Below are positions 1-64,000 of a stretch of DNA of 64,000 bases, piece by piece; positions within the stretch are counted from its first letter, which is position 1, and each line of letters starts with the position of its first letter. The translations under genes were made by a program, and so were the position numbers. The stretch comes from Propionimicrobium lymphophilum DSM 4903. Lineage in GTDB: Bacteria > Actinomycetota > Actinomycetes > Propionibacteriales > Propionibacteriaceae. The notes under the pieces were generated by a model that was not told the DNA's origin, searched no databases, and saw nothing but the letters and a program-made list of their open reading frames with translations. The stretch is from contig NZ_KE384026.1 of assembly GCF_000423485.1 (NCBI RefSeq), positions 171,583 to 235,582 on the forward strand. The letters run 5' to 3'.

Positions 1-417
1 TGGAAGAAAATCCCGGTAAACGTCACTTATGACGCTAACGGCGGTAAGGGCAGCATGGATGGTGCGACTGTTGATAAGGGCAGTGAGTACACCGTGTTGC
101 CTAACGGTTTCACTGCCCCCGATGACACCCAAGAATTCAAGGCTTGGGAAGTCGATGGTCAGGAAGTAGCGCCAGGCACCGAGATCACCGTTAAAGACAA
201 CACAGTCATCAAGGCCGTCTGGAAGAAAATCCCGGTTGATAACTCGAATGGTGGAAGCAACAAGAATGGCGATGGCGCCGTTAAAGCGTCTAAATCCCGT
301 AAGTCCAGGAAACTCCCGAAAACTGGAAATGCTGGAATGCCGTATCAAGTTGCAGCGATGATTCTTGCAGCCGGCGGATTAGTAATCGCTGGTAGGAAGA
401 AAATCAAAAAGCACTAA
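1..417 (+). CDS. C-terminal end of an LPxTG-anchored surface protein with InlB B-type repeats (partial)
   Basis: The frame is open at the left edge, so only the last 138 codons are visible. Two copies of WKKIPV (codons 1-6 and about 74-79) with a VTYDANGGKGSM stretch mark Listeria-Bacteroides (InlB B) repeat units of about 70 residues, a fold typical of adhesins. The tail has the full sortase signal: LPKTG near codon 109, a hydrophobic segment and a basic end (GRKKIKKH). The product is therefore expected to be covalently fixed to peptidoglycan by a class A/E-type sortase. The ATG at 55 is internal to the repeat and is not a real start. Ligand and N-terminal domains lie outside the window. Confidence 0.9.
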   Translation, partial: WKKIPVNVTYDANGGKGSMDGATVDKGSEYTVLPNGFTAPDDTQEFKAWEVDGQEVAPGTEITVKDNTVIKAVWKKIPVDNSNGGSNKNGDGAVKASKSRKSRKLPKTGNAGMPYQVAAMILAAGGLVIAGRKKIKKH

Positions 418-435
418 AACTAAAAAGTTAAAGTA

Positions 436-480
436 GCCGAAACCGCCCATATGAACAGTGAATATGGGCGGTTTCGCTAT
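436..480 (+). terminator. Rho-independent-type hairpin after the LPxTG gene
   Basis: A 15-bp perfect inverted repeat (438-452 with 462-476, core CCGCCCATAT/ATATGGGCGG) with a 9-nt loop begins 20 bp after the stop codon and is followed by a short T-rich stretch (tattttc). It fits an intrinsic terminator. Confidence 0.7.
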
Positions 481-583
481 TTTCATGGAACTTGTAAATA
501 TGGAAGAAAGGAACTGCTTCTGTTCTCTGCAAAGCAAAATTTCCTAAGGTTCTTGTAGTAGGGCAGTGCTTCGTGAGCTTGAC

Positions 584-1145
584 TGAACCGTACTGGGTTT
601 TGTTCCGCTACTTATGCGGGGATCAGTTCACCGACCCGGTGTTGATTAAAGTTTGAGACAATTTTCTCAGGGGCAGAGTAACCTAGCGAATCGTCGAGGC
701 GGGAATTGTCCCAAGAGCACACCCAATTCAGGGTTGACCACTCGACCTGTCCGGACGAGTGCCAGGTACGAGAGTTAATCAACTCACCCCGTTCACGGTT
801 TCTGCTTGGGCTTTATCGTAGGAATCACCAACAGTTCCGGTCGATGACTTGATAATGGCGGCTGCCAGCCTTTCTCTGTATCTAATGCTTACATACTGGG
901 ACCCTTGGTCAGCGTGATGAATCCGCCCTTCAGATAGCCATTAAGGGTCAGGCGTATCGGCTCGCCCCCGAATTGATGCTCAAACTCATCGATATGAGCG
1001 ATCATCATCGGGCCGGTCGGTCGAGCTCGGCAGCGAAAAAGCCGAAGCTGTCTTCAAAATCTATTTAGCGCGACGCAACTCAGTATTCTCACGTTCAAGA
1101 TGCCTGATTGCGCCCGTGTTCTTCACGCGTAACACCAGGTGCCTT
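584..1145 (-). mobile_element. Decayed IS3-family insertion sequence
   Basis: This 777-bp gene-poor stretch (418-1194) holds the remains of an IS3-type element read on the minus strand. Near 1110-1060 is the end of OrfA (LERENTELRRAK, stop, ILKTASAF, then AAELDRP after a frameshift). The start of OrfB (MIAHIDEF, about 1009-985) follows, and then the catalytic end of OrfB. A sequence at 584-608 (tgaaccgtactgggttttgt and on) sits just past the OrfB stop and resembles an IS3-group terminal repeat; the other end was not found. The middle of OrfB is missing and several stops and frameshifts are present, so the element cannot move by itself. Confidence 0.8.
612..1140 (-). pseudogene. IS3-family transposase OrfA/OrfB remnant
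   Basis: Translation of the minus strand gives recognisable IS3 transposase pieces in different frames. They include an OrfA leucine-zipper-like tail (LERENTELRRA), the OrfB start, the DDE block HHADQGSQY, then GDSYDKAQAETVNG containing the catalytic Glu, and after another frameshift ELINSRTWHSSGQVEWSTLNW and LDDSLGYSAPEKIVSNFN up to the stop at 612. Between EPIR (about 960) and HHADQGSQY roughly 130-150 codons expected in OrfB are absent, including the first catalytic Asp region. At least one in-frame stop and three frameshifts are visible, so this is a dead copy. Confidence 0.85.
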
Positions 1146-1194
1146 ACCGTTATCGATTTAGACTTGCTTTTATATATTTTAAGGTGGTGAAACC

Positions 1195-1839
1195 GTGGGT
1201 GTTACCAGGCAGATCTGCAATGTTGCGAGCGTTGTCGTGCTTGGAGGCGGAACAGCTAGCCGACTAGGGGGAGTCTCTAAACCCGACTATCGCGTCAAAG
1301 GAACCAGACTGATCGACCTCTTATTCAACCAGCTAGACGTAATTGGTTTTTCAGGTCGAGTTATAGCTGTCGTACCAGAATGCGTCGAACTTCCGGATCA
1401 CGTTACAAAGACGTTGGAAGATCCTCCTCTTGGCGGGCCGTTGGCGGGTATCGGAGCCGCGGTTGAGACACTCCGCGATCTTGAAGACGATAGCCTCGTC
1501 GCTTTGGCTACCTGCGATGCTCCAATGGCCACGTTAATTATCCCCGAATTGCTAGGTACTTTGATTAGTCAGAAGAAAAGCGTGGCAGCAGATTTACGGC
1601 TAGCGGGTGTTGCACCTATTTCGAGCGATGGCTGGCCCCAATTCGCTCATGGGGTTTATAGCATGGGCGCCTTGCGTTCGATTAAGTACGAGCGAAACCG
1701 GTCGATTCATTCTGCTTTCAAAAAGCTAAATGTTTGTCTGGTTCCAGATAGCAGGGGATTGTGCATGGACGTGGATACCCCAGAAGACGCTCGGGCGTTC
1801 GCATATTTACTCGCCAAAAGAAAGTGGCGAGTCTTTTAA
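1195..1839 (+). CDS. mobA: Molybdenum cofactor guanylyltransferase-like nucleotidyltransferase (MobA)
   Basis: The product is 214 residues, the usual MobA size. The N-terminal nucleotide-binding signature is VVVLGGGTASRLGGVSKPD (residues about 13-31). It is followed by GGPLAGI (about 82-88) and the metal-site block TCDAPMA (about 103-109), all in MobA order. MobA attaches GMP from GTP to molybdopterin to give the bis-MGD cofactor. The GTG start is preceded by GGTGG at suitable distance. No other molybdenum-cofactor gene or molybdoenzyme is in the window, and the gene sits alone next to a dead insertion sequence. GGGTASRLGG differs from the commoner AGGxSxRMG form, so a related MobA-like transferase is possible. 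Confidence 0.72.
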   Translation: MGVTRQICNVASVVVLGGGTASRLGGVSKPDYRVKGTRLIDLLFNQLDVIGFSGRVIAVVPECVELPDHVTKTLEDPPLGGPLAGIGAAVETLRDLEDDSLVALATCDAPMATLIIPELLGTLISQKKSVAADLRLAGVAPISSDGWPQFAHGVYSMGALRSIKYERNRSIHSAFKKLNVCLVPDSRGLCMDVDTPEDARAFAYLLAKRKWRVF

Positions 1840-1963
1840 TCCGCTAAATCAGGTCTCGGTTAGCGACGTAACAGATTTTTTATCAGGCGAGACCCAGGAA
1901 AATCGTGATGAAGCTATCAGGGGAGTCCTTCTCCAAAAAGCTGAGAGGCACAGCGGAGAAATA

Positions 1964-2010
1964 CTCCCCACTAGTAGATAACTGATTTTCTCAGTCCAAC
2001 TAATGGGGAG
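1964..2010. terminator. Weak hairpin between convergent mobA and the polyol dehydrogenase
   Basis: The inverted repeat CTCCCCA (1964-1970) / TGGGGAG (2004-2010) encloses a second short palindrome (ctga-tttt-ctcag region, 1982-1994). It lies between two convergent genes and could end both transcripts. The rest of 1840-2037 shows nothing convincing. Confidence 0.3.
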
Positions 2011-2037
2011 CAGTTCAACTACGGACCCTAAATTCTT

Positions 2038-3081
2038 TTAGTCGGGGATGACAGCTATCTTCACGCCGATTCGATCGGCGACTGCCTGATAGGCCTCGTG
2101 CACCTTGGACAAGGGGAAAGTGTGTGTCACTATCTCGTCGACGTCGATTGCTCCGGACTCGAGCACTTCAATGGCGCGCTTGACGTCCCTGCGTCTTGCG
2201 TTAGATCCTCCGGTTACCTGCAGTTCCTTGTAGTGGATCAAGTTTGGCTCCATCTGAGAAGTTGATCCTTTCGGGAAGCCCGCAAAGTAGTTAACCCGTC
2301 CGCCGTCTCTTGCCAGCTCCAAAGCATCTTGTGCTAGTTCTGTTGCGCCTATGCAGACGATCACGACATCCGCTCCAGCACCGTTCGTAACTTCTTTAAT
2401 GCGGCTGTCTAATTCATCCGGGCTAACTCCAACAGCGCCAACCCTATCTGCGACTTTCCGGCGGGTCTCGGATCTGTTAGAAACAAACACATAGCTTGCT
2501 CCGCTGGCTAGCGCTAACTGCGCATGGATAAGCCCGATAGGGCCGGCGCCGAGAATAGCGACTACGTCACCCAAATTAACCTTGAACTGATCTAGACCAT
2601 TGAGGCAGCAAGATATAGGTTCCGCCAGGCAAAGCGCTTTCGGATCTAGCTCCTTGTTCGTAGTGATTAGGTTTCCTCTGCGCAGGGCTCTTTCGGGTAC
2701 GAGCATGTATTCCTGAAGGCCACCGTCGATTGCGTAACCAAAGAGCTCCAAATTCGAGCAGAGGTGCTCCCGGTCTTTCAAGCAATTGTCGCAACGACCG
2801 CACGAGACGACGATTGAAACCGTGGCTTGTTGACCAACTTTGAGGCCCGGCTGGATCTCCTCTACGCCTTCACCAATTTCTGCTATTCGTCCTGCAATCT
2901 CGTGACCAGGAACCACGCCGTAATCTACGCCAGACGTCTTTGCCCCGGTGTAAAGCCGGTAGTCGGTGCCGCACATGGTGTTAGCTTCGATTTTTAGCAG
3001 CACCTCGCCTTTACCGGGCTTCGGTTTGTCTTTTTCTACCAGGCGCAGGTCTTCGGGTGCATTCAGCGTTGCTGCACGCAT
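2038..3081 (-). CDS. Zinc-dependent medium-chain polyol/alcohol dehydrogenase
   Basis: This 347-residue MDR-family enzyme oxidises an alcohol with NAD(P). The catalytic zinc site is visible as Cys in TMCGTD (about 36-41) and GHE (about 59-61). The structural zinc site has four Cys in CGRCDNCLKDREHLC (about 94-108), and the Rossmann motif is GAGPIG (about 179-184). Closest familiar members are sorbitol/threitol/erythritol-type dehydrogenases. Its ATG has a strong AGGAGA site. It starts 18 bp after the dihydroxyacetone-kinase-type gene, so the two almost surely form one transcript in which the dehydrogenase makes a ketose that the kinase phosphorylates. The true substrate cannot be read from sequence. 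Confidence 0.85.
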   Translation of the reverse strand: MRAATLNAPEDLRLVEKDKPKPGKGEVLLKIEANTMCGTDYRLYTGAKTSGVDYGVVPGHEIAGRIAEIGEGVEEIQPGLKVGQQATVSIVVSCGRCDNCLKDREHLCSNLELFGYAIDGGLQEYMLVPERALRRGNLITTNKELDPKALCLAEPISCCLNGLDQFKVNLGDVVAILGAGPIGLIHAQLALASGASYVFVSNRSETRRKVADRVGAVGVSPDELDSRIKEVTNGAGADVVIVCIGATELAQDALELARDGGRVNYFAGFPKGSTSQMEPNLIHYKELQVTGGSNARRRDVKRAIEVLESGAIDVDEIVTHTFPLSKVHEAYQAVADRIGVKIAVIPD

Positions 3082-3099
3082 TGAAATATCTCCTATAGA

Positions 3100-4800
3100 T
3101 TATAAAAATTCTGGAACGACACTCATTAGCATCGCGAACGAAGTCGCTCCTGGATCAGCGGTGCCTATCGAAGCCTCCCCATGGTTGTGAGCCCTGCCCT
3201 TCTTAGCAACGAACTTCGCCGTTTCTTTAGCCGCTTGTGCCGCTTTTTCGGCTGCAGACTTCCAAACTTCTGGGAGCTCGTCTGCATTGCCTTCCTCAAG
3301 CGCATCAGCGAATGGGGAAGCCGCGTCGACGATGGTCTTGTCACCGACTTCTGCTTCACCCATTTCGTGGAAGGAACGGGCCGCAACAATCGCAGCCTGA
3401 GCTACATCCTGGAGACTTACCTTTTGGGTATCAGAGAGTTTGCCTGCCGCCTTAGCGATTGCACCGCCCCACAGAGCACCCGCTGTTCCGCCTGCCCCTT
3501 CGGACCAAGCAGCAGCGGCCCGAGCAAGGGTAGTTCTCAAACCAGCGTTAGCCTTGACGCATTCTGCTGCGGCTTTAGCGGCGGCGGTAGTTCCCAAAAC
3601 CATGCCTTGACCGTGGTCACCGTCTCCGGCAACCGCATCCATTTTGCCAAGTTCTTTTTCGACCTCTCGTGCTTTCTTCTCGAAGGCAGCGAAGATTTTC
3701 GCGGCTATCTCGGATTGTGCTGCAGATTCTGTAGACCCCGGCTCGATCTTCTCAGCGGATTCTTCCTCCACAACTCGTTTTTCGTCAGAAGACTTCAGAT
3801 TGCCGACTTTGAAAGCAGGCGTGTCGGCAGGTGCTAGCCATAGCTCCTCTAACTCATCGTCTAAGAAACATAGCGTTACCGAAAGACCTGCCATGTCTAG
3901 GGACGTAACCTGTTCGTCAACTACAGGAGCGACGATTGTTAGTCCATGCTCTTCGAGCAGGCGTTTGACAGTGCGGTAAAAGACGAACATCTCTTCGTAC
4001 TTGGTGGCGCCAAGGCCGTTGACTAGAACACCGACGCGACCCTCGTATCCGTTTTCGCGGGCAGGTTCTTCCTTTAAGAGACTGTCGACTAGCATCTTTG
4101 CGATTTCGTCTGAACTCATCATCTCGTGACTAGAGATGCCCTGCTCGCCGTGGATTCCCAACCCAAGTCCAAAAGTCCCCGGTTCCACCTCGAAGAGAGG
4201 TTCCTTAGCGCCGGGGAAAGTGCAGCCGGTGAATGCCACGCCAAGGGAACGTATCCTGCCATTGGCGTGCTTTGCGATTTCTTCCACTTCGTCAAGAGAT
4301 TTGCCCGCAGCCGCTGCGGCTCCCGCGATTTTTACGACGAAAAGGTCCCCTGCAATTCCTCTGCGGTCAAGATGTTTATCCGGTGTACCGGAGGCCACGT
4401 CGTCAGTGATCGCGAAAATCCTCGCATCTTGGCCTTCTGCCTGCAACTGCTGAGCAGCGTTGCCGAAGTGAAGCACGTCACCTGCATAGTTGCCGAAAAG
4501 AATCAGGGTGCCGCCTCCGTTAGAAGCAGCCTTGCAGACGGATTTTGCCTGCGATGCAGAAGGTGAAGAGAAAATATTGCCGCATACGGCACCATGGGCC
4601 ATACCGGGCCCTACCCACCCGGCGAAGGCGGGGTAGTGACCAGAGCCTCCGCCAACCACGATGCTGACTTCGTTTTTCGGGCTGGTCGTAGCTCGTACAA
4701 CGCCACCGTGGACGGGCTGAACATAACTTTCGTAAGCTGCGGCGAATCCCTCTACCGCTTCTTTTGCGAAATCTTCCTCATTGTTTACCAAAAAAGTCAT
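3100..4800 (-). CDS. Dihydroxyacetone/erythrulose kinase, fused DhaK-DhaL
   Basis: A 566-residue single-chain ATP-dependent ketose kinase. The N-terminal DhaK domain (about 1-330) has the GGGSGHYPAF loop near residue 51 and the substrate-binding His in GLGLGIHGEQG (about 221). The C-terminal DhaL domain (about 365-566) has the metal-binding block AVAGDGDHGQGM. This resembles the actinobacterial kinases that act on dihydroxyacetone or on D/L-erythrulose in tetritol catabolism. The ATG is preceded by AGGAG. It is the first gene of a two-gene operon with the dehydrogenase; no isomerase, regulator or dedicated transporter is adjacent, which leaves the natural substrate open. Confidence 0.88.
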   Translation of the reverse strand: MTFLVNNEEDFAKEAVEGFAAAYESYVQPVHGGVVRATTSPKNEVSIVVGGGSGHYPAFAGWVGPGMAHGAVCGNIFSSPSASQAKSVCKAASNGGGTLILFGNYAGDVLHFGNAAQQLQAEGQDARIFAITDDVASGTPDKHLDRRGIAGDLFVVKIAGAAAAAGKSLDEVEEIAKHANGRIRSLGVAFTGCTFPGAKEPLFEVEPGTFGLGLGIHGEQGISSHEMMSSDEIAKMLVDSLLKEEPARENGYEGRVGVLVNGLGATKYEEMFVFYRTVKRLLEEHGLTIVAPVVDEQVTSLDMAGLSVTLCFLDDELEELWLAPADTPAFKVGNLKSSDEKRVVEEESAEKIEPGSTESAAQSEIAAKIFAAFEKKAREVEKELGKMDAVAGDGDHGQGMVLGTTAAAKAAAECVKANAGLRTTLARAAAAWSEGAGGTAGALWGGAIAKAAGKLSDTQKVSLQDVAQAAIVAARSFHEMGEAEVGDKTIVDAASPFADALEEGNADELPEVWKSAAEKAAQAAKETAKFVAKKGRAHNHGEASIGTADPGATSFAMLMSVVPEFL

Positions 4801-4924
4801 CGATCACTCCTGTGTGATATCCGGGATTTAGAGCGAAGCCACCAGGCCTCGTTGCCTATTTTGGCCCCTAAAAAATTTTACCAATTACCACAATCAAAAA
4901 GAACAGAAATCGATAAGCAAAAGA

Positions 4925-4947
4925 GGCTCGGCTTGTTTAGCCGAGCC
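4925..4947 (-). terminator. Terminator after the BCCT transporter gene
   Basis: GGCTCGGCT/AGCCGAGCC is a 9-bp GC-rich stem with a 5-nt loop located just downstream (minus strand) of the transporter stop, followed on that strand by TCTTTTGCTT. It insulates the transporter gene from the kinase operon. Confidence 0.8.
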
Positions 4948-4955
4948 CCATATAT

Positions 4956-6785
4956 TTAATGCTTGCGCTTACGAATCGGAGAGCGAAGACGAAGCCTGTG
5001 CTCTTCGCGATACTTAGCCCTCTGCGCCCTTTCTCGCGCATGTCGCCTTTCGATAGCGAGGTTGCGGGCAAACTCTTGTTGTTCCTTGTGATCTAGATAG
5101 ATGACGTCGTTGGAAAGATCTTTAACCGTCGAGATCATCAAACCAATGAGAATCAACAAGAACGGTGAGGCAACCACGATGGTCACGTTCTGAATATTTG
5201 ATAGCGCCTCATCGCCGCCAGAGATCAGAATGGTCAGGCCAATCAGTGCAGTGGCGACACCCCAGAGGCCGCTGACCCACGGAGTCGCGTTGACGCGTCC
5301 ATCTTGAGAAATGGAGCCCATAACCGTTGAAGCCGAATCTGCCGAAGTGATGAAGAACATGCCTAGCAGCAGAACCGCCACGATACCGACGATGAAGCCG
5401 CCTGGAAGATTGTGGAGAACGTTGAACAAGATCTCTTCAGTGGTTCCTTCGCCATATGCAGACTGGCCGTTCTGCTCCATCCAGATGGCGGTGCCACCGA
5501 AGATGACAAACCAAATGGTCGATACACCTGCAGGCACCAAAGTGACGCCTAGCAAGAACTCTCGAATCGAACGGCCGCGGGAAATGCGCGCCAGGAACAT
5601 GCCAACAAACGGAGACCAAGACATCCACCAAACCCAGTAGAAGATGGTCCAGCCCGACAGCCATTCTCCGGCCGTGCCATCGGCAGAAGCTCCAGTGCGG
5701 CTAGCCATCTCGAAGAAGTTCTGGATGTAGGTGTTCAAAGCTGTTGGCAGCAAATTCAGCTGGGCAACAGTCGGACCAACAACGAAAACGAAGATGGCTA
5801 GCAGGGAAGCGAGCACCATGTTTCCGTTTGAAATCATTCGGATTCCACGACCGACGCCAGACATAGCCGAAATCAAGAAGGCAATCGTCAATACGGACAC
5901 GATTCCGATGATTAGGCCCATTCCTGGGTTATCGACCAACCCTGAGGCCTTGAGCCCAGCACGAATCTGCAGAGCGCCTACACCAAGGGAGCTCGCTGTG
6001 CCGAAGATGGTGACGAAGACGGAAAGCGAATCGATTGCTTTGCCTAGAGCTCCGTTTGCGTTTTTCTCTCCAATAAGGGGAGTGAAAGCGGCAGAAATTA
6101 GCTGCTTACGTCCTACCCGGTATGTTGAATAAGCAATCGCAAGGGCGATAATCGCGTAAATGGACCAGGGATGCAGCGTCCAGTGGAACATGGTCTGAGC
6201 CAATGCGGTAGCCACTTCTTTAGGCTGGTGGCCAGGGATGCCGTCGCGATAAAAATTAAGTGGCTCGGCAGCACCGAAGAACATCAGGCCGATGCCCATA
6301 CCGGCTGCGAACATCATCGCGATCCACGACTTCGTAGTGAATTCTGGTTGTTCGTTAATTGCTCCAAGCCGGATTGTGCCGAATTTAGATAGAGCAATGA
6401 CGAAGACGAAAATGACGAAGATCGTGCCGAAGAATACGAACGACCAACCTAAGTTGTCTAGCAGCCAAGTGAATGCGACGTCTGCAGTGTGAGAGAAGTT
6501 TTCGGGGAAACCTAGACCCCAAACCACAACCGCGATAGTAAGTGCTAGAGCGGGAATGACTACGGGCCAGGAGAGTTTTGCTTCCCCTGATTCTGCGGCA
6601 ATCTCGATTTCTTCATCAAAGTCTGAAGTGTTGATTTCCTGCTCAACAGATAGCAGCGCTGCAAGCTCCGAAGTTGCAGATGAAGATGCATCTAGCGGCT
6701 TGCTTACTGTGTAATCTTTTTCTTCTAAAGACCTTTCACGATTGGAACTAGTTTCGGAATTTTCCTCTGAACTATCCTTTGTCAT
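4956..6785 (-). CDS. BCCT-family betaine/choline/carnitine transporter
   Basis: A polytopic membrane protein of about 609 residues with the 12-segment BCCT fold. The family blocks include [20 protein letters not shown], with the Trp-rich aromatic site of this family, and [10 protein letters not shown] in the later helices. A hydrophilic acidic N-terminal tail of about 80 residues and a very basic C-terminal tail ([14 protein letters not shown], ending KRKH) flank the core; such charged tails are the osmosensing parts in BetP-type carriers. It probably imports glycine betaine or ectoine with sodium as an osmoprotectant. ATG 6785 is chosen because GAGAAG lies just upstream; an in-frame GTG at 6812 is the alternative. 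It is transcribed alone. Confidence 0.85.
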
Positions 6786-6939
6786 GTTTCTATCTTCTCG
6801 TGCCCAAGACACTTGCCGAAAAAACCGGTCTAATCAGAGAGTGTTAATTTGCGGTTTGGTTACCCGCACAGATGTCTATCGCAATTATTTGTTCATTTGG
6901 GTTATTAAATAATTAGGCGACTTCCAAGGACAGCGATCG

Positions 6940-7665
6940 TTAAGAACGAAGTCGCTTAGCCTCGTCAACGGTTCGGTTCACCAAGACTTCTTGTGCGTCA
7001 ACCAGCGGGATTTGAGGCATCGGGAATTTCTCGTTTAGCACGCTCAATTCAGTGCACCCAAGAATTAGTACATCCGCCCGGCAATCGCCAGAAGGGTCGA
7101 GCATGTCGCTAATGACTGCCTCATAGCGATTGAAATTAATTCCGTTATTGCCTTTTACGTCGTCATAGATCAAAGACGTGACGCGGTCTTGTAGCTTTTT
7201 AGGCGGCTCAACGAATTCGTAACCAGCTTCTTCAACTGCCTGCTTATAAATGCCAGATTTCAAAGAACCTATCGTGCCAAGAAACCCGACACGGGGGAAC
7301 ATTTTTTGTGGGTAGCGTCGACGCATCTCGGCCACTGCGCCACGTGGCATATGGAAAATTGGGACGTCGGTAAGCGACTGAAAGTCATCGAAAAAATAAT
7401 GAGCAGTGTTGCATGTTAGGACGATGAAGCTAGCACCGATTTGAGTAGCCATTCGGATGTCATCTGCTATGACATCGAACGGGTTTTCGGTTGAGTAACC
7501 TTTTATGTATGAAGTCCTGTCGGGCACAGATGCGTCGTTGAAGACTACATAATCAAGGAAGTCTTGATCGTTACCTGCGTGTGTTGCCTGGTTTACGAGC
7601 CGAATGAAGCTCTCCGTAGCCAACGTTCCCATACCTCCGAGAACCGCAAAAAAAGGCCTTTTCAT
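6940..7665 (-). CDS. racD: Aspartate/glutamate racemase family protein (probable aspartate racemase)
   Basis: A 241-residue cofactor-independent racemase. Both catalytic cysteines are present, in VLTCNTAHYF (about residue 84) and LGCTEL (about 204). The N-terminal GGMGTLATESF motif is typical of aspartate racemases (GGMGPxAT). It would interconvert L- and D-aspartate in the cytoplasm. The strong GAGGAGAG site and a 50-bp gap to the upstream ATP-grasp ligase place both in one operon. This matches the racD-aslA pair known from enterococci and lactococci, where the racemase supplies D-Asp for the peptidoglycan cross-bridge. The activity is inferred from family and context. Confidence 0.82.
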   Translation of the reverse strand: MKRPFFAVLGGMGTLATESFIRLVNQATHAGNDQDFLDYVVFNDASVPDRTSYIKGYSTENPFDVIADDIRMATQIGASFIVLTCNTAHYFFDDFQSLTDVPIFHMPRGAVAEMRRRYPQKMFPRVGFLGTIGSLKSGIYKQAVEEAGYEFVEPPKKLQDRVTSLIYDDVKGNNGINFNRYEAVISDMLDPSGDCRADVLILGCTELSVLNEKFPMPQIPLVDAQEVLVNRTVDEAKRLRS

Positions 7666-7715
7666 TCACTCTCCTCATCAGTTCGACCAAGAATCTTTCC
7701 GGATAAGCGTAGTTC

Positions 7716-8951
7716 TTATGATTTATCGCGGAAATGTTCAGCGTATCGTTTGCTGTAGATGGAGAACATTCTTCTAATCATCAGCCACCGGAGCGGGTTC
7801 ATGTCCTTGTGATATTCAAGAGTCGTACCCCAATCGCCGCGAGACATCATTTCTAGCCCCTTGCGCTTTTCATCGCCTTCAGCCACGTACCTCTTAAATA
7901 TCGAGCGAGGAATCTCCATCCAAAGCTTCTTACCGCGGCCGATAAGCGGTTCATCATCGAAGTCTGTTAGATCTACTAGGTCTTCTACAAAGTATTCAGC
8001 CAGATTGAACCCATTAAGCGTGACGAAATAGCTTGAGCGTCCCTGACGAAGGTTAATCTCAAAAAGCTTCAGCTTGCCATCTCGTTCATCGTATTTCATG
8101 TCGAAGTTGGCTACTCCGACGTAACTGATTTTCTCTAGGAAGTCCTTGATCTGTGCGCAGATTTCCTCGTTGTAATCGGGAATAATCGCGGCGTAGTTAC
8201 CGACCGCTTCCGGCGTCGGGTCTTCAAGTAGAGGGTGTCCGAGGAACATCATGCGGACTTTATGATTGCGGTCTACGTATGCGTTCAAGACGCGCATTCT
8301 GCTGTCATCGCCGGGGATGAAATCCTGAATAATCATTTCACCGCTGTACCCAGATTCATATGAGCGACGGATGATCATCTCTAGCTCCGAGGGATCATCA
8401 ATGATGAAAGCTTTCTTTCGGCCAGGAAAATCGATATCCAGCCATTCAGTCGAATTGGCAGGCTTCATCGCCACGGGAAAATCAAATGGCAGCTCTCGGT
8501 AGTCGCCATTGGCTACACCTTCAGAATCGACGATCTTTGTGGCAGGGTAGGGCAGCCCGTATTCCTCGCAAGTACGGTAAAAACTGCTTTTCAAACTGAG
8601 TTGACGGTTAAGATTCATCGGCAAGCTGTGAAAAGCGAAGTAGGGGCGCAACTCGTCACCACATTCGCTTAGAAGATTGGCATAGACGTCGCCGCAAGCG
8701 ATCAGGAGCAGTTTGGTGTCTGGGGCTGTTTCTTGCCGCTCTTTAGCGAACTCGATCAAAGTGCGCTTGAAACCAGGCAGCTCTCCAAATCCATCGACGA
8801 TGCGAACATCGATGATTTTGCTAAATTTTGTGGGCGAAAGTTGAAAATGAGCGAATGCTATTGATCTAATTCCGTACGTCTCGTGGAAAGCACGAGCCAT
8901 ACCATAAGCGTTGATATCGCTGCCCAAGATTACCGGTTGGAACTGGTTCAT
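7716..8951 (-). CDS. aslA: ATP-grasp carboxylate-amine ligase, probable D-aspartate ligase of peptidoglycan
   Basis: A 411-residue ATP-grasp enzyme. An N-terminal pre-ATP-grasp domain (LGSDINAYGMAR) is followed by an ATP-grasp core with the lysine strand FPVAMKPANS, the EMIIQDFIPGDD hinge, and the metal-binding end KLFEINLRQGRSSYF. Length and organisation match the Enterococcus faecium D-aspartate ligase family, which forms the amide between D-Asp beta-carboxyl and the L-Lys (or Orn) side chain of UDP-MurNAc-pentapeptide or lipid intermediates. The downstream racemase would make its D-Asp, and the divergent asparagine synthetase could amidate the product. AAGGAAAG precedes the ATG. Other carbamoyl-phosphate-synthase-like ligases are an alternative if context is ignored. 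Confidence 0.75.
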   Translation of the reverse strand: MNQFQPVILGSDINAYGMARAFHETYGIRSIAFAHFQLSPTKFSKIIDVRIVDGFGELPGFKRTLIEFAKERQETAPDTKLLLIACGDVYANLLSECGDELRPYFAFHSLPMNLNRQLSLKSSFYRTCEEYGLPYPATKIVDSEGVANGDYRELPFDFPVAMKPANSTEWLDIDFPGRKKAFIIDDPSELEMIIRRSYESGYSGEMIIQDFIPGDDSRMRVLNAYVDRNHKVRMMFLGHPLLEDPTPEAVGNYAAIIPDYNEEICAQIKDFLEKISYVGVANFDMKYDERDGKLKLFEINLRQGRSSYFVTLNGFNLAEYFVEDLVDLTDFDDEPLIGRGKKLWMEIPRSIFKRYVAEGDEKRKGLEMMSRGDWGTTLEYHKDMNPLRWLMIRRMFSIYSKRYAEHFRDKS

Positions 8952-9074
8952 CTACTTTCCTTTTCGGACTGTGCATAGGCGCCAATTGCAACTCGGCGTC
9001 CAAAGTTTGGCTCTGTTTGTGTAGCTGCCAGTCTATCGCCAAACTGACTTCAGCAGATAGGTGCGGCGCAAGTG

Positions 9075-9103
9075 TTTAGCGGGTAGTGGCCTCTAGCTAA
9101 TAT
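9075..9103 (+). promoter_or_regulatory. Candidate promoter for the asparagine synthetase gene
   Basis: TTTAGC (9075-9080) and TAATAT (9098-9103) are spaced by 17 bp in the 214-bp divergent region and point toward the synthetase gene, whose own GAGGG ribosome site is just before its ATG. The same region must carry the promoter of the opposite racemase/ligase operon. An 11-bp palindrome CCAAAGTTTGG at 9000-9010 could be an operator. Confidence 0.35.
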
Positions 9104-9165
9104 GGTTAAGTATCTTCGAAGAAGTAAACAGCTTTAATGAATCTTCAACAACAAGAGGGAAACAG

Positions 9166-11043
9166 ATGTGTGGAATCGTTGGCTATTTCAGTGAATCCTC
9201 CGAATCTGAAAAGCGTGCAGCCCTAAAGGCAATGACTGATGCGATTAAGCACAGGGGGCCTGATGCCTACGGAGAAATGATCGACGAACACATCGCGATG
9301 GGTTTCAGACGGCTGAGCATTATCGACCTCGACGGCGGTGACCAGCCGATAACCAATGAAGACGGCAACTTGGTGGTTACCGGTAACGGGGAGATCTACA
9401 ACTACCAAGTGCTCCGTGAACGTCTCATTGAGGCTGGCCACGATTTCGCAACGCACAGCGATGTCGAGGTTCTCGTGCATGGTTACGAAGAATGGGGCAC
9501 TGATCTACTTCAGCGAGTCCGTGGCATGTTCTCCTTCGTGATCTGGAACAAAAAAACCCAGGAGTTATTCGGAGCTAGGGATCACTTTGGCATCAAGCCT
9601 TTCTATTACGCCAACATGAACGGAACATTCATGTATGCGTCTGAGATTAAGGCCATGCTTCCGCACCCCGAATTCGTAAAAGAATTCAACGCAGAAGCGC
9701 TGAAACCTTATCTGACCTTCCAGTACCCGGCTATCTCAGAAACCTTCTTCAAAGGTGTATTCAAACTTCCGGAAGGTCACTACTTTAAGTACCGTGACGG
9801 GAAAATGAGTATCGAGAGTTACTATGACCCGAGCTTCCGTGAAACTAAACAGGATTTAGATACAGTCGTCGAAAATATCGATCAGGCTGTAAAGGAATCT
9901 GTTGAAACACACATGATTGCAGATGTGGAAGTTGGTTCTTTCCTATCTAGCGGCGTCGATTCGAGCTATGTTGCCGCGTTAGCACGTCCCGACAAGACTT
10001 ATTCCATTGGTTTTGCTAGTGGTAAGTACAACGAATCAGAGCAGGCTCACGAGCTCGCTGGCGTGCTGAATCTGAATAACACCACCTCGATCATTGACCC
10101 AGAAAAAGCTTTTAATACATTTCCGCTTATCCAATGGCACATGGACGAGCCAGATTCCAATTTTTCTTGCGTCCCCCTGTTCTTTCTTGCCGAACTTGCC
10201 GCTAAGGACCTCAAAGCGGTACTCAGCGGAGAAGGCGCAGACGAGCTATTCGCCGGATATGTTGACTACGGAGTTCATACGCACTCTAAGGTGATCAAAG
10301 TCTTCACTCGGTTGTGTAAACATCTGCCGGCGAAGATTCGACACGCGATCGCGAATTTCGCAAAGGGCAAGGCGTTCCATGGTGCGTTACACCTATACGC
10401 GAATCTCTCGCCAGCTGAAGAGAGCTTCATCGGACAATCTAGGGTGTTTGAGGAATCTGAGTCCGATCAGATCTTAAAGCCCAAGTACCGTAACGCGCCT
10501 AGCGTTCGCTCGATCGTCATGAAGATTTACAATCGAATCAAGAACAAGAATCTATCCGAGGTTAAGAAGAAGCAGTACCTGGATATGCATCAGTGGATGC
10601 CGGGAGACATTCTTCTAAAGGCCGACAAAATGACTATGGCTCACTCTCTTGAGCTGCGTGTTCCGCTGCTAGACAAAGAACTTATGAAGGTCGCCGAACA
10701 GGTACCAACTAAGTATCTGATCTCGGATGAGAACACCAAGTATGCTTTCCGGCAGGCTGCGGCTAGGCATATTCCTAAAGAATGGTATGACCGGGAGAAG
10801 CTCGGATTCCCCGTGCCGGTAAAAGAATGGTTGCGTGAAGAGAAGTATTACACGAAGGTTCGCGAGTCTTTCGCTAGCGATGTCGCCGCAGAATTCTTTG
10901 ATACAGAATCTCTGCTCAAGCTCGTGGACGATAACTACACCGGCAAAATTGACGAGCGGCACAAAATCTGGACTGTCTACACTTTCCTTGTTTGGTACAA
11001 CGTTTATTTTGTTCAGGACGGTTCTAAACCAGTAATTAACTAG
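9166..11043 (+). CDS. asnB: Glutamine-hydrolysing asparagine synthetase, AsnB/AsnH type
   Basis: A 625-residue protein with an N-terminal class II glutaminase domain (MCGIVGYF, Cys2 nucleophile; RHDHFG-like ARDHFGIKPFYY near 143) and a C-terminal synthetase domain with the ATP pyrophosphatase loop LSSGVDSS (about 261-268) and SGEGADELFAGY (about 356). It makes an amide from an aspartyl carboxylate using Gln and ATP. Length fits the Gram-positive AsnB/AsnH class. In Lactococcus an AsnH of this class amidates the D-Asp bridge residue of peptidoglycan. Being divergent from a D-Asp ligase/racemase operon suggests that role here, although free asparagine synthesis is equally compatible with the sequence. 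Confidence 0.85.
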   Translation: MCGIVGYFSESSESEKRAALKAMTDAIKHRGPDAYGEMIDEHIAMGFRRLSIIDLDGGDQPITNEDGNLVVTGNGEIYNYQVLRERLIEAGHDFATHSDVEVLVHGYEEWGTDLLQRVRGMFSFVIWNKKTQELFGARDHFGIKPFYYANMNGTFMYASEIKAMLPHPEFVKEFNAEALKPYLTFQYPAISETFFKGVFKLPEGHYFKYRDGKMSIESYYDPSFRETKQDLDTVVENIDQAVKESVETHMIADVEVGSFLSSGVDSSYVAALARPDKTYSIGFASGKYNESEQAHELAGVLNLNNTTSIIDPEKAFNTFPLIQWHMDEPDSNFSCVPLFFLAELAAKDLKAVLSGEGADELFAGYVDYGVHTHSKVIKVFTRLCKHLPAKIRHAIANFAKGKAFHGALHLYANLSPAEESFIGQSRVFEESESDQILKPKYRNAPSVRSIVMKIYNRIKNKNLSEVKKKQYLDMHQWMPGDILLKADKMTMAHSLELRVPLLDKELMKVAEQVPTKYLISDENTKYAFRQAAARHIPKEWYDREKLGFPVPVKEWLREEKYYTKVRESFASDVAAEFFDTESLLKLVDDNYTGKIDERHKIWTVYTFLVWYNVYFVQDGSKPVIN

Positions 11044-11060
11044 GCATAATTCCAAAGAGT

Positions 11061-11090
11061 GCCGGAGATTGTGTTACGTCTCGGCCCCTT
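11061..11090 (+). terminator. Possible terminator after the asparagine synthetase gene
   Basis: GCCGGAGA (11061-11068) pairs with TCTCGGC (11079-11085) with one bulged base and is followed by CCCCTTT. It sits 17 bp after the stop. Imperfect, so only a weak call. Confidence 0.35.
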
Positions 11091-11165
11091 TCGTAAATAG
11101 AAACGACGAGGAAAATTTTTGCAAGTTGCTAGGAACCTTGCCGATATATAGAATTTGCCGCGGAT

Positions 11166-11195
11166 CCTAACCCAGTTCGGCTGGGCACCTTTAGG
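11166..11195 (+). promoter_or_regulatory. Nested 5'-leader hairpin upstream of the permease gene
   Basis: CCTAA-CCCAG-ttcgg-CTGGG-cacct-TTAGG forms an inner 5-bp stem and an outer 5-bp stem with an asymmetric internal loop. It ends about 15 nt before the TTG start and immediately before the AGGAGA ribosome site. It could control translation of the permease operon. It does not match a riboswitch consensus I know. Confidence 0.35.
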
Positions 11196-11210
11196 AAATA
11201 AGGAGACAAC

Positions 11211-12638
11211 TTGTCAGATCCCATCGCCCAAGAGACTACCTCAGGTATCGATCAGCAGGGCATCGATCTAGTACCGACCAATCTTCGTCACGGAAAAGCA
11301 AAAGACCTATTTTTTCTGTGGGCCGGAACCACCACAAATATTTTTACTGTTTCGTACGGTGCGCTTCTCGTAATTCTTTTCGGATTGAGCTTCTGGCAGG
11401 CGATCATTGCGATCGTTATCGGTAATCTTCTTGCTTACCCACTTTTAGCTCTGGCTTCACTGCAGGGCCCGAAGACCGGCACCACCAACATGACCATCAG
11501 TCGTTCCAGTCTAGGGCCCCGTGGGGCAAGGGTGAACGGCCTGTTCTCCTGGTTAATGCTGCTTGGCTTCGAAGCCGCAGGTTTAGTGCTGGTCTACTAC
11601 GCAATTGCCGCTTTATTAGGCATCTTTGGCTTTCAGCTTAGCGGGGGATTACAGGTTGGTTTGATCGTCGTACTCGGTCTCATCCAGATGCTGCTTCCTT
11701 TGATCGGCTACAACTTCCTTATGGCAGCCCAAAAGTTCGCGACGATCATTTTTGCTTGCGCCTTCGTTATTCTCGCGGTTCTGATCTTGCCCAAGGCAGA
11801 CATTTCAGCTTCGCAGGGCATAGCAGGATCTGCCTCTGTCATCAGTGCTATTAGCTTTGTAATCGTTTCTGGTGGACTGAGCTGGGCTTGCTCGGGATCT
11901 AACTTCTCTAGGTATCTTCCGGCAAATACAAAGCTAACGGCTGTCGGAACTTGGGCCGCACTCGGCGGTTTCGTGCCGTACATGTTGCTCCAGAGCCTAG
12001 GCGCAGCAATGGCCACTGTTGCGGTTGGTCCGGAGGTGGATCTCAGCGATCCTCTCGCGGTTCCTGCAATTTTGCCGGCTGGATTCTCCGTTCCATTCTT
12101 GCTTTTAGTCGGTTTCGGCTTGATGGTGCAGAACGGGACTAACCTCTATTCGTCTTCGCTGAACCTCCAGACTGCTGGCATTCCCGCTAGGCGTCCGGTC
12201 GTGGTGGTTACCGACTCCGTTATTTGCATACTCATCACCTGCTTCGCAGTCGCCCAGTCTTCGTTCTACGGATTGCTTAGCGCCTTCGTTGGCTCGTTAA
12301 GCATCTGGTTGGCACCTTGGGTAAGTGTCTACTTGGTTGATTGGATTATGCGTCGCGGAAACTACGATCTTGCAGGCCTAATGAATGAGTCGGACGGGCC
12401 GTATTGGGGGCGCGGAGGTGTGAAATTTTCTGGATTCATCGCCCTAATCGTCGGCATGATCGTGTCTGCGCTGTTTGCCAATACTGGCTATTTCATTGGC
12501 CCGATCGCAGCGGTGATGTCGCCTGATAACCCATCTTTTGCAGCCGATCTTGCAATTCCAACAGGCATTCTGACAAGTGGAATCCTCTACTGGGTGCTGA
12601 ATGCCTCTAACAAAAACAAAAACTTGGGACTCGCGTAG
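11211..12638 (+). CDS. NCS1-family nucleobase permease (cytosine/purine permease type)
   Basis: A 475-residue integral membrane protein with about 12 hydrophobic segments. NCS1 features include the early LRHGKAKDLFFLWAGTTTNI block and GPKTGTTNMTISRSSLGPRG in the region of helix 3, and a SNFSRYLPA segment. These carriers import cytosine, purines or related compounds with H+ or Na+. The TTG start is supported by AGGAGACAAC directly upstream. Two deaminase-family genes follow at 32 bp and 8 bp, so the substrate is presumably an amino-substituted nucleobase that the two enzymes process after uptake. Confidence 0.82.
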   Translation: MSDPIAQETTSGIDQQGIDLVPTNLRHGKAKDLFFLWAGTTTNIFTVSYGALLVILFGLSFWQAIIAIVIGNLLAYPLLALASLQGPKTGTTNMTISRSSLGPRGARVNGLFSWLMLLGFEAAGLVLVYYAIAALLGIFGFQLSGGLQVGLIVVLGLIQMLLPLIGYNFLMAAQKFATIIFACAFVILAVLILPKADISASQGIAGSASVISAISFVIVSGGLSWACSGSNFSRYLPANTKLTAVGTWAALGGFVPYMLLQSLGAAMATVAVGPEVDLSDPLAVPAILPAGFSVPFLLLVGFGLMVQNGTNLYSSSLNLQTAGIPARRPVVVVTDSVICILITCFAVAQSSFYGLLSAFVGSLSIWLAPWVSVYLVDWIMRRGNYDLAGLMNESDGPYWGRGGVKFSGFIALIVGMIVSALFANTGYFIGPIAAVMSPDNPSFAADLAIPTGILTSGILYWVLNASNKNKNLGLA

Positions 12639-12670
12639 AAAACGCTTCCGAAAAGAGCAAGGAGGAGAAA

Positions 12671-14431
12671 ATGCCGAACAGGCAACTACTCGATGTGGCC
12701 TACGGTAGGGCACACGCAGAAAAAATTATTAAGAACGGTAAGTTGGTAAACGTTCTGACCGGTGAAATCTATCCGGCGGATGTAGCAATTGCTGATGGCT
12801 GTGTCGCCGCAGTTGGCGACGTTTCCGCTCAGCTTGGCCCTGATACCGAAATCATCGATGCCGAAGGACGCTACCTGACCCCGGGCCTTATCGACGGACA
12901 TCTGCACATCGAATGTTCCAAACTGTCAGTGACGATGCTTGCCGATATGGTTTCGCGTTACGGAACAACCTCCGTTATTTCGGGACTAGACCAAGTTCTG
13001 GTTGCTGCCGGCATCGACGGAGTTAAAGAATTCCTGGCAGAGGCAGAAAAGTCTTCTATGCACGTTTGGTGGGGCGCACCCGCCAAGGCTCCATACACCA
13101 TTCCGGAATCCAACGTCGGCTTTCCGTTTAAGGCGGAGGATCACAAGATCGCTCAGGACATGCCAGAGTGCGTCGGCCTTTGGGAAACGGTCCAAGAGAT
13201 GGTTGAGGACGGCGATGAAGACGTCCTAGCTGCGATGGATCTTGCGGAAAAGAACCGTCTACACGCGTTCGGCTGCGCTCCTCTCGTTGATGCTCGCCGA
13301 GTTGCTGGGTATGCGGCTTCCGGAGTTGTGCTTTGTCACGAGTCTTACTCTCCGGAAGAAGAGCTAGAAAAGATGCGTAACGGCATCGACATCATCATTC
13401 GTGAGTCCACCGCAGCTCCGATGCTTCGGGACAACATCAAACTGATCACCGAGATGGGTGCTCCTAGCGATCGAGTCGGTTTCTGCACTGACGACATCAC
13501 ATCCACCGACGTTCTGACCCGTGGCCATCTGGACTACGTAGTTCGGCTAGCGATCGAATGTGGCGTAACCCCGATGCAGGCAATTCAGATGGGCTCCATC
13601 AACACTGCCCGCATGTACAAGCTCGATCACAAGATCGGTGCTATCGCTCCTGGACGGTTCGCTGATATTCTCTTCGTCGACGATTTGAACGACTTCCGTC
13701 CTGCGAAGGTTATGACGGCCGGTCGGTTTGTCGCAGAAAACGGAAAGTCTCTCAAGTCTCCTGTTGCTCCTGAGCGCACCCCCGTTGTGGCAGACACATT
13801 TAAGTTGAAGGAGATCGATCCCGCTCGGATAAAGGTAACCGCTGAAGGATCGAAGGCTCTCGTTCAGGCCATTGTTCTGAGCAAGGACGTGGCCTTCCGC
13901 CGTCCAGGCGCACAGATCGAACTTGATATCGTAGATGGAGTTGTGCAGCCGGATGTCGAAAAGGACGCCATCATGGTTGCCGTCGCAGAGCGCTACGGAA
14001 AAACAGACAATCTCCCCGTTGCGTTTATAAACGGATTTGGCATTAAGAAGGGTGCGATCGCGACATCCAACTCTCCCGATGACAACAACGTGGTGGTTGC
14101 CGGAACAAACGCTGAAGACATGGCTTTGGCAATTAACGAGGTCGACAAGCTAGGCGGCGGACAAGTTGCTGTCGCTGATGGCAAGGTTATCGGGAGCCTT
14201 CCGCTTCCGGTGGCCGGAATCGTTGCTGACATTCCAGCCGAAGAGATGTCGAAGGCCGAGCGCGAATTGGATCGCATCGCCCGTGACGAGCTTGGCAGCG
14301 ATCTGCCTTCACCATTTGGCCAGCTGCTTTTCCTTTCGATTACCGCCATCCCCGAATGGGCAATTACCGACCTCGGCCTGATCGATTGCGTTAAGTTTGT
14401 AGTTGCGGACCCCGTAATCGAGAGCAAGTAG
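12671..14431 (+). CDS. Adenine deaminase (Ade, COG1001)-family amidohydrolase with altered signature residues
   Basis: A 586-residue protein with the two-part Ade layout: an amidohydrolase barrel (about 1-360) and an Ade C-terminal domain (about 380-580). It keeps the metal HxH in DGHLHIECSKLS (about 75), HE in VLCHESY (about 222), RESTAA, FCTDDITSTD and IGAIAPGRFADI. However, several blocks normally constant in Ade are changed. The DPHEIANV-type block reads SGLDQVLVA (about 108), IESSM reads IECSK, and AHDSHN in the C-terminal domain reads SPDDNN (about 463). It may therefore act on a substrate other than adenine. A strong AGGAGG site precedes the ATG, and it lies between the permease and a second deaminase in one operon. 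Confidence 0.75.
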   Translation: MPNRQLLDVAYGRAHAEKIIKNGKLVNVLTGEIYPADVAIADGCVAAVGDVSAQLGPDTEIIDAEGRYLTPGLIDGHLHIECSKLSVTMLADMVSRYGTTSVISGLDQVLVAAGIDGVKEFLAEAEKSSMHVWWGAPAKAPYTIPESNVGFPFKAEDHKIAQDMPECVGLWETVQEMVEDGDEDVLAAMDLAEKNRLHAFGCAPLVDARRVAGYAASGVVLCHESYSPEEELEKMRNGIDIIIRESTAAPMLRDNIKLITEMGAPSDRVGFCTDDITSTDVLTRGHLDYVVRLAIECGVTPMQAIQMGSINTARMYKLDHKIGAIAPGRFADILFVDDLNDFRPAKVMTAGRFVAENGKSLKSPVAPERTPVVADTFKLKEIDPARIKVTAEGSKALVQAIVLSKDVAFRRPGAQIELDIVDGVVQPDVEKDAIMVAVAERYGKTDNLPVAFINGFGIKKGAIATSNSPDDNNVVVAGTNAEDMALAINEVDKLGGGQVAVADGKVIGSLPLPVAGIVADIPAEEMSKAERELDRIARDELGSDLPSPFGQLLFLSITAIPEWAITDLGLIDCVKFVVADPVIESK

Positions 14432-14439
14432 GAGTAATA

Positions 14440-15435
14440 GTGATTTCATCATTCGTACAGAAGCTTCCGAAGGTTGAGCTTCACCTCCACATCGAGGGCA
14501 CGCTTGAGCCAGAACTCAAGTTCAAACTCGCTGAACGCAACGGCATCAAGCTCGACCAATCAACTCCGGACGAGGTCCGTGAGTCTTATGACTTCGATGA
14601 TCTTGCCTCGTTCCTCGACGCTTATTACGACGGCATGAACGTTCTTCGCACTTGCGAAGACTTCTACGATCTTGCGATGGCATACCTATCTAAGGCTGCC
14701 GAACAAAACGTCCGCTACGTCGAGATTTTCTTTGATCCGCAGGCCCATACTTGCCGTGGCGTTTCATTCGACACGGTCATCAGAGGTCTACACCGTGCCC
14801 AGTTGGATGCAGAAAAGAACCTGGGCATCAAGTCGGCTCTTATCATGTGCTTCCTCCGCGATTTCCAGGCGGAATTTGCGATGGCCACTTTGATGCAGGC
14901 TCTTGATTACAAGAACTGGATTGTGGGCGTCGGCCTCGATTCCGACGAGACCGGAAATGCTCCCGACAAGTTTGCCGATGTTTTCGCTAGGGCACGTCAG
15001 GAAGGCTTCCTGCTGACGATGCACGCCGACGTGGACATCAAGGATTCCATCGAACATATTCGTCAGTTGATTGAGGAGATCAAGGTCGACCGCATCGACC
15101 ACGGCACGAACGTGATCGAAAACCCGGAGTATGTCCAGTACTTAATCGATAACAAGGTCGGCCTGACCAGCTGCCCGATCTCAAACACATGGGTTTCCGA
15201 TGGCTCGAAGATCAAATTGGTCAAGGAGCTAGTCGACAAGGGCGTTAAGGTATGCATCAACTCCGATGATCCCGCCTACTTCGGTGGATACATTGGTGAG
15301 AACCTGCAGCTAGTGACAGACGAGCTTGGCAGCGACGAAGAATTCCTCAAGCTGCTCTGCTTGAACGCGGTTGATATTTCTTGGGCGTCTCCGAGCCTTA
15401 AGGAAGAGATCCGAGCTGAGATTAAATCCTGCTAA
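14440..15435 (+). CDS. Adenosine/adenine deaminase-family protein (Add/Aah1-like) lacking the usual HAGE
   Basis: A 331-residue TIM-barrel deaminase of the ADA superfamily. HLHIEGTLEPELKF (about 15-28) resembles adenine deaminases of the Aah1 type, followed by VDRIDHGTN, CPISNTWVSD and NSDDPAYFGGY in normal order. The block that is HAGE in classic adenosine and adenine deaminases, where Glu is the proton shuttle, reads HADVDIKDS (about 195), so the catalytic Glu is replaced. It belongs to a divergent subgroup whose substrate I cannot name. GTG start with TAGGAG upstream; the gap to the preceding gene is 8 bp. It is last in the operon, followed by a strong terminator. Confidence 0.75.
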   Translation: MISSFVQKLPKVELHLHIEGTLEPELKFKLAERNGIKLDQSTPDEVRESYDFDDLASFLDAYYDGMNVLRTCEDFYDLAMAYLSKAAEQNVRYVEIFFDPQAHTCRGVSFDTVIRGLHRAQLDAEKNLGIKSALIMCFLRDFQAEFAMATLMQALDYKNWIVGVGLDSDETGNAPDKFADVFARARQEGFLLTMHADVDIKDSIEHIRQLIEEIKVDRIDHGTNVIENPEYVQYLIDNKVGLTSCPISNTWVSDGSKIKLVKELVDKGVKVCINSDDPAYFGGYIGENLQLVTDELGSDEEFLKLLCLNAVDISWASPSLKEEIRAEIKSC

Positions 15436-15439
15436 AAGA

Positions 15440-15475
15440 AAATTTCCCCCGAGAGAATTCTCTCGGGGGAAATTT
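15440..15475. terminator. Bidirectional terminator between convergent genes
   Basis: A perfect palindrome with two 18-base arms (15440-15457 and 15458-15475): A/T outer ends, CCCCCGAGAG/CTCTCGGGGG core. A-tract and T-tract on either side make it work in both directions for the deaminase operon and the convergent DUF2254 gene. Confidence 0.9.
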
Positions 15476-16765
15476 TTATACTCCGCAATCTGGTGGGGGA
15501 TCTTTTAGTAGATCCTCCTCCCAGGCAGCGTCTAAAACATGTTGAAGGTCTACTGGGTCTTCGATCTTCTTCTTAGCTGCAGCGATGATTCGTTCTTGCT
15601 GTGCCAAAACCATTTCCTTGATTTGCTTGTCACCAATTTCGTATACCGACTCCAAAACTTGGAGAAGTGAAATCAATACGAGAGGTTCGTGGGAACCGTA
15701 CCTTCTGATTTCACCGCAAAAATCTTCAAGAATTTCGTCGAATCTTCTCGCTGCTGCCCATACCAAGAGCCGATCGTCATCGTCACGCCTGACTTCCGGA
15801 AAAATAGGATCTTCAGCTAGGTCCCTAAGAATCGTTGAGCACTGACCAAAAGCGTGAACGGCAGTAGTCGGATCATTAACTCCAGGGCTTAAGGCTCGTA
15901 CACCAATGTCCAACACCTGCCTCAGCCCGAGGGTGTAGTCAGAGCCGGAAATTCTACCATCATCTAGGTAGATGACTTCGGGTAAATCGGGAGTGTCCTC
16001 TCTATCTTCTTCGAACCAATACCTTGCCCAGGCCATGCCGATGATGACCATATCTCCGGGACGGCAATCTATGACAATTGTCGCATCGTTGTCCCTTGCC
16101 CATTGCGATGCATGATCGACATCTATCGATTGGATATAGCCAAACCCGTTAGATGTCACCGTACGGGCGCGTTCAGGAACATATGGGCGTTCTAAGTTTT
16201 CCCTATGTTCCTTCTCTACTTTGTGGGCAACCTGAGCAGATTTATCGATCGAGGTTCGGATTACCGAATCAACCCGAACCATTTCGACAACTCTTGTTAC
16301 GTACCAGATGAAAGTGGCGACGGCGATGAAGATGAGCAGAATTGCTGCCGCGACTGCAAACTGCGGAGGTCTATCGATATCTGACGTGTGAATCGAGCGC
16401 AAAGCCGCAACTGAGAAGCAAATGATGAATACATAGACCGATATAATCCCGCGAACTGCGCGAGATTGAATGAAGTCTCTCAGCAGTTGATGTGAGAAAT
16501 TTCCGCTCGCCACTTGAAGCACAATCAAAGTCATCGAAATCGTCGTGGTTAGGACAGTCAACGCGGTAGAGAAGATCATGCTGATCATGTCGGCCGCAGA
16601 TGAAGCCGAACCCGGCCATAAATATTCTGCAAGGACTCCGTCTTCAGGAAGGTGCAGGGAACCAAGAAAACTACCCAGGCATAATGCCAAGATTCCCATG
16701 AATAAAGGCCAAGTCCACAACCTTGAACTGAAGAACTGGCGAACGCGGTTAAAAATGACTCTCAT
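15476..16765 (-). CDS. DUF2254 family integral membrane protein
   Basis: A 429-residue protein with four hydrophobic segments in the first about 150 residues (for example LWTWPLFMGILALCLGSFLG, FSTALTVLTTTISMTLIVL, GIISVYVFIICFSVAAL) and a soluble C-terminal half with TLGLRQVLDIGVRALSPGVN and NDPTTAVHAF, the conserved DUF2254 signature. Function of the family is unknown; it is widespread in actinobacteria and proteobacteria. There is no Shine-Dalgarno sequence, and a TACTGT box lies 6 nt before the ATG, so the mRNA is probably leaderless. It is divergent from yqgE. Confidence 0.75.
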   Translation of the reverse strand: MRVIFNRVRQFFSSRLWTWPLFMGILALCLGSFLGSLHLPEDGVLAEYLWPGSASSAADMISMIFSTALTVLTTTISMTLIVLQVASGNFSHQLLRDFIQSRAVRGIISVYVFIICFSVAALRSIHTSDIDRPPQFAVAAAILLIFIAVATFIWYVTRVVEMVRVDSVIRTSIDKSAQVAHKVEKEHRENLERPYVPERARTVTSNGFGYIQSIDVDHASQWARDNDATIVIDCRPGDMVIIGMAWARYWFEEDREDTPDLPEVIYLDDGRISGSDYTLGLRQVLDIGVRALSPGVNDPTTAVHAFGQCSTILRDLAEDPIFPEVRRDDDDRLLVWAAARRFDEILEDFCGEIRRYGSHEPLVLISLLQVLESVYEIGDKQIKEMVLAQQERIIAAAKKKIEDPVDLQHVLDAAWEEDLLKDPPPDCGV

Positions 16766-16771
16766 GTCACA

Positions 16772-16777
16772 ACAGTA
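16772..16777 (-). promoter_or_regulatory. -10 box of a probable leaderless promoter (DUF2254 gene)
   Basis: On the minus strand TACTGT fits TANNNT and ends 6 nt before the ATG, placing transcription start at the A of the start codon. Confidence 0.45.
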
Positions 16778-16841
16778 ACTAGAAATGTAACGACGAGGGC
16801 TTCTTCATCTGTAGAACCAGTGGATTGCTAGAACGTTGAGA

Positions 16842-16847
16842 TAACCT
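16842..16847 (+). promoter_or_regulatory. -10 box of a probable leaderless promoter (yqgE)
   Basis: TAACCT fits TANNNT and ends 6 nt before the ATG at 16854; no ribosome-binding site precedes the gene. Confidence 0.45.
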
Positions 16848-16853
16848 TTAGAT

Positions 16854-17414
16854 ATGGCAAAAGTGATAAAACCTGGCAGTCTGTTGGTGGCTGACGCTTC
16901 AACAAATGCAGGTTTTTTCACCCATGCCGTGGTCTTGATAATCGATATCGACGAAACAGGTGCCCTCGGCATTGTGTTGAACAAGGTAAGCAATATTGAT
17001 CTGAACCGCGTGCTTCCACTTTGGCGAGATCTAACAAATCCGCCTCAATACCTATTTTCTGGGGGCCCCGTATCTCCTGATGGCGCCGTCTGCTTGGCAG
17101 TAGCTAACTCAACCGAAACCAGCCCTCTTGGCTGGCGTCGTATCTCAGGTGACTTGGGGCTCTTACAATTAGATACGCCAGTCGAGTTGGTCGAAGGCGC
17201 CTACCAGCAACTAAGAATTTTTGCTGGATACTCAGGCTGGGGGCCGGGGCAGTTAGAAGACGAAATCGAAAACGAGATGTGGCAGATAGTTCAGTCGCAT
17301 CCTGGAGATATTTTCACTGCTAAGCCAGAGGAGCTGTGGAGAAACGTTCTTCGTAGGCAGGGCGGCAGCCTCGGCATCATGGCGAGCTGGACTGCAGACC
17401 CGCAGATGAACTAA
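16854..17414 (+). CDS. YqgE/AlgH family protein (UPF0301/DUF179)
   Basis: A 186-residue protein with the family order: GSLLVADASTNAGFFTHAVVLI at the start (PGSLLVA, FxxAVVLI), GALGIVLNK (about 44-52), FSGGPVSPDGA (about 72-82) and GYSGWGPGQLEDEI (about 125-138). The structure of such proteins is known, but their biochemical role is not established. It is a cytosolic protein. It stands upstream of mtrA with a 92-bp gap and its own probable leaderless promoter. Confidence 0.85.
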   Translation: MAKVIKPGSLLVADASTNAGFFTHAVVLIIDIDETGALGIVLNKVSNIDLNRVLPLWRDLTNPPQYLFSGGPVSPDGAVCLAVANSTETSPLGWRRISGDLGLLQLDTPVELVEGAYQQLRIFAGYSGWGPGQLEDEIENEMWQIVQSHPGDIFTAKPEELWRNVLRRQGGSLGIMASWTADPQMN

Positions 17415-17506
17415 GGGTTCATGTTATCGGTCAAAACTGGCTAGGATTAAGTAGCCGTTTGAAAGAAGTCGAGGCAAGCTCTATCAGTTGTACGGAAGCA
17501 GGAAAA

Positions 17507-18211
17507 ATGGGTCAGTTAGGGGAAACGCGACCTGAAGTTTTGATCGTCGACGATGATGCTGCGCTTGCCGAAATGCTCGAATTAGTTTTGCGTCAGGAAG
17601 ACTTCAGCACTATTTGGTGCGCTGACGGAAGCAAGGCGGTAGCTGTTTTTAGAGAACATTCGCCGCAGATAGTTCTTCTCGACATAATGCTCCCGGGCAA
17701 GGATGGCATTGAAGTGTGTAGGGAGATCCGATCCGAAAGCGGTGTCCCTATCATCATGCTTACTGCCCGAAATGAGACCAACGACGTCGTAAGAGGCCTT
17801 AAGGCTGGGGCAGATGACTACGTTTCTAAACCTTTCAAAATTAAGGAGCTGCTAGCGAGGATTCGGGCAAGGTTGCGCGATAACTCTGACGCTTCTAGGG
17901 ACATTCTTCGAATCGGTGACCTTGAAATCAGCACTATGAGTCACACCGTTTTTAGGGGAGAAGAGCAGATTAATCTGACCCCCCTCGAATTCGACTTGCT
18001 GGTTGCTTTGGCGAGCAATCCGATGCAGGTGCTTAGTCGTCAGAAACTTCTCGAAGACGTGTGGGGCTATCGAAATGCGGCAGACACCAGGCTAGTCAAT
18101 GTGCACGTGCAGAGGCTCCGTTCAAAGATCGAGATAGATCCGGAAAATCCAGTGATCGTCGTAACCGTTCGTGGAGTTGGGTACCGGGCCGGTGAGACTT
18201 CTCAAACCTGA
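17507..18211 (+). CDS. mtrA: Two-component response regulator MtrA
   Basis: An OmpR/PhoB-type regulator of about 234 residues. The receiver domain has the acidic pair VDDDAA, the phospho-acceptor Asp in VLLDIMLPGKDG, and Thr and Lys in MLTARNE and SKPFK. The winged-helix domain ends with RLRSKIEIDPENP and VRGVGYRA, as in MtrA. In actinobacteria MtrA governs cell division, cell wall and osmotic genes. ATG 17507 is chosen; a TTG at 17459 would add 16 residues without family support. TAGGAT at 17442-17447 could be its -10 box. The sensor gene overlaps its end and lpqB follows, the standard mtrA-mtrB-lpqB order. Confidence 0.9.
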   Translation: MGQLGETRPEVLIVDDDAALAEMLELVLRQEDFSTIWCADGSKAVAVFREHSPQIVLLDIMLPGKDGIEVCREIRSESGVPIIMLTARNETNDVVRGLKAGADDYVSKPFKIKELLARIRARLRDNSDASRDILRIGDLEISTMSHTVFRGEEQINLTPLEFDLLVALASNPMQVLSRQKLLEDVWGYRNAADTRLVNVHVQRLRSKIEIDPENPVIVVTVRGVGYRAGETSQT

Positions 18212-19739
18212 TTTTTCGTTTTTCAGACTGCCTAAAACCACCCTTGGCAGGCTGTGGCAGTCCTCCTCGATGGCCCGAGTAGTCATTTCAACCGTTCTAA
18301 CGAGTGTTTTTATCAGCGTCATAGCTGGTCTACTTGTCACTGATCAGGTCACGGATGGAGTCCTTGAAGGCAAACGGCAAAACAGCCAGATAGAGGCCGC
18401 AGCGGCATTATCAAGAATGCAAAATGAAATCTTGGGAATGGATCTGGCTAGCGACTCAATATTCGAGCGCTTAAGCAGCGTCGCGCAGCAGATCGGTTCT
18501 GAACCAAGCCAGTATTCAATCGTCTTGGAAGCCGGCCTGAGCGTATATCTTTTCAGCGGGGTACTGCCCGAAAGCGTTCCGGAGGAGTTGAAAACGGAAG
18601 TCTCCAAAGGCGGCACCGGTCAGTGGATTACCTCTACGGAAATCCTTTATGACGACGATACCGGCGTCCCCGGAATTGTGATTGGTAGCAATCTTCAGTC
18701 TGCTGATGGCAAGGAATTTCCCGTTTACTTTCTTTTTCCGCTGACAAGAGAGATTCAAACATTAAGCGTTGTGAGGCAGGCATTGTACTCGGTAGGGCTG
18801 ATTCTCCTCTTCGCACTCGCAGCGACCATGTGGCTAATTTCTAAGAGCATAGCTAGCCCAGTTGTCGAGGCTAGAAATGTCGCCCAACGAATCGCTGATG
18901 GAAACCTAAACGAGCGGTTGGAGGTAAGCGGCAGCGATGAAATAGCCGATCTAGGCCGGTCGATGAACTCGATGGCTTCCACGCTTCAAAACCAGATCGC
19001 CAGATTAGAGAACCTCTCCACAATGCAGCAGCGATTCGTCTCTGACGTTAGTCACGAGCTCCGCACTCCGTTGACAACACTAAGGATGGGTGTCGACATG
19101 CTCTACGAGGGCAGGGATTCTCTAGATGCCCTCCAGCACAGAGCCGTAGAACTGTTACACAGTGAAGTAGAAAGATTCGAAAGGCTGCTTTCGGATTTAC
19201 TAGAAATTAGTCGTTTCGATGCAGGTGCAGAAGCTCTCTATCTTGAATACGTGAATTTAAGTGAACTTGTCGAGGAGGAAATATCAGGTGTCGCCTCTTT
19301 GAGTAACGAGCTGGAAACCGAAGTCGAGCTGAACAGCGAAGGAGACTGCGTCGCTCACTGCGACCCGAGGAGAATCCGTCGTATTGTTCGTAACCTTCTT
19401 ACTAACGCTCTGGAGCACGGAGAGAAGAAGCCCGTGCAAGTTGATTGTTCAGATCGGGGAGATTACGTCCGAGTCACTGTAACGGACCACGGTGTTGGGC
19501 TGGAGGCCGATCAACTAAAACAAGTTTTTAACCGTTTTTGGCGGGCTAATCCTTCAAGGGCTAGGACCGTTGGTGGAACCGGATTAGGCCTTTCCATTGC
19601 CCAAGCAGATGCTCTGCTTCACGGAGGAAGCCTTGAGGTCTGGGGCAGTCCCGGCAATGGAGCTTCATTCACGCTCATCCTGCCAAAGCAAGCTCATAAT
19701 GGCGCTGAAACGGCTGATTCCGGAGGCGCCGATGCGTAA
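18192..19739 (+). CDS. mtrB: Sensor histidine kinase MtrB
   Basis: A membrane kinase of about 515 residues with two transmembrane helices (VISTVLTSVFISVIAGLLV near 35 and VGLILLFALAATMWLI near 205) enclosing an extracellular loop, then a HAMP domain, HisKA with the phospho-His in FVSDVSHELRTPLTTL, and a HATPase domain (NLLTNALEHG, DHGVGLE, GGTGLGLSI). It phosphorylates MtrA. The GTG at 18192 overlaps the end of mtrA; a GTG at 18171 in the same frame is an alternative. The stop overlaps the lpqB start, indicating translational coupling. Confidence 0.9.
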   Translation: MRLLKPDFSFFRLPKTTLGRLWQSSSMARVVISTVLTSVFISVIAGLLVTDQVTDGVLEGKRQNSQIEAAAALSRMQNEILGMDLASDSIFERLSSVAQQIGSEPSQYSIVLEAGLSVYLFSGVLPESVPEELKTEVSKGGTGQWITSTEILYDDDTGVPGIVIGSNLQSADGKEFPVYFLFPLTREIQTLSVVRQALYSVGLILLFALAATMWLISKSIASPVVEARNVAQRIADGNLNERLEVSGSDEIADLGRSMNSMASTLQNQIARLENLSTMQQRFVSDVSHELRTPLTTLRMGVDMLYEGRDSLDALQHRAVELLHSEVERFERLLSDLLEISRFDAGAEALYLEYVNLSELVEEEISGVASLSNELETEVELNSEGDCVAHCDPRRIRRIVRNLLTNALEHGEKKPVQVDCSDRGDYVRVTVTDHGVGLEADQLKQVFNRFWRANPSRARTVGGTGLGLSIAQADALLHGGSLEVWGSPGNGASFTLILPKQAHNGAETADSGGADA

Positions 19740-21456
19740 AATAGCCGTCGTTTTAGCTTTAGTTTTTAGTTCTATTTTGGTTGGGTGCACGGCAATGCCA
19801 ACAAGTGGTCCGGTCGAATACCTGCAAGGAGTAGAACCGCATGAACAAAGACCTAAAATCAATGTTGCTCCGCTGCCACCGGAACAGGACGCTTCGGCAC
19901 AGATGATTATCGAGGGTTTTTTAGCAGCGATGGAATCCTCAGCAGATGACTACGCTGTGGCAAAGAAGTATCTGACTCCGGAAGCATCTGATCAGTGGGA
20001 TCCGGAAGCCAGCGTCCTCGTCTATTCGAAGCAGTCTACTTACGAACAAGGCCCATCGAATTCTATTTCTTTGCGGTTAGAAGAAGTCGGCAACCTAGAC
20101 GGTTCGGGTTTTTATACATCTAGGAAACCGCACGAAGTAACAATTAATCTGCGTCTGCAGCAGGTTGACGGGCAGCTCAGAATTTCCAACCCTATGCCGG
20201 GAATCGTTCTGTCTTCCCAACGGTTCGAACGATCCTTCGCGCCGGTTAAGGCATATTTTGTGGCTCTTGATGAGAGTTCCGTGGTTCCTCAGCAAGTCTT
20301 CCTGCAAGCCGCCCGCTTAAATCTTGATGAGATCGTAAAAACGGTTCTGCGTGGCCCGAATAAGTGGCTTGCACCAGTGGTGAAAAACTACGCCCAGGAT
20401 GCATCGCTTAGTTCTGAAACCTGGATAGACAATGACAAAATCGCAAGGGTTAGCCTAACAGGAGTTAGCCAGGATATTTCTCCCGATCAAGCTGAACTTC
20501 TCGCAGCTCAATTGCTGGCAGCCTTGACGAACTTTCAACGAATTCAAGGCGTAAAAATTAAAGTTGATGATTTAGATTTACGAATGTCTGGAAGCAAATC
20601 TGGAACACTGTTAGCAAAAGACTGCGGGCTGCTTAAGCCACTCACGCAAGATGCATACAAAATTGTCGGAGTAGCAACAGAGAAGCCAGTTGAGATCGAC
20701 GATGGGGGACGGGTTACCCCACTTCCACAGTTTGACGGAATTCCAGAACTTCTTGTTTCTCAGGTAGCAGCCAATGATTCCAGCATCGCTGTCACCTCAA
20801 ATTCTGACTCCCAAATCTGGCTGAGCAAAGATTCAGGGCAGGCTGAAAAAATTTTCGACGGTGAATCCATTAGCTCTTTACAGTTCACCGGAGACTATCT
20901 GTGGTGGCTAGCTGATACAGCTTCAGGAACGAGCATCTTCAGAAGGTCTGGCGACGGCACGGTTGACTCCCAAGAGATAATAGCCCTTCGCGGCAGAAAG
21001 ATTACCGCTCTATCCGTTTGCCAAGACAATGCTTATGCCGCCTTAGTCGTTAACGACGAATACGGCCAGTTATTCGGTATGGTCCGGATTAACAACGTCG
21101 ATGGCTTGAAGATCGATGGCTGGCGGGAAGTACCGCTTAACTGGAAAGACGGAAAAATTACGTCGGTTAAAGATGCAGCTTGGGCATCCGGTAACAGGAT
21201 CGTTTATCTTGGATCTTCTGCTTCTGACGGTAAAACTATTGCTTTTGCCACAGACATGGACGCAGCAATAGTTAGCTCACTTGGGCCGTATAGCGAAGTC
21301 GAGGCAGTAAAAATTATCGCTGCACCCGTGGGATCGCTCACATCTACGATGGTTCTCACCAACACCGGCAGGGTTCTAAAATTCGAGGAACAGTATCGCT
21401 GGCCCGTCTTTGCCAATGACCTATCAAACATCAGCTACGCCATAGACAAGGCATAA
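19732..21456 (+). CDS. lpqB: Lipoprotein LpqB
   Basis: A 574-residue lipoprotein. The signal peptide MRKIAVVLALVFSSILVGC ends in a lipobox with Cys at about 19, so it is anchored on the outer face of the membrane. The body contains a GerMN-type domain (AQMIIEGFLAAM, and VLRGPNKWLAPVV) and a C-terminal beta-propeller-like LpqB domain. LpqB interacts with MtrB and influences MtrA signalling in actinobacteria. ATG 19732 is chosen because it gives the signal peptide at once, has GGAGG upstream and overlaps the mtrB stop; longer in-frame starts would bury the signal peptide. Confidence 0.9.
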   Translation: MRKIAVVLALVFSSILVGCTAMPTSGPVEYLQGVEPHEQRPKINVAPLPPEQDASAQMIIEGFLAAMESSADDYAVAKKYLTPEASDQWDPEASVLVYSKQSTYEQGPSNSISLRLEEVGNLDGSGFYTSRKPHEVTINLRLQQVDGQLRISNPMPGIVLSSQRFERSFAPVKAYFVALDESSVVPQQVFLQAARLNLDEIVKTVLRGPNKWLAPVVKNYAQDASLSSETWIDNDKIARVSLTGVSQDISPDQAELLAAQLLAALTNFQRIQGVKIKVDDLDLRMSGSKSGTLLAKDCGLLKPLTQDAYKIVGVATEKPVEIDDGGRVTPLPQFDGIPELLVSQVAANDSSIAVTSNSDSQIWLSKDSGQAEKIFDGESISSLQFTGDYLWWLADTASGTSIFRRSGDGTVDSQEIIALRGRKITALSVCQDNAYAALVVNDEYGQLFGMVRINNVDGLKIDGWREVPLNWKDGKITSVKDAAWASGNRIVYLGSSASDGKTIAFATDMDAAIVSSLGPYSEVEAVKIIAAPVGSLTSTMVLTNTGRVLKFEEQYRWPVFANDLSNISYAIDKA

Positions 21457-21457
21457 A

Positions 21458-21490
21458 AAATTGGGCAACGCTCAAAGCGTTGCCCAATTT
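21458..21490. terminator. Bidirectional terminator between lpqB and mce
   Basis: A 15-bp perfect stem (21458-21472 with 21476-21490, core TTGGGCAACGCT) with a 3-nt loop, A-tract before and T-tract after. It serves two convergent genes. Confidence 0.9.
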
Positions 21491-21503
21491 TTATTTCAGA
21501 TTA

Positions 21504-21938
21504 CTAACCTGGCTGAACGATCTCGATCAGAACACCCTTGCCCGACTTCGGGTGGATGAAGTTGATCTTGGAGCCACCGGTGCCGATGCGAGGCTCATCG
21601 TAGAGCAGACGCATTTCGCGCTCGCGGAGGACCTTCGAAACAGCTTCGATGTCGTCGCAGCGCCAAGCCATGTGGTGCAGGCCGGGACGGTTTTTGGTCA
21701 GCCACTTAGCAGTGGTCGCATCTTCACGCGTCGGCGAAATGATCTGAATCTGGGTCATGTGCTCTGTGAGTTCCTTAGCGGGAGCGAGCATGATCTCAAA
21801 AACACCTTGCTCGTCGTTTACCTCGCGGTGGAGTTCGTGGAAGCCCAGAACCTCGGTGTAGTGCTTAGCCGCTTCTTCTGCGTCGGGGCAGACGTAAGCG
21901 ATGTGGTCAATGCAAGTGAACAGATCAGAGTTGTCCAT
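21504..21938 (-). CDS. mce: Methylmalonyl-CoA epimerase
   Basis: A 144-residue vicinal-oxygen-chelate-fold enzyme. IDHIAYVCPDAEEA (about 11-24) gives the first metal His, GLHHMAWRCDD (about 85-95) the next, and VLIEIVQPG at the end the Glu. The family repeat beta-alpha-beta-beta-beta is evident. It interconverts the 2R and 2S forms of methylmalonyl-CoA in the propionate/methylmalonyl pathway. No mutase gene is adjacent. GAAAGGAAT precedes the ATG. It follows pgm by 49 bp in the opposite transcriptional order, that is, downstream of pgm on the same strand. Confidence 0.9.
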   Translation of the reverse strand: MDNSDLFTCIDHIAYVCPDAEEAAKHYTEVLGFHELHREVNDEQGVFEIMLAPAKELTEHMTQIQIISPTREDATTAKWLTKNRPGLHHMAWRCDDIEAVSKVLREREMRLLYDEPRIGTGGSKINFIHPKSGKGVLIEIVQPG

Positions 21939-21987
21939 GAAGCATTCCTTTCAAAAATCGATAGCTGTCGCTTTAAAGCCTAGCTGA

Positions 21988-23622
21988 TTAGCCCTCGAGG
22001 GCCTCAGAGACTACCTCTTTAGCAGCATCTTGAATCTTACTAAGCTCGTTTTCAGAGACGTAGCTTTCGGCATAAATCTTGTATTTATTTTCGGTACCGG
22101 ACGGACGTGCGGCAAACCATCCCTCGTCAGTCGTAACCTTGATTCCGCCGATCGGTGCGTCGTTACCCGGAGCGTTCGTGTAGACGTTGGTAATTTTCTT
22201 TCCAGCCAGTTCAGTTGCTTTGATGTCCTCGGGAGACAGCGCTTTGAGTCGGGCTTTCTCCTCGCGGCTAGCGTCGCTGTCAATTCGCTGGTAGACATAT
22301 TCGCCGAATTCTTCGGCAAGTTCCGCATAACGCTGGCTTGGGGTCTTTCCTGTCACCGCCGTGATCTCACTTGCGAGGAGATCAAGGATGATTCCGTCCT
22401 TGTCGGTCGTCCAAGTGCTGCCGTTCATCTCTAGGAATGATGCACCCGCGGATTCTTCGCCTCCGAAGCCGAGCTCGCCTGAAATCAGACCTGGCACGAA
22501 CCACTTGAAACCGACGGGAACCTCTACGAGGGTTCGTCCGAGTTCCTTCGCGACGTTGTCGATCATCGAGCTGGACACCAACGTCTTACCGATCTTGGTG
22601 TCAACAGGCCATCCCGGACGGTGCCCGAACAGGTATTCGATGGCCACCGCTAGGTAGTGGTTTGGATTCATCAAACCCGCATCTGGAGTTACTATGCCGT
22701 GCCGATCGGCATCAGCGTCGTTTCCTGTAGCGATGTCATATTTGTCGCGCTGGTGAACTAGGGACGCCATCGAGTTCGGAGAGCTGCAGTCCATTCGGAT
22801 CTTGCCGTCCGTGTCCAATGTCATGAAATACCAGGTTGGGTCGATAACCCGGTTCACAACGGTAAGGTTCGGCAACAGATTCTCGGAGATGTACTCCCAG
22901 TATTGAGCGGACGCTCCGCCCATCGGGTCGGCGCCGATGCGAAGTCCGGAGGACTTGATCTTATCGATGTCGACGACCAAGGAGAGTTCCTTGCAGTACT
23001 TGCTGCGATAGTCGAAGCGGTTTACTTTGCTTGCCGCCTTTTCATAAGGAACACGCTTGACCTTTTTGAAGTCAGGCACCAGCTCGTTGGCGCGATCTGC
23101 TATCCAACTGGTCGCGTCGGTGTCTGCCGGTCCACCATTCGGCGGATTGTATTTGAAACCACCATCGCGAGGCGGGTTGTGCGAGGGTGTAACAACTATG
23201 CCGTCTGCCTGAGGACCACCTGTGTGCTCACGGTTGTAGCGAATGATCGCGCGAGAAAGCGCCGGGGTAGGCGTGTACTCGTCCTCCTTCTCAGCGAAGA
23301 CTTCGATTCCTGCAGCTACTAGAACCTCAATAGCGGTCTTCCAAGCGGGTAATGAAAGGCCGTGAGTGTCCTTGGCAATGAAGAGCGGGCCAGTGACGCC
23401 CTGCGAGGCGCGATATTCGATGATCGCAGCCGTGATTGCCGTGATATGGGCTTCGTTGAAAGCCCCGTCAAACGCCGAACCACGGTGTCCGGAAGTGCCG
23501 AAAACTACCGCCTGGTCGGGGTTAGAAACATCTGGAACTAGATCGTAATATGCAGCAAGAAGTGCATCTACATCAATTAAATCGCTTTTTTCAGCCGGTT
23601 TGCCGGCACGTGGATGAGCCAT
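21988..23622 (-). CDS. pgm: Phosphoglucomutase, alpha-D-glucose phosphate specific
   Basis: A protein of about 544 residues, the usual length. The catalytic phosphoserine loop is VTPSHNPPRDGGFKYN (about 144-159), the metal loop DADADRHG (about 302), the sugar loop GEESAGASF (about 391), and the phosphate-binding end is RPSGTENKYKIYAE. It interconverts glucose 1- and 6-phosphate, linking glycolysis to the glycogen and GlgE pathways encoded 4 kb away. ATG 23622 (MAHPRAGK) is chosen because it matches family starts and GGAGG lies upstream; the frame stays open 52 codons further without family similarity. Confidence 0.93.
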   Translation of the reverse strand: MAHPRAGKPAEKSDLIDVDALLAAYYDLVPDVSNPDQAVVFGTSGHRGSAFDGAFNEAHITAITAAIIEYRASQGVTGPLFIAKDTHGLSLPAWKTAIEVLVAAGIEVFAEKEDEYTPTPALSRAIIRYNREHTGGPQADGIVVTPSHNPPRDGGFKYNPPNGGPADTDATSWIADRANELVPDFKKVKRVPYEKAASKVNRFDYRSKYCKELSLVVDIDKIKSSGLRIGADPMGGASAQYWEYISENLLPNLTVVNRVIDPTWYFMTLDTDGKIRMDCSSPNSMASLVHQRDKYDIATGNDADADRHGIVTPDAGLMNPNHYLAVAIEYLFGHRPGWPVDTKIGKTLVSSSMIDNVAKELGRTLVEVPVGFKWFVPGLISGELGFGGEESAGASFLEMNGSTWTTDKDGIILDLLASEITAVTGKTPSQRYAELAEEFGEYVYQRIDSDASREEKARLKALSPEDIKATELAGKKITNVYTNAPGNDAPIGGIKVTTDEGWFAARPSGTENKYKIYAESYVSENELSKIQDAAKEVVSEALEG

Positions 23623-23732
23623 AACTATTATCTTGCCTCCAACTAGGAATAATTTCTCTCGGTTGCATAGTTTCGTCAGCAGGCGTTTCTCGAATAATTG
23701 GTTATCGAGAAATAGATGACAAAATAGACAAT

Positions 23733-24620
23733 ATGACCGATAAGAACTTTTCGCGGCCAGGAGCCGTTGATTTATCAAATATTGCTGGGGCCACCCCCGA
23801 AGCCGAGGGATCCAGCTATGCGATGAACGTCACAGAGGCGGAGCTTGAATGGGTGGCCGGCGAGTCAGTTCGGTACCCGGTCATAATGATCTTTCATTCT
23901 CCACGAGACACCGCGGGCTCTGGGGTAGTTAACGTTCTAACTAAGCTGGCAAATGAGGCTGCAGGTAAATGGCTTCTCGCAAAAGTAGACGTTGACAAGT
24001 ACCCGCAAATTGCCCAAGCGATGCGAATCCAAGCTGTTCCGACCGTCGTAGCGCTGCTAGGTGGTCAGGCGATGCCTCTCTTCCAGGGCACCCGGGACGA
24101 GAAGGATATAGCTGCTTTAATGAAGCAGGTCGAGCAGGCGGCAGTTGCAAGCGGAATTACGGGAAGGGCCAAGCCAGCTGCAGGACAGCAGACTGATGAT
24201 GAGCCTCAGACCGATCCTCGATTCAAAGCCGCCGATGAGGCGCTAGCGAAGGGTGATTACGAGGCAGCCCTAAAAGAATTCGACAAGCTGATCGAGGCAA
24301 ATCCAAGGGACGTCGAAGCGAAATCCGGTAAGGCCCAAACTGGCCTGCTAGCCAGAACTGCCGATGTGGACCCGGAGTGTATCGAGAAGGCTGATGCTAA
24401 CCCCCAGGATATTGGTTTGGCCTTCGTCGCTGCCGATGTCGAATTGGCAACGGGGCAGGCCGGCAAAGCTTTCGATCGCCTGCTTGGCCTGATCAAAACC
24501 AATTATGGCGATGATCGGGAGAAGATCCGTGTTCGGTTGCTCGAGTTGTTTGAGACTTTGCCGCCAAATAACGAGGATCTTAAGAAGGCCCGTCGAGAGT
24601 TGAGCTTGGCTCTCTTCTAG
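23733..24620 (+). CDS. YbbN/CnoX-like thioredoxin-fold tetratricopeptide protein
   Basis: A 295-residue protein with an N-terminal thioredoxin-like fold (about 35-140; KVDVDKYPQIAQAMRIQAVPTVVA and the cis-Pro are clear) and C-terminal TPR-like helices (about 150-290, for example ALAKGDYEAALKEFDKLIEANP). The redox CxxC site is absent: the position reads SPRDTAGS, so it is not a disulfide reductase. This matches actinobacterial co-chaperonin-like YbbN proteins. It is divergent from pgm, has no evident Shine-Dalgarno sequence, and its end overlaps the convergent YciI gene by 4 bp. Confidence 0.8.
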   Translation: MTDKNFSRPGAVDLSNIAGATPEAEGSSYAMNVTEAELEWVAGESVRYPVIMIFHSPRDTAGSGVVNVLTKLANEAAGKWLLAKVDVDKYPQIAQAMRIQAVPTVVALLGGQAMPLFQGTRDEKDIAALMKQVEQAAVASGITGRAKPAAGQQTDDEPQTDPRFKAADEALAKGDYEAALKEFDKLIEANPRDVEAKSGKAQTGLLARTADVDPECIEKADANPQDIGLAFVAADVELATGQAGKAFDRLLGLIKTNYGDDREKIRVRLLELFETLPPNNEDLKKARRELSLALF

Positions 24621-24910
24621 CTTTCGACGTCAAAGTCTCGGGTAACAGGATTCCACTCTGTGATCGAGTAGTAATCCATGACGCCTTCTGTCTGCATGGG
24701 ATCTTTCCCGATCATTTCCTCGCAATCCTTTTCATCGGAAGCTTTGAAGATAAGCAGGGCGCTGGCAGCCGCGTCGATAAGCGGGCCACCGCCTAGCAGC
24801 TTTCCCTGATCTCTTAGGCTCGCAAGGTATTTCCTGTGAGCGGGACGCGTCGCGGCCACGTCTGCATCGCTGCGGTAGGTGTACTCAACTGCGTAATATT
24901 TCATGCACAT
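24617..24910 (-). CDS. YciI-like protein
   Basis: A 97-residue dimeric alpha-beta protein of the YCII family: MKYYAVEYTYRSD at the start, RPAHRKYLASLRDQGKLLGG with the conserved His and the GKLLxxGP turn, and DPMQTEGVMDYYSITEW. Function in this family is unclear; some members are dehalogenase- or muconolactone-isomerase-like. ATG 24910 is chosen because GAGGG lies 8 nt upstream; ATG 24904 would also begin at MKYY. Confidence 0.8.
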   Translation of the reverse strand: MCMKYYAVEYTYRSDADVAATRPAHRKYLASLRDQGKLLGGGPLIDAAASALLIFKASDEKDCEEMIGKDPMQTEGVMDYYSITEWNPVTRDFDVES

Positions 24911-24947
24911 AAAAATACCCTCTACCTGACGGTATAGACACATAAAA

Positions 24948-24979
24948 AAGGAGAGCACCCCTTCTGGGACGCTCTCCTT
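24948..24979 (-). terminator. Terminator of the brnQ-type gene
   Basis: AAGGAGAGC (24948-24956) pairs with GCTCTCCTT (24971-24979). On the minus strand the stem is followed by TTTTTT, right after the stop of the carrier gene. Confidence 0.85.
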
Positions 24980-25000
24980 AACGATTAGTTTCTCGAATTA

Positions 25001-26347
25001 TTAGTTAGAACTTAGTTCAGCCTCCGGAGTATTAGCTCTTGTGAGACGTCCTTGAACTGCATCGATGATCAATCCGATGATCAATGCGACGAGCGTGAAG
25101 GGAGCCCATTCCATGTTTTGTGGTCCGCCCGGAAGCGAATTGAGGAAATGACCGAGTCCCTCGAAAACAGGGAGATTCGTACTCCACAAGGCATCAAAGA
25201 AAGCGATGAACGCAGCGGTCCAAGCCGACAAGCGGTAGGTCCAGTGGAACGACCCTGGAATTAACCAGTCGATCACAGCAAGGACGATCAAGCAGATGGC
25301 TGCCGGATAAATGAACTGGTTTAACGGCGCCACGATTTTCAGAATCATGGTTAAGCCCAGGTTGGAGAGCACAAGGGCAATTGCGATGTGGATGATGAGC
25401 ATCGTTTTCCTTGGAACCTTCGGGTACATCGTCTTGAAGTAGGAGGTGGAAGCTCCGATTAGGCCCACTGCCGTTGTAAGGCAAGCAAAGAACGCGATGA
25501 GGCCGAAGATTATCTGGCCACTGCGTCCAAACATCAGCGAAGCCGCATAGGCCAATCCGGATGCACCATTGTCGAACTCTTTGCCGGTAATCCTAGTGCC
25601 GATTGCGGTCAGGCCTAGGTAAACGAGAGCCAGGCAAACACCTGCGATGATGCCCGATAGGGCAGTAGCGCGGAACAGCTTCTTTTTAGTGTCGAATCCG
25701 TTACGGCGAAGCGAAGTGATAATCACGATTCCGAACACGAGAGCGGCAAGCGCGTCCATCGTGAAATATCCTTGCAGCAAGCCAGTCAGCATTGGCGAAT
25801 CGACGTAGGTTGGGTCCGGTTCGAGAGGTGCCGAAGCGAGTCTGAGAACGCAATTGATGATCAGGATTATGAGGAAGACAAGCAAGATGGGTGTCAACCA
25901 AGCTCCGATGTTTTCAACTACTCGATTTTCGTTAAACGTGAGCCAGAAGCAAAGACCAAAGAAAATTACACTGTAGATGAGGAGGCCAAGCTGCTGGTGA
26001 TCGCCTATCAGTGGTGCGATCCCGATCTCGAAGCTAACCGCAGCCACACGCGGAACCGCATATAAGACGCCTGTCGAAAGAAAAATCGCGATCAACAAAA
26101 CTTTGCCCGGAATCCGACCAATACGATCGGCGATGCCCCCGACTTTGTCTGGCTCCCTAGCCGAGCCAATAATACCGAAGACAGGAAGTAGCACACCTGT
26201 CAGTAGAAAACCGACGATGGCTGGCAATACGTTCGTGCCTGATTGGTAGCCAATCATTACCGGGAAAATTAAATTGCCTGCTCCGAAAAACATGGCGAAT
26301 AACGCAAGGCCTGTGACGGCGATTACGTAAGGTTTTGAATTTCGCAT
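25001..26347 (-). CDS. brnQ: Branched-chain amino acid carrier BrnQ (LIVCS family)
   Basis: A 448-residue membrane protein with about 12 helices. The N-terminal block ALFAMFFGAGNLIFPVMIG is the family hallmark, and NENRVVENIGAWLTPILL follows in the middle. BrnQ carriers import Leu, Ile and Val with sodium or protons. ATG with AGGAAG upstream. It is monocistronic, with its own terminator downstream and a hairpin plus T-run in its leader (26401-26424) that may be a second glgB terminator or an attenuator. Confidence 0.92.
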   Translation of the reverse strand: MRNSKPYVIAVTGLALFAMFFGAGNLIFPVMIGYQSGTNVLPAIVGFLLTGVLLPVFGIIGSAREPDKVGGIADRIGRIPGKVLLIAIFLSTGVLYAVPRVAAVSFEIGIAPLIGDHQQLGLLIYSVIFFGLCFWLTFNENRVVENIGAWLTPILLVFLIILIINCVLRLASAPLEPDPTYVDSPMLTGLLQGYFTMDALAALVFGIVIITSLRRNGFDTKKKLFRATALSGIIAGVCLALVYLGLTAIGTRITGKEFDNGASGLAYAASLMFGRSGQIIFGLIAFFACLTTAVGLIGASTSYFKTMYPKVPRKTMLIIHIAIALVLSNLGLTMILKIVAPLNQFIYPAAICLIVLAVIDWLIPGSFHWTYRLSAWTAAFIAFFDALWSTNLPVFEGLGHFLNSLPGGPQNMEWAPFTLVALIIGLIIDAVQGRLTRANTPEAELSSN

Positions 26348-26400
26348 TAAAACTTCCTCATCAGATAGCCCTATTGGCCGTATCTCATGGGTTCTATCAG

Positions 26401-26424
26401 AAAAAAGTCCTTCAGAATCGAAGG
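26401..26424 (-). terminator. Hairpin with T6 tract in front of brnQ (attenuator or second terminator)
   Basis: On the minus strand CCTTC-gattct-GAAGG is followed two bases later by TTTTTT, and GGGTT/AACCC segments outside it (about 26432-26428 and 26394-26390) could pair around it. It lies between the glgB terminator and brnQ, 54 bp before the brnQ ATG. Confidence 0.5.
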
Positions 26425-26457
26425 TTCTAACCCTGAGACGACATATAAAACAGCAAA

Positions 26458-26494
26458 GTTAAAGCGGCCCGCTTGTTCGGCAGGCCGCTTTAAC
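26458..26494 (-). terminator. Terminator after glgB
   Basis: GTTAAAGCGGCC/GGCCGCTTTAAC, a 12-bp stem plus two more pairs after one mismatch, directly after the glgB stop and followed on the minus strand by a T-rich run. Confidence 0.85.
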
Positions 26495-26502
26495 TAAACG
26501 AA

Positions 26503-28398
26503 CTAACCCTCGTACCTGAGCAACACAGCGCCAAGCGGAGGAACAGTGATATTAGTATGAGCCCAGTCGCCTTCATTATCTCCGGCAACCGCTTCAATGG
26601 GATCGAGGTTCAGATATTCATTCAAGCCATCGAATTTCTCGGAATCAGTATTCAAAATTTCCACCCACTTACCCGAATAAGGCATCCAAATTGGGTAGCC
26701 AACGTATGGATTAGGGGAGAAATTGATGATGCACGCGATGTGCTGGCCATCTGAACTGTGACGCAGATAGCTAATCATGTTTCGCTGATTGTCATCAGCA
26801 TTGATCCAAGTGAAACCTTCTGGCTGTGAATCGAGCTCATACAGAGCTGGGTTTTCCGCCTGAAGATGGTTCAAAGTCCGAATAAGTTGTCGGTTGCCGT
26901 TGTGTCCCCAAAGACCGTCAACCCACCATTCGAGACTGTCTGATTCGTTCCACTCAGATCGCTGAGCGAACTCTTGGCCCATGAATAGCAACTGCTTACC
27001 TGGGAAGCTCCACATGTAGGTGTAGAAAGCCTTAAGCGTGGCGAACTTCTGCCAGTCGTCGTTCGGAATCTTGTTGATCATCGAACCTTTGCCGTGCACG
27101 ACTTCGTCGTGGCTGATGGGCAGGATGAAGTTCTCCGAATATTGGTAGACCATAGCGAAGGTAAGGTCGTTGTGGTGCCATTGACGATAGATAGGATCTT
27201 CGTTCAAGTAGCGCAGGGTGTCATTCATCCAGCCCATATTCCACTTGAAACCGAAACCTAAGCCGCCCCAATCAACGGGTTTGGTGACTCCGTCGAAGCT
27301 GGTGGATTCCTCAGCAATCATGACTACGCCTGGCTCGCGTTCATAAAGATGCTTGTTTACGTAGCGAAGCAGATCGATAGCCTCGAGGTTCTCACGTCCG
27401 CCGTGAATATTCGGCACCCATTCGCCTTCTGGTCTGGAGTAGTCCAGGTAAAGCATGGATGCAACTGCATCTACTCGCAAAGCATCCGCATGGAACTCTT
27501 GGACCCAATAGAGAGCATTAGAAACCAGGAACGACTTGACCTCGTTGCGGCCGTAGTTGAATATGTACGTGCCCCAATCCAGCTGTTCGCCTTGGCGAGG
27601 ATCGGAGTGCTCGTAGAGAGCGGTGCCATCGAAGCGGCCAAGAGCCCAGTCATCTTTGGGGAAATGCCCTGGAACCCAATCGATGATTACGCCGATTCCT
27701 GCCTCATGAAGCTTTTCAATCAGATAACGGAAGTCGTCCGGGTTGCCGAGTCTGGAGTCCGGAGCATAGTAGCCGGTTACCTGGTAACCCCAGCTAGGAG
27801 TGAAGGGGTGGCTCATCGGAGGCATCAATTCGACATGAGTGAAGCCCTGCCACTTAACGTACTCAGGCAACTGATGGGCTAGTTCGCGGTACGAAAGGCC
27901 TTTGCGCCAACTGCCAAGATGCAACTCGTAAACAGACATCTGAGACTTGTAGATGTCTGTTTCGGCGCGCTTCTCAAGCCATTCGTCTTCAGCAGATCCC
28001 CACTTGTAGTTACTTTCCCAAACGATGGATGCGTTGCTTGGGGGAGTCTGTGCGAACCGCGCGTACGGGTCTACCTTCTCCTGCCAAGTGCCATCTGCGT
28101 GTTGGATTTTGTACTTGTAAAGCGTGCCCTCGAGAACGTTTTCCTTCCACAAACCCCAAACGCCGGAGCCAGGGATTAGTTCCATGTCGTCGCCCTGCCA
28201 CCAGTTAAAGTCGCCCATAACCTGAACGCGCTTGGCGTTCGGAGCCCAAACCGCGAACCGCGTACCGCGAAGCTCACCGCGTTCGTCGTCGTGGACCGTG
28301 ACGACGTGAGAACCAAGCCTACGCCAGGCTTCCGTGTCGCCACCGCTGTGGAATCCTTCAAGATCCCAGCCTGTCAGGTTGCCAAACTTGTCATGCAT
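26503..28398 (-). CDS. glgB: 1,4-alpha-glucan branching enzyme GlgB
   Basis: A protein of about 631 residues with a CBM48 domain (about 40-125, FAVWAPNAKRVQVMGDFNWW) and a GH13 barrel. Catalytic residues: Asp nucleophile in ADALRVDAVASMLYLDY, Glu in MIAEESTSFDG, and the transition-state Asp in ISHDEVVHGKGSM. It makes alpha-1,6 branches in glycogen-like glucan. Shorter than E. coli GlgB because the extra N-terminal domain is missing, as in short-type enzymes. ATG 28398 has GGAAGGA upstream; the frame remains open further upstream but would run into glgE. It is coupled to glgE with a 16-bp gap. Confidence 0.95.
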   Translation of the reverse strand: MHDKFGNLTGWDLEGFHSGGDTEAWRRLGSHVVTVHDDERGELRGTRFAVWAPNAKRVQVMGDFNWWQGDDMELIPGSGVWGLWKENVLEGTLYKYKIQHADGTWQEKVDPYARFAQTPPSNASIVWESNYKWGSAEDEWLEKRAETDIYKSQMSVYELHLGSWRKGLSYRELAHQLPEYVKWQGFTHVELMPPMSHPFTPSWGYQVTGYYAPDSRLGNPDDFRYLIEKLHEAGIGVIIDWVPGHFPKDDWALGRFDGTALYEHSDPRQGEQLDWGTYIFNYGRNEVKSFLVSNALYWVQEFHADALRVDAVASMLYLDYSRPEGEWVPNIHGGRENLEAIDLLRYVNKHLYEREPGVVMIAEESTSFDGVTKPVDWGGLGFGFKWNMGWMNDTLRYLNEDPIYRQWHHNDLTFAMVYQYSENFILPISHDEVVHGKGSMINKIPNDDWQKFATLKAFYTYMWSFPGKQLLFMGQEFAQRSEWNESDSLEWWVDGLWGHNGNRQLIRTLNHLQAENPALYELDSQPEGFTWINADDNQRNMISYLRHSSDGQHIACIINFSPNPYVGYPIWMPYSGKWVEILNTDSEKFDGLNEYLNLDPIEAVAGDNEGDWAHTNITVPPLGAVLLRYEG

Positions 28399-28414
28399 TG
28401 GCGTGTCCTTCCAA

Positions 28415-30388
28415 TTAGTGAATAGTCCGCTGCACGACCAGGATGTGAGCGGGGTTTGCAGGGTCGAGAGCCACGAAATTCTTCCGTCCCCAAACGAAGT
28501 TTCGACCGCTGAGCTCATCGTGCACGCCGATTAGCTCGTAGTTTCCTAGTGGTAACGCCCTATCCGGAATTGATACTTCTCCGGAAACTGCTTCGTTTTC
28601 GTTAAGGCTGACTACAACGATTATCTCGTTGTCGCCGTCCTTCTTGATGAATGCGAAGATGTCATCGTTATTCGTTTCAAGCAGTTCGACTTGCCGCAGC
28701 TGCTGAAGAGCAGGATGTTTCCTGCGGATCTCGTTCAATTGGAGCATCAACCCATTTAGATTCGGCTCAGCCTCGTAATCCCTCGGGCGGTATTCGTATT
28801 TCTCGGAGTGGTCGTAGACCTCCATCTCCGGGCGGTACGGCTTGTGTTCGAAGAGTTCGTAACCGGAGTAAACGCCCCAAGACGGGGACATCGTCGCAGC
28901 TAGAATCATGCGAAGCGCGAAAGCTGCTGGCTTTCCAGAACGTACCTGCCATGGGTTGATGTCCGGTGTGTTCACGAACATGTTAGGCCGCATGAAGTCG
29001 GCCGTCTCATGTGCGACCTCCATCAAGTAGGAGCCGAGTTCCTTCTTGGAAGTGCGCCAGGTGAAGTATGTGTAGCTCTGCTGGAAACCGACCTTGCCAA
29101 GATTGCCCATCACTACTGGGCGGCTGAAAGCTTCCGCTAGGAACACAATCTCGGGATTCTTCTTGTTGACCTCTGCGATCAGCTTTTCCCAGAAAAGAAG
29201 AGGCTTGGTGTGCGGGTTATCGACGCGAAATATCGTCACGCCGTGGTCGATCCAGAATCGGACTAGCCGTAATACTTCCTTGAAGATCCCTTCGGGATCA
29301 TTGTCAAAGTTGATCGGATAGATATCCTGATATTTCTTGGGTGGGTTTTCTGCGTATGCGATAGTGCCATCGGGACGGATGGTGAACCACTCCGGGTGTT
29401 CTTTAACCCATGGGTGATCCGGAGAACACTGCAAGGCGAAGTCTAGTGCGACCTCAAGGCCAAGAGACTTTGCTTTAGCGGTGAACGAATCGAAATCCTC
29501 AATGGTTCCCAAATCAGGGTGAATAGCGTCGTGCCCGCCTGCAGGAGAGCCAATTGCCCAAGGCGAACCGGGATCTTCTTCAGTGGCATCTAGAGAGTTG
29601 TTAGGGCCCTTCTTGAAAGTGGACCCAACCGGATGAATCGGGGTGATATAAGCGACATCGAACTTCAGTTCTGCGATGCGCTCGAGCATTTTTTCAGATT
29701 CTTTCAGAGTCCCCGAGTGCCATTTACCGGACTCGTCCTGGTAGGCGCCCTGCGAACGAGGGAAAAACTCGTACCAGCTTCCGTATAACGCCCTCTTGCG
29801 TTCGACACGAATCGGGAACTTTTGTGTTGGCGTTGCAAACTGGCGAGGAGCGTAGAGACTCATCGCCTCGTCGATCTCTTTGCCATCTACCAAGCGGGCA
29901 AGTTCTTTGTGATCGTTTTCAGGCTTTAACTTTGCCGCTACCTCGGCGATAAGCTGCGCTGCTTTATCGTCGCCGGCACTCTTAGCGTTCTTTATGGCTG
30001 GCTTAAAAAGTTCTTGACCCTCCAAACACACCAGCTCGACATCCTGGTCGATCGGAAGTTTGATTTCCGCATTGTGGTGCCAGGTGTGCCAGGCGTCGCC
30101 GTAGCCCTCGATGTAAAAATTCCATTCGCCAATTTCATCTAGGCGAACCCAAGCCTCGAAAATGTCTAGTCCTTCAGGCCATACCTGGGGGAGTGGCTGG
30201 CGGATCTGCTTTCCGCTTGGTGCGATGAGGATCACATCAGCGGCGACCTCATCGTGTCCTTCTCGAATGATACGAGCCCTAATGGGGATAGCTTCGTTAA
30301 CTGTCGCCTTAGAGGGGTAAGCGCCGTGCTCAATAACGGGCTCTACCTGACCAACTGGAATACGGCCGAATCCAATGTTTTTGTTCAC
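28415..30388 (-). CDS. glgE: Alpha-1,4-glucan:maltose-1-phosphate maltosyltransferase GlgE
   Basis: A 657-residue GH13_3 enzyme. An N-terminal beta-sandwich domain (GRIPVGQVEPVIEHGAYPSKA) precedes the barrel with Asp nucleophile in TIFRVDNPHTKPLLFW and Glu in FLAEAFSRPVVM. It extends alpha-1,4-glucan from maltose 1-phosphate. The source enzymes (GlgC/GlgM or TreS/Pep2) are not in the window. The GTG start lacks a Shine-Dalgarno sequence; TACCGT ends 7 nt before it, so a leaderless transcript is possible. It is upstream of glgB in a two-gene unit and 93 bp downstream of glgX. Confidence 0.95.
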   Translation of the reverse strand: MNKNIGFGRIPVGQVEPVIEHGAYPSKATVNEAIPIRARIIREGHDEVAADVILIAPSGKQIRQPLPQVWPEGLDIFEAWVRLDEIGEWNFYIEGYGDAWHTWHHNAEIKLPIDQDVELVCLEGQELFKPAIKNAKSAGDDKAAQLIAEVAAKLKPENDHKELARLVDGKEIDEAMSLYAPRQFATPTQKFPIRVERKRALYGSWYEFFPRSQGAYQDESGKWHSGTLKESEKMLERIAELKFDVAYITPIHPVGSTFKKGPNNSLDATEEDPGSPWAIGSPAGGHDAIHPDLGTIEDFDSFTAKAKSLGLEVALDFALQCSPDHPWVKEHPEWFTIRPDGTIAYAENPPKKYQDIYPINFDNDPEGIFKEVLRLVRFWIDHGVTIFRVDNPHTKPLLFWEKLIAEVNKKNPEIVFLAEAFSRPVVMGNLGKVGFQQSYTYFTWRTSKKELGSYLMEVAHETADFMRPNMFVNTPDINPWQVRSGKPAAFALRMILAATMSPSWGVYSGYELFEHKPYRPEMEVYDHSEKYEYRPRDYEAEPNLNGLMLQLNEIRRKHPALQQLRQVELLETNNDDIFAFIKKDGDNEIIVVVSLNENEAVSGEVSIPDRALPLGNYELIGVHDELSGRNFVWGRKNFVALDPANPAHILVVQRTIH

Positions 30389-30395
30389 GTAACAA

Positions 30396-30401
30396 ACGGT
30401 A
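30396..30401 (-). promoter_or_regulatory. -10 box of a probable leaderless promoter (glgE)
   Basis: TACCGT on the minus strand fits TANNNT and ends 7 nt before the GTG start. Confidence 0.35.
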
Positions 30402-30481
30402 TCCGAGAGTTGATCCTAAAGTGAACAATTGCCAGTGTTAGCTGGATGAAATTATTCTTGTAGCGCTTAGAAAGCGCCGAT

Positions 30482-32584
30482 TTAGGCGCATTGTTGCTTG
30501 TCGTCTACAGAAACTTTCATATAAACGACAGTCCTTGCAGGCATAACGAAAATCTCACCTGAAGAGAACTCTTTCTCGGCGAACTCTTCATCCAAGCCTG
30601 TGTGCAGTTCGATACTGAATTTTTTCCCCCACGAATCGTCCGGAAGAGTTACTTCGAGTGGTTCAGTGCCGTTGTGATACCAAATCAGTTCGGCATTATC
30701 AGCATCGGACATGTACATGCCGAGAATCTTGCGGCTCTTGTCGTGCCAGTCGTCCATGTTCATCTCGGTCCCTGATTCAGTTAGCCAAGCCAACTCGTAT
30801 CTACCAAGACCTCGTCCTTCGCTGTCTTTGATTTCGTCGTGACCAAGGAACCTTTGGTTACGGATTAAACCAGAATCAGCTCGGATTTGAGCTAGCTTAG
30901 CCATCACATCACGAATGTGTGCCCACTCTGGGTCGCTTTCCCAATTGACCCATCCGATAGGTGAATCTTGGCAATACGCATTGTTGTTGCCCATCTGCGT
31001 ACGTCCGAATTCGTCGCCAGCGGTAACCATTGGAACGCCTCGAGAGAGCATTAGCGTGGCGAGCATATTACGGACTTGGCGAGTGCGAAGCTCGTTGATT
31101 TCTGGAATGTCTGTTTCGCCCTCGACCCCATAGTTGCACGAACGGTTGTCGTTGGAACCGTCATGATTCTTCTCGCCGTTGCGCTTATTGTGCTTGTTGT
31201 TGTAAGTCGTCAGATCACGCATCGTGAAGCCATCGTGGGCCGTCACGAAGTTGATCGAGGCGCTCGAAGGTCTACCGTTTTGGTTGAAAATATCGGATGA
31301 TCCGGAAAGCCTGGTGGCAAGCTGTCCGACGCCGTTGTTATAGCCCCGCCAATAATCGCGGATCTGCGAACGGTATTGATCATTCCACTCGCTCCAGCGG
31401 CTTCCCCAAGCTCCAATCTGATAACCGTCAGGGCCGACGTCCCACGGCTCTGCGATCATTTTTATATCGCTCAGGATCGGATCCGAATCGATGATTTGCT
31501 TGAATGGGTGGGCTAAGTCCACATTATGGTGCTTGTCTCGGATCAGTTCCGGAGCAAGATCGAATCTAAAACCGTCAACGCCCATTTCCTGGACCCAATA
31601 GCGCATCGAGGAAATGATCAGCTCTAATACGTCATCGTTCGAAGTGTTGATCGAATTTCCGCACCCCGTGACGTCGTAGTCGCTGCGAAGATCAGGGGTG
31701 AGCCGGTAGTAGCCCTGATGATCGATCCCGCGATAGCAAAGTGTTGGACCGTCGATGCCGCCCTCGCCAGTGTGGTTGTAGACAACGTCGATAATCACTT
31801 CGATGCCAGCGTCGTGAAGAGCTGAGACCATTGCTTTGAATTCGCTGACCTGCTCGCCGAGAGAGCCAACAGAGCAGTACCCGGAGTGCGGCGCGAAAAA
31901 GCCGATTGGGTTGTAACCCCAGTAGTTGACTAAACCGCGTCGAATCAGGAACGGCTCGCTGATGAAATGGTGGACGGGAAGTAGCTCAACTGCTGTTACG
32001 CCGATGCTCTTTAAGTAGTCGGTCACGGCGGGGTAGGCGAGCCCTGCGTAGCTACCTCTTAAATGCTCTGGCACGGCAGGGTGTAGCTTCGTGAATCCCC
32101 TGACATGCAATTCGTAAATGACTGAATCGCTGAGAGCCTTTCGATTTTTGATCGGCCTAGCCGGCTTTGTGGGTTCGACCACTACAGATAGAGGCACGTA
32201 AGCAGCCGAATCTTTCACGTCGGGTACGTAATAAGACTCTTTAGCGTGATCGAAAATTGGTCCTGAATAATCGATCCCTGCAGTGATGGCCTTAGCCAAC
32301 GGATCTAAAAGCAGCTTATGGAGGTTAGACCTCATTCCCCTGTCGGGGGCCCATTGCCCATGGACTCTGAAACCGTATCGTTGTTTAGCTTTAACTCCAG
32401 GTATGAAGATATTCCAGCTTCCACCGCTGGGTTGCATTTCGAAAATGCGCTGGCTGCCGTCTTCATCGACTAGCGCCAGTTCCACTTTTTCAGCACGCGG
32501 AGCCCACAAACCGAAAGAGCAGCCATCGTCAGTCAGGTTTGCTCCCAGGCTGGTGTCGCGCTCTGCAGTTGAAAACGGGAACAT
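30482..32584 (-). CDS. glgX: Glycogen debranching enzyme GlgX
   Basis: A 700-residue GH13_11 isoamylase-type enzyme. N-terminal CBM48 (CSFGLWAPRAEKVELAL), catalytic Asp in VDGFRFDLAPELIRD, Glu in IAEPWDVGPDGYQIG, Asp in NFVTAHDGFTMRDL, and VMVTAGDEFGRTQMGNNNAYC near the end. It removes alpha-1,6 branches from limit dextrins. The ATG follows AGGAG. Upstream lies an AAACGTTT operator-like site. It is the first gene of the glgX-glgE-glgB block on the minus strand, so degradation, extension and branching enzymes sit together. Confidence 0.93.
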   Translation of the reverse strand: MFPFSTAERDTSLGANLTDDGCSFGLWAPRAEKVELALVDEDGSQRIFEMQPSGGSWNIFIPGVKAKQRYGFRVHGQWAPDRGMRSNLHKLLLDPLAKAITAGIDYSGPIFDHAKESYYVPDVKDSAAYVPLSVVVEPTKPARPIKNRKALSDSVIYELHVRGFTKLHPAVPEHLRGSYAGLAYPAVTDYLKSIGVTAVELLPVHHFISEPFLIRRGLVNYWGYNPIGFFAPHSGYCSVGSLGEQVSEFKAMVSALHDAGIEVIIDVVYNHTGEGGIDGPTLCYRGIDHQGYYRLTPDLRSDYDVTGCGNSINTSNDDVLELIISSMRYWVQEMGVDGFRFDLAPELIRDKHHNVDLAHPFKQIIDSDPILSDIKMIAEPWDVGPDGYQIGAWGSRWSEWNDQYRSQIRDYWRGYNNGVGQLATRLSGSSDIFNQNGRPSSASINFVTAHDGFTMRDLTTYNNKHNKRNGEKNHDGSNDNRSCNYGVEGETDIPEINELRTRQVRNMLATLMLSRGVPMVTAGDEFGRTQMGNNNAYCQDSPIGWVNWESDPEWAHIRDVMAKLAQIRADSGLIRNQRFLGHDEIKDSEGRGLGRYELAWLTESGTEMNMDDWHDKSRKILGMYMSDADNAELIWYHNGTEPLEVTLPDDSWGKKFSIELHTGLDEEFAEKEFSSGEIFVMPARTVVYMKVSVDDKQQCA

Positions 32585-32629
32585 AAAACTCCTGGTTAGT
32601 GACGCTTAGAGCGTCGGTGCTGAATACTA

Positions 32630-32643
32630 GTAAAACGTTTGCT
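32630..32643. promoter_or_regulatory. LacI-family-type operator candidate upstream of glgX
   Basis: AAACGTTT (32633-32640) with TTGC following resembles the CG-centred operators of maltose/glucan LacI-type regulators. It is about 47 bp upstream of the glgX ATG in the divergent region 32585-32766, which also has a 6-bp hairpin GACGCT/AGCGTC at 32601-32615. Only one half is fully symmetric. Confidence 0.35.
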
Positions 32644-32766
32644 TCAGGGGGTTAGAAAAGCAAAAATTTTAAAATCAAACAAGCTATTTTAACCATTAAC
32701 TAGGGCTAAAACATATTGTGAAAGCAACAGGTCCGAGGAAACTCTAAGAGGAGGGAATATTCATAG

Positions 32767-33885
32767 ATGGACGGCGCTTTTCTTGATCACGCCGCAAGTT
32801 CACCCCTTAGGCCGGTAGCGCTTGAGGCAATGGTCGGATGTGCGGGTTTGAGCAATCCTGCTTCGCTTCACCGAAAAGGTCGGCTAGCAAGGGCAAGTCT
32901 TGAAGACGCAAGGGAAAAGATTGCTAATTTGTTCGGCGCTAAGCCAGACGAGGTTATCTTTACCTCTGGAGGAAGCGAATCAGACACCATCGCAGTTCTT
33001 GGCACGTCAGCGCTGCAGGAGACCAGTCGCCCCGAGCTTGTAATAAGCCCTATTGAGCATCAGGCAGTAGAAAAATCTTCGGAAGTGCTGGGCGCTAGGT
33101 TGCGGAAGGCACGAGTCAATTCCGAAGGCGTCGTGGATCTCGAATCTTTGCGGCTGAACGAAAAGACTGGTCTTGTCAGCGTGATGTGGGCGAACAACGA
33201 GGTCGGGTCGATACAGCCAATCGACCAGATTGTCGCTTTTGCGAAAAAAGCCGGATCTTTAGTCCATTGTGACGCGGTTCAAGCGGCGGGACACTTTCCC
33301 ATTGACTTCGATGAGAGCGGTATCGATTTATTAAGTATTTCAGCCCACAAAATGGGCGGTCCTGTGGGCATTGGAGCTTTAATTATCAAGCGTGGTCTGA
33401 ATCTACCTCCGTGGGGACTAGGCGGAAGACAAGAAGGCGGCATTCGTTCTGGTACTCAACCAGTCGCACTGGCCAACGGTTTTGCAGCGGCAGCATCAGA
33501 AGCAGTAAATGCCATCGACGGAGAATTTGAAAGGATCTCCAAACTCAGGGATCAGATTATCGAAACGGTCAACTCTACACCTGGGACTCGCGTTAATGGA
33601 GACGGCTCTAATCCGTACGTAATCAATATTGGTGTTGATGGAACCTCTGCCGATGACCTCCTCTTTTTATTCGACCAACGTGGAATCTGCATCTCCACTG
33701 GTTCGGCATGCCGAGCTGGCGTACACGGGCCCAGCGAAGTGCTATTAGCAATGGGACAGAATGCCCAGGAGGCGAGTCAAGCTATCCGTCTCAGCATGGG
33801 GTGGGCCACTACAGAAGAAGAAGTGCGTTTCTTCGTAGCCGCGTTTCGGGAAGTGGTGGAAACCGCAAGATCAGTGCAGTGGTGA
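32767..33885 (+). CDS. Cysteine desulfurase (IscS/NifS family)
   Basis: A 372-residue PLP enzyme. LDHAASSPLRP near the start, SGGSESD (about 72), VHCDAVQAAGH (about 168), the PLP-binding Lys in SISAHKMGGPVG (about 196) and the active Cys in ISTGSACRAGVHGPS (about 316). It removes sulfur from cysteine as enzyme-bound persulfide. Its immediate neighbour is mnmA, 28 bp away, so it most likely supplies sulfur for tRNA 2-thiouridine; it may also serve other pathways. GAGGAGGG precedes the ATG with a rather long spacer. Confidence 0.92.
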   Translation: MDGAFLDHAASSPLRPVALEAMVGCAGLSNPASLHRKGRLARASLEDAREKIANLFGAKPDEVIFTSGGSESDTIAVLGTSALQETSRPELVISPIEHQAVEKSSEVLGARLRKARVNSEGVVDLESLRLNEKTGLVSVMWANNEVGSIQPIDQIVAFAKKAGSLVHCDAVQAAGHFPIDFDESGIDLLSISAHKMGGPVGIGALIIKRGLNLPPWGLGGRQEGGIRSGTQPVALANGFAAAASEAVNAIDGEFERISKLRDQIIETVNSTPGTRVNGDGSNPYVINIGVDGTSADDLLFLFDQRGICISTGSACRAGVHGPSEVLLAMGQNAQEASQAIRLSMGWATTEEEVRFFVAAFREVVETARSVQW

Positions 33886-33901
33886 TTTAAGTCGTAGTGC
33901 A

Positions 33902-33907
33902 TACACT
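33902..33907 (+). promoter_or_regulatory. -10 box of a probable leaderless promoter (mnmA)
   Basis: TACACT fits TANNNT and ends 6 nt before the GTG at 33914. Confidence 0.4.
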
Positions 33908-33913
33908 GGCATG

Positions 33914-34999
33914 GTGCGAGTTTTATCTGCGATGTCCGGAGGCGTCGATTCCGCTGTTGCAACTGCGAGGCTGATAGATGCTGGCCACGAAGTCACCGGC
34001 GTGCATCTAGCTCTGTCGAGAACGGCCCTTGCCCAGCAAATTGGCGCCAGAGGATGCTGTTCTCTTGCTGACTCTAATGATGCGCGCAGAGTGGCAGATA
34101 AATTGGGCATTCCCTTTTACGTTTGGGACTTTTCCGAAAGGTTCGCAGACGAAGTAATTACTGACTTCCTGGACGAGTACTCCCAGGGCAGGACCCCAAA
34201 TCCTTGCCTTAGGTGCAATGAGAAGATCAAATTTGCGGCGCTACTGGAACGAGGAAGAGCTCTAGGTTTTGATGCTGTGGCAACTGGTCACTACGCCCAA
34301 GTTAAAAAGGTGAACGACCATTACGAGCTTTGGCGTGCGGCAGATTCGGCAAAAGATCAGTCTTACGTGTTGGGTGTCCTAGACCAAGACCAGCTCGCGC
34401 ATTCGCTCTTTCCGCTGGGTGGATCGGTAAAGAGTGATGTTAGAGCCGAGGCAGCAGAGCTTGGATTTTCTGTTGCAAATAAGCCAGACTCGGTTGATAT
34501 CTGCTTTATTCCTACGGGCGATACCGCTGGCTTTTTAACAGAAAAACTCGGCCCAAAACCCGGCGAAATAGTAGATACAGCAGGCAACACAATCGGTCAT
34601 CATGATGGAACATATAGGTTCACGATTGGTCAGCGTAAAGGTCTGAATCTTGGTGTACCTGCTCCGGATGGTAAGCCTCGTTATGTAGTTGGTATCGATC
34701 CGAACCAGTCCAAGGTCGTCGTCGGCAGCAGGGCTGAGCTAGGCGTGAGGTGCTTTGAGGGCATCAGGCCGAAGTGGACGCAGGGCCCTGTACACGAAGC
34801 TTGGCACGGTCTGGTGCAGGTTCGAGCTCACGGCCGACCAGTCGAAGCGCAAATCGATTTCGATGGGGAAAACGTCATCGTCAAGTTGGACGAAGATCTG
34901 ACCGCCTTGGCGCCGGGTCAATACGCCGTTCTCTACGATGGAGACCGAGTCGTCGGTAGCACCATCGTTGCTAACACCAAATCCGTCGCAGAGGTTTAA
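33914..34999 (+). CDS. mnmA: tRNA-specific 2-thiouridylase MnmA
   Basis: About 361 residues. The ATP pyrophosphatase loop is SAMSGGVDSAVATARL, the catalytic cysteines are in GRTPNPCLRCNEKIKF (about 97) and DSVDICFIPTGDT (about 193), and the C-terminal barrel domain follows. It thiolates U34 of tRNA Lys, Glu and Gln. Start: the GTG at 33914 gives MRVLSAMSGG as in relatives and lies 6 nt after a TACACT box; an ATG one codon earlier (33911) is possible. The upstream desulfurase is the likely sulfur donor. Confidence 0.93.
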   Translation: MRVLSAMSGGVDSAVATARLIDAGHEVTGVHLALSRTALAQQIGARGCCSLADSNDARRVADKLGIPFYVWDFSERFADEVITDFLDEYSQGRTPNPCLRCNEKIKFAALLERGRALGFDAVATGHYAQVKKVNDHYELWRAADSAKDQSYVLGVLDQDQLAHSLFPLGGSVKSDVRAEAAELGFSVANKPDSVDICFIPTGDTAGFLTEKLGPKPGEIVDTAGNTIGHHDGTYRFTIGQRKGLNLGVPAPDGKPRYVVGIDPNQSKVVVGSRAELGVRCFEGIRPKWTQGPVHEAWHGLVQVRAHGRPVEAQIDFDGENVIVKLDEDLTALAPGQYAVLYDGDRVVGSTIVANTKSVAEV

Positions 35000-35004
35000 T
35001 AAAA

Positions 35005-35208
35005 ATGAAGGGTTTTAGCGACTTAAATATAAACGGGAACACCCCCGTCAGAGTCCAGCCTGAAAGCGATGAGTGGGGGCCAAAACGTGTCTTGTCGGTT
35101 AGTCAGAAGAAACGGGCCAGGGCTCTAGTTTTTGTTGCGACGATTATCTCGGCGACCGCTGTCGGCCTCGCGATGAAATTTTTCTTCGACATCCTCATGC
35201 TTGGTTGA
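35005..35208 (+). CDS. Small single-span membrane protein of unknown function
   Basis: A 67-residue product starting 5 bp after mnmA, with GAGG upstream of its ATG. A hydrophilic, basic N-terminal half (EWGPKRVLSVSQKKRAR) is followed by one hydrophobic helix (VFVATIISATAVGLAMKFFF). I do not recognise it. Spacing to mnmA and normal codon use make it likely to be a real gene. Confidence 0.6.
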   Translation: MKGFSDLNINGNTPVRVQPESDEWGPKRVLSVSQKKRARALVFVATIISATAVGLAMKFFFDILMLG

Positions 35209-35211
35209 CCA

Positions 35212-35715
35212 CTAAAACCATGCGCTTAGCGCTCCTGCAAGCAGAAAAGCCTCTATGAGGTTTCTCGCGATGTACCCCAGCGTCATCATGCTGGAAAAAA
35301 TAACAGCGTTTGCTTTAGCCGCACCCGCAATCAGGGTGGTCGGATAGTTAGGTGGGATGCTGAGAGCTCCAGAACAGAAAATGACCACGGGCCCCAGCTT
35401 CTTGTGAGTGATTAACGACTCAGCTTTGGCTACTAGCCAGAGCCACCTTTTTCGCCATTTGCCTGGTCCGCTCGGCTTGGAAGGTACATTCCTTTTTCTG
35501 AGCCAGGCGATCTTTTTGCCTTGCCTAACTAATTGAAACAGAACGGCCTTTCCGATGCCTTGGCCCAGACCGAGACCTATCCCCAAAGGAAAAGGATCTA
35601 TTAGGTCAGTGGCCAAGGTCGCAGCAATGAATGTTTCCGCGTTAAAAACGGGGATCATGGATGCGAGGAGCCCGAACGCGAACGCACTAAAAAACTGCGC
35701 TGCTAGAAGATGCAT
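35212..35715 (-). CDS. Small integral membrane protein, VTT/DedA-like
   Basis: A 167-residue protein with about four hydrophobic segments (LLAAQFFSAFAFGLLASMI; LGIGLGLGQGIGKAVLFQLV; GPVVIFCSGALSIPPNYPTT; FLLAGALSAWF) and a basic linker. The middle GIGLGLGQGIGK and late SGALSIPPNYP with GYIARN look like the re-entrant loop halves of VTT (SNARE-associated/DedA/YqaA) proteins, but the match is distant. It ends 3 bp from the convergent small membrane gene. Confidence 0.55.
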   Translation of the reverse strand: MHLLAAQFFSAFAFGLLASMIPVFNAETFIAATLATDLIDPFPLGIGLGLGQGIGKAVLFQLVRQGKKIAWLRKRNVPSKPSGPGKWRKRWLWLVAKAESLITHKKLGPVVIFCSGALSIPPNYPTTLIAGAAKANAVIFSSMMTLGYIARNLIEAFLLAGALSAWF

Positions 35716-35865
35716 TCGAACTTCCGTTCTGCCATGAGCCGAGCAAATTATTTTCTTTGTCTGGCACCGCCGGACTTTTCCAGGGTCGCTTTCTGATACA
35801 GATGTTATCTTTGCTTAGGTCTAGGATTAACAAGGTTGATGCATTTATAGATAAGGAGTCTTGCG

Positions 35866-36162
35866 GTGGCGCTAACCGTTCAGGACGTAGCTCGACTGGC
35901 CGATCTTGCCAGAATCGAGTTAACCGATGATGAGCTAGAGCGTTTCGTACCTCAGCTCGACGTGATTCTTGAATCAGTTGCCAGCGTCTCGGACGTGGCT
36001 GATAGGGACATCGTTCCGACGTCCCATCCAATCAAAATGGAGAATGTCTTCCGCGACGATGTAGTTAAGCAAAGCTGGTCTCCGGAAAGCATGTTGGCAG
36101 GAGCCCCTGCTGTCGAAGATGGCCAATTCGAGGTGCCAAGGATCTTGGGTGAGGGAGCCTGA
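35866..36162 (+). CDS. gatC: Asp/Glu-tRNA amidotransferase subunit C (GatC)
   Basis: A 98-residue subunit: [27 protein letters not shown] at the start is the GatC signature, as is the end with [19 protein letters not shown]. It holds GatA and GatB together in the amidotransferase that converts Glu-tRNA(Gln) or Asp-tRNA(Asn). GTG start with AAGGAG upstream. Its stop overlaps the gatA start by 1 bp. Confidence 0.93.
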
Positions 36163-37673
36163 TGAGCGAACTAACTAGGCAAAGCGCTGCCGAACTAGTC
36201 AAGAAGCTTGAGTCCGAAGAGGTCTCTAGCGAGGAACTTACCAAGCAGAGCCTGGCGCAGATGGATGCGGTCGAAGATAAGGTTCACGCCTTTCTATCTG
36301 TAGACCAGGAAAGGGCGCTTGAGCAGGCAAGACAAATAGACGCTAGGCGGAAGTCAGGGGAGAAGCTTTCCCCGCTAGCTGGAATCCCTGTGGCCGTTAA
36401 GGACCTCTTCTGCTACCAGGGAATGCCTACCACTGCTGCTTCTAAGATCCTCGATGGGTGGGTGCCCCCGTACGACTCAACCGTAGTCAAGCGTTTGCTA
36501 GACGCCGGAATGGTGATTTTGGGCAAGACCAACTTGGACGAATTTGCGATGGGTAGCTCGACCGAGACGTCCGCTTTTGGTCCCACCCATAATCCGTGGG
36601 ATTTGGAAAGAATACCCGGCGGCTCTGGTGGCGGTTCTGCTGCCGCTGTTGCTGCTTATGAAGCCCCGCTTGCTGTGGGCACAGATACGGGCGGTTCTAT
36701 CCGCTCCCCAGCATCGGTCACCGGCACGGTTGGCATGAAGCCAACATATGGTTCGGTGTCCCGCTACGGCGTGATTGCGATGGCTTCTTCTCTGGATCAG
36801 CCTGGCCCCTGTTCTAGAACTGTCGAAGACGCTGCTTTGCTTCATTCAGTGATGGCAGGGCACGACCCCATGGACTCGACTTCTATCAATAAACCGGTTC
36901 CGGACGTTGTTTCTGCTGCTCGCAAGAAGGACATTAAAGGTCTGAAGATTGGAGTGGTTAAGGAACTTGACGGGGAAGGCTACGAGGCGGGCGTTAAGGC
37001 CCGTTTCTCTGAGGCGGTAGAGGTCCTAACTGATTTAGGTGCAGAGGTCGTCGAGATCAGCTGCCCGAGTTTCAAATACGCACTCGCTGCCTACTACCTG
37101 ATCATGCCTGCTGAAGTCTCCAGCAACATGGCTCGATACGACGGCATACGTTACGGCCTACGCGTGAGCGAATCTGGTATGAACGTCGAGCAAACTATGC
37201 GCGAGACGCGCGCCAAGGGGCTTGGCGAAGAAGTTAAGCGTCGTGTCATCATCGGTACGTACGCTTTGTCCAGCGGCTACTACGACGCCTATTACGGGTC
37301 TGCCCAGAAGGTGCGAACACTTATTAAGCAGGACTTCGAGGCTGCTTTTCAGAAATGCGATGTGTTGATTTCTCCGACAACGCCGTTTACTGCATTCAAG
37401 ATCGGCGAGAAGATCGACGATCCGATGAGTATGTATCTTTCTGATCTCTGCACCATTCCTGCCAACTTGGCGGGCTTGCCTGCTGGTTCGATTCCCGTCG
37501 GATTGTCGCCTGATAACGGCATGCCCGTAGGCCTGCAGGTAATCGCGCCTGCGTTGCGCGATGAACTCTGCTATCAGATCGGTGGCGCACTAGAAGCCGC
37601 CCTCGTGGATCGCTGGGGTGGACTTCTTCTTTCGCAAGCTCCGGAGCTGACAGATAAGCAGGTGATCGCATGA
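36162..37673 (+). CDS. gatA: Asp/Glu-tRNA amidotransferase subunit A (GatA)
   Basis: A 503-residue amidase-signature enzyme that hydrolyses glutamine to ammonia. The Ser-cisSer-Lys triad is visible: Lys in [13 protein letters not shown] (about 79), Ser in [12 protein letters not shown] (about 153) and Ser in [13 protein letters not shown] (about 177). Overlaps gatC by 1 bp and gatB by 4 bp (ATGA), so the three subunits are translated together. Confidence 0.95.
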
Positions 37674-39157
37674 TCGACGAACTGATGGATTTTGATGAGG
37701 CGATGGAGCGTTTCGACCCCGTTTTGGGCCTTGAGGTGCACGTTGAGCTATCGACAAAGACAAAAATGTGGTGTGGCTGCGTAAACGGTCCCGGTGAGCC
37801 GAATACTCATACGTGTCCCGTGTGCCTAGGTCTGCCTGGTTCGCTTCCGGTTGTGAACGGTAAAGCAGTCGAATCCGCAATTCGGATCGGACTTTCCCTG
37901 AACTGTGAGATTGCCGAGTGGTGTCGTTTCGCGCGAAAGAACTACTTCTACCCGGATATGTCGAAGGACTATCAGGTCAGCCAGTATGACGAGCCGATCT
38001 GCTATGAGGGGCATGTAGAGATCGAACTTGACGGCGAGACCTACCAGATTCCCATTGAGCGAGCTCACATGGAAGAAGACGCGGGCAAGCTAACGCACGT
38101 TGGTGGAACCGGCAGAATCCAGGGCTCTCAGTACTCTTTAGTTGATTACAACCGAGCAGGTGTTCCTCTGGTAGAAATCGTCACCAAGCCGATCTACGGC
38201 ACCGGGGCGAAGGCTCCCGAAGTTGCTGCGGCGTATATGGAGTTCCTGCGCGATCAGATGCATGCACTGGGTGTATCGGATGCTCGCATGGAGCGTGGCA
38301 ATCTTCGCTGCGATGCTAACGTCTCGCTGATGCCTAAGGGCTCTACTGAGCTTGGTACGCGAACCGAGACAAAGAACGTGAACTCTCTTCGCTCTGTAGA
38401 GGCAGCATTGCGCTACGAAATTTGTCGTCAGGCTGCAGTTCTTGCTGGTGGCGGCAAGGTCAAGCAGGAGACTCGAATGTGGAACGAAGAGGGCTACACA
38501 ACTGCTGGTCGTTCTAAAGAGCATGCTGAGGATTATCGCTACTTCCCGGAACCTGACCTGGTTCCGGTTGCTGCAAGTCGCGAATGGGTAGAGAAACTTA
38601 GAAACGAGCTGCCAGAACCTCCGGCTAAGCGTAGGGCAAGGCTTCAGTCCGAGTACGGGTTCACCGATTTAGAGATGCGTGACGTTTTAGCCATCGAGGG
38701 TGCGCTCGACTTAATTGAAGAGACTGTAGATGCAGGTGCTGATCCGGCTTCTTCGCGAAAGTGGTGGGTCTCTGAATTAGCTAGGCGAGCAAATGAGGCG
38801 GGGCGCCCGCTCGATGAAGTTGGCATGAACCCGACTCAAGTGGCTGAGCTCCAAAAGCTAGTTGATGAAGGAACACTGACAGATAAGCTGGCTCGTCAAG
38901 TTATTGATGGGGTAGTGGCCGGGGAGGGTGATCCTTCAGAAGTCGTAAAAGCTAGAGGCCTTGCAGTAGTTAGCGATGACGGGGCTTTGAGCGCTGCCGT
39001 CGACGAGGCTATCGCAGCTAACCCCGAAACCGCTGAGGCAATCAGGGGTGGTCGCGTCAAGGCCGCGGGTGCTCTAATCGGTGCAGTGATGAAAGCTATG
39101 AGGGGCCAGGCAGATGCCGGCAAAGTCAGGGAATTGATAATTAAAAAATTGAGCTAG
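37670..39157 (+). CDS. gatB: Asp/Glu-tRNA amidotransferase subunit B (GatB)
   Basis: A 495-residue subunit. [18 protein letters not shown] near the start has the zinc-site cysteines, followed by [34 protein letters not shown] and the C-terminal GatB/YqeY helical domain ([21 protein letters not shown]). It phosphorylates and amidates the misacylated tRNA. The ATG overlaps the gatA stop; an internal ATG at 37685 is less likely. Confidence 0.95.
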
Positions 39158-39206
39158 AAAATTCAGCCGTACTGTTTGGAATAACCAGATGGTGCGGCTG
39201 AATTTT
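39158..39206 (+). terminator. Terminator after gatB
   Basis: 15-bp stem (39158-39172 with 39192-39206) containing one G-U pair and a 19-nt loop, T-tract at the 3' end. Confidence 0.8.
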
Positions 39207-39276
39207 AAACATTAGGTTGATGTCTTATGGCTCGGTCTAAGCGCTCTTAGCCCAACTCAGTAGGTGATAATTAGGC

Positions 39277-39627
39277 ATGACGTTGCCTGAATCTATTGTT
39301 TCTAGACTGAAATTCGACGCCTACGGCTTAATTCCGACCGTTGCTCAAGACGCCACTAGCGGGCGCGTTCTCATGGTTGCTTGGATGAACGCTGAGTCGT
39401 TGGAACTCACACTCAAAACTCGCCAGGCAACCTATTGGTCGAGAAGTCGCCAAGAACTTTGGCGTAAGGGTGCGACTAGCGGACACACACAAAAGGTGCG
39501 AAGCATAGAGATAGATTGCGACGGAGACACCCTACTGCTGCACATCGACCAGACCGGAGCTGCTTGTCATACCGGGGCGCTAAGCTGTTTCGACACAGGC
39601 GGATACCTTTTAGAGGAGAATCGATGA
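39277..39627 (+). CDS. hisI: Phosphoribosyl-AMP cyclohydrolase HisI
   Basis: A 116-residue single-domain His[36 protein letters not shown], the metal-binding [15 protein letters not shown] and zinc cysteines in [12 protein letters not shown]. It opens the ring of phosphoribosyl-AMP in His synthesis. It is not with the hisDCBH-priA group 8 kb away but overlaps trpC by ATGA, so the His step and Trp genes share a transcript. TGATAAT lies about 5 nt before the ATG and there is no clear Shine-Dalgarno sequence. Confidence 0.93.
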
Positions 39628-40409
39628 CGGTTTTAGACAAAATCATTGAGGGCGTCCGCGCGGACACGGCCGAACGCGCAGAGAAGGTTTCCATTGCTGA
39701 TCTCGAAGTACAAATCGAGAAGGCTCCGGAACCTATTTCTCCGATACCGGCCTTTAGATCTAATGAACTGTCCGTTATTTCTGAAGTTAAACGTTCCAGC
39801 CCTTCCAAGGGTGCTCTTGCCGATATTCCTGAACCGGCGGTGTTGGCTTCCGCATATGAGGCGGGGGGAGCTAGAGCGATCTCGGTTCTGACGGAAAAAC
39901 ACAAGTTCAATGGTTCACTGGCAGACCTTGACGCAGTTCGAGCAGCGGTTAATATTCCGGTGCTTCGAAAAGACTTTGTCGTCGACGAATATATGCTCTA
40001 CGAGGCCCGCGCCCACGGCGCCGATCTTGCCTTGCTTATCGTTGCTGCTCTTGACGATAAAGAATTAAACCGTCTCTACGAACTTGCGCTAAATCTCGGT
40101 TTGACCCCTCTCGTCGAGGTTCATACTGAAGACGAGGCACGCAGAGCCCGAAATCTCGGAGCAGGGGTCGTGGGCGTTAATAACCGTAACTTAAAGACGC
40201 TGGACGTCGATCTCGAGCAGTTCTCACGACTGGTGGGATTGCTTGATGATCAGGCAATAAAGGTAGCCGAATCTGGGATTTTGAGCCCCAAAGATGCTGC
40301 AAGAGTCGCGTCTGAAGGTGCCGACGTTATTTTGGTCGGTGAGGCGCTAGTTAAGAATTCAAAACCATCTGAGGCCGTCGCGGCCATGATCCAGGAGGCA
40401 AAACGATGA
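39624..40409 (+). CDS. trpC: Indole-3-glycerol phosphate synthase TrpC
   Basis: A 261-residue beta/alpha barrel. [16 protein letters not shown] (about 54) carries the Glu and Lys of the active site, [22 protein letters not shown] (about 110) the second Lys, and [15 protein letters not shown] and VAESGI the phosphate site. It converts CdRP to indole-3-glycerol phosphate. ATG 39624 overlaps the hisI stop and is preceded by AGAGGAGA. It overlaps trpB by 4 bp. Confidence 0.94.
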
Positions 40410-41665
40410 TTGAGAGAAGAAAAGGCACAGGCCTGCCCGATGAGCATGGTCACTTCGATCGATACGGTGGGCAGTTCGTTCCGGAAGCTCTTCATGCCGC
40501 TTTGGATGAACTGGAAAAAGTCTTCACCTCCTGCCAAGAGGATCCCGAATTCCAGGACGAGCTCCACGAGCTTCAGAAAAATTATGCAGGGCGTCCATCC
40601 TTGCTTACTGAGGCAAAGCGATACGGTAAAGAGTTCTGCGGTGGCGCACAGATTCTTCTTAAACGTGAGGATCTCAATCACACCGGCAGCCACAAGATCA
40701 ACAACGTTCTCGGCCAGGGGCTCTTGACTAAGCGCATGGGGAAGACCAGGGTTATAGCAGAAACGGGCGCTGGCCAGCATGGCGTAGCAACCGCAACAAT
40801 CGCAGCCCTTTTTGGTTTCGAGTGCCGCGTCTACATGGGTAAGGTCGACACCGAGCGCCAGGCACTTAACGTTGCCAGGATGCAGCTTCTCGGTGCAGAA
40901 GTGGTCTCAGTTGAGGCCGGGTCCATGACGCTGAAAGACGCTATGAACGAAGCCATGCGTGACTGGGTGACGAACGTTGATAGCACTCACTACCTGATCG
41001 GTTCGGCTGCCGGCCCGCATCCTTTCCCGATGCTCGTTCGCGAATACCAGCGAGTAATCAGCACCGAGTCCCGTGCCCAGATGCTCGAGCAGTACGGCAG
41101 GCTACCAGATGCCGTTTGCGCTTGCGTTGGCGGTGGTTCAAACTCCATCGGTTCTTTCTACGACTACATCGATGACCCCGAGGTCGCTCTGTATGGCTTC
41201 GAGGCGGGTGGCGACGGCGTTGACACCGGTAAACACGCTTCCTCCATCAGTGGAGGTTCCGTGGGAGTTCTGCACGGTGCGCGAACCTACGTATTACAGA
41301 ACGAGGATGGCCAGACCATCGAGTCGCATTCCATCTCTGCGGGTCTCGACTATCCGGGCGTGGGACCAGAGCACTCTTGGCTGGCCGATCACCATCGCGC
41401 TAACTACGAACCGGTTACCGATGAGGAGGCTATGAACGCCTTCCGAGATCTTTCCCAGACTGAGGGCATCATGCCTGCCATCGAATCCGCTCACGCACTC
41501 GCAGGCGCTCGCCGTCTGGCGCTGCGCATGCTCGAGGAAAAGCCAGATCGTAGGCCTTGCATTTTGGTCACCATCTCTGGCCGTGGTGACAAGGATGTTT
41601 ACACTGCAATGAAGTATTTCGGAATTAAGGGTGTGGCAGACCACACCACTGGGAGGCTGTCATGA
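40406..41665 (+). CDS. trpB: Tryptophan synthase beta subunit TrpB
   Basis: 419 residues. [17 protein letters not shown] at the start, PLP Lys in [16 protein letters not shown] (about 93), [11 protein letters not shown], and the PLP phosphate loop GGGSNSIG (about 240). It joins indole and serine to tryptophan in the TrpA2B2 complex. Coupled to trpC and trpA by 4-bp overlaps. It is the trpB1 type, normal for an operon partner of trpA. Confidence 0.96.
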
Positions 41666-42468
41666 GCGATCGCTTAGGGATCATGGGCAAGGTGTTGATG
41701 GAGGCTAAGGCCGATAATCGCACCGCGCTGATCGGATATCTTCCCATAGGCTACCCCAGCGTTGAGGGCTCTCTAGACGCGATGCGGACCGTAGCCGAGC
41801 ACGCTGACATCATTGAAATCGGAATGCCATATTCCGATCCGATGATGGACGGATTGGCAATTCAGTACGCCACGACTAAAGCACTGGCATCTGGGGTTCG
41901 CACTACCGACATATTCAAGGCCACCGAAGCGGTTCGTTCTGCGGGCAAGACTCCGGCAGTGATGATCTATTGGAACCTAGTAGAGCGCTACGGTGTGAAG
42001 GCTTTTGCGCGCGACCTAGCTAACGCTGGCGGAGCCGGGCTTATTACCCCTGATCTGATCCCGGATGAAGCCGACGAATGGGTCAAGGCTTCTGACGAAT
42101 ACGGCTTGGATCGAGTTTTCCTGATCGCGCCTAGCTCCACAGATGAGCGAATCGCGATGACCATGGACGCCTGCCGCGGATGGGTCTACGCTACCAGCGT
42201 CATGGGTGTTACTGGGGCTCGGACTGAGACCTCCAGCGCGGCGCCTGTAATCGTCGAACGTGCACGCAAGATTCGCAACGATCTGCCCGTCTGCGTTGGT
42301 CTTGGAATTTCCAATGGCAAGCAAGCGCACGAAACCGGCAAATACGCGGATGCAGCGATTGTCGGATCAGCCCTAGTTAAATGCCTGATCGATGCAGAGG
42401 GTAGTGACCAGCCGCTGGGAAAGCTTCCTGAGGTGGCAGCAGACCTTGGTGAAGGCGTAAAAAACTAG
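41662..42468 (+). CDS. trpA: Tryptophan synthase alpha subunit TrpA
   Basis: 268 residues. Catalytic Glu in [17 protein letters not shown] (about 53), with the Asp in [19 protein letters not shown] in the middle and [12 protein letters not shown] near the end. It cleaves indole-3-glycerol phosphate and passes indole to TrpB. Its start overlaps the trpB stop; lgt follows after 37 bp as in many actinobacteria. Confidence 0.95.
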
Positions 42469-42505
42469 TTGGATAAGTGGAGCATCGGAGGGCAAAATTG
42501 GTGCT

Positions 42506-43339
42506 GTGATTTTATTGCAGATACCTAGCCCTCCGATCTCCAGCTTCAGCATTGGGCCGCTTACAATCCACTTCTATGCTTTGTGCCTGATCGCAGGCAT
42601 GGTTGTAGCCGGATGGATAGCTCAGCGTAGATTCGTCGAAAGAGGCGGAGACACTGATAAATTCCAGAATCTCCTTCTGGTAGCGATAATATTCGGCATA
42701 TTCGGTGCTCGCCTGTACCACGTGATCACGGATCATCAACTTTATTTCGGTCCAGGAAGGAACCCCTGGGACGCCTTCAAAATTTGGAACGGTGGTTTAG
42801 GCATTTGGGGCGGAATCGCTCTAGGGGCTGTAGGCGCATGGATCATGGCTAGGCGGTACAAAATAAACTTTCCAACCTTAGCCGACTGCATTGCGCCAAC
42901 TCTCTTAATTGGTCAGGGCATAGGTCGTCTTGGAAATTGGTTTAACCAAGAACTCTTCGGCAGACCCACAGATCTTCCGTGGGGTTTGCAGATTGATCGT
43001 GCCCATCGCCCGGATGGCTACGAACAGTTCGAGACGTTCCATCCGACTTTCCTCTACGAAATGATATGGAACTTCGCCGGTGCTGCTTTCCTTCTATGGG
43101 CCGAAAGAAGATTCAAGATCGGCAGAGGCAGGCTGTGTGTGCTTTACGTCTGCTGGTATTCGTTCGGCAGATTCTTCATTGAAGCCTTGAGGATAGATCC
43201 GGCCAACCATATTGGTGGAATGAGAGTAAACAATTACACATCGCTCATCATGTTCAGCGTTTCGGTGGTAGGTTTCGTAGTCCTGTCGAAGTTGCGCCCG
43301 GGGCAGGAGACCAAGCCGTTCGCCGGTAGCAACAAGTAA
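42506..43339 (+). CDS. lgt: Prolipoprotein diacylglyceryl transferase Lgt
   Basis: A 277-residue membrane enzyme with about seven helices. GARLYHVITDH, GGLGIWGGIALG and the signature GQGIGRLGNWFNQELFGRPT (about 132-151) are diagnostic. It moves diacylglycerol to the lipobox Cys of prolipoproteins such as LpqB. GTG start; GGAGGG lies upstream with a long spacer. The short C-terminal tail lacks the long extension of some actinobacterial Lgt proteins. Confidence 0.94.
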   Translation: MILLQIPSPPISSFSIGPLTIHFYALCLIAGMVVAGWIAQRRFVERGGDTDKFQNLLLVAIIFGIFGARLYHVITDHQLYFGPGRNPWDAFKIWNGGLGIWGGIALGAVGAWIMARRYKINFPTLADCIAPTLLIGQGIGRLGNWFNQELFGRPTDLPWGLQIDRAHRPDGYEQFETFHPTFLYEMIWNFAGAAFLLWAERRFKIGRGRLCVLYVCWYSFGRFFIEALRIDPANHIGGMRVNNYTSLIMFSVSVVGFVVLSKLRPGQETKPFAGSNK

Positions 43340-43382
43340 TCTTCGATGTAGAGTCGACAGCAAGATAAGGAAGGGTTCGAAT

Positions 43383-46300
43383 ATGGCTAGCGGGTTCGTA
43401 CACCTGCATAATCACACCGACTTCTCGATGCTTGACGGCGCGGCACGCATCGACGATTTGATGGCTGCTGCAAGCCAGCAAGGAATGAAAGCCCTAGCCA
43501 TTACTGATCATGGAAACATGTTCGGTGCATTCGATTTCTTTAAAGCTGGGCAGAAGCACGATGTTAAGCCGATCATCGGTCTAGAGGCTTACGTCACTCC
43601 TGCGGGCCTTCCAAGGCAGCAGCGCAAGAGGGTCAGATTCGGCGACGGAACCGGCGATGACGTAGCTGCTAAGGGTGCCTATACGCACATGACTATCTGG
43701 AGTGAGACCCGTGCTGGCATGCACAATCTTTTCCGAATTGCTAGCTGGTCTTCGCTGGACGGATATTTTTATAAGCCACGTGCTGATGACTCTTTGCTAG
43801 AGGAATACCACGAAGGGCTGATCGCGACGACAGGATGTCCTTCGGGAGAAGTCCAGACGCTTCTTCGTCTCGGAATGTTTGATGATGCAGTTAAGGCGGC
43901 TGCCCGATTCCAAGATATCTTCGGCAAAGAAAATTACTTTGTAGAACTGATGGATCACGGTTTGGATATCGAGACCAAAGTTCGAGGAGATCTGCTCCGC
44001 GTTGCGAAGAAAATCGGAGCCCCGCTCGTCGCCAGTAATGACCTGCACTATGTGCATTCTGAAGACGCCAGGAGCCAGGATATTCTGCTTTGCGTTTCCT
44101 CTGGATCCAGGATCAATACGCCCGGCCGGTTCAAATTTGACGGTACGGGGTATTACCTGAAGACCGCTGAAGAGATGCGAACTCTCTTCAGCAATTATCC
44201 TGAAGCATGCGACAACACATTGGCCATAGCTGAACGCTGCCAGACCCATTTCGACGAGGGCTCCGGAACGTTTATGCCCGTCTTCGATTGCCCGGACGGC
44301 GAGACCGAGGAGAGCTGGTTCATCAAAAAGGCAGACGAGGGCTTGGCAAAACGCTATGGAGATCCGCTGCCGAAAGAGATTCAGGAGCGCGCCGACTACG
44401 AGAAGGAAGTTATCCTAACTAAGGGATACCCCGGATATTTCTTGATCGTTTCTGACTACGTTACTTGGGCTAAACGCAATGGGATTCGAGTAGGTCCTGG
44501 TCGTGGATCCGGTGCAGGTTCAATCATCGCCTATGCGATGGAAATCACCGAGTTGGACCCGCTTCGTTACGGTCTTCTGTTCGAGAGGTTCTTGAACCCT
44601 GAGCGTCCTTCGCTTCCCGATTTCGATATCGACTTTGACGAGCGCCAACGTGGCAGGGTGATTGATTATGTCACCGAGAAGTACGGCAAAGATCACGTTG
44701 CCCAGATCGTCACTTACGGCACTATTAAAGCCAAACAGGCGGTGAAAGACTCAGCCCGTGTGCTGGATAAGCCATATAGCGTTGGTGAGAAGATCACTAA
44801 GGCAATGCCTCCCGCGGTCATGGGCAAGGACGTACCGCTCAATCAGATTTTCAATTCAGAACACAAGCGCTACGCAGAGGGCGTTGAGTTTCGAGATCTT
44901 TATAAATCTGATCCAGAAGTCCAAGAGGTGGTCGATACCGCAAAGGGCATCGAAGGCCTAAAACGCCAGTGGGGTGTGCACGCCTGCGGCGTAATCGTTA
45001 GCTCAGAGCCTCTAACGGACGTCATTCCGATCATGAAACGTGAGCAGGACGGCGCTATCATCACTCAGTTCGATTACCCGAGTGCTGAGTCTCTCGGACT
45101 GGTGAAGATGGACTTCCTTGGTCTACGAAACCTCACGATTATGGATGATGCCTTGCGCAATATTAAGCGCAATAAGGGCATCGACGTCGACATCGATTCG
45201 ATTGAACTTGATGATCAAAAAACGTTCGAGCTGCTGCAGCGCGGTGACACTCTAGGAGTGTTCCAGCTTGATGGTGGACCGATGCGCGCATTACTGCGTT
45301 CAATGCAGCCGGACAAGTTCGAGGACATTTCGGCGGTTTCTGCGCTTTATCGACCTGGGCCGATGGGTGCTGATTCTCACAACAAATACGCACGACGCAA
45401 GACCGGGCGCGAAAAAATTGAACCGATTCACCCTGAACTTGCCGATGCTCTAGAGGATATTCTTTCTGAAACTTACGGTCTGATTGTTTATCAAGAGCAG
45501 GTCATGATGATCGCTCAGAAACTAGCAGGCTATACGCTTGGCGCGGCAGACAAGCTGCGCCGCGTAATGGGTAAGAAAAAGAAGAAAGAACTGGACGCAC
45601 AATACGACGTGTTCAAGCAAGGAATGCTTGATCGTGGTTATTCGGCGGAGTCCTTCCAGACGATTTGGGACATTCTCGTCCCATTCTCCGACTACGCGTT
45701 TAACAAATCTCACTCTGCAGCATATGGTCTTGTTAGCTATCAGACAGCGTGGCTTAAGGCCAACTATCCGGTTGAGTACATGGCGGCTTTGCTGCAGTCA
45801 GTGAAAGATGATAAATCGAAATCGGCAATCTATCTTGCCGAATGCCGCCGCATGAATATTCAGGTTTTGCCGCCTGACGTCAACGAGTCCGAAGATATGT
45901 TTACCCCCGTAGGTGACGACATCCGCTTTGGCCTAGGAGCAGTTCGTAACGTTGGTGCCCAAGTTGTTGAGGGAATCATCGAGGCAAGAAACGAGCACGG
46001 CCCAGCTAACGACTTCTATGAATTCCTAGACAGCGTGCCACTGTCTGTGTGTAACAAGCGAATGTTGGAATCTTTGATTAAGTCTGGAGCATTCGACTCT
46101 ATGGGGCATAAGCGCAGGGCCTTAATGGAGGTATTCGAAGAGGCAGTTGATCAAGTTGCTGACATCAAGCGCAACGAGGAGAACGGGCAAGACAGTCTGC
46201 TAGGTGGGTTTCTCTCCACGGAGTCGGAAGAAACTTCCGAAAGAGAGCTACCTGATGTTCCAGAGTGGGACAAGAGGGTCAAGCTTGGATTCGAAAGGGA

Positions 46301-46907
46301 GATGCTTGGTCTCTATGTTTCGGATCACCCCCTAAATGGTATGGAGAATATTCTTGCCGCTAATCGTCAGATTTCTCTTGCGGATCTGGAAGAAAACGCC
46401 ACTGACGGTTCCACTCAGGTGATCTGCGGGCTCATCACAACGGTCGCTCGTCGCCAGACGAAGGCGGGCGCTCCCTGGGCAACCTTAACCATCGAAGATC
46501 TAGATGCCTCCGTCACAGTTTTGGTGTTCCCCAAGGTATACGAGCAGGCCGTAATGTTATTGGCCACGGACGTGCTAGTTCGAGTACGAGGCAGGGTGTC
46601 TGTGCGAGATGATGTAGCCGAGATACAAGCAAACGAGATCACTGTCCTCAACGCCACCGCCGAGGAAGAAGCCGGGCCGATCCATCTTGAGGTGCCAGCG
46701 TCAAGGTGCACACCCGTGGTGCTCGATAATCTCCGCGACGTGCTCAGCGCACATCCCGGTTCCACCGAAGTTCAACTGAAAATAACCAGTTCTGTACGCA
46801 ACAAGATTTATCAGCTCGCCGATGGCCTTAGAGTCACGCCATCTCAACCGTTGATGGCCGACTTGAAAGCACTGTTAGGCCCTGCTGCCGTGACGACGAG
46901 GAACTAA
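43383..46907 (+). CDS. dnaE: DNA polymerase III alpha subunit DnaE (DnaE1)
   Basis: 1174 residues. An N-terminal PHP domain (FVHLHNHTDFSMLDGAARI, ITDHGNMFGAF) keeps the metal residues associated with proofreading in actinobacterial DnaE1. The polymerase palm carries the catalytic Asp pair in LPDFDIDFDERQRGR (about 414), the fingers YGLIVYQEQVMMIAQ and the beta-binding/OB region near 1000-1080 (STQVICGLITTVARRQTKAG). GGAAGGG precedes the ATG. The next gene starts at the base after the stop. Confidence 0.97.
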   Translation: MASGFVHLHNHTDFSMLDGAARIDDLMAAASQQGMKALAITDHGNMFGAFDFFKAGQKHDVKPIIGLEAYVTPAGLPRQQRKRVRFGDGTGDDVAAKGAYTHMTIWSETRAGMHNLFRIASWSSLDGYFYKPRADDSLLEEYHEGLIATTGCPSGEVQTLLRLGMFDDAVKAAARFQDIFGKENYFVELMDHGLDIETKVRGDLLRVAKKIGAPLVASNDLHYVHSEDARSQDILLCVSSGSRINTPGRFKFDGTGYYLKTAEEMRTLFSNYPEACDNTLAIAERCQTHFDEGSGTFMPVFDCPDGETEESWFIKKADEGLAKRYGDPLPKEIQERADYEKEVILTKGYPGYFLIVSDYVTWAKRNGIRVGPGRGSGAGSIIAYAMEITELDPLRYGLLFERFLNPERPSLPDFDIDFDERQRGRVIDYVTEKYGKDHVAQIVTYGTIKAKQAVKDSARVLDKPYSVGEKITKAMPPAVMGKDVPLNQIFNSEHKRYAEGVEFRDLYKSDPEVQEVVDTAKGIEGLKRQWGVHACGVIVSSEPLTDVIPIMKREQDGAIITQFDYPSAESLGLVKMDFLGLRNLTIMDDALRNIKRNKGIDVDIDSIELDDQKTFELLQRGDTLGVFQLDGGPMRALLRSMQPDKFEDISAVSALYRPGPMGADSHNKYARRKTGREKIEPIHPELADALEDILSETYGLIVYQEQVMMIAQKLAGYTLGAADKLRRVMGKKKKKELDAQYDVFKQGMLDRGYSAESFQTIWDILVPFSDYAFNKSHSAAYGLVSYQTAWLKANYPVEYMAALLQSVKDDKSKSAIYLAECRRMNIQVLPPDVNESEDMFTPVGDDIRFGLGAVRNVGAQVVEGIIEARNEHGPANDFYEFLDSVPLSVCNKRMLESLIKSGAFDSMGHKRRALMEVFEEAVDQVADIKRNEENGQDSLLGGFLSTESEETSERELPDVPEWDKRVKLGFEREMLGLYVSDHPLNGMENILAANRQISLADLEENATDGSTQVICGLITTVARRQTKAGAPWATLTIEDLDASVTVLVFPKVYEQAVMLLATDVLVRVRGRVSVRDDVAEIQANEITVLNATAEEEAGPIHLEVPASRCTPVVLDNLRDVLSAHPGSTEVQLKITSSVRNKIYQLADGLRVTPSQPLMADLKALLGPAAVTTRN

Positions 46908-47468
46908 ATGAACGAGATCGACACGGGAAGAGTGCTGGCCGATTTTCAGCGAGCCAGGCTAAAAAGATCCTTGCTCCTTAGAGGTCTGCTTTTCGCAGTG
47001 ATATGCATGGTGCTAGGTGCTTCATGCGGAATTATTTGGAATTTGCTGGTGACACCACCCGCTTTCGTGATCGCACAAGACGGATCAGCGATCCTAACTG
47101 AAGCTGCGGCTGGCAAGATCTTCAAGTCCGATCTTGTAAACGTATTTATCGGATTGATCGTTGGCGGGGCGATAGGAACAATCTCATGGGCATTTTTTCG
47201 CGTGCGGGGATTGCTTTCGATAATTGCGGCAATATTCGGAGCGCTCTGTTCAGGCTTACTTTGCTGGCTAGTTGGATTTTTGCTCGGTCCCAGGGATTTC
47301 TCCTATCGAGTAGCGGAGGCTGCCATTGGTGTTGAGGTGCCCGTCGACTTCACGTTACGCAGTCCCTCCATCCTGGCGGTCTGGGTTTTTGGCGCTTTGC
47401 TAGCGGTAGTGCTTTTTAGCGCCTTTGAAAACTCTCCTGAATCGACAAGGGCTAAGCGTTCAGAGTAG
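46908..47468 (+). CDS. Membrane protein of unknown function abutting dnaE
   Basis: A 186-residue protein with four hydrophobic segments (LLRGLLFAVICMVLGASCGI, VNVFIGLIVGGAIGTISWAF, LLSIIAAIFGALCSGLLCWL, ILAVWVFGALLAVVLFSAF) and an extracytoplasmic loop between the first two. It resembles DUF2567-type actinobacterial proteins in topology, but I cannot assign a family firmly. It begins at the base following the dnaE stop and ends 53 bp before hisD. Confidence 0.6.
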   Translation: MNEIDTGRVLADFQRARLKRSLLLRGLLFAVICMVLGASCGIIWNLLVTPPAFVIAQDGSAILTEAAAGKIFKSDLVNVFIGLIVGGAIGTISWAFFRVRGLLSIIAAIFGALCSGLLCWLVGFLLGPRDFSYRVAEAAIGVEVPVDFTLRSPSILAVWVFGALLAVVLFSAFENSPESTRAKRSE

Positions 47469-47509
47469 TCGTCTTTCGGGCAGAAAAAGCTTATCTTTGC
47501 CCTTTGCCG

Positions 47510-47515
47510 TAAGAT
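47510..47515 (+). promoter_or_regulatory. -10 box of a probable leaderless promoter (hisD)
   Basis: TAAGAT fits TANNNT and ends 6 nt before the hisD ATG at 47522; no Shine-Dalgarno sequence is present. Confidence 0.45.
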
Positions 47516-47521
47516 TCAGAC

Positions 47522-48832
47522 ATGCTAACCACTGTCGATTTACGTGAGACTGATCTTGACGATTACACAGACGCAGTTCCGCGAGCAGAATTTAATGTAG
47601 AACGAGCCGTGGATGCGGTTCGCCCGATCTGCGAAGCCGTGAAGGCTGAGGGTATCGATGCTCTGAGGCGTTTCAGCGAGAAGTTCGATCATGTGGTTCC
47701 TGAGCATTTCAGGGTTCCTAAACACGCCTTGGACAATGCCCTTAAGAATTTAGATCCGAGCCTTCGAGCGGCTATCGAAGAAGCGATCAGAAGGCGTAGG
47801 GAAGTCTGCAGGCAAGCAGAACTAGAGGAAGGGCCGAAAACTGTCGCTCTCGATGACGGTGCGGTCGTAACCGACAAGCTGATTCCTGTTCGCAGGGTTG
47901 GGCTGTATGTTCCTGGTGGGCTTGCTCCGCTTGCCTCCAGCGTTCTTATGAATGTCGTGCCCGCTCAGGTCGCAGGCGTTGGATCTCTAGCAGTCGCGAC
48001 ACCTCCACAGAGTGAGTTTGGGGGGCTTCCGCATCCGACGACGCTCGCCGTGTGCTCGCTATTAGGGGTCGAAGAGGTTTATGCGGTTGGCGGGGCACAA
48101 GCCGTCGCGATGTTCGCTTACGGTGTTTCTGGGCTATGCCCCAGAGCAGATTTGGTCACTGGGCCAGGTAACATCTTCGTTGTCGCGGCAAAACGCTACC
48201 TAAGGGGCAGAGTAGGGATTGACTCAGAGGCCGGGCCTACGGAGATTGGGATACTAGCTGATTCAAGTGCAAATCCTGCGTTCGTAGCGGCTGATCTAAT
48301 CAGCCAGGCAGAACACGATCCTATGGCTGCATCCGTGTTGGTTACTGATTCCGAAAAGCTGGCTGCTTCCGTAAAAAATGAGGTTGCAAGGCAGGTGGAT
48401 CGTCTTGAGACGCGAGATCGTCTCAAAGAAGCGTTATCGGGTCAGCAGTCTGCGATTGTTTTGGTCCGTGATATCGAACAAGGCTTAGACGTCGTAAACG
48501 ATTATGGTGCAGAGCACCTGGAGATCCAGACCGCCGACTCTCAAGAAGTCGCGGATCGAGTTTCCAATGCGGGAGCTATTTTCGTCGGCTCTTACTCACC
48601 TGTGCCGCTCGGTGATTACTCAGCAGGATCCACCCACGTATTACCGACTGGGGGAGCAGCGAGGTACTCTTCGGGGCTGAATGTTCGTAGCTTCATGCGT
48701 TCCGTGCACTTGATCAATTACGATCGAGCAGCACTCGCGAGAATCGGAGCTGGAATCCAAGATTTTGCGCACGCTGAGAGGCTGCCCGGACACGCATACG
48801 CTATCGCCGTACGAACGCAGGAGGATAAATAA
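47522..48832 (+). CDS. hisD: Histidinol dehydrogenase HisD
   Basis: 436 residues. [20 protein letters not shown] (about 125), [27 protein letters not shown] and the zinc-binding [18 protein letters not shown] (about 258) plus [13 protein letters not shown] (about 364) are all present. It oxidises histidinol to histidine in two NAD-dependent steps. It opens the hisD-hisC-hisB-hisH-priA group, with hisC 2 bp later. Confidence 0.96.
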
Positions 48833-48834
48833 AA

Positions 48835-49935
48835 ATGTCCGATCGTCTTGATTCTTTGCCACTTCGTCCAGAACTAGTTGGGGAGGTGCCGTACGGTGCG
48901 CCACAGCTTGATGTCGAAGTGCAGCTAAACACTAACGAAAACCCTTATCCGCCTAGCCCTAGAGTGCGCAGGCAGATGGCCGATGCCGCTGAGAAGGTGG
49001 CTCGGAGTATCGACCGGTATCCCGATAGAGAGGCGACTGAGCTTCGACAGGAGCTAGCTAACTATCTTGGCTTCCAGCTGATGAAGGACAACATTTGGGT
49101 CGCTAACGGCAGCAATGAGATCATGGTTCAGCTGCTTGGCGCTTTCGGTGGCCCAGGTAGAACCGTTCTTACGTTCTCGCCGACTTATTCGATGTACCCA
49201 GAGTATGCGCGCAATACTCACACGAATTTCGTGGCGGTTCCTAGGCGTGAGGACTTCGGTCTTGACAGCGAGGATGTCCTCAAAGCGGCTCGTGAAAATA
49301 ATGCTGATGTCTTGATCATCACCACGCCGAATAACCCGACTGGCACTATCACTCCAGTTAAGACCCTCGAGGAAATCTGTGAGGGTTTCGACGGAATGGT
49401 GATCGTCGATGAAGCTTATCTAGAGTTTGCTGCAGAACCCCTCGATTCGGCGATCACACTTTTGCCTAAATATCCTAGGCTTGTTGTTGTTCGCACCATG
49501 AGTAAGGCATTCGCGCTTGCAGGTGGCCGTCTTGGCTATTTGGCGGCTAGCCCAGCAGTCGTTGACGCATGCCGAATCGTACGTCTTCCTTACCACCTCT
49601 CGAGCATGTCCCAGGCAATTGCTCTCGTAGCTTTAAAAAACGCTGACGAGATGCTCAACAAGGTGGGAGAGCTTCGAGAAACGATTCAGCGGACGCAGCA
49701 GTGGCTTAAGTCTAAGGGGCTGCGTGTAGTGCCCAGCCAGTCCAACTTTTGCCTGTTCGGCAGGTTTGAAGATCGTCACGATGCATGGCAGAAGCTTGTT
49801 GATCGAGGCGTGTTGATAAGAGAAGTAGGCCCGGATGGTTACCTGCGCGTTAACGCAGGAACCCCTGAAGAAATGTCGAAATTTCAGGAGGCGCTCTCCG
49901 AGGTGCTGGATGAAGTCAAGGTACTGAAAGGCTAG
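48835..49935 (+). CDS. hisC: Histidinol-phosphate aminotransferase HisC
   Basis: 366 residues, PLP fold type [18 protein letters not shown] at the start, [20 protein letters not shown] (about 88), [11 protein letters not shown] (about 163), [11 protein letters not shown], and the PLP Lys in [17 protein letters not shown] (about 223). It converts imidazole-acetol phosphate to histidinol phosphate. AGGAGG precedes the ATG; 2-bp gaps on both sides show tight coupling. Confidence 0.95.
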
Positions 49936-49937
49936 AA

Positions 49938-50558
49938 GTGGCGGAAAAGCAGGAAAGAATAGGCGAGGTTTCTAGGTCAACTAGCGAAAGCCAGGTTAGC
50001 GTCAAGCTAAATCTGGACGGAACTGGTCGCTCGAACATCTCAACTGGAGTCGGTTTCTACGACCACATGTTGACTGCATTGTCTAAGCACTCCTTGATCG
50101 ACATGGATATTTCGACAAAAGGAGATATCCACATCGATGGCCACCACACAATCGAGGACACCGCTATTGCGATCGGTCAGGCTCTCAGACAAGCGCTAGG
50201 AGACAAGAGGGGAATTCGTCGTTTCGGCGACGCAATGGTCCCGCTGGATGAAGCGTTAGCACAGTGCGTAGTGGATGTAGCAGGTCGAGCATACGCGAGC
50301 CTTTCCGGGGAACCGGAAAGCCAAATCAACGCTCGTATCGGTGGACTCGAACCTCACTACATAGGGTCCATGACTTACCACGTTTTCGAGGCGATCGCTT
50401 TCAACGCCGGAATCTGCATCCACTTGAGGCTTCTTGCCGGCCGCGATTCTCACCACATCGTTGAGGCTGAGTTCAAGGCGTTCGCACGTGCGCTAAGGGC
50501 AGCGGTCGAATACGACGATAGGGTCACAGGCGTTCCATCCACTAAGGGACTCCTTTGA
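49938..50558 (+). CDS. hisB: Imidazoleglycerol-phosphate dehydratase HisB
   Basis: 206 residues, dehydratase domain only (no phosphatase fusion), as in actinobacteria. The manganese-site blocks are [21 protein letters not shown] (about 56-76) and [20 protein letters not shown] (about 170-189), together with [18 protein letters not shown] start 2 bp after hisC. The stop overlaps the TTG start of hisH. Confidence 0.95.
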
Positions 50559-51181
50559 GCCGAAAAGTCGGAGTTTTAGATTACGGATCAGGCAATCTAG
50601 CTTCAGCTTGCAGAGCGCTCAGTAACGCGGGTGCTGACGTTACGTGCTCCTCAAAAAGTTCTGAATTAGCTGGGCTGGATGCGCTTGTAGTGCCTGGCGT
50701 TGGCTCGTTCGACGTCTGCATGCGTGGCATCAAATCACTTGGTGGAGATGAGCTGATTGCTTCGTTCGCCGATGATCAGAAGCCTGTCCTAGGGATCTGC
50801 GTCGGTCACCAGGTGCTATTTTCTGAAGGCGTCGAGAACAGCGGATGCCCCGGTTTAGGGTTGTACCCAGGCGTAGTTGAGAAGCTAGACGCGACGAGGC
50901 TGCCGCACGTCGGCTGGAACGATCTCCTCTTTGAAAGCTCCTCAGAAATGTTCGGGTGTCTGGAAGGGCAAAAATGCTATTTCGTGCATAGTTTTGCCGC
51001 ACATCGATACAGCAACGGAGCATTATCTACGCCAGTGGGCGCTGAAGTAATCTACGCTTGCCACAGCGATGACGAGTTCATCGCGGCCGTTCAATATGGA
51101 ACAGTAACCAGCACGCAATTTCATCCGGAGAAATCTGGACAGGCCGGGGCAACCCTACTGAAAAATTGGGTCATAAGATAA
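50555..51181 (+). CDS. hisH: Imidazole glycerol phosphate synthase subunit HisH
   Basis: 208 residues, class I glutaminase. [16 protein letters not shown] at the start, Cys nucleophile in [16 protein letters not shown] (about 81), and the His-Glu pair in [12 protein letters not shown] (about 193). It feeds ammonia to HisF. TTG start overlaps the hisB stop and has AAGGGA upstream. The usual partner hisF is not adjacent. Confidence 0.93.
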
Positions 51182-51184
51182 TCT
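51179..51184 (+). promoter_or_regulatory. -10 box of a probable internal leaderless promoter (priA)
   Basis: TAATCT fits TANNNT, overlaps the hisH stop codon and ends 7 nt before the priA ATG. Confidence 0.4.
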
Positions 51185-51191
51185 CTTTAGT

Positions 51192-51950
51192 ATGAGCGAA
51201 AACGTGAATCCTGAAGTTAAGAAGCTGGAACTTCTTCCTGCAGTTGACGTCCAGGACGGCGGCGCCGTACAGCTCGTGCAGGGCATTGCTGGCACCGAGC
51301 GTACCTTCGGCGACCCGTTGGAGGCGGCGAAGCGCTGGCAGGATGCTGGCGCCGAATGGATTCACTTGGTTGACCTCGACGCAGCTTTCGGCAGGGGCTC
51401 TAACGCAGAGATACTTTCGAACATCGTTTCGCAGATGGGCATCAAAGTCGAGATGTCTGGTGGTATTCGCGATGACGAATCTCTGGAGCGTGCGCTGGAG
51501 GCCGGAGCCACCCGCGTTAACGTGAGCACAGCTGCTCTAGAGAACCCAAAGTGGTGTGAGAAGATCATCACGAAATATCCTGAACAGGTGGCTATCGGCC
51601 TCGACGTTCGTGGCACGAAATTGGCTGCTCGCGGCTGGACTCGCGAAGGCGGCGATCTTTTTGAGACGATCTCGAAAATGGACGATGCCGGATGTGTGCG
51701 CTACGTAGTAACTGACGTGGCAAGCGACGGCATGTTGACTGGTCCAAATCTAGAATTGCTTGGTGCGGTTTGTGCCCACACCGATGCCAAAGTGGTCGCA
51801 AGTGGTGGAATCTCTGACCTGCAGCAGATTCGCCAGCTTTCTGGCCTGGTTCCTATCGGAGTGGAGGGTGCCATCATCGGCACCGCTTTGTACCTAGGCA
51901 ATTTCACTTTGGAAGATGCTTTAGTCGCTGCGGCTAATCCAAGGGGATGA
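51192..51950 (+). CDS. priA: Phosphoribosyl isomerase PriA (HisA, possibly also TrpF)
   Basis: 252 residues, beta/alpha barrel. Catalytic Asp pair in [11 protein letters not shown] and [43 protein letters not shown] and [11 protein letters not shown] follow. The PriA-type residues Arg and Trp in [12 protein letters not shown] (about 145-147) are kept, which argues for the dual HisA/TrpF family of actinobacteria. Unusually, the AVRLVQG block of PriA/HisA proteins reads AVQLVQG, changing a normally conserved substrate-contacting Arg to Gln. ProFAR isomerisation is expected; the TrpF activity is open. It begins 10 bp after hisH. Confidence 0.9.
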
Positions 51951-51958
51951 TTTTCTAA

Positions 51959-52984
51959 ATGGCCTTAACTTGGGCTGAGGCTTTCGTCGAGCCGAGTCTG
52001 GACTGGCAGTTCCTGTCCGAAGGGGATCTGGAAGCCGTGGCAGAGCTTCGGGTGGCCATCGAATACTTCGATGATCCAGTTGAGCACCGGAGCCTGGAGC
52101 AGATGCGCCGTGACTTTCATGCTCCGCATAGCCATCCGCAACAGCATAGTGTTGTTGGTCGCGACAAAGCCGGAACGATAGTCGCTTACGCGTGGAACCA
52201 CCCGTCGCGCTCTGATCTAGACGATCTTGAGGTCTGGCTCGAAATAGGGGTTCATCCTGGCTGGCGACACAGAAAAATCGGCGAGCGTCTAGTCGACTGG
52301 TCGATTGAGCGAGCAAAGATGTGGTTCGAATACATCAAGGCTCGAAGAGAACAGTCCAACGAAACGGTGAATAGTCTCAAGCTCACCATGGTCGTCGATG
52401 AGGGTTCTCGTATTCAAGAAGATCTTGTCCAAAATGGCACGTTGAAGCCGCAAAGATGGTTTTTCGACATGCATCGGCAGATCCACGATGCCAACGATTA
52501 CCCTAAGGTGCAGCTGCCTGAAGGATTTCGGATTGAATGCTTTTCGAAAGAATTGAGCGAATCAGTTCGTAACGCTCATAATCTGGCTTTCAGCACGCGC
52601 GAGGGCACTAAGGACATCAGCCAAGAAGATTGGTACGCCCTAGTTAACCGACCGGAATGTAGAAAAGATTGGTCTTGGGTGGTTGTGCATGAACCTACTG
52701 GTCAGATAGCCGGATATATCATTAATTCTCAGTTGCGTGAGGAAGACCACGATGTCCGCGAAGGCTGGACTGATATGCTCGGCGTTGTTCCGGAGTTTAG
52801 AAGCCAGGGGATAGGTGCGAATCTTCTGTGCAGTTCAATAAAATCATTCGCTGAAAATGGTGCCAATTTTGCTGGAATTGGTGTTGACACAGAAAATGCC
52901 GGAGGCAGCGCTGACCTCTTTAGCTCGTTGGGATACGTCTCTGCGGACCGCGTAGTCTTGTACGGCGCGAGTTTTAGGGACTAA
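51959..52984 (+). CDS. Double GNAT-domain acetyltransferase (mycothiol-synthase-like)
   Basis: A 341-residue protein with two GNAT folds. The first has LEIGVHPGWRHRKIGERLVDW (about 96-116) and the second DMLGVVPEFRSQGIGANLL (about 264-282), each the acetyl-CoA-binding motif A. Tandem GNAT proteins in actinobacteria include MshD, but no other mycothiol gene is here, so the substrate is unknown. It begins 8 bp after priA and likely shares its transcript. Confidence 0.8.
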   Translation: MALTWAEAFVEPSLDWQFLSEGDLEAVAELRVAIEYFDDPVEHRSLEQMRRDFHAPHSHPQQHSVVGRDKAGTIVAYAWNHPSRSDLDDLEVWLEIGVHPGWRHRKIGERLVDWSIERAKMWFEYIKARREQSNETVNSLKLTMVVDEGSRIQEDLVQNGTLKPQRWFFDMHRQIHDANDYPKVQLPEGFRIECFSKELSESVRNAHNLAFSTREGTKDISQEDWYALVNRPECRKDWSWVVVHEPTGQIAGYIINSQLREEDHDVREGWTDMLGVVPEFRSQGIGANLLCSSIKSFAENGANFAGIGVDTENAGGSADLFSSLGYVSADRVVLYGASFRD

Positions 52985-53029
52985 CCCGTTATTATTAACT
53001 GTCGTTTTAGATAGAGAAAGGGGCCAGGA

Positions 53030-53827
53030 ATGTCTGGACACTCTAAGTGGGCAACCACGAAACACAAGAAAGCAGCCATCGACGCTAAGCGCGGCAAACT
53101 TTTCGCCAAGCTGATTAAGAACGTCGAAGTTGCTGCTCGAGTTGGTGGCGGTGATCCTGGCGGAAACCCGGCTCTATACGATGCTATCCAGAAGGCTAAG
53201 AAGAGCTCTGTTCCGAACGATAACATCGATCGTGCAGTAAAGCGCGGCTCCGGTGAGGGCGCTGACGCAGTCAGCTACGAAGAGGTTATTTACGAAGCTT
53301 ACGGCCCTGAAGGCGTGGCGATTCTTATTGAGTGCCTTACCGATAACCGCAATCGTTCTATCTCTGACGTGCGTGTTGCAGTTACCCGTAATGGTGGCAC
53401 AATCGCTGATGGAGGTTCCGTCCAGCGCCTGTTCGAGCGCAAAGGCGTCGTTACGGTAGCGAAGAACCAGGAATATGAGGAAGGCCGGAAGACCCTGACT
53501 CGAACCGTCAGTGAAGATGATCTTCTTGAGGCAACTATCGAGGCTAACGCTGAAGACATCGTTGACGAGGACGAGGTTTTCGAGCTGATCAGTGCACCTA
53601 CCGATGTAGTTGAAGTCCGCAAGGCTGTCCAGGCCGCTGGTTTCGACTACGACTCCGCTGAGACTCGATTCGTAGCCACCTACGATCAGATGCTCACCAG
53701 CGTCGAAGACGCGGAGAAGCTCAATCGCATTTTGGACGCTTTGGAAGACTGCGACGATGTGCAAGAGGTCTACCACAACGCTGCTATGTCTGACGAGGTC
53801 CGTGAAGCTCTGGAGTCCGACGACTAG
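53030..53827 (+). CDS. YebC/TACO1 family protein
   Basis: 265 residues. [22 protein letters not shown] is the invariant start of the family, followed by [43 protein letters not shown] and FERKGVV. It has been described as a transcription regulator and, more recently, as a ribosome-associated factor helping translation of proline stretches. GAAAGGGG/AGGA precedes the ATG. It is adjacent to ruvC (2 bp), the normal yebC-ruvCAB arrangement. Confidence 0.95.
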
Positions 53828-53829
53828 CG

Positions 53830-54336
53830 ATGAGAGTTTTAGGCGTTGACCCTGGGCTGACGCGCTGCGGCGTTGGTGTTGTAGAAGCGCAGCCAGGTCA
53901 ACGCCCTAGTCTTGTTGCTGTTGGTGTTATCCGGACTAGCCCCAATACAGATCTTTCGAAGAGACTTTTAAAGATAAATAACGACCTGCAGAGTTGGGTC
54001 AAGCAAACTAAGCCCGATCAGATTGCTATCGAAAGGGTATTTGCTCAGCACAATTTGCACACGGTAGTACCAACGGCACAAGCGGCTGGCATAGCAATGC
54101 TAATCGCAGCTCAAGAGGGGGTACCCGCCACCTACCACACCCCCAGCGAAGTCAAGGCAGCGGTAAGCGGATCTGGCACCGCCAATAAAGCTCAGGTGGC
54201 GAATATGATCACAAAAATTCTAGGCCTGAGCGCCCCACCAAAACCAGCAGATGCTGCTGACGCCGTGGCTTTAGCTATCTGCCATATTTGGAGGGGCGAA
54301 ACTACAAACAGGCTTACCCGAGCTATGCGTTCTTAG
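53830..54336 (+). CDS. ruvC: Holliday junction endonuclease RuvC
   Basis: 168 residues. RNase-H-fold catalytic acids are visible: Asp in VLGVDPGLTRCGVGVVE, Glu in QIAIERVFAQHN (about 69) and Asp residues in PADAADAVALAICH (about 138-151). It cuts Holliday junctions in concert with RuvAB. Start 2 bp after yebC with no separate ribosome site, so translation is probably coupled. A LexA-like box lies between it and ruvA. Confidence 0.94.
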   Translation: MRVLGVDPGLTRCGVGVVEAQPGQRPSLVAVGVIRTSPNTDLSKRLLKINNDLQSWVKQTKPDQIAIERVFAQHNLHTVVPTAQAAGIAMLIAAQEGVPATYHTPSEVKAAVSGSGTANKAQVANMITKILGLSAPPKPADAADAVALAICHIWRGETTNRLTRAMRS

Positions 54337-54356
54337 TTCACAAGATAACATTGTAT

Positions 54357-54372
54357 TCGAACTAATGTACGG
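54357..54372. promoter_or_regulatory. LexA (SOS) box candidate upstream of ruvA
   Basis: TCGAAC-TAAT-GTACGG matches the actinobacterial/Gram-positive LexA operator TCGAAC-N4-GTTCGA at 10 of 12 defined positions. It lies in the 51-bp ruvC-ruvA gap, 16 bp before the ruvA ATG. It would allow DNA-damage induction of ruvAB separately from ruvC. Confidence 0.6.
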
Positions 54373-54387
54373 GCTTAAAGGAGATAG

Positions 54388-54981
54388 ATGATAGCGCGGT
54401 TAAGCGGCGAGGTCGTTGAAAGAACTTCTTCATTCGTGGTTATCGATGTTGGGGGAGTCGGATACCAAGTTTTCGTCACCCCGTCTACCTCCGCTAAGCA
54501 GCGGCTGGGTAAAGAAGCGACTTTGCATACGGCCATGGTCGTTAGAGAAGACGCGATCATCCTTTATGGTTTCGCGGAGCGCCTCGAACGAGAGACTTTC
54601 GATCTGGTCCAGACTGCCTCTGGAGTTGGGGCGAAAACTGCTTTGGCAATGTTGGCCACGCTCGGTCCGGAAAAAATCGTTTCTGCGATTTTGAATGAGG
54701 ACGAGAAAGCAATCACTTCGGTCCCCGGGATCGGCCGTAAAGGCGCACAACGAATAATTCTTGAGCTTAAGGACAAGGTTTCAAAACTTGGCGTGGAACC
54801 TTCTAACGTTAATGCAGATGGGCCAATAGGCTGGAAAGAACAGGTCACTGCTGGTTTGGTCGGGCTGGGGTATTCAGCAAGCGTCGCTGAAGATGCCTGC
54901 AATCAGATTAGTGGTTTGGCGACGGTAGAAACGTCTGTGGCGGATTTGCTCAAAGCAGCGCTGCGAACTCTCGCGAAATAG
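54388..54981 (+). CDS. ruvA: Holliday junction helicase subunit RuvA
   Basis: 197 residues. OB-fold N-terminal domain (MIARLSGEVVERTSSFVVID), tandem helix-hairpin-helix (LVQTASGVGAKTALAML, ITSVPGIGRKGAQRIILEL) and the C-terminal RuvB-contact domain. It binds the junction as a tetramer and loads RuvB. AAAGGAG precedes the ATG. ruvB follows after 9 bp. Confidence 0.95.
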   Translation: MIARLSGEVVERTSSFVVIDVGGVGYQVFVTPSTSAKQRLGKEATLHTAMVVREDAIILYGFAERLERETFDLVQTASGVGAKTALAMLATLGPEKIVSAILNEDEKAITSVPGIGRKGAQRIILELKDKVSKLGVEPSNVNADGPIGWKEQVTAGLVGLGYSASVAEDACNQISGLATVETSVADLLKAALRTLAK

Positions 54982-54990
54982 GAATTTTTG

Positions 54991-56058
54991 ATGAATTTGC
55001 CAGGTCAGATCGATCCCGAGTCGCTTGGAATTAGCGACGAGCAGAAGGCGGCAGCGGTAAATCCTGTGGCTGATTCCGACGATAAGGTCGTTGACGGTGC
55101 CCTTCGTCCTTCGTCGTTAGCTGAGTTCACCGGACAGCCAAGAGTGGCAGATCAGCTCGGTTTGATGCTTGCTGCGGCAAAGCACCGCAATGCGGCCCCC
55201 GATCACGTCTTGCTTTCAGGGCCTCCAGGATTGGGAAAGACTACGTTGGCGATGATCATTGCCAACGAGCTATCAGCTCCGATACGAATTACATCCGGTC
55301 CAGCTATACAGCATCCTGGGGACCTTGCGGCAATACTTTCTAGTCTCGTTTCGGGTGAGATTCTCTTCATGGACGAGATACATCGAATGAGTCGTCCTGC
55401 GGCAGAAATGCTATATCTAGCAATGGAGGACTTCCGAGTAGACGTGGTGGTTGGAAAGGGGCCAGGCGCGACTGCTATTCCTCTCGAGATACCGCCCTTC
55501 ACACTCGTCGGCGCAACAACTCGTTCCGGGCTGCTGCCAGGTCCATTGCGCGATCGTTTCGGATTCACCGCTCAACTAGATTTCTACGAGTCAGCTGACC
55601 TCACGAGCATCGTCTTGAGGTCAGCCCAGAAGCTAGAGATCGATCTTGGGAAGGAACCTGCGGTAGAGATCGCCCGGAGATCTAGGGGGACGCCGCGTAT
55701 TGCCAACCGACTGCTGCGCAGGGTTAGGGACTACGCCCAAGTAAAGAATGGCGGAAAGATCACTAAAGATATCGCGGTTGCCACTCTTGAACTCTATGAA
55801 GTGGATTCCCTGGGGCTGGACAAGCTAGATCGACAAGTTCTCGACGCTGTTTGCTGCAAGTTTGGCGGTGGGCCAGTAGGACTATCCACGCTGGCAATTG
55901 CGGTGGGAGAAGAGACGGATACCGTGTCGGAGGTGGCTGAGCCATTTTTGGTTCGGCTAGGTTTTCTCATGAGGACGCCTAGGGGACGTGTAGCGACCGA
56001 AGAAGGCTGGGCGCATTTGGGGTTGAAGCCACCCAGCGAGCCTAATTTGTTCGACTAG
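54991..56058 (+). CDS. ruvB: Holliday junction helicase subunit RuvB
   Basis: About 355 residues, AAA+ motor. Walker [16 protein letters not shown] (about 72), Walker [11 protein letters not shown], sensor 1 [10 protein letters not shown], arginine finger region PGPLRDRFG, and the winged-helix end ([18 protein letters not shown]-like). It drives branch migration. ATG 54991 is preferred (AGGA upstream) over a TTG one codon earlier. Confidence 0.96.
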
Positions 56059-56137
56059 TTGCTAGTTCGTTAGTTCAAATAAGCAGATTTAACTGAATAA
56101 GGATAGACTTCCAAGGGTTTGAAAAATGATTGGTTAG

Positions 56138-56578
56138 GTGAGTATGTCTCTTCTTCTAATTTTGGCTGTCGGTATCGGCTTTATGTGGCTCATGAGCCGT
56201 CCGCAGCGCAAAGCAATGAAGGAACAACAGCAGCAGCTTGCAGCGGTGCGGCCGGGTGACCGAGTGCTGCTTCAGTCCGGTGTTTATTGCACCGTCCGAG
56301 AGGTCGGCGATCGACAGCTCATCGTCGAATACGCTCCTGGTGTGGACGTTCCGGTTCTAAAACATGTCATGGTTCGCAAGGTCAACGATGGTGAAGAAGA
56401 ATTCCAGTTTGACGATCAGCTCGAATCAGTAAACGACTTCGAATTTGATCCTGCAATCGACTCTGAATTGACTGCCGGCTCTGAGGAATTCTCTTTTGGA
56501 GAATCTGAGGACACCCCTGGAAACAATCCGGTTATCGATTCTGAAACTGTCGAGATAACTGAAACTGAGGAGAAGTAA
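56138..56578 (+). CDS. yajC: Preprotein translocase subunit YajC
   Basis: 146 residues. One N-terminal helix (LLLILAVGIGFMWLMSRPQRK), then the YajC core AAVRPGDRVLLQSGVYCTVREV, and an acidic tail rich in Glu. It is an accessory of SecDF. Start is GTG 56138 or ATG 56144 (two codons later); neither has a clean spacer from AGGTG. It is 2 bp from secD. The long acidic C-terminal tail is typical of actinobacterial forms. Confidence 0.88.
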   Translation: MSMSLLLILAVGIGFMWLMSRPQRKAMKEQQQQLAAVRPGDRVLLQSGVYCTVREVGDRQLIVEYAPGVDVPVLKHVMVRKVNDGEEEFQFDDQLESVNDFEFDPAIDSELTAGSEEFSFGESEDTPGNNPVIDSETVEITETEEK

Positions 56579-56579
56579 C

Positions 56580-58238
56580 TTGTCTCGCTCGACACCAGCC
56601 GCCAAGGCAGAAAGAAAAATTGGCGGTTTCTTATTTGCACTTGTTGTGCTGGTAGCGCTCATGGCGCTTCTGCAGACTTGGACGCCACGATTAGGTCTTG
56701 ACCTTCGTGGCGGTACGACGATTCAGCTGACCGCTGCAGACGCAGGTGGAGGAACGGTAGATCCTAAGTCTCTCGAAGTCGCAGCTAATATTATTTCTCA
56801 GCGTGTCGACGGTCTCGGTGTCGGTGAAAGCTCCGTAACTATTCAGGGCGATAAGCAGATTGAGGTCTCCGTTCCGAATATGAATGGCGACGAGCTTATC
56901 GATTTGGTAGGTTCGACAGCCCGACTGAATTTCCGTGCTGTACTTGCTGCATCTCAAGCTGAATCGATCGAATCAACTGATTCGGCAGGCTCGTCTAAGA
57001 ACAGTAATTCTGCCTCTAAGAGCAGTGAAGGAGCTCAGCCTAGGATGGCTCCCCAGCTGCCTGCACAGCCGCCTGAATCGTTCACTCCGCGTCCGACTGA
57101 ACCCGCAGCGGAACTCGCTCCGATTGAGAAGCGTCTTGCTTATGAGCCGAGTGAGCAGGATATGTCAGAATTCCAGGCTTTCAAGTGCGGGATGGACTTC
57201 CCCGATGTCGTCGATCAGCCGTTGATTGCGTGTGACGAAGAAGGTCAGACTAAATACCTGCTCGGTCCGATGCTGGTTAGCGGTGAGGATCTCACCGATG
57301 CAAAGGCAGGCATTCCGCGAGGGCAGCTAAACTGGATCGTTTCTTTGAGCCTCAATCCAGACGGCGCTGCTGATTTCGCTCAGACCTCTAAGCAGCTGTA
57401 CCAGCAGCAGTCACCGCGTAATCAGTTCGCAATTGTTCTTGACTCCAAAGTTGTCAGCGCTCCTCGAATCGAAAGCGTTATTTCAGACGGAAACGCCCAG
57501 ATTAGCGGAGAGAACATCAACGAAACCTCTGCGAACTCTTTGGCAAGCACGTTGCGCTATGGTGCTCTTCCTATCGATCTAGAGGTTTCTAGCGTCGACA
57601 CCATCTCACCGACTTTGGGTGGTGAGCAGCTTACTGCCGGCATTATTGCGGGCTGCATCGGGCTCGGTCTCGTTTTGCTTTATGCATTTAGCTATTACCG
57701 AGGCCTGGTGCTAGTTGTTCTCGGCTCTCTGGTTGCTGTGTCTTTGATGACATATTCCGTCATGGTGCTGCTGGGTGATATCGTCGGTTTCGCTTTGAAC
57801 CTTCCTGGTGTGGCAGGTTTCATCGTCGGTATCGGTATGACAGCGGACTCCTTCATTGTTTACTTTGAAAGAATCCGAGACGAAGTTCGTTCGGGCAGAC
57901 CGCTTAGAACCGCAATCGAAACTGGCTGGCAAAAAGCTAGGAATGCCATTTTGATGGCTGACGGCGTTCAGCTTCTGGCCGCAGTGGTTCTTTACTTCCT
58001 GTCGATCGGTAGCGTCAAGGGATTCGCCTTCACGCTCGGTATTACCACCGGTCTTGATTTGTTCCTGATCGTATTCTTTACGCACCCGCTTCTCTCGATT
58101 TTCGGCCGCACCAAGTTCTTTGGTCAGGGCCACAAGTGGTCTGGCTTTTCCGCCGAGCACATGGGAGTTTCGCGTAAGACGTTGCTTGGGCGGCGACGCA
58201 GCTCCCGTCTAGCTAAGGAGGCTGCAAATGCTAACTGA
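56580..58238 (+). CDS. secD: Protein translocase subunit SecD
   Basis: 552 residues. First helix FLFALVVLVALMALLQTW, then RLGLDLRGGTTIQLTA (D1 motif), a large exported P1 domain, and five C-terminal helices with GGEQLTAGIIAGCIGLGLVL, PGVAGFIVGIGMTADSFIVYFERIRDE and AIETGWQKARNAI. It uses the proton gradient to pull proteins across the membrane. P1 carries a Ser/Pro-rich stretch (about 120-180). The TTG start has GAGGAGAAG upstream. It overlaps secF by 11 bp. Confidence 0.94.
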   Translation: MSRSTPAAKAERKIGGFLFALVVLVALMALLQTWTPRLGLDLRGGTTIQLTAADAGGGTVDPKSLEVAANIISQRVDGLGVGESSVTIQGDKQIEVSVPNMNGDELIDLVGSTARLNFRAVLAASQAESIESTDSAGSSKNSNSASKSSEGAQPRMAPQLPAQPPESFTPRPTEPAAELAPIEKRLAYEPSEQDMSEFQAFKCGMDFPDVVDQPLIACDEEGQTKYLLGPMLVSGEDLTDAKAGIPRGQLNWIVSLSLNPDGAADFAQTSKQLYQQQSPRNQFAIVLDSKVVSAPRIESVISDGNAQISGENINETSANSLASTLRYGALPIDLEVSSVDTISPTLGGEQLTAGIIAGCIGLGLVLLYAFSYYRGLVLVVLGSLVAVSLMTYSVMVLLGDIVGFALNLPGVAGFIVGIGMTADSFIVYFERIRDEVRSGRPLRTAIETGWQKARNAILMADGVQLLAAVVLYFLSIGSVKGFAFTLGITTGLDLFLIVFFTHPLLSIFGRTKFFGQGHKWSGFSAEHMGVSRKTLLGRRRSSRLAKEAANAN

Positions 58239-59433
58239 GGAAAAGGAAGAGGTCGTGACCAAGGTTCCCGAGAACGAATCCTTCGTTAAACGACTTTACC
58301 GAAGCGATTTCAACATTAACTTTGTTGGTAAGCGCAAGATATGGTTCGCGTTCTCTGCGATACTGATCCTTATCTGTTTTGCAAGCTTCTTGTTTAGGGG
58401 CTTCAACTGGGGCATCGAGTTTAAGGGTGGCTCCGTATTCCAGGCACCGACGACGGTTACAAACCAGACAGTTGGCGACTTCTCTAACGCTGTTGCTAAT
58501 TCTGGAGTTTCGGAACTGGGCAGCCAGGTGAGCACCCTGAGCGGCAACGGCGTACGTGTCCAGACACGCAGCCTGAGTACAGAAGAAGTAGTGCAGGTCC
58601 GTGAGGCGATCGCAAACCAGGCAGGTTGTGAGGCAGACGATGTTGCCTACACGTTGATTGGCCCTTCTTGGGGACAACAGATTACTAATCAAGCTCTTGG
58701 TGCGCTCGGCGTTTTCATTGTTTTAGTATTCGGACTGATCTGGATCTATTTCCGCGATTGGCGGACATCTCTCGGTGCGATTGTTTCTTTGATCCACGAC
58801 GTTATATTGACGATGGGTGTCTTCTCGCTATTCGGGTTTACGATTACCCCATCGACCTTAATCGGCGTTCTGACGATTCTTGGATACTCGCTATACGACA
58901 CGGTTATTGTTTATGACAAGGTAGCCGAGAACACTAAGGGTATCCTGAAACAGGATCGCACCTACTCTGAGCAGACCAACCTCGCGGTGAACCAGGTTTT
59001 GACGCGTTCGATCAACACTACGATTATCGTCGTATTGCCGGTCGTTGCTCTTTTGATTGCTGGCCTAGTTGTTCTGAACGGCGAAGGCCCCCTTGCAGAT
59101 CTAGGTCTTTCTTTGTTCGTTGGCCTAGTTGCCGGCGCATATTCTTCACTGTTTATCGCGGCGCCAATCACCTGCATGCTTCGCGAACGCGATCCCGAAA
59201 TAGCAAAGCACACCAAGAAGGTGCTGCGCGATCGAGAAGCGGCATCCAATAAGGCAGCTAGAAACGAAGAAAAGCCAGATAAGAAACAGGTCAAGTTTTC
59301 TGAGCCTGCTGCGAGCGGACCAGCCGGTTACTCTCTAAGCGAGGACACTCTTGAGAATGTGGAAAGATCTGAGGGCGCTTCTGGACGACCCCAACCGGCT
59401 CGTCGTCCTAGGAGCGAGAGGAAAAAACACTGA
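58228..59433 (+). CDS. secF: Protein translocase subunit SecF
   Basis: 401 residues. GIEFKGGSVFQAP (D1-like motif), six helices with GAIVSLIHDVILTMGVFSLFG, LTILGYSLYDTVIVYDKVAEN and NQVLTRSINTTIIVVLPV, and a hydrophilic basic C-terminal tail of about 90 residues (RDREAASNKAARNEEKPDKK). It pairs with SecD. The start lies inside the end of secD; the stop overlaps the apt ATG by 1 bp, so yajC-secD-secF-apt is one unit. Confidence 0.95.
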   Translation: MLTEEKEEVVTKVPENESFVKRLYRSDFNINFVGKRKIWFAFSAILILICFASFLFRGFNWGIEFKGGSVFQAPTTVTNQTVGDFSNAVANSGVSELGSQVSTLSGNGVRVQTRSLSTEEVVQVREAIANQAGCEADDVAYTLIGPSWGQQITNQALGALGVFIVLVFGLIWIYFRDWRTSLGAIVSLIHDVILTMGVFSLFGFTITPSTLIGVLTILGYSLYDTVIVYDKVAENTKGILKQDRTYSEQTNLAVNQVLTRSINTTIIVVLPVVALLIAGLVVLNGEGPLADLGLSLFVGLVAGAYSSLFIAAPITCMLRERDPEIAKHTKKVLRDREAASNKAARNEEKPDKKQVKFSEPAASGPAGYSLSEDTLENVERSEGASGRPQPARRPRSERKKH

Positions 59434-59978
59434 TGTCTAGCAATCCGCAATCCGTAGTTTCCCTGATCAGGGACGTCAAAGATTTTCCAAAGCCGGGTGT
59501 TTTGTTTAAGGACATCACGCCCGTCATTGGGGACCCTAAAGGATTGAAAGCCAGCATTGAAGCAATGCTGGAGAAAGTCCCTGACGGGGTGGATGCGGTT
59601 TGCGGAATTGAGACCCGCGGCTTCCTTTTCGGGGTGCCGATCGCACTTGAACTCGGCGTCGGATTCGTTCCGATCCGTAAACCTGGCAAACTCCCATCTG
59701 ATGTTTATCAGGAAAGTTTTGATCTGGAATACGGCTCTAGTGTGCTAAACATCCACCAAGATGCTCTAGAGAAGGGGCAGAGGGTGCTGCTAATTGACGA
59801 CTTACTAGCAACAGGCGGCACCCTGAGCGCAGCAGCTAAATTGATCGATCGTTTCGACGCCCAATTAGCTCAGATTCAGGTTCTCGTCGAGCTATGTGGT
59901 CTTGGTGGCCGGGAAAACCTAGCAAAGGTCACTTCGGCGCCATTCAGTGCGGTAGTCACAGACAAGGGCAGCGAATAG
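59433..59978 (+). CDS. apt: Adenine phosphoribosyltransferase Apt
   Basis: 181 residues. DFPKPGVLFKDITPVI at the start, ETRGFLFGVPIALELGVGF, and the PRPP loop VLLIDDLLATGGTLSAAAKL (about 128-147). It makes AMP from adenine and PRPP. Adenine taken up by the cell could go to this enzyme or to a deaminase, which bears on the unusual deaminase operon at 11-15 kb. It overlaps secF by 1 bp and precedes relA by 44 bp. Confidence 0.94.
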   Translation: MSSNPQSVVSLIRDVKDFPKPGVLFKDITPVIGDPKGLKASIEAMLEKVPDGVDAVCGIETRGFLFGVPIALELGVGFVPIRKPGKLPSDVYQESFDLEYGSSVLNIHQDALEKGQRVLLIDDLLATGGTLSAAAKLIDRFDAQLAQIQVLVELCGLGGRENLAKVTSAPFSAVVTDKGSE

Positions 59979-60022
59979 AGATAAAATAGCCTCTTATAGC
60001 AAGTCAGGGAGGCGAATAAGCG

Positions 60023-62377
60023 ATGAACGACAAGGCTGATTCGCAGGACCAAACGAGTGTTTATGGTCCCTACGGGCAGGGCGGCGCGCCAGGAGCGCCT
60101 ACGTCGTCGACATTAGAACGCGTAAGCACAGGCCCAGAGCAACCGCGGACTCGCATGCGCAGCCGGTGGTCGTTCCTAGGCGGGAACAAGTCTCCACAGT
60201 CTGCGGTCCTTGACCCGCTTTTCGCTGTTGTCAGAGCTAACCATCCTCAGGCGAGCCTGGATAAGATTACGCGTGCCTACCGCACTGCCGAGCATTATCA
60301 CCAGGGTCAGAAACGCAAGTCTGGCGATCCCTACATCACCCACCCGCTTGCGGTGGCCACGATTCTTGCCGAGCTGGGAATGACAGAGGCTACGCTTTGT
60401 GCAGCACTTCTGCACGACACTGTTGAAGACACCAGCTATACCCTGGCACAGCTAACCGCAGACTTTGGAGAAGAAATTGCTAATCTTGTCGATGGAGTAA
60501 CGAAACTAGACAAGGTTCAATACGGCGAATCTGCAAAAGCTGAGACCTTGCGCAAGATGATCATCGCGATGAGCCATGACATCCGTGTTTTAGTCATCAA
60601 GCTTGCCGACAGGCTGCACAACATGCGCACTATCGGCTTTTTGCGCCCTGACAAGGCTCAGAGAATTGCAAAAGAGACAATTGAGATATTCGCTCCACTC
60701 GCTCACCGATTAGGCATGAACGCGATTAAGTGGGAACTGGAAGATCTATCTTTTTCTACTCTGCAGCCGAAGGTCTACGAAGAACTCGTCAGGATGGTTG
60801 CTCAAGCAGCTCCGCAGCGAGAAAAACAGCTCAGGGAAGTTATCACTGTAGTAAAGAGCGACCTAGAAAAAGCCGGGATAAAAGCTACGGTCTATGGCAG
60901 GCCTAAGCATTACTACTCGATTTATCAAAAAATGGTTGTGCGAGGCAGGGACTTCGACGATATCTATGACTTGGTAGGCATTCGAATTCTTGTCGATAAA
61001 GTTCGCGACTGCTACGCGGCTTTGGGCGTAATGCATACCCGATGGAACCCGCTACCTGGTAGGTTCAAAGACTATATCGCGATGCCGAAGTACAACATGT
61101 ACCAGTCGCTCCACACCACGGTTTTGGGTACTGGCGGACGTCCGGTTGAGTTCCAAATCAGAACCCACGAGATGCATAAACGTGCCGAATACGGTGTTGC
61201 TGCCCACTGGAAATACAAGGCTAATCCAAACGCCACAAGTGCTGCTGACGAAACAACCAGCAAACTGTCTTGGGTCCGTCAGCTATCCGAGTGGCAGGCC
61301 GAAACAAAGGACCCAGGGGAGTTCCTCGACGCACTTCGCTATGAGATCAACGCCACCGAAGTTTATGTATTTACTCCTCGGGGTGACGTCGTAGCGCTTC
61401 CTCAAGATTCGACTCCAGTGGATTTGGCATACGCTATCCACACTGAGGTTGGACACCATTGCATCGGGGCTAGAGTAAACGGCAGACTTGTTCCGCTTGA
61501 ATCAAAGCTGAATAACGGAGACCAAGTTGAGATCCTGACTAGTAAGGCCGACGACGCTGGGCCAAGCCGAGATTGGCTAAATTTTGTTGCTAGCTCCAGG
61601 GCTAAAAGCAAGATTAAGTCTTTCTTCACCAAGTCTCGTAGGGACGAGGCCATCGAGATCGGAAAAGATCTGCTTGCCAAGCAGATTCGCAAAGCAAGCC
61701 TTCCGCTGCAACGTCTCCTGACCGTCGAATATTTGACCTCGGTGGCGGATACTTTCAAAGTTCCCGACGTAAACGGTCTTTACGCCGCAATTGGTGAGAA
61801 CAATATCAGTGCTCAGTCTGTCGTCCAGCGGCTCATCGAGATCGAGGGCGGAATCGAAGACACCGCCGATGAAGCGATGGAAGATCAACTGGCAGGCGTG
61901 ACCACAAAGCACGTAAAGCGTTCCAGCGCTAACGGTGTGATGGTCGAAGATGATCCTGATCTTTGGGTAAAACTGGCAAAGTGCTGCACTCCGGTTCCAG
62001 GCGACGAAATCATCGGATTTATCACCCGCGAACGAGGCGTATCGGTTCACCGAAAGAATTGCACTAATGCAGCCGATCTACTGAATCAGCCCGACAGGAT
62101 CGTCGCGGTAGATTGGGCTCCGACTAGCTATACCTCTGGATTCCTGGTTACCATCCAGATTGAGTGCCTCGACCGCTCGGGCCTGTTGAGCGACGTGACT
62201 CGACTCGTTTCCGATCAGGGCGGTTCAATCACCGCGGCGAATGTCCACACCTCGAAGAATCGGACGGCGAAGATTCGTCTTACCTTCGAGGGCTCTGACT
62301 CCGATCATCTGGCGCATCTTGTGGAAACCCTCCGGAAGGTTTCCGGCGTATACGACGTATACCGAGTTAAACAATAA
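60023..62377 (+). CDS. relA: Bifunctional (p)ppGpp synthetase/hydrolase RelA (Rel)
   Basis: 784 residues. Hydrolase HD domain (ITHPLAVATIL, AALLHDTVEDT, IKLADRLHNMRT, about 105-215), synthetase domain (VRGRDFDDIYDLVGIRI, YNMYQSLHTTVLG, about 300-430), TGS domain (EVYVFTPRGDVVALP, about 448), a helical and zinc-finger region (KCCTPVPGDEIIGFIT) and a C-terminal ACT domain (IQIECLDRSGLLSDVTRLV). Both catalytic halves look intact. It controls the stringent response. GGAGGCG precedes the ATG. The variable N-terminal tail (about 1-60) is Gly/Pro/Ser rich. Confidence 0.96.
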   Translation: MNDKADSQDQTSVYGPYGQGGAPGAPTSSTLERVSTGPEQPRTRMRSRWSFLGGNKSPQSAVLDPLFAVVRANHPQASLDKITRAYRTAEHYHQGQKRKSGDPYITHPLAVATILAELGMTEATLCAALLHDTVEDTSYTLAQLTADFGEEIANLVDGVTKLDKVQYGESAKAETLRKMIIAMSHDIRVLVIKLADRLHNMRTIGFLRPDKAQRIAKETIEIFAPLAHRLGMNAIKWELEDLSFSTLQPKVYEELVRMVAQAAPQREKQLREVITVVKSDLEKAGIKATVYGRPKHYYSIYQKMVVRGRDFDDIYDLVGIRILVDKVRDCYAALGVMHTRWNPLPGRFKDYIAMPKYNMYQSLHTTVLGTGGRPVEFQIRTHEMHKRAEYGVAAHWKYKANPNATSAADETTSKLSWVRQLSEWQAETKDPGEFLDALRYEINATEVYVFTPRGDVVALPQDSTPVDLAYAIHTEVGHHCIGARVNGRLVPLESKLNNGDQVEILTSKADDAGPSRDWLNFVASSRAKSKIKSFFTKSRRDEAIEIGKDLLAKQIRKASLPLQRLLTVEYLTSVADTFKVPDVNGLYAAIGENNISAQSVVQRLIEIEGGIEDTADEAMEDQLAGVTTKHVKRSSANGVMVEDDPDLWVKLAKCCTPVPGDEIIGFITRERGVSVHRKNCTNAADLLNQPDRIVAVDWAPTSYTSGFLVTIQIECLDRSGLLSDVTRLVSDQGGSITAANVHTSKNRTAKIRLTFEGSDSDHLAHLVETLRKVSGVYDVYRVKQ

Positions 62378-62414
62378 AAAATTATCGCCTGTCAATCGAC
62401 AGGCGATAATTTTT
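62377..62414. terminator. Bidirectional terminator between relA and the DUF349 gene
   Basis: 17-bp perfect stem (62377-62393 with 62398-62414, core ATTATCGCCTGTC), 4-nt loop, A-tract before and T-tract after, between convergent genes. Confidence 0.9.
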
Positions 62415-62422
62415 GTTTGAGT

Positions 62423-63661
62423 TTAGGCAGAGAACTCGTCAAGCGTCTTCTGGGCTTGTTCTAGCCAGCTTGAGTAAATAGCAATCTGGTCGCGAAGCTT
62501 AGCTGCCTTCTTATCGCCCTTTGCTTCCGCTTCTTCGGCCTGCCTTGTCAGCTTTTGAATCTGCTCGGTGAATGTAGCAACAGTGTCTTCAGCGCGCTGT
62601 CTCGCTTCGGGATCAGTGCGTTTCCATTCGGCCTCTTCAACCTGCTTGATAGCCTGTTCGATCGCGTTTACCCTGCGGTCGAGCTGACGCATGGCGTCGC
62701 GAGGTACTCGGCCAATTTCGTTGTATTTTTCCAGGAACTCGGCGAATGCCGCCTTGGCGGCCTTGATCTCCTTAACAGGAAGAATCTTTGCCTCGTACTC
62801 GTCGAGCAGCTTTTCCTTAGCCTTCTGGTTGCCTTCGTATTCCTCGTCTTGGGCAGCAAAAGCAGCCGTCCTTGCATCGAAGAACTTGTCTTGTAGCCCA
62901 CGGAATTCGCTCCAAAGCTTTTCTTCGTCTTCTCGGCGAGCGGAACCGGCAGCTTTCCAGCGGCTCATGAGATCACGGAATTCTCCAGCAGTGGGGCCCC
63001 AATCAGTTGAATCTGCGATCTTTTTCGCCTCTTCGATTATTCCTAGCTTGATCACCCGGGCGCGATCGCGGCGCTCATTCTGCTGGGACTGGTAGGCCTT
63101 ACGTCCCTTTGTGTACTTGCTACGGGCAGCGCTGAAGCGCGCCCAAAGCTCGTCGTCGGTCTTGCGGTCAATCCTAGGTAGTTTCTTCCACTTATCGACT
63201 AGAGACTGGAACTTAGACATGCCTCGACGCCAGTCGCCAGAATCGGCAATCTTTTCAGCGTCAGCAATCATTTTTTCTTTGAGTTCTTTAGTCTCTTCGT
63301 TCTGCTGGAGCCGCTGTTGCTTACGCTCTTGTGCATTCTCTTCGATGATCGGCACAAGCGCATCTAGCCTCGCGATCAGGCCGTTCAGGTCGCCTACTGC
63401 ATTGGCGGCCACGACGTTTGCCCTAGCTGCAGAGACAGACTTCTCAGCGTCTCTGGCGAGCGTGCCTGATTTAACTCTTTGCTCCAGTAACTGAACCTCG
63501 GTTTCTAGAGACCTAAAGCGCTTAACAAAGAAAGCCAGCGCCTTTTCGGGATCTGCACCGGGTATTTGACCTACTTCGCGTTCTCCATCCGTGGTCTTAA
63601 CAAATACTTTTCCATCGTTATCCACTCGGCCGAACGCTTCAGACCTAGACGTATCACTCAT
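62423..63661 (-). CDS. DUF349 domain-containing coiled-coil protein
   Basis: About 412 residues, mostly helical and charged, with several DUF349 repeats marked by LVDKWKKLPR, LMSRWKAAGSARREDEEKLW and YNEIGRVPRDAMRQLDRR. A basic/acidic coiled-coil region lies at the end. It is an actinobacterial neighbour of relA; the family has unknown function (some members bind ribosomes or RNA). Start ATG 63661 (MSDTSRSEAFGRV) fits relatives; ATG 63700 with AGGAAA upstream is an alternative that would overlap the divergent gene. Confidence 0.82.
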   Translation of the reverse strand: MSDTSRSEAFGRVDNDGKVFVKTTDGEREVGQIPGADPEKALAFFVKRFRSLETEVQLLEQRVKSGTLARDAEKSVSAARANVVAANAVGDLNGLIARLDALVPIIEENAQERKQQRLQQNEETKELKEKMIADAEKIADSGDWRRGMSKFQSLVDKWKKLPRIDRKTDDELWARFSAARSKYTKGRKAYQSQQNERRDRARVIKLGIIEEAKKIADSTDWGPTAGEFRDLMSRWKAAGSARREDEEKLWSEFRGLQDKFFDARTAAFAAQDEEYEGNQKAKEKLLDEYEAKILPVKEIKAAKAAFAEFLEKYNEIGRVPRDAMRQLDRRVNAIEQAIKQVEEAEWKRTDPEARQRAEDTVATFTEQIQKLTRQAEEAEAKGDKKAAKLRDQIAIYSSWLEQAQKTLDEFSA

Positions 63662-63679
63662 GACATCTATTTTGCACGA

Positions 63680-63685
63680 TAGACT
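63680..63685 (+). promoter_or_regulatory. -10 box of a probable leaderless promoter (MBL-fold gene)
   Basis: TAGACT fits TANNNT and ends 7 nt before the GTG at 63693. Confidence 0.3.
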
Positions 63686-63692
63686 TGGTTTT

Positions 63693-64000
63693 GTGTTCAT
63701 TGCCACATTTCCTGCCGGTATCTGGCAGACGAATTGCTATTTAATCGCTAAAGACGAGACGAGCCCAGTGGTGGTCATCGACCCCGGTGTGGATGCTGCC
63801 GATGTCGTCAGGAAGACCTTGGCAGAAAGAAATATGAAAATAGGCGCGGTCATCGCCACCCACGGACACATCGACCACATTGCAAGTGCTGCGCTTCTCG
63901 CAAACGAGGCAAAAGTTGCCATGTGGATGCATCCCGGTGACGATTTTATGCTTACTGACCCGGTTGCGGGCCTGGGGGAGAGTTCAAGAGGGTTGCTCAC
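63693..64000 (+). CDS. Metallo-beta-lactamase-fold hydrolase (partial, runs off the window)
   Basis: The first about 102 codons of an MBL-fold hydrolase are visible: FPAGIWQTNCYLI, VVVIDPGVDAADV, and the metal motif ATHGHIDHIASA (HxHxDH). It resembles the small glyoxalase-II-like protein found near relA in actinobacteria. Start GTG 63693 fits relatives; an ATG at 63660 in the same frame would make its start overlap the divergent DUF349 start on a CATG. The gene is cut by the right edge. Confidence 0.82.
   Translation, partial: MFIATFPAGIWQTNCYLIAKDETSPVVVIDPGVDAADVVRKTLAERNMKIGAVIATHGHIDHIASAALLANEAKVAMWMHPGDDFMLTDPVAGLGESSRGLL

Follow-up and report, generated by a model that had tools for sequence, protein, structure and literature searches.

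Why would a single operon carry one nucleobase permease and two unrelated deaminase-family enzymes, both with altered catalytic motifs? The question is raised by Propionimicrobium lymphophilum DSM 4903 (contig NZ_KE384026.1), where positions 11211-15435 of the window, the whole 64,000-nt stretch of DNA analyzed here, hold a plus-strand operon of three genes: an NCS1 permease, a variant COG1001 protein that we call ADEv, and a COG1816 protein (Table 1). The three ORFs are intact, with gaps of 32 bases between the permease and ADEv genes and 8 bases between the ADEv and COG1816 genes, and AAGGAG-type ribosome sites precede the first two. A sequence-only reading had proposed one operon with a permease and two deaminase-family enzymes, and the intact ORFs and Pfam matches bear it out. 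An upstream asparagine-synthetase-like gene was considered as a fourth member of the cassette and found unsupported: when ten window genes were tested, loci L018-L023 held operon genes only, and L026 added an MtrA-like match at 37% identity. A role in defense or phage biology was likewise set aside, as the only PADLOC match was CARF_ADA (81.8 bits, to the COG1816 protein) and a PHROGs search of the cassette returned no match.

Table 1. Genes and catalytic-site features of the operon, in window positions
Feature	Positions	Strand	Evidence or conservation
NCS1-family permease (Transp_cyt_pur), 475 aa, TTG start	11211..12638	+	PF02133 147 bits
ADEv: COG1001 amidohydrolase variant with Adenine_deam_C domain, 586 aa	12671..14431	+	Pfam, tree, fold
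ADEv H77-L-H-I-E-C-S-K84: metal HxH kept, ECSK for canonical ES[SGA]x	12899..12922	+	H77, H79, E81, C82, S83, K84 89/89
ADEv S104-G-L-D-Q108 instead of canonical xDPHE	12980..12994	+	G105, L106, D107 89/89
ADEv E172, bridging metal ligand by homology (YerA Glu179)	13184..13186	+	89/89
ADEv C202 at strand-5 metal-ligand His column (YerA His210, E. coli AdeD H214)	13274..13276	+	Cys 88/89
ADEv P469-D-D-N-N473, C-terminal domain, for HDSHN/HDSHH	14075..14089	+	Residues 469-472 (P, D, D, N) 89/89
COG1816 adenine-deaminase-like enzyme, HxDVD clade, 331 aa, GTG start	14440..15435	+	Pfam, tree, fold
COG1816 D167-S-D-E170, DSDE loop (HAGE rows DS[SATG]E)	14938..14949	+	Alignment
COG1816 H195-A-D-V-D199, for HAGE, with two-residue insertion	15022..15036	+	Alignment

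The first point to settle is what kind of protein ADEv is. Its two Pfam matches (Amidohydro_1, PF01979, 81.7 bits; Adenine_deam_C, PF13382, 181 bits) and a two-domain 3NQB fold make it a member of the broad COG1001/Adenine_deam_C family. The closest solved fold to its predicted model (pLDDT 95.2) is adenine deaminase 3nqb (Z 45.3, rmsd 2.9 over 572 residues); non-Ade rows of the fold search (VIA-align; two Ade entries excepted) align over only about 310-350 residues and are silent on the C-terminal domain. Like canonical Ade (TIGR01178; for example, E. coli AdeD and A. tumefaciens Atu4426, 3NQB), it has both Pfam domains, the full-length fold, the HxH, bridging Glu, HE and DD motifs, and the purine Arg. 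Unlike canonical Ade, ADEv proteins read GLDQ or GLDE for DPHE, Cys for the strand-5 His, ECSK for ES[SGA]x, and PDDN for HDSH, so that the window protein fails a motif test for DPHE, strand-5 GH, and HDSH (it has GLDQ, GC, and PDDN). It also scores below the Ade equivalog TIGR01178 (368.8 bits versus a cut-off of 472.5), as do two further ADEv proteins (363.7 and 380.8 bits), whereas two partner Ades pass with 502.1 and 644.5 bits. In a quick COG1001 tree, 24 ADEv sequences formed a single clade (SH-aLRT 100) that excluded both AdeD and 16 cassette Ades. The sequence-only reading had suggested checking whether the altered residues define clades; those of the COG1001 protein do, and this clade stands apart from both Ade and YerA. 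The 16 cassette Ades fall into two separate groups, and a recent tandem duplication of Ade as the origin of ADEv is unsupported. As judged from these sequence comparisons, ADEv is very likely not an ordinary adenine deaminase.

Could the altered motifs simply have drifted? The blocks described from sequence as departures from the DPHE, IESSM, and AHDSHN types do read SGLDQVLVA (S104-A112), IECSK (within H77-K84), and SPDDNN (S468-N473). Because the replacement residues are invariant in 89 ADEv sequences (C82, K84, G105-L106-D107, W134, W171, and P469-D470-D471-N472), the changes are not drift by the evidence of the alignment. The canonical rows have their own strict pattern, with D, P, H, and E in 62 of 62 and the strand-5 His in all 61 rows that reach that column. 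At this column ADEv has Cys202, in the context GCAPL in place of GHxPG; the one exception among the 89 is Ser, in L072. Replacement of a metal-binding His by Cys is, to our knowledge, unusual in amidohydrolases and gives C202 mechanistic interest. The claim that the remaining metal motifs and frames were intact thus stands for the frames and for the other mapped ligands (H77, H79, E172, H223, and D275) and falls at the strand-5 His. These observations bear on the idea that ADEv is non-catalytic or regulatory, for instance, a deaminase subunit or a purine sensor. While the altered metal ligand, the loss of DPHE, and a deaminase in every ADEv genome surveyed (see below) would fit such a role, HxH, E172, H223, D274, D275, and R244 are present in 89 of 89 sequences, which does not resemble a decayed site, and a partner from another family (COG1816) makes one conserved interface unlikely. 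We regard this as the least probable of the alternatives weighed here.

The retained R244 occupies the column of the purine-binding Arg, which corresponds to Atu4426 Arg260 and YerA Arg252 according to PMC12133300, and a purine substrate for ADEv may be inferred. YerA is an obvious candidate for comparison. PMC12133300 gives its strand-5 metal ligand as His210 and its substrates as N6-methyladenosine and, reportedly, N6-methyladenine; PMC13296781 places YerA/Bh0637 in COG1001 subgroup 2, as an N6-methyladenine or N6-methyladenosine deaminase. Like ADEv, the YerA clade is without DPHE and HDSHN and has Trp at column 134 (30 of 30 rows, versus 89 of 89 in ADEv and 3 of 62 in canonical enzymes), although the shared Trp is weak evidence. 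YerA-clade rows still have the strand-5 His, mostly as GHFPG, and read HxH-P with one exception (HxH-ST); the clade is fully supported and separate from ADEv in the tree, and ADEv thus fails both YerA-subfamily placement and the strand-5 GH. Two residue-based pointers to a substrate were rejected. A carboxylate-bearing substrate (a t6A-type base) was suggested by K84 and K139, but Lys84 is also found in canonical-motif ESTK rows and K139 in 79 of 89 sequences. Nor does RxS, with its Ser following the purine Arg, single out N6-substituted substrates, because the adenine deaminase Atu4426 has it too.

The second enzyme departs from its relatives in another way. The COG1816 protein matches A_deaminase (PF00962, 246 bits), and its predicted model (pLDDT 92) has the family fold; the best matches in both sequence and fold are Pa0148 (3ou8, 302 bits) and AAur1117 (3rys, 260 bits), with TM 0.87-0.93 and 41-47% identity. 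These adenine deaminases read HAGEE and DS[SA]E, whereas the window protein has HADVDIKD and DSDE in their place. The sequence-only reading had HAGE turned into HADV. While H195-A-D-V198 is present, this is not a bare Glu-to-Val change, as a two-residue insertion puts Ile in the column of the proton-shuttle Glu (Gln in most relatives). The protein fails the HAGE test and gains Asp at 197 and 199, plus a third at D169. The HxDVD enzymes form a clade apart from 30 HAGE rows, also after the motif columns were removed, so the altered COG1816 residues define a clade as well. Placement of the two proteins within characterized adenine deaminase clades, which would have spoken against altered enzymes, did not occur in the trees. 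All 20 COG1816 partners examined carry HxDVD together with the extra Asp at 169, 197, and 199, and none is of the HAGE type, so the HxDVD substrate may differ from plain adenine. Of the 20, 18 come from cassette loci and one from the window, and the last is L109, a copy that A. suis has elsewhere in its genome. The sole annotated HxDVD relative in the public records examined is named 'adenosine deaminase'. The cytokinin deaminase Patl2390 (cog1816 Group 3), which shares the COG with the window protein, acts according to PMC13296781 on N6-methyl- and N6,N6-dimethyladenine and not on adenine. Within the open-access literature searched, including the available parts of PMC12133300, PMC13296781, and PMC13054789, no characterized ADEv or HxDVD enzyme was found.

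To see which genes keep company with ADEv, we scanned named genomes and kept the best 80 of 481 relatives, whose loci are not independent samples. Among these best 80 of 481, no genome was without a partner: 65 had a canonical-type Ade and 15 an HxDVD enzyme. In 71 genomes the partner lay no more than 8 kb from ADEv (57 canonical-type Ade and 14 HxDVD), and in 9 it lay elsewhere in the genome (8 and 1, respectively). One of these partners, L119/L225, reads DSHE. As a background, COG1001 proteins occurred in 128 of 396, 45 of 196, and 24 of 190 sampled genomes at the thresholds used, own or centre genome included. Along the ADEv tree, a partner from one enzyme family gave way to one from another, unrelated family at least four times, and such swaps speak for a shared role of the two kinds of partner. 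This pattern also tells on an ordinary redundant pair, in which both enzymes are adenine deaminases with drifted motifs. The folds are those of solved adenine deaminases, and public records label ADEv relatives 'adenine deaminase' or 'adenine deaminase C-terminal domain-containing protein', yet the replacement residues hold across phyla, ADEv misses the equivalog and lies outside the Ade clade, and its persistence beside a canonical-type Ade in those 57 loci is unexpected; we find such redundancy improbable. The suggestion that both enzymes have shifted substrates is left half-standing: the altered clades, intact frames, and confidently predicted folds favor it, but with a canonical-type Ade as the most frequent partner, perhaps the partner carries out ordinary adenine chemistry and ADEv alone has shifted.

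Transporters are a looser part of the association. The window permease belongs to the NCS1 nucleobase:cation symporter family (PF02133 cut-off 23.5) and is below the TIGR00800 cut-off (106 bits versus 353). NCS1 relatives at 36-83% identity are present in 14 of 88 ADEv loci, and the slot varies among NCS1, NCS2, BMP-ABC, or another membrane protein. The two altered clades do keep company in other genomes, alongside a nucleobase-type transporter, but this permease is not a constant member. E. coli AdeQ, which carries the annotation 'adenine transporter', shares 36-66% identity with the NCS2 permeases of the cassettes, and 64-66% with those beside Ade in the Leminorella and Budvicia cassettes. 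LysR, AraC, and LacI regulators, of catabolic type, are found near groups of cassettes.

Strict accompaniment by a partner would be best explained by a two-step route on one non-standard amino-purine, in which, for example, ADEv strips a group and the partner deaminates the released adenine, and the catabolic-type regulators would fit as well. However, the adenine-transporter-like NCS2 permeases would then need to carry the modified base, and some HxDVD enzymes have no ADEv in their vicinity (L010; L013, whose record is without any ADEv; and G384, where just a more divergent relative occurs). On balance we consider the two-step route unlikely. A shade less likely again is that ADEv deaminates another common or oxidized purine (guanine, isoguanine, or 8-oxoadenine), the cassette then handling adenine and a second base. 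The conserved purine Arg agrees with this, as does a second COG1001 variant in three clostridial genomes, with His to Asn at the strand-5 ligand column, which clusters with NCS2, molybdopterin (xanthine-dehydrogenase-type) genes, and canonical Ade. The window ADEv scored 31.8 bits against the GuaD model TIGR02967 (cut-off 375.4), and among 49 ADEv genomes a COG0402 guanine deaminase match above 330 bits was present in 23 (17 above the cut-off and 6 at 333-369 bits), which argues, if weakly, against ADEv as a simple guanine deaminase stand-in. The accessible xanthinase-pathway text of PMC12507026 and PMC3519856 names no COG1001 xanthinase.

We lean, with modest confidence, towards the operon as a cassette for purine-base uptake and deamination that combines an adenine-deaminase-type partner with a distinct hydrolase. 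The NCS1 permease would import a purine base. The HxDVD enzyme most likely would convert adenine or a close analogue to hypoxanthine and ammonia, since it occupies the place of the canonical-type Ade in most related cassettes. ADEv would be a metal-dependent hydrolase in its own right, one that has retained most of the metal site and the purine-binding Arg while its pocket is rebuilt and a Cys stands at one metal-ligand position. Its substrate might be a modified adenine, with an N6-substituted one as a first guess that we hold doubtful, and both enzymes would converge on salvageable hypoxanthine. The AdeQ-like NCS2 permeases, the invariant R244, the 3nqb fold, and the TIGR01178 split between ADEv and its partners support the uptake-and-deamination cassette. 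Against it stand the HxDVD enzymes found without ADEv nearby; the E. coli adeQ-adeD locus, where ADEv is absent and a transporter and Ade suffice as a set; and the separate YerA clade, which keeps the His that ADEv has lost. Parallel substrates alone, moreover, do not predict that a partner always accompanies ADEv.

The cassettes of the best 80 of 481 relatives span Actinomycetota, Pseudomonadota, Bacillota, and others. Tentatively, ADEv could represent a new COG1001 activity, a Cys-liganded two-domain hydrolase of a modified purine, which members of several phyla would import and use only with an adenine-type deaminase, and the HxDVD enzyme a second new activity, adapted to that pathway through an Asp pair for the proton-shuttle Glu; together they would form an unrecognized modified-purine route, for salvage or catabolism, that gene transfer has dispersed. 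The invariant signature and the presence of a partner in all of these 80 genomes make the ADEv substrate question assayable with a small panel. Clostridia, rhizobia, and lactobacillus plasmids are among the sources of the loci, so the cassette may matter for how purines move through guts, foods, and soils.

The three intact genes of the operon encode an NCS1 permease, a variant COG1001 protein that we call ADEv, and a COG1816 protein, with intergenic gaps of 32 and then 8 bases. Judged by its relatives, the source, with a genome of 2.04 Mb, is an actinobacterium. Among the loci fetched, the operon of Gleimia europaea is closest (ADEv 91%, COG1816 protein 85%, permease 83%), and the identical gene order recurs in loci of Actinobaculum massiliense, Arcanobacterium urinimassiliense, Gleimia, Leucobacter, Ruania, Microtetraspora, Pseudonocardia, and Streptomyces. 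When ten window genes were looked for in six related loci (L018-L023), only the operon genes had matches. No second PF00962 protein was found in the genome at E 0.001. The genes at 6940-11043 perhaps form a small peptide or cell-wall pathway.

Features of the window: the operon and its neighboring genes
Feature	Positions	Strand	Remark
Asp/Glu racemase-family protein	6940-7665		
ATP-grasp-like protein	7716-8951		no Pfam match
Asparagine-synthetase-like amidotransferase	9166-11043		divergent to the racemase-family and ATP-grasp-like genes
Permease (NCS1)	11211-12638	+	frame intact
ADEv, variant COG1001 protein	12671-14431	+	frame intact
COG1816 protein	14440-15435	+	frame intact

The sequence-only reading had described altered catalytic motifs in both enzymes, and these are real. 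ADEv carries a further change, Cys202 at a strand-5 metal ligand that is His in canonical adenine deaminase (Ade) and in YerA, a COG1001 N6-methyladenine/N6-methyladenosine deaminase; the metal ligands of YerA are His87, His89, Glu179, His210, His231, and Asp283 (PMC12133300). In all 89 ADEv sequences (the window copy and 88 found in loci), H77, H79, E81, C82, S83, K84, G105, L106, D107, W134, P141, Y142, W171, E172, H223, E224, R244, D274, D275, P469, D470, D471, and N472 are invariant, and position 202 is Cys in every sequence but one (88 of 89; Ser in L072). Such invariance speaks for a rebuilt active site held under strong purifying selection. The canonical-type set of 62 proteins (61 from ADEv loci and E. 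coli AdeD) has DPHE throughout, and the strand-5 His and HDSH are each present in 61/61 rows reaching those columns. The AlphaFold model of ADEv (pLDDT 95.2, pTM 0.93) best matches 3nqb among solved structures (Z 45.3, rmsd 2.9 over 572 residues).

In a quickly searched COG1001 tree of 82 proteins, with SH-aLRT as the sole support measure and deep branches that are in part less well supported, ADEv forms a single clade (SH-aLRT 100) outside both the YerA clade (100) and the branch of AdeD and the Ades of ADEv cassettes. Representatives comprised 24 of the 89 ADEv and 16 of the 61 cassette Ades, 18 further rows having been dropped for thinning. The closest outsider in the tree is a more divergent variant of genome G384 (L124/L184), which at L184 6987-8828 reads HPESTK, AALDE, and GTMD and has two ABC permease genes upstream. 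Other COG1001 variants were also encountered. Proteins at L125 and L218 6471-8234 read HPES, TDLHE, and HDNHN, and the former was placed with ADEv, not Ade (support 92). A subfamily at L135 and L143 lacks ESS, DPHE, and HDSHN and reads HAYHSY/HMYHSY, DGIYG/DGFYG, and NAVCE. In clostridial genomes (L215 10720-12528, L216 1457-3265, L217 8308-10128), a variant retaining DPHE and HDTHN has Asn for the strand-5 ligand His (GNAPE) and clusters with an NCS2 permease, molybdopterin dehydrogenase (xanthine-dehydrogenase-type) subunits, and a canonical Ade; this cluster is a parallel to the window pair.

The COG1816 protein belongs to a clade, here HxDVD, in which H[AC]D[VI]D and DSDE occur in 18/18 COG1816 partners of ADEv loci, as well as in the window and A. 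suis copies. Among 396 Actinomycetota genomes there were 40 COG1816 matches; 28 of the 30 read for motifs have HAGEEG with DS[SATG]E, and the two of the other kind are from the window's own genome and G384 (HCDVHQ). The latter gene (L183 5736-6767, on a contig other than that of L184) adjoins a BMP protein and ABC genes. In the COG1816 tree, 23 HxDVD rows split from 30 HAGE rows with SH-aLRT 100, and 99 after the motif columns were removed. The model (pLDDT 92.0, pTM 0.90) best matches 3ou8 and 3rys, the adenine deaminases Pa0148 and AAur1117, which are of the HAGE kind, unlike the window protein. HxDVD enzymes without ADEv nearby occur at L010 and L013, and ADEv was absent across the L013 record.

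In the genomes covered, ADEv is always accompanied by a partner. For the best 80 of 481 relatives in named genomes, a canonical-type Ade lay within 8 kb in 57, an HxDVD enzyme in 14, and neither in 9; where both flanks extended 8 kb or more (n = 52), the counts were 40, 9, and 3. Genome searches for the nine recovered a canonical-type Ade in eight (one, L119/L225, reading DSHE) and an HxDVD copy in A. suis, so that a partner is present in 80/80 of these genomes. Including eight plasmid loci there are 79 near pairs, 72 on the same strand. On the ADEv tree the partner type changed at least four times (shuffled mean 17.3), with HxDVD partners in lactobacilli, Actinomycetota, Sneathiella, and Dongia. 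We think the two partners do the same job, mainly because an unrelated family replaces the other in the same slot. On lactobacillus plasmids (L011, L014, L015), an ADEv-NCS2-HxDVD set has transposase/integrase genes nearby, with IS3 on both sides in L014, and for these reasons looks mobile.

ADEv is rare. Own or centre genomes aside, no match above 38% identity was found in 396 Actinomycetota, 196 Clostridia, and 190 Alphaproteobacteria genomes, in many of which the first few candidates only were scored. At the thresholds applied, 128, 45, and 24 of these genomes, respectively, had COG1001 matches, own or centre genome included.

The cassette transporter varies among NCS1, NCS2 (36-66% identity to the E. 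coli adenine transporter AdeQ), BMP-type ABC, and a membrane protein of 22 loci, and none of these kinds is present in 12/88 loci, several on short contigs. The membrane protein (L090 11773-13329, 519 residues, and 21 others) is perhaps an unrecognised nucleobase permease; the L090 copy had no Pfam or NCBIfam match. Similarity clusters near ADEv, each named from one representative and some a few kb away, include LysR-type (20 loci), AraC-type (9), and LacI-type (8) regulators.

The cassette probably imports a purine base, with the partner deaminating adenine or a near analogue and ADEv performing a second hydrolysis. Since ADEv keeps its metal residues and the purine Arg, it is likely an enzyme with a purine-like substrate. 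Plain adenine seems unlikely, because the pocket is rebuilt and the protein fails the Ade equivalog. YerA belongs to COG1001, lacks DPHE and HDSHN, and can act on N6-methylated adenine compounds (PMC12133300); by analogy, a modified adenine is a first, quite tentative guess. That ADEv simply replaces GuaD is less likely, because 23 of the 49 ADEv genomes checked for GuaD carry a strong match. Two successive steps on one compound would be the best account of the strict co-occurrence, but we consider this sequence unlikely. No characterised member of either subfamily appeared in the literature searched. The two enzyme subfamilies of this purine cassette are real and conserved, and both are variants of known families; the question of substrate is easily testable.
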